Shown here in pieces: positions 1 to 6,211 of a stretch of 6,211 nt of DNA. Origin of the DNA: a bacterium (GTDB taxonomy: Bacteria > CSSED10-310 > JAJRTK01); contig JAJRTK010000070.1 of assembly GCA_024278345.1 (NCBI GenBank), positions 1 to 6,211 of the forward strand, read 5' to 3'. The notes under the pieces are model-generated. The model saw only the letters and a list, made by a program, of their open reading frames with translations, did not search any database and was not told the DNA's origin. The position numbers and the translations under genes were made by a program. The stretch's first letter is position 1. Every line of letters starts with the position of its first letter.

Positions 1-3
1 GCT

Positions 4-105
4 TCGCCCTGCACCCACCAGGGAGTTACCTCCCTGGACCCGCGTTTTTGTACGCTCCGCGTCTTTTTTTGGTTTGGTTGCGTGTCCCGGCTTAGGTGGA
101 TACCC
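4..105 (+). repeat. Modular intergenic repeat, copy A
   Basis: This is the first of two imperfect copies of a three-box element. Box 1 (4-25) matches 128-149 at 21 of 22 positions. It runs into a perfect hairpin, ccagggag (18-25) with ctccctgg (30-37), loop ttac. A middle module has a T-run, a short acgc/gcgt stem (52-55 with 59-62) and a T7 tract (64-70). Box 3 (82-105) matches 237-260 at 20 of 24 positions and ends in tggataccc. The order of boxes is the same in copy B. Function is unknown; it could be a dispersed intergenic hairpin element or a terminator-like remnant. The strand is chosen from the orientation of the T-runs. Confidence 0.6.
52..70 (+). terminator. Weak terminator-like stem plus T7 (copy A)
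   Basis: A 4-bp stem acgc/gcgt (52-55 with 59-62, loop tcc) is followed by c and seven T residues (64-70) on the plus strand. The stem is short, so it would be a weak intrinsic terminator at best. A matching stem and T8 tract lie at the equivalent place in copy B. If real, it would stop a rightward transcript entering from left of the window, not the leftward pst operon. Confidence 0.25.
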
Positions 106-127
106 TGTTTGGACTGCTTTACTCGCG

Positions 128-260
128 TCGCCCCGCACCCACCAGGGAGCGTGCTCAACTTCCCGTTGCAACAAAGGGCAACGGGTTCCCAGCCCACATT
201 TTTGTGCGCCGCACTCCTTTTTTTTACGTTTCTTCAGTGTCCCGCTTTGCGTGGATACCC
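128..260 (+). repeat. Modular intergenic repeat, copy B
   Basis: Second copy of the three-box element, longer than copy A because of a larger hairpin module. Box 1 (128-149) and box 3 (237-260) match copy A closely. Between them is a perfect 8-bp hairpin of unrelated sequence, cccgttgc (162-169) with gcaacggg (178-185). It is followed by a T5 run, a gtgc/gcac stem (204-207 with 211-214) and a T8 tract (218-225). Conserved outer boxes around stems that change sequence yet keep pairing suggest structure rather than sequence is maintained, although two copies are too few to prove covariation. Confidence 0.6.
204..225 (+). terminator. Weak terminator-like stem plus T8 (copy B)
   Basis: Stem gtgc (204-207) pairs with gcac (211-214) across loop gcc and is followed by tcc and eight T residues (218-225). 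It is the positional equivalent of the stem and T7 in copy A, with different paired bases. The stem is short, and activity would be on the plus strand only. Confidence 0.25.
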
Positions 261-454
261 GGCAAAGGTGGTCCACGAAGGTCGTCGGTGGTGTCCCTTG
301 GGGCTGTTCATCGGTGGTGGTGCCCGCGTTCGGTTTTCCGCCTCTTCGTCGCGGGCGAGCCGGCGAGTAGCGGGCGTGGGACGGCGCCCGATGGGAGCGG
401 AACGCAAGACCAATGGAAAGCCGTGGCCTCCACTCTAATCCCGGCGTGACAAGC

Positions 455-1168
455 TCAGGACACGCGGTTCACTCCGCGGATCTCGCTCCAAGAACCGGGC
501 TTCTCGTGGGACTCGTCCACTTTGTGGCGCAAATCGCGGCCGTCCACAAGATAGACGACGGCTTCGGCCACGTGGGTCGCCTTGTCGGCGAGTCTTTCGA
601 TATTGCGCGCGGCAAGCAAGGCCTCGATCAGCGCTAGCTCCTCCCCGCGGTGTGCCTGGACCCGCTCCAAGACCCGTCTGGTAATGGAGTCTCGCGCCCG
701 ATCCACCCACTGGTCGTCCGCCAACACTTCACTGGCAAGATCGGCCTCACGGAGCAGGTAGGCCCTGATAGCCTTGGACAACATCGCCTGGGCAGCCCGC
801 AACATCTCCTTGAGCTGGTCAAGGATCCAGAGGGGCGACGCCTCGCTGAGATCGAGAAGCTTCCGGCTCAGATTCACGCAAAGGTCACCCATCCGCTCCA
901 GGTCGGTCACCATCCGCAGCGAACAGACCATGACGCGAAGCTGTTCCCGTGGGAGCTTGTAGCCGCTCATGATATCGACCGTCCACTCGCTCAGCTCCCG
1001 CTCCAGGCGGTTCAGATCCCGTTCTTTCTGGAAATTCCGTTCCAGTAGATCGGCGTTTTCGCCCATGACCGGTCCCAGACAAGTCTCGATCATAGCCTCG
1101 ACAAGACCGGCCATTCTGGCAATCCCATCCCGAAGACGACCGGCATCCTTTTCCAACCCGTGCCTCAC
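455..1168 (-). CDS. phoU: Phosphate transport regulator PhoU
   Basis: PhoU is a cytoplasmic, all-helical negative regulator of phosphate uptake and signalling that acts on the Pst transporter and the PhoR kinase. This 237-residue protein has the family's usual length and two-repeat plan. Each half carries the ExxxD metal-cluster motif: E91-R-M-G-D95 within TDLERMGDLCVN, and E191-R-L-A-D195 within ARNIERLADKATHVAE. The start is GTG at 1168, chosen because AGGGAG (1180-1175) sits 6 nt upstream; the gap from the second pstB is 28 nt, the largest in the operon. It is the last gene of the cluster, the usual place for phoU. The C-terminal tail of about 25 residues after the last helix is polar and probably disordered. 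It is the more canonical of the two PhoU-type proteins here. The family call is secure; partner choice is inferred. Confidence 0.95.
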   Translation of the reverse strand: MRHGLEKDAGRLRDGIARMAGLVEAMIETCLGPVMGENADLLERNFQKERDLNRLERELSEWTVDIMSGYKLPREQLRVMVCSLRMVTDLERMGDLCVNLSRKLLDLSEASPLWILDQLKEMLRAAQAMLSKAIRAYLLREADLASEVLADDQWVDRARDSITRRVLERVQAHRGEELALIEALLAARNIERLADKATHVAEAVVYLVDGRDLRHKVDESHEKPGSWSEIRGVNRVS

Positions 1169-1174
1169 GGCTCG

Positions 1175-1180
1175 CTCCCT
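1175..1180 (-). promoter_or_regulatory. Shine-Dalgarno of phoU (decides GTG start)
   Basis: AGGGAG lies 6 nt before the GTG at 1168-1166 on the minus strand. It supports this GTG over later in-frame TTG or ATG codons (codons 5 and 19). Confidence 0.75.
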
Positions 1181-1196
1181 TTTTTGCGTGGTTTGA

Positions 1197-1976
1197 TCAA
1201 CCGTAACGGCCCTCGATGTAGTCAGCGGTCTCTTTATGCCTCGGCGTCACGAACATTTCGCCCGTGGACCTATGTTCCACGACTTTGCCCATGAGCATGA
1301 AGATGCACTCGTCACTGGCCCGTCGGGCCTGGGCCATATTGTGGGTGACGATGAGAACGGTGTACTCTTCCCGCAGCTCCCAGATGAGCTCTTCCACGGC
1401 TTCGGTCCCGTTGGGGTCGAGAGCCGAGCAGGGTTCGTCCATGAGAAGCACGGCAGGCTTCACCGGCATGAGGCGGGCGATACAGAGTTTCTGTTGCTCC
1501 TCCAGGGAAAGCCCCCCCCCGGGGCTCCCCAGCTTGTCCTTGACACTCTCCCAGAGGAGCACGCGACGGAGGGCCGACTCCGCGATCTCGTCCCCGGCCG
1601 CCTTCGACAAGCGCCCCTTGTCCCGATTGTGGATGCGGTAACCGAAAAGCACATTGTCCCGGATGGAAAGAGGCAGAGGGTTGGGCCTTTGAAAGACCAT
1701 TCCCACCTGCTTCCGCACTTGAAGGAGCTCCACGGCTGGCGCATAGATGTCATTCCCTAGAACATGAACCTTCCCGGCGGTTCGGACGTACCCAAGCCGC
1801 TCGTTGATCCGGTTGATGCAGCGCAAGAAAGTCGATTTTCCACAACCGGATGGACCGATGAGCGACGTGATCATGCCGCCGCGGATCTCTAGATCCACGT
1901 CGAACAAGGCCTGGAACGTGCCGTACCACAGGCTCAGTTTTTGGGTTTTTATGGCAAGAGGCCGTTCTTTATCCAA
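1197..1976 (-). CDS. pstB: Phosphate ABC transporter ATPase, second PstB paralogue with degenerate signature motif
   Basis: Cytoplasmic ATP-binding subunit of the Pst importer, 259 residues, the usual PstB length. Visible motifs: Walker A GPSGCGKST (41-49), Q-loop GMVFQRPNPLP with Q96, Walker B LLMDE with D180 and E181, D-loop SALDP, and H-loop VTHNM with H212. The ABC signature is aberrant: where PstB normally has LSGGQQQRLCIARAL, this protein reads LSLEEQQKLCIARLM (from L156), so the GGQ that contacts the partner's ATP is gone. A Gly-rich linker encoded by a run of nine G (1520-1512) precedes it. The start is TTG at 1976, the only start before the conserved N-terminal strand, with GGAGG 6 nt upstream; it overlaps the preceding pstB by 8 nt. 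It probably works as a heterodimer with that pstB, supplying the catalytically intact Walker/Q/H half-site (inference). The specific role is less certain than the family. Confidence 0.92.
   Translation of the reverse strand: MDKERPLAIKTQKLSLWYGTFQALFDVDLEIRGGMITSLIGPSGCGKSTFLRCINRINERLGYVRTAGKVHVLGNDIYAPAVELLQVRKQVGMVFQRPNPLPLSIRDNVLFGYRIHNRDKGRLSKAAGDEIAESALRRVLLWESVKDKLGSPGGGLSLEEQQKLCIARLMPVKPAVLLMDEPCSALDPNGTEAVEELIWELREEYTVLIVTHNMAQARRASDECIFMLMGKVVEHRSTGEMFVTPRHKETADYIEGRYG
1512..1520 (-). repeat. Nine-base G homopolymer inside second pstB
   Basis: The plus strand shows nine consecutive C (1512-1520), read as GGG GGG GGG (three glycines, about residues 153-155) just before the signature region. 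Such tracts can slip during replication, and a one-base change would truncate the ATPase. The reading frame is intact in this sequence. Confidence 0.8.
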
Positions 1977-2850
1977 AACGTCCCTCCACGTAGGCTCGGG
2001 TCCGGGGGTCCTTCACGTCGCCCGAAAAGATCGCCTCGGTATCGCCAACTTCGACGCACTCGCCCATGAGGAAGAAGGCGGTCCGATCCGCCAGGCGTCG
2101 CGCCTGTTGGACCAGGTTGGTCACCAGGATAATGCTCATCTCCTGGCGAAGGCCTTGGAGCACATCCTCGATCCGCATGGTGGTGACGGGATCGACGGCG
2201 ATGGAAAACTCGTCCAGAAGCAGCAGATCGGGCTCTTGTGACAGGGCCCGGGCAATGGTAAGCCGCTGCTGCTGGCCTCCCGACAGCAGGCTTCCCAAAG
2301 AGTTGAGGCGATCCTTGACTTCGTCCCACAGTGCTGCTCGCTGGAGGCAACGCTCCACGATTTCATCCAGGCGCCGCGGATCCCGGACTCCCGAAAGCCG
2401 CGGAGCCAGCGACACATTGTCGTATACGCTCAGTGGCAGCCCCACGGGAAGCGGGAAAACCACGCCGATCTTCCGCCGCAATGCATAGACATTCCTCCAC
2501 ATCCGGACCTCCCTGCCGCCAAAAAGAATCGATCCCTGGACGCTCATTCCCGGCACGAAGAAGTCCATCCGGTTCAGCGCCCGGAGCAGCGAGGTTTTAC
2601 CCGAGCCCGACGGCCCGATGATCCCAAAGATCTCGTTCTGCCTCACCTCGAAGCTGACATCCCGGAGCACCATCTTCTTCCCGTAACTGATGGAAACGTT
2701 CCGAACCACGAGCTTTGGTGGATCGCCGGCAACCGGGCGGGGCTCGGGCGGCGTGCCAACGGCCCCGGCATCCGTGAGCCCATTTTTTTGGGGGCTTTTT
2801 CTGTTGTCTTGATGGCCGAACCTAGAGAGATGGCCGGAGTCACTTACCAT
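1969..2850 (-). CDS. pstB: Phosphate ABC transporter ATPase, first PstB paralogue with altered Q-loop and H-loop
   Basis: ATP-binding subunit of the Pst importer, 293 residues, about 35-40 longer than usual because of a polar, Pro-rich N-terminal extension (residues 1 to about 45) before the conserved PKLVVRNVSISYG. Motifs: Walker A GPSGSGKTS (79-87), perfect signature LSGGQQQRLTIARAL (from L189), Walker B LLLLDE (D213, E214). Three normally conserved positions differ: the Q-loop reads GVVFPLP, with P133 in place of Gln; the H-loop reads VTNLVQQA, with N245 in place of His; and the D-loop is SIAVD rather than TSALD. The pattern VFPLPVGLPLS recalls a PstB subfamily I have seen in other bacteria (from memory). 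The start is ATG at 2850, overlapping the end of pstA by 7 nt, with GGAG about 9 nt upstream. The upstream in-frame open region to 3189 lies wholly inside pstA and is not coding in this frame. It probably pairs with the second PstB. Confidence 0.92.
   Translation of the reverse strand: MVSDSGHLSRFGHQDNRKSPQKNGLTDAGAVGTPPEPRPVAGDPPKLVVRNVSISYGKKMVLRDVSFEVRQNEIFGIIGPSGSGKTSLLRALNRMDFFVPGMSVQGSILFGGREVRMWRNVYALRRKIGVVFPLPVGLPLSVYDNVSLAPRLSGVRDPRRLDEIVERCLQRAALWDEVKDRLNSLGSLLSGGQQQRLTIARALSQEPDLLLLDEFSIAVDPVTTMRIEDVLQGLRQEMSIILVTNLVQQARRLADRTAFFLMGECVEVGDTEAIFSGDVKDPRTRAYVEGRFG
1982..1987 (-). promoter_or_regulatory. Shine-Dalgarno of second pstB (decides TTG start)
   Basis: GGAGGG at 1987-1982 on the minus strand. 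Its GGAGG core lies 6 nt upstream of the TTG at 1976-1974. It sits inside the end of the upstream pstB, consistent with translational coupling, and justifies the rare TTG start. Confidence 0.75.
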
Positions 2851-3815
2851 TTTTTTCTTCTCCGCAGCACCGTGCGAAAAGCGATGGAGAGGGAGTTCAT
2901 AGCAAGCACAATCCCGATGAGGACCAGGGCGACGCCATAAGGCAGCGCCTCTGGAACGTTGGGGACCTGGGTGGAGATCACGAAAAGATGGAGGGACAAG
3001 GCCATCGTCTCGTCGAAGACGCCCTGGGGCAGAAAAGGCAGAAAAAATGCCGCCCCGGTAAACATGATGGGAGCCGTCTCGCCAGCGGTCCTTGAGACTT
3101 CCAAGATGATCCCCGTGAGAATCCCGCTGAGTGCGTTGGGCAAGACAACGTGGCGAATGGTCTGCCACCGAGTGGCGCCCATATTCCAACAGGCTTCCCG
3201 AAAAGCCATTGGCACTGCCTGAAGCGCTTCCCGCGTGGAAACGATCACCACGGGCAGAGTCATGATTCCCAGGGTCAGGCTCGCCGCCAAAATACTGGTG
3301 CCGAAGCCGAAAAAGAGGACGAAAGCCCCTACTCCGAACAGGGCGTGGACAATAGAGGGAACACCTGCCAAGTTGATGATCGCCAGATTGATGACCCGGG
3401 TCAGCCAGTTGTCAGAGGCATATTCACTGAGATAGATGGCCGCGGCCACACCGATAGGAACGGAAAAGAGCAGAGCCACGGCCACCAGCCAGACCGTCCC
3501 CACAAGCGCGGGAAAGATCCCTCCAGCCGTCATGCCGTTGGAAGGCTCCGTGAAGAGAAACTCCATGGACATGACCGGCCATCCCTTGATGACCAGGAAG
3601 ATCAGGATGACGAAGACCGGCAAGATGAGTAGGAGAGTCATGAGCAGAAAGAGCCAACGAATCAGCCGCTCCACCTTCTGATCCCGCCGGTTGAGCGCGG
3701 AAGCCTCAAACCCGGCCACCTGCCTCTGGCCTCCGCCTCCGCCTCCGGTGGTTCTTGGTGGAAATGCGCCCGCCGACCTCGCTACAATCCGTGATGAGAG
3801 TTCCGGGTCACACAT
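2844..3815 (-). CDS. pstA: Phosphate ABC transporter permease PstA
   Basis: Inner-membrane permease subunit that pairs with PstC to form the phosphate channel. The 323-residue product has about six hydrophobic helices (near 53-77, 101-129, 140-165, 175-195, 229-262, 291-312). It has the cytoplasmic EAA loop REACWNMGATRWQTIRHVVLP (about 206-226), which couples to the PstB ATPases. PstA-typical segments LAGVPSIVHALFG and SRTAGETAPIMFTGAAFF are present. The start is ATG at 3815, preceded by GGTG 5 nt upstream and 4 nt after the pstC stop; a GTG at 3839 would add eight residues and overlap pstC but has weaker support. An N-terminal cytoplasmic tail of about 50 residues precedes the first helix and contains six consecutive glycines (24-29) from a GGC/GGA-type triplet run. 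It ends in a basic RRRKKW tail that overlaps the ATPase start. The assignment is firm. Confidence 0.95.
   Translation of the reverse strand: MCDPELSSRIVARSAGAFPPRTTGGGGGGQRQVAGFEASALNRRDQKVERLIRWLFLLMTLLLILPVFVILIFLVIKGWPVMSMEFLFTEPSNGMTAGGIFPALVGTVWLVAVALLFSVPIGVAAAIYLSEYASDNWLTRVINLAIINLAGVPSIVHALFGVGAFVLFFGFGTSILAASLTLGIMTLPVVIVSTREALQAVPMAFREACWNMGATRWQTIRHVVLPNALSGILTGIILEVSRTAGETAPIMFTGAAFFLPFLPQGVFDETMALSLHLFVISTQVPNVPEALPYGVALVLIGIVLAMNSLSIAFRTVLRRRKKW
2850..2856 (-). other. A7 slippery heptamer at the pstA/pstB junction
   Basis: On the minus strand the end of pstA reads AGA AAA AAA TGG TAA. The seven A (2856-2850) form an A AAA AAA heptamer in the correct zero-frame phase for -1 frameshifting. 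The -1 frame continues directly as ATG GTA AGT, which is pstB. A GGAG sequence (2863-2860) lies just upstream. It may instead be only an A-rich ribosome-binding region; no strong downstream hairpin is evident. Confidence 0.4.
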
Positions 3816-3819
3816 GGTT

Positions 3820-4803
3820 TCACCTTTTCCTGACGCCACGGATCACGAGATCCGCCGTGAGGTTGATGATGAAAGTCACGAGGAATAGAAAAATCCCCAA
3901 GGCAAAAAGTGCCTTGTAATGGTCCGAACCGACCGCCGTTTCCCCTAGCTCCGCGGCGATGGTCGCCGTGAGGGCGCGCACCGAGTCGAAAACGCTGGTG
4001 GGAATGTTGATGGAGTGACCGCTGGCCATGAGCACTGCCATGGTCTCTCCAAAGCCACGGCCCACACCCAGGAGCACCGCAGCCACAAGACCGTTTTTTG
4101 CCGCCGGGAGGACGACCCTGAAGACGACCTGCCAACGGGTGGCACCCAGGGCCTCCGCAGCCTCGCGATAGGTGTCGGGTACCGCTTTGAGCGCGTCTTC
4201 GGCGATGGTGGTCATGATGGGCGCCGCCATGAGTCCAAGAATAATACCCGAATTCAGGACGCTGAGACCCACCGGCACATTGAAAAGATCGATGATCAGC
4301 GGGTTCATGATGCTCAGCCCGATGAACCCCCAAACGACCGAAGGGATCGCCGCCAAGAGCTCCACCAAGACCTTCAGGATCTCCCGAATCCGCCCCGTGG
4401 CAAACTCGGCGATGTAGATTGCCGTCCCCAGCGAAAAGGGGACCGCCAACAGCATGGCCAGCCCCGTAACACTGGCCGTGCCCGCAATCAAGGCCAAGGC
4501 CCCGTACGTAGGGTTGTAGGACGAAGTGGGCGCCCAGCGCGGCGACGTGAAAAACTCGCCCAAGTCCAGGCTACCCGCAATGAATCCGGCCCCCTCCTTC
4601 ATGACAAAGCCAAAGATGCCGAAAATGAAGATGATGGCCGAGACCCCGCCAATGAAGACCAGGATCTCCACTCCTTTGTCAACGTACCAGGCCATCGTCC
4701 GGGCATCGGCATCTTCCGCGAAGCTGGCGGCAACTCCCGCGCCTTCCGCGACTCCAGCGCCTTCCACGGCTCCAGCGACTTCCGCGCTCTCCGGCGATCC
4801 CAT
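3820..4803 (-). CDS. pstC: Phosphate ABC transporter permease PstC
   Basis: Inner-membrane permease partner of PstA, 327 residues. About six hydrophobic helices are visible (near 45-67, 98-124, 144-167, 181-200, 235-258, 297-320). The EAA loop REAAEALGATRWQVVFRVVLP (about 213-233) is the docking site for the ATPases. PstC hallmarks include LLAAIPSVVWGF, GVGRGFGETMAVLMASG and the Asn-rich last helix. The start is ATG at 4803, one nt after the stop of the upstream gene, with AGGAGG 9 nt before it, so translation is probably coupled. The first 40 residues are an unusual Ala/Gly/Glu/Val-rich cytoplasmic tail containing three hexapeptide repeats (EGAGVA-like, residues 7-25), encoded by an 18-bp tandem DNA repeat. 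The next in-frame ATG (4695) lacks a Shine-Dalgarno, so the tail appears genuine. The family call is firm. Confidence 0.95.
   Translation of the reverse strand: MGSPESAEVAGAVEGAGVAEGAGVAASFAEDADARTMAWYVDKGVEILVFIGGVSAIIFIFGIFGFVMKEGAGFIAGSLDLGEFFTSPRWAPTSSYNPTYGALALIAGTASVTGLAMLLAVPFSLGTAIYIAEFATGRIREILKVLVELLAAIPSVVWGFIGLSIMNPLIIDLFNVPVGLSVLNSGIILGLMAAPIMTTIAEDALKAVPDTYREAAEALGATRWQVVFRVVLPAAKNGLVAAVLLGVGRGFGETMAVLMASGHSINIPTSVFDSVRALTATIAAELGETAVGSDHYKALFALGIFLFLVTFIINLTADLVIRGVRKR
4733..4786 (-). repeat. 18-bp tandem repeat x3 in the 5' end of pstC
   Basis: Three adjacent 18-bp units on the plus strand, 4733-4750, 4751-4768 and 4769-4786, share the pattern actcc(a/c)gcgccttcc(g/a)cg with one to a few changes each. 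They are in frame and encode EGAGVA-type hexapeptides near residues 7-25 of PstC. Unit number could vary between strains without breaking the frame. Confidence 0.8.
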
Positions 4804-4804
4804 A

Positions 4805-5887
4805 TCAGCTCGCCTCCTCGCCTCGAAGAGTCTCCATGAGCTCCCGGACTCTGTAGGAAATCTCTTTGTACAACGCCGCGAAGCGCTCCCGGCCTTCCAG
4901 CCCCTTCACCACCTCCTCCAGATCCCATTCCACGACGGCAAGCTCGTAGGGAAGCTTCGAAAGACGAGGTCTCACGTCACCGCAAAAACTGACCAGCACG
5001 TGGAGCTTCGACAGCTCCCGAAAATCGGGTTCGAACCGCCGGGGCCCCTCGTCGCCCAGCTCGATCCCCACGCCGTTCATAAACTCCACAAATCCAAGGG
5101 AAAAGGCCGAAACCTCGCTCCAACCCGCACTGGCATACTTCCCGCTACAAGGATAGGCCTTCCTGGCCGCAAGCTCCGCCATCTTGCTCTGGCACTCGTT
5201 GGTCTCGTCCAGAAAAAGCAACCGATAGACCTTCGGAGCCTTGGTCTCGCCGGTGGCCGTAAAGATCGTCTCTTCGCAAATGTTCTTGGCCTGAGCCTTC
5301 ACCCGGTTGAGGCGGGACAACACGCCCATGAGGGCAAACAGATCCTTGATGGGCATCTCGTGCCGCACCCCCTCCTCCAACAGATCCTGGAACACCTTGT
5401 CGAAAGTGACCTGAAGATGGGAGGCCAGTCCTTTGGTTCCTCGGGCCAGGTCGGGGCTTTTCTCGTAAAAAGAATCCAGCGCCTGGCCAAGGATCTGAAG
5501 AGCCTGTTCTGACAAAAGCTCGATATCCCGCGCCACAAGGGGCGGAACCTCCCGTTCGAGCTGCAACGCCTCCCGGCTAATGGTGACGGCGTAATCCCCC
5601 AGCCTCTCCAGCCCGACATTGAGGCGCAACACCGACGAAACAAACCGCAGGTGACCCGCGCTGGGAAGATGCCGCGCCACAAAAACGTGGCACATCTTGT
5701 CACAGGACCGGACCTGACGATTGATGGGCAAGTCCCCTAGAATCGTGGCGCTGGCCAAATGCCGATCCCGCCTCAAAAGCGCCCGAAGCGACATCTCCAG
5801 AGCCGCCTCCACCTTGGAACCGACCTCCTTGACCGTCGCCATGATCCGCCTGAGGTCCTCCTCGAGCCTTTTTTCGTAGTGAGACAT
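4805..5887 (-). CDS. PhoU-domain protein fused to an inactive LMW-PTP/arsenate reductase-like domain
   Basis: First gene of the operon, 360 residues. Residues 1 to about 215 form a PhoU helical domain: it starts MSHYEKRLEEDL, and a first metal motif E94-R-L-G-D98 sits in LNVGLERLGDYAVTI. The second motif has decayed to N194-R-V-K-A198. Residues about 219-325 match the LMW-PTP/ArsC fold: YRLLFLDETNECQSKMAE replaces the usual VLFVC-x-GN-x-CRS-x-MAE, then SAG (253-255), HVLVSFCGDV and a VVEWDL strand. The catalytic Cys is Asp227 and the phosphate-binding Arg is Gln233, so phosphatase or arsenate reductase chemistry is not expected. Cys232 and Cys302 remain at positions equivalent to Cys15 and Cys82 of S. 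aureus ArsC. The ATG at 5887 matches the usual PhoU N-terminus; the frame stays open to 6076, but that extension is low-complexity and crosses an out-of-frame 19-bp duplication. It is probably a cytosolic regulator of the transporter encoded just downstream (inference). Confidence 0.88.
   Translation of the reverse strand: MSHYEKRLEEDLRRIMATVKEVGSKVEAALEMSLRALLRRDRHLASATILGDLPINRQVRSCDKMCHVFVARHLPSAGHLRFVSSVLRLNVGLERLGDYAVTISREALQLEREVPPLVARDIELLSEQALQILGQALDSFYEKSPDLARGTKGLASHLQVTFDKVFQDLLEEGVRHEMPIKDLFALMGVLSRLNRVKAQAKNICEETIFTATGETKAPKVYRLLFLDETNECQSKMAELAARKAYPCSGKYASAGWSEVSAFSLGFVEFMNGVGIELGDEGPRRFEPDFRELSKLHVLVSFCGDVRPRLSKLPYELAVVEWDLEEVVKGLEGRERFAALYKEISYRVRELMETLRGEEAS
4813..4818 (-). 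promoter_or_regulatory. Shine-Dalgarno of pstC
   Basis: AGGAGG at 4818-4813 on the minus strand, 9 nt before the ATG at 4803, embedded in the last codons of the upstream fusion gene. It fixes the pstC start and implies coupling. Confidence 0.8.
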
Positions 5888-5935
5888 CTTCGCCTGACCT
5901 TTCCAACTCACGACAAGTCTCTTCAGGGTTGTGTT

Positions 5936-5973
5936 CCGCTCCCGTCGCTCGCATCCGCTCCCGCCGCTCGCAT
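5936..5973. repeat. 19-bp direct tandem duplication
   Basis: Two adjacent 19-bp units, ccgctcccgtcgctcgcat (5936-5954) and the same sequence with one T-to-C change (5955-5973), lie about 50 nt upstream of the first gene. The unit length is not a multiple of three, which argues that this region is not translated as an N-terminal extension. Confidence 0.85.
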
Positions 5974-6161
5974 CACCACCGCCTTCACGGGCCATGGCCC
6001 CCAAAACCCCGTCAATGGGCAAACCGGGGCTGGGCATCGGGGGCCGCTCTTGTCGGGTGGCCGAACCGATCCCCACATCCAGGGGACCTATCAGATCCGG
6101 TTGACAACATCACCGCTGGGGCAGGCCTCCTTCCCGGCTCCGTGCAGCCCGGAGGGCGCTA

Positions 6162-6180
6162 CACCGGCAAGATGCCGGTG
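6162..6180. repeat. Hairpin resembling a dispersed intergenic repeat
   Basis: A perfect 8-bp inverted repeat, caccggca (6162-6169) and tgccggtg (6173-6180), with a 3-nt loop aga. On the plus strand it translates in one frame as TGKMPVPP, a string I remember from spurious proteins across verrucomicrobial and planctomycete intergenic repeats. The hairpin is directly visible; membership of a dispersed family is recollection and needs genome-wide copies to confirm. There is no T-run for termination. Confidence 0.6.
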
Positions 6181-6211
6181 CCACCGTTTCGGCGAAGAAA
6201 ATTGTAAAGCA

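Follow-up and report, generated by a model that had tools for sequence, protein, structure and literature searches.

The window analysed here is a whole contig of 6211 bases. Along its minus strand lie, in order, a gene encoding PhoU fused to an arsenate reductase (ArsC)-like domain, pstC, pstA, pstB1, pstB2 and a separate, stand-alone phoU (Table 1). The fusion gene starts at ATG 5887 (MSHYEKRL) and stops at 4805; this start was preferred over the mechanical GTG start at 6076 because the homologues share the Met start, mostly as MSHYEERL or MSHLEERL. Upstream of the fusion gene the contig ends after 324 bases, and the only PstS-like match elsewhere in the genome (88% complete) is a single, weak one. 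By the NCBIfam cut-offs, PstC and PstA of the window are canonical Pst permeases. An Rfam scan of the window gave no match and a promoter scan of it stayed near chance level. Positions 1-270 contain degenerate direct repeats with units of 42 and 25 bases and spacings of 155 and 124; the repeat is dispersed and apparently intergenic, with about 40 strong copies scored genome-wide, many of them near contig ends.

Table 1. Features of the window, with the evidence for each
Feature	Position	Strand	Evidence
Whole contig (the window), 6211 bases			
Fusion gene, PhoU plus ArsC-like domain, 360 aa	4805..5887	-	ORF, PhoU Pfam, arsC_pI258, AlphaFold2, homologue starts
PhoU six-helix domain, residues 1-214	5246..5887	-	Structure match to 4q25, column counts
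Dead ArsC/LMW-PTP-fold domain, residues 217-360	4808..5239	-	Structure, profile, dN/dS
Former P-loop, D227-E-T-N-E-C-Q-S234	5186..5209	-	Alignment columns
pstC, permease	3820..4803	-	TIGR02138, 277.5 bits, above cut-off 196.45
pstA, permease	2844..3839	-	TIGR00974, 265 bits, above cut-off 193.45; overlaps the end of pstC
pstB1, start codon uncertain	about 1969..2742	-	Motifs; TIGR00972, 280.5 bits, below cut-off 343.2
pstB2	1197..1976	-	Motifs; TIGR00972, 316.6 bits, below cut-off 343.2
Separate stand-alone phoU	455..1168	-	phoU_full, 128.5 bits, just under 130.25

Relatives of the fusion were gathered first from whole genomes and then from the named collection, in which the best 80 of a longer list, all full-length, were taken. 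These 80, the window protein and the proteins of G003, G179 and G390 make up the 84-protein alignment used below. The search patterns were taken from the PhoU half, so the sample is confined to one clade, and the 84 members share ancestry and are not 84 independent observations. The best 80 relatives come from Pseudomonadota (38), Planctomycetota (11), Gemmatimonadota (8), Acidobacteriota (7), Rhodothermota (4), Myxococcota (3) and Bacteroidota (1), with 8 unassigned. The carriers include Accumulibacter and Thiodiazotropha (Pseudomonadota) and Dechloromonas, uncultured but important bacteria that are polyphosphate accumulators (Accumulibacter, Dechloromonas) or animal symbionts (Thiodiazotropha).

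In the AlphaFold2 model, residues 1-214 superpose on Pseudomonas aeruginosa PhoU (4q25) with a Z score of 29.7 and an rmsd of 1.4 over 209 residues. This half gives a PhoU Pfam match of 58 bits and an NCBIfam phoU_full E value of about 1e-32; the 113 bits of the fusion do not reach the curated phoU_full cut-off of 130.25, which is a database criterion and not a biochemical one. The fusion has in common with PhoU (TIGR02135/PF01895; 4q25) the six-helix fold, the first ExxxD motif and placement in a Pst operon. It differs from ordinary PhoU in its extra C-terminal domain, in an altered second ExxxD motif and in the position of the gene, which lies between pstS and pstC whereas ordinary phoU follows pstB. 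Of the two ExxxD metal motifs, the first (E94-D98) is intact in 84/84 proteins. At the second, both residues are lost in the window (N194..A198); in the family, position 194 is mostly Glu (37) or Lys (29), and position 198 is Asp in 68 of the 84. The extra PhoU encoded in the window may compensate for the lost residues.

The mean pLDDT of the AlphaFold2 model is 95.9 for the whole fusion and 95.1 for residues 217-360 alone. This second domain matches ArsC structures with Z scores of 16.6-17.0 (Cg_ArsC1', 17.0; Cg_ArsC2 and pI258 ArsC, 16.8-16.9), and the whole-fusion model matches ArsC with Z 16.8. At the sequence level, the domain alone matches arsC_pI258 (TIGR02691) with E=7e-7, and a profile built from 81 relatives finds SynArsC (2l17) in the PDB with E=7.7e-13. 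Pfam did not detect the second domain in the window, and PF01451 is reached at E<=0.001 by 39 of the 81 relatives. Both by sequence and by predicted structure, the likeness of the domain to ArsC is beyond chance. The original prediction, that PhoU is fused to a domain following the LMW-PTP/ArsC plan strand by strand, therefore agrees with the modelled structure, which gave this fold and not another. The interval given for it (4805-5542) corresponds to residues 116-360; the reductase-like domain (5239-4808) does lie inside, and the interval takes in the second half of PhoU as well.

The domain shares its predicted fold with the ArsC reductases (SynArsC, 2l17; Bacillus subtilis ArsC, 1jl3; pI258 ArsC), and the P-loop context is similar too, reading FVCKRNSCRSQMAE in SynArsC and FVDEDNSxxSQMAE in the family. 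Trp321, invariant in the family, aligns with a Trp of SynArsC. In contrast with the ArsC reductases, the domain has Asp in place of the catalytic Cys, lacks the Arg, the redox Cys and the acid DP loop, and is joined to PhoU. The P-loop of true ArsC, FLCTGNSCRSQMAE, is replaced in the window by FLDETNECQSKMAE; when LFLDETNECQS is set against FLCTGNSCRS, Cys becomes Asp227 and Arg becomes Gln233, which reproduces both the loop and the numbering first proposed. Across the alignment Asp227 is kept in 81/84 proteins and Asn230 in 62/84. Position 233 is variable (Leu 35, Ala 15, Gln 5, Lys 5, Arg 4), so a survey of the two altered positions finds conservation of Asp227 but not of Gln233. CX5R occurs in 0/84. 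Loops resembling the VDEKN variant that the original prediction placed in other phyla are present, as FIDEKND (L132) and FVDEKND (L150).

Of the remaining catalytic residues, Cys232 of the window stands at the position of the second ArsC Cys, and Cys302 aligns with Cys80 of SynArsC. The redox relay is not conserved, because only the window's protein, of the 84, has Cys at position 302, and the next redox position, 304, is never Cys (Asp304 in the window). After Trp321 the window reads WDLEEVV where SynArsC has WQLEDP, and the general-acid DP loop is absent. With neither CX5R nor a DP loop, the domain would not be classed as a low-molecular-weight protein tyrosine phosphatase. Retention of the fold without its chemistry, proposed for the single protein, is thus seen family-wide. 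Binding of phosphate or arsenate in the old pocket is unlikely, judging from the residues there, because Arg has been lost and Asp gained. Across phyla, Trp321, Phe225, Gly213, Ala237 and Leu350 are invariant and Asp227 is nearly so. Purifying selection acts on the reductase-like half, whose dN/dS in close pairs is about 0.05-0.33, looser than PhoU and well below 1.

Two quick trees bear on the origin of the family. In a tree with 58 stand-alone PhoUs, the PhoU halves of the fusions group together as a single clade (SH-aLRT 98), and the reductase halves do likewise in a tree with six true ArsCs (SH-aLRT 99). These sequence trees are consistent with a single origin of the fusion. One locus was excluded from the counts (G445; L081, at about 2360), since its fusion ORF gives way in the middle of the domain to a histidine-kinase ORF that is read in a different frame; this is probably a misassembly of the metagenome-assembled genome, a natural deletion being the other option.

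The fusion gene is adjacent to pstC in 83/84 loci, and in the remaining one (L202) the contig ends. The order pstS-fusion-pstC-pstA-pstB1-pstB2 is almost fixed across the relatives, with pstS in nearly all of them; in G179 and L157 the fusion precedes pstS. No other PhoU is found in the locus in 63 of 65 complete operons, that is, loci with a well-matched pstB2, although some of these contigs end soon after pstB2. In this system the fusion therefore replaces phoU; the window, with its additional phoU after pstB2, is one of the two exceptions. In the tree this stand-alone phoU has a long branch. Genes that recur nearby encode proteins resembling, as read from representative sequences, PhoR, PhoB, a Na/Pi cotransporter, a porin and polyphosphate kinase. 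The original prediction noted that the transporter also admits arsenate; a link with arsenate is not supported, as no ars genes recur among the neighbourhood clusters of the fusion loci.

Both PstBs of the operon are altered, and in a complementary manner, in 66/66 loci that show the two genes, as far as each motif could be read. In the family, PstB1 retains LSGGQQQRL, but its Q-loop Gln is replaced by Pro and its switch His by Asn; in the window it has the Q-loop FPLPVGLP, DEFSIAVDP and the switch TN. PstB2 keeps FQRPNP and the switch TH but has the signature LSLE(E/Q/A)QQKL; the window protein has FQRPNPLP, TH, and LSLEEQQKL in place of LSGGQQQRL. Judged by these motifs, the pair departs from canonical Pst, in which PstB has both ATP sites complete. 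By the logic of ABC heterodimers, the complete site would combine Walker A/B of PstB2 with LSGGQ of PstB1. We infer from these motifs, and by analogy, that PstB1 and PstB2 would pair as a heterodimer in which one ATP site works and the other is degenerate. A study on TM287/288-type exporters describes heterodimers with one degenerate ATP site (PMC5216877). As in TM287/288 and BmrCD, one subunit of the PstB pair has an altered signature and its partner altered catalytic-loop residues; unlike them, the pair sits in a Pst importer with separate PstC and PstA and a periplasmic PstS. Tandem pstB1 and pstB2 of Enterococcus faecalis are likewise adjacent and have non-overlapping roles, but both proteins keep their motifs (PMC12096839), whereas the PstBs of the fusion operon each lack a complementary set. 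Neither the substitution of phoU within a conserved six-gene operon nor the complementary degeneration of the PstBs was part of the original prediction.

One further locus (L215, G124:C249:12000-26000) has the same asymmetric pair of PstBs alongside an ordinary phoU, the fusion being absent, in the order pstS-pstC-pstA-pstB1-pstB2-phoU. The asymmetry of PstB and the fusion are therefore separable, and an asymmetric ATPase needs no dead domain. Matches to the PstB1 DNA marker in G173, G175 and G270 proved to be unrelated sequences.

How PstSCAB informs PhoU and PhoR about phosphate has long been an open question. We lean, with modest confidence, towards the explanation that a distinct and widespread Pst variant has the fusion as its PhoU subunit, the dead domain serving as a non-enzymatic docking or regulatory module, as sequence and models suggest. 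An ArsC-type reductase domain would have been fused once to PhoU, would then have lost the catalytic Cys and the anion-binding Arg, and would have been retained afterwards as a non-enzymatic module. The PhoU part would dock on the transporter ATPases and on PhoR, as in Escherichia coli, where both PstB and PhoR are interaction partners of PhoU and PhoR receives the signal from PhoU (PMC4423584). We infer that the dead domain docks on the PstB1-PstB2 heterodimer, adding a surface that fits it or that positions PhoU there; the state of the transporter would in this way be coupled to uptake and Pho signalling. Against this explanation, a two-hybrid study of Staphylococcus aureus PhoU found no interaction with PstB or PhoR (PMC11705898). 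The asymmetric PstB pair that occurs without a dead domain in G124 also counts against it, and the separate PhoU of the window makes the division of labour between two PhoUs ambiguous.

Additionally, the strictly kept Asp might point to ligand or metal binding instead of pure scaffolding. The domain would then be a sensor, with the Asp227/Asn230 loop binding a cation or a phosphorylated metabolite, or with Asp227 itself phosphorylated; PTS IIB domains have a similar fold and are phosphorylated on Cys. That Asp227 and Asn230 are kept while position 233 is free to vary is in keeping with this, as are the acidic residues common at 228-229. With Arg lost and Asp gained, anion binding is disfavoured, however, and the column counts show no conserved partner acid and no Lys/Thr typical of receiver domains, so that we regard a sensor as rather unlikely. 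A structural role inside PhoU alone, in which the domain enlarges or dimerises PhoU independently of the transporter, is compatible with the conservation and the fold, and PhoU proteins of S. aureus do homodimerise (PMC11705898); the fusion is tied almost without exception to a single Pst subtype, the one whose PstBs are asymmetric, and this suggests a transporter-specific role instead, making the purely structural one improbable. Finally, the reductase half has changed more quickly than PhoU, and mean column identity is 41% in the domain against 50% in the whole protein, as might be expected if the fused reductase were a neutral leftover of a decaying enzyme. The low dN/dS, the near or full invariance of Asp227, Trp321, Phe225 and Leu350, the high-confidence prediction of a full-length fold and the persistence of the domain across phyla in about 80 operons speak against such a relic, which we consider highly implausible.

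Returning to the docking or regulatory module, a bolder and more tentative version would have a single working ATP site governed by the pseudo-arsenate-reductase PhoU, the degenerate site and the dead domain together possibly forming a phosphate gauge. The operon would represent a naturally fixed asymmetric Pst complex, with a predicted PstB heterodimer in which one ATP site works, and with an additional handle on PhoU; such a system lets each ATP site be mutated separately. The fusion itself would be a pseudoenzyme recruited into nutrient signalling. The suspicion that the architecture is widespread and undescribed is borne out by its presence in many phyla and by a search of the open-access literature (subscription papers and preprints being outside its scope), which yielded no paper describing either PhoU fused to a reductase or PstBs paired asymmetrically. 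Comparative genomics of Accumulibacter describes Pst and PhoU as ordinary PstSCAB/PhoU (PMC11131965). The fusion operon is apparently an undescribed, widespread version of a known phosphate-sensing system.

No close homologue with an intact CX5R was found that would make the window's copy a decayed enzyme. One fusion of PhoU to an intact ArsC, with CRHNAARS and the redox Cys, does exist in a Pst operon (G136; L075, 4175-5326). It was considered as a living ancestor and rejected, its congeners having arsC next to phoU, directly after it, with a stop between them. Because the congeners carry phoU and arsC as separate genes, this fusion is, on sequence comparison, recent, species-level and independent of the dead-domain family, and it illustrates how PhoU-ArsC fusions can arise.
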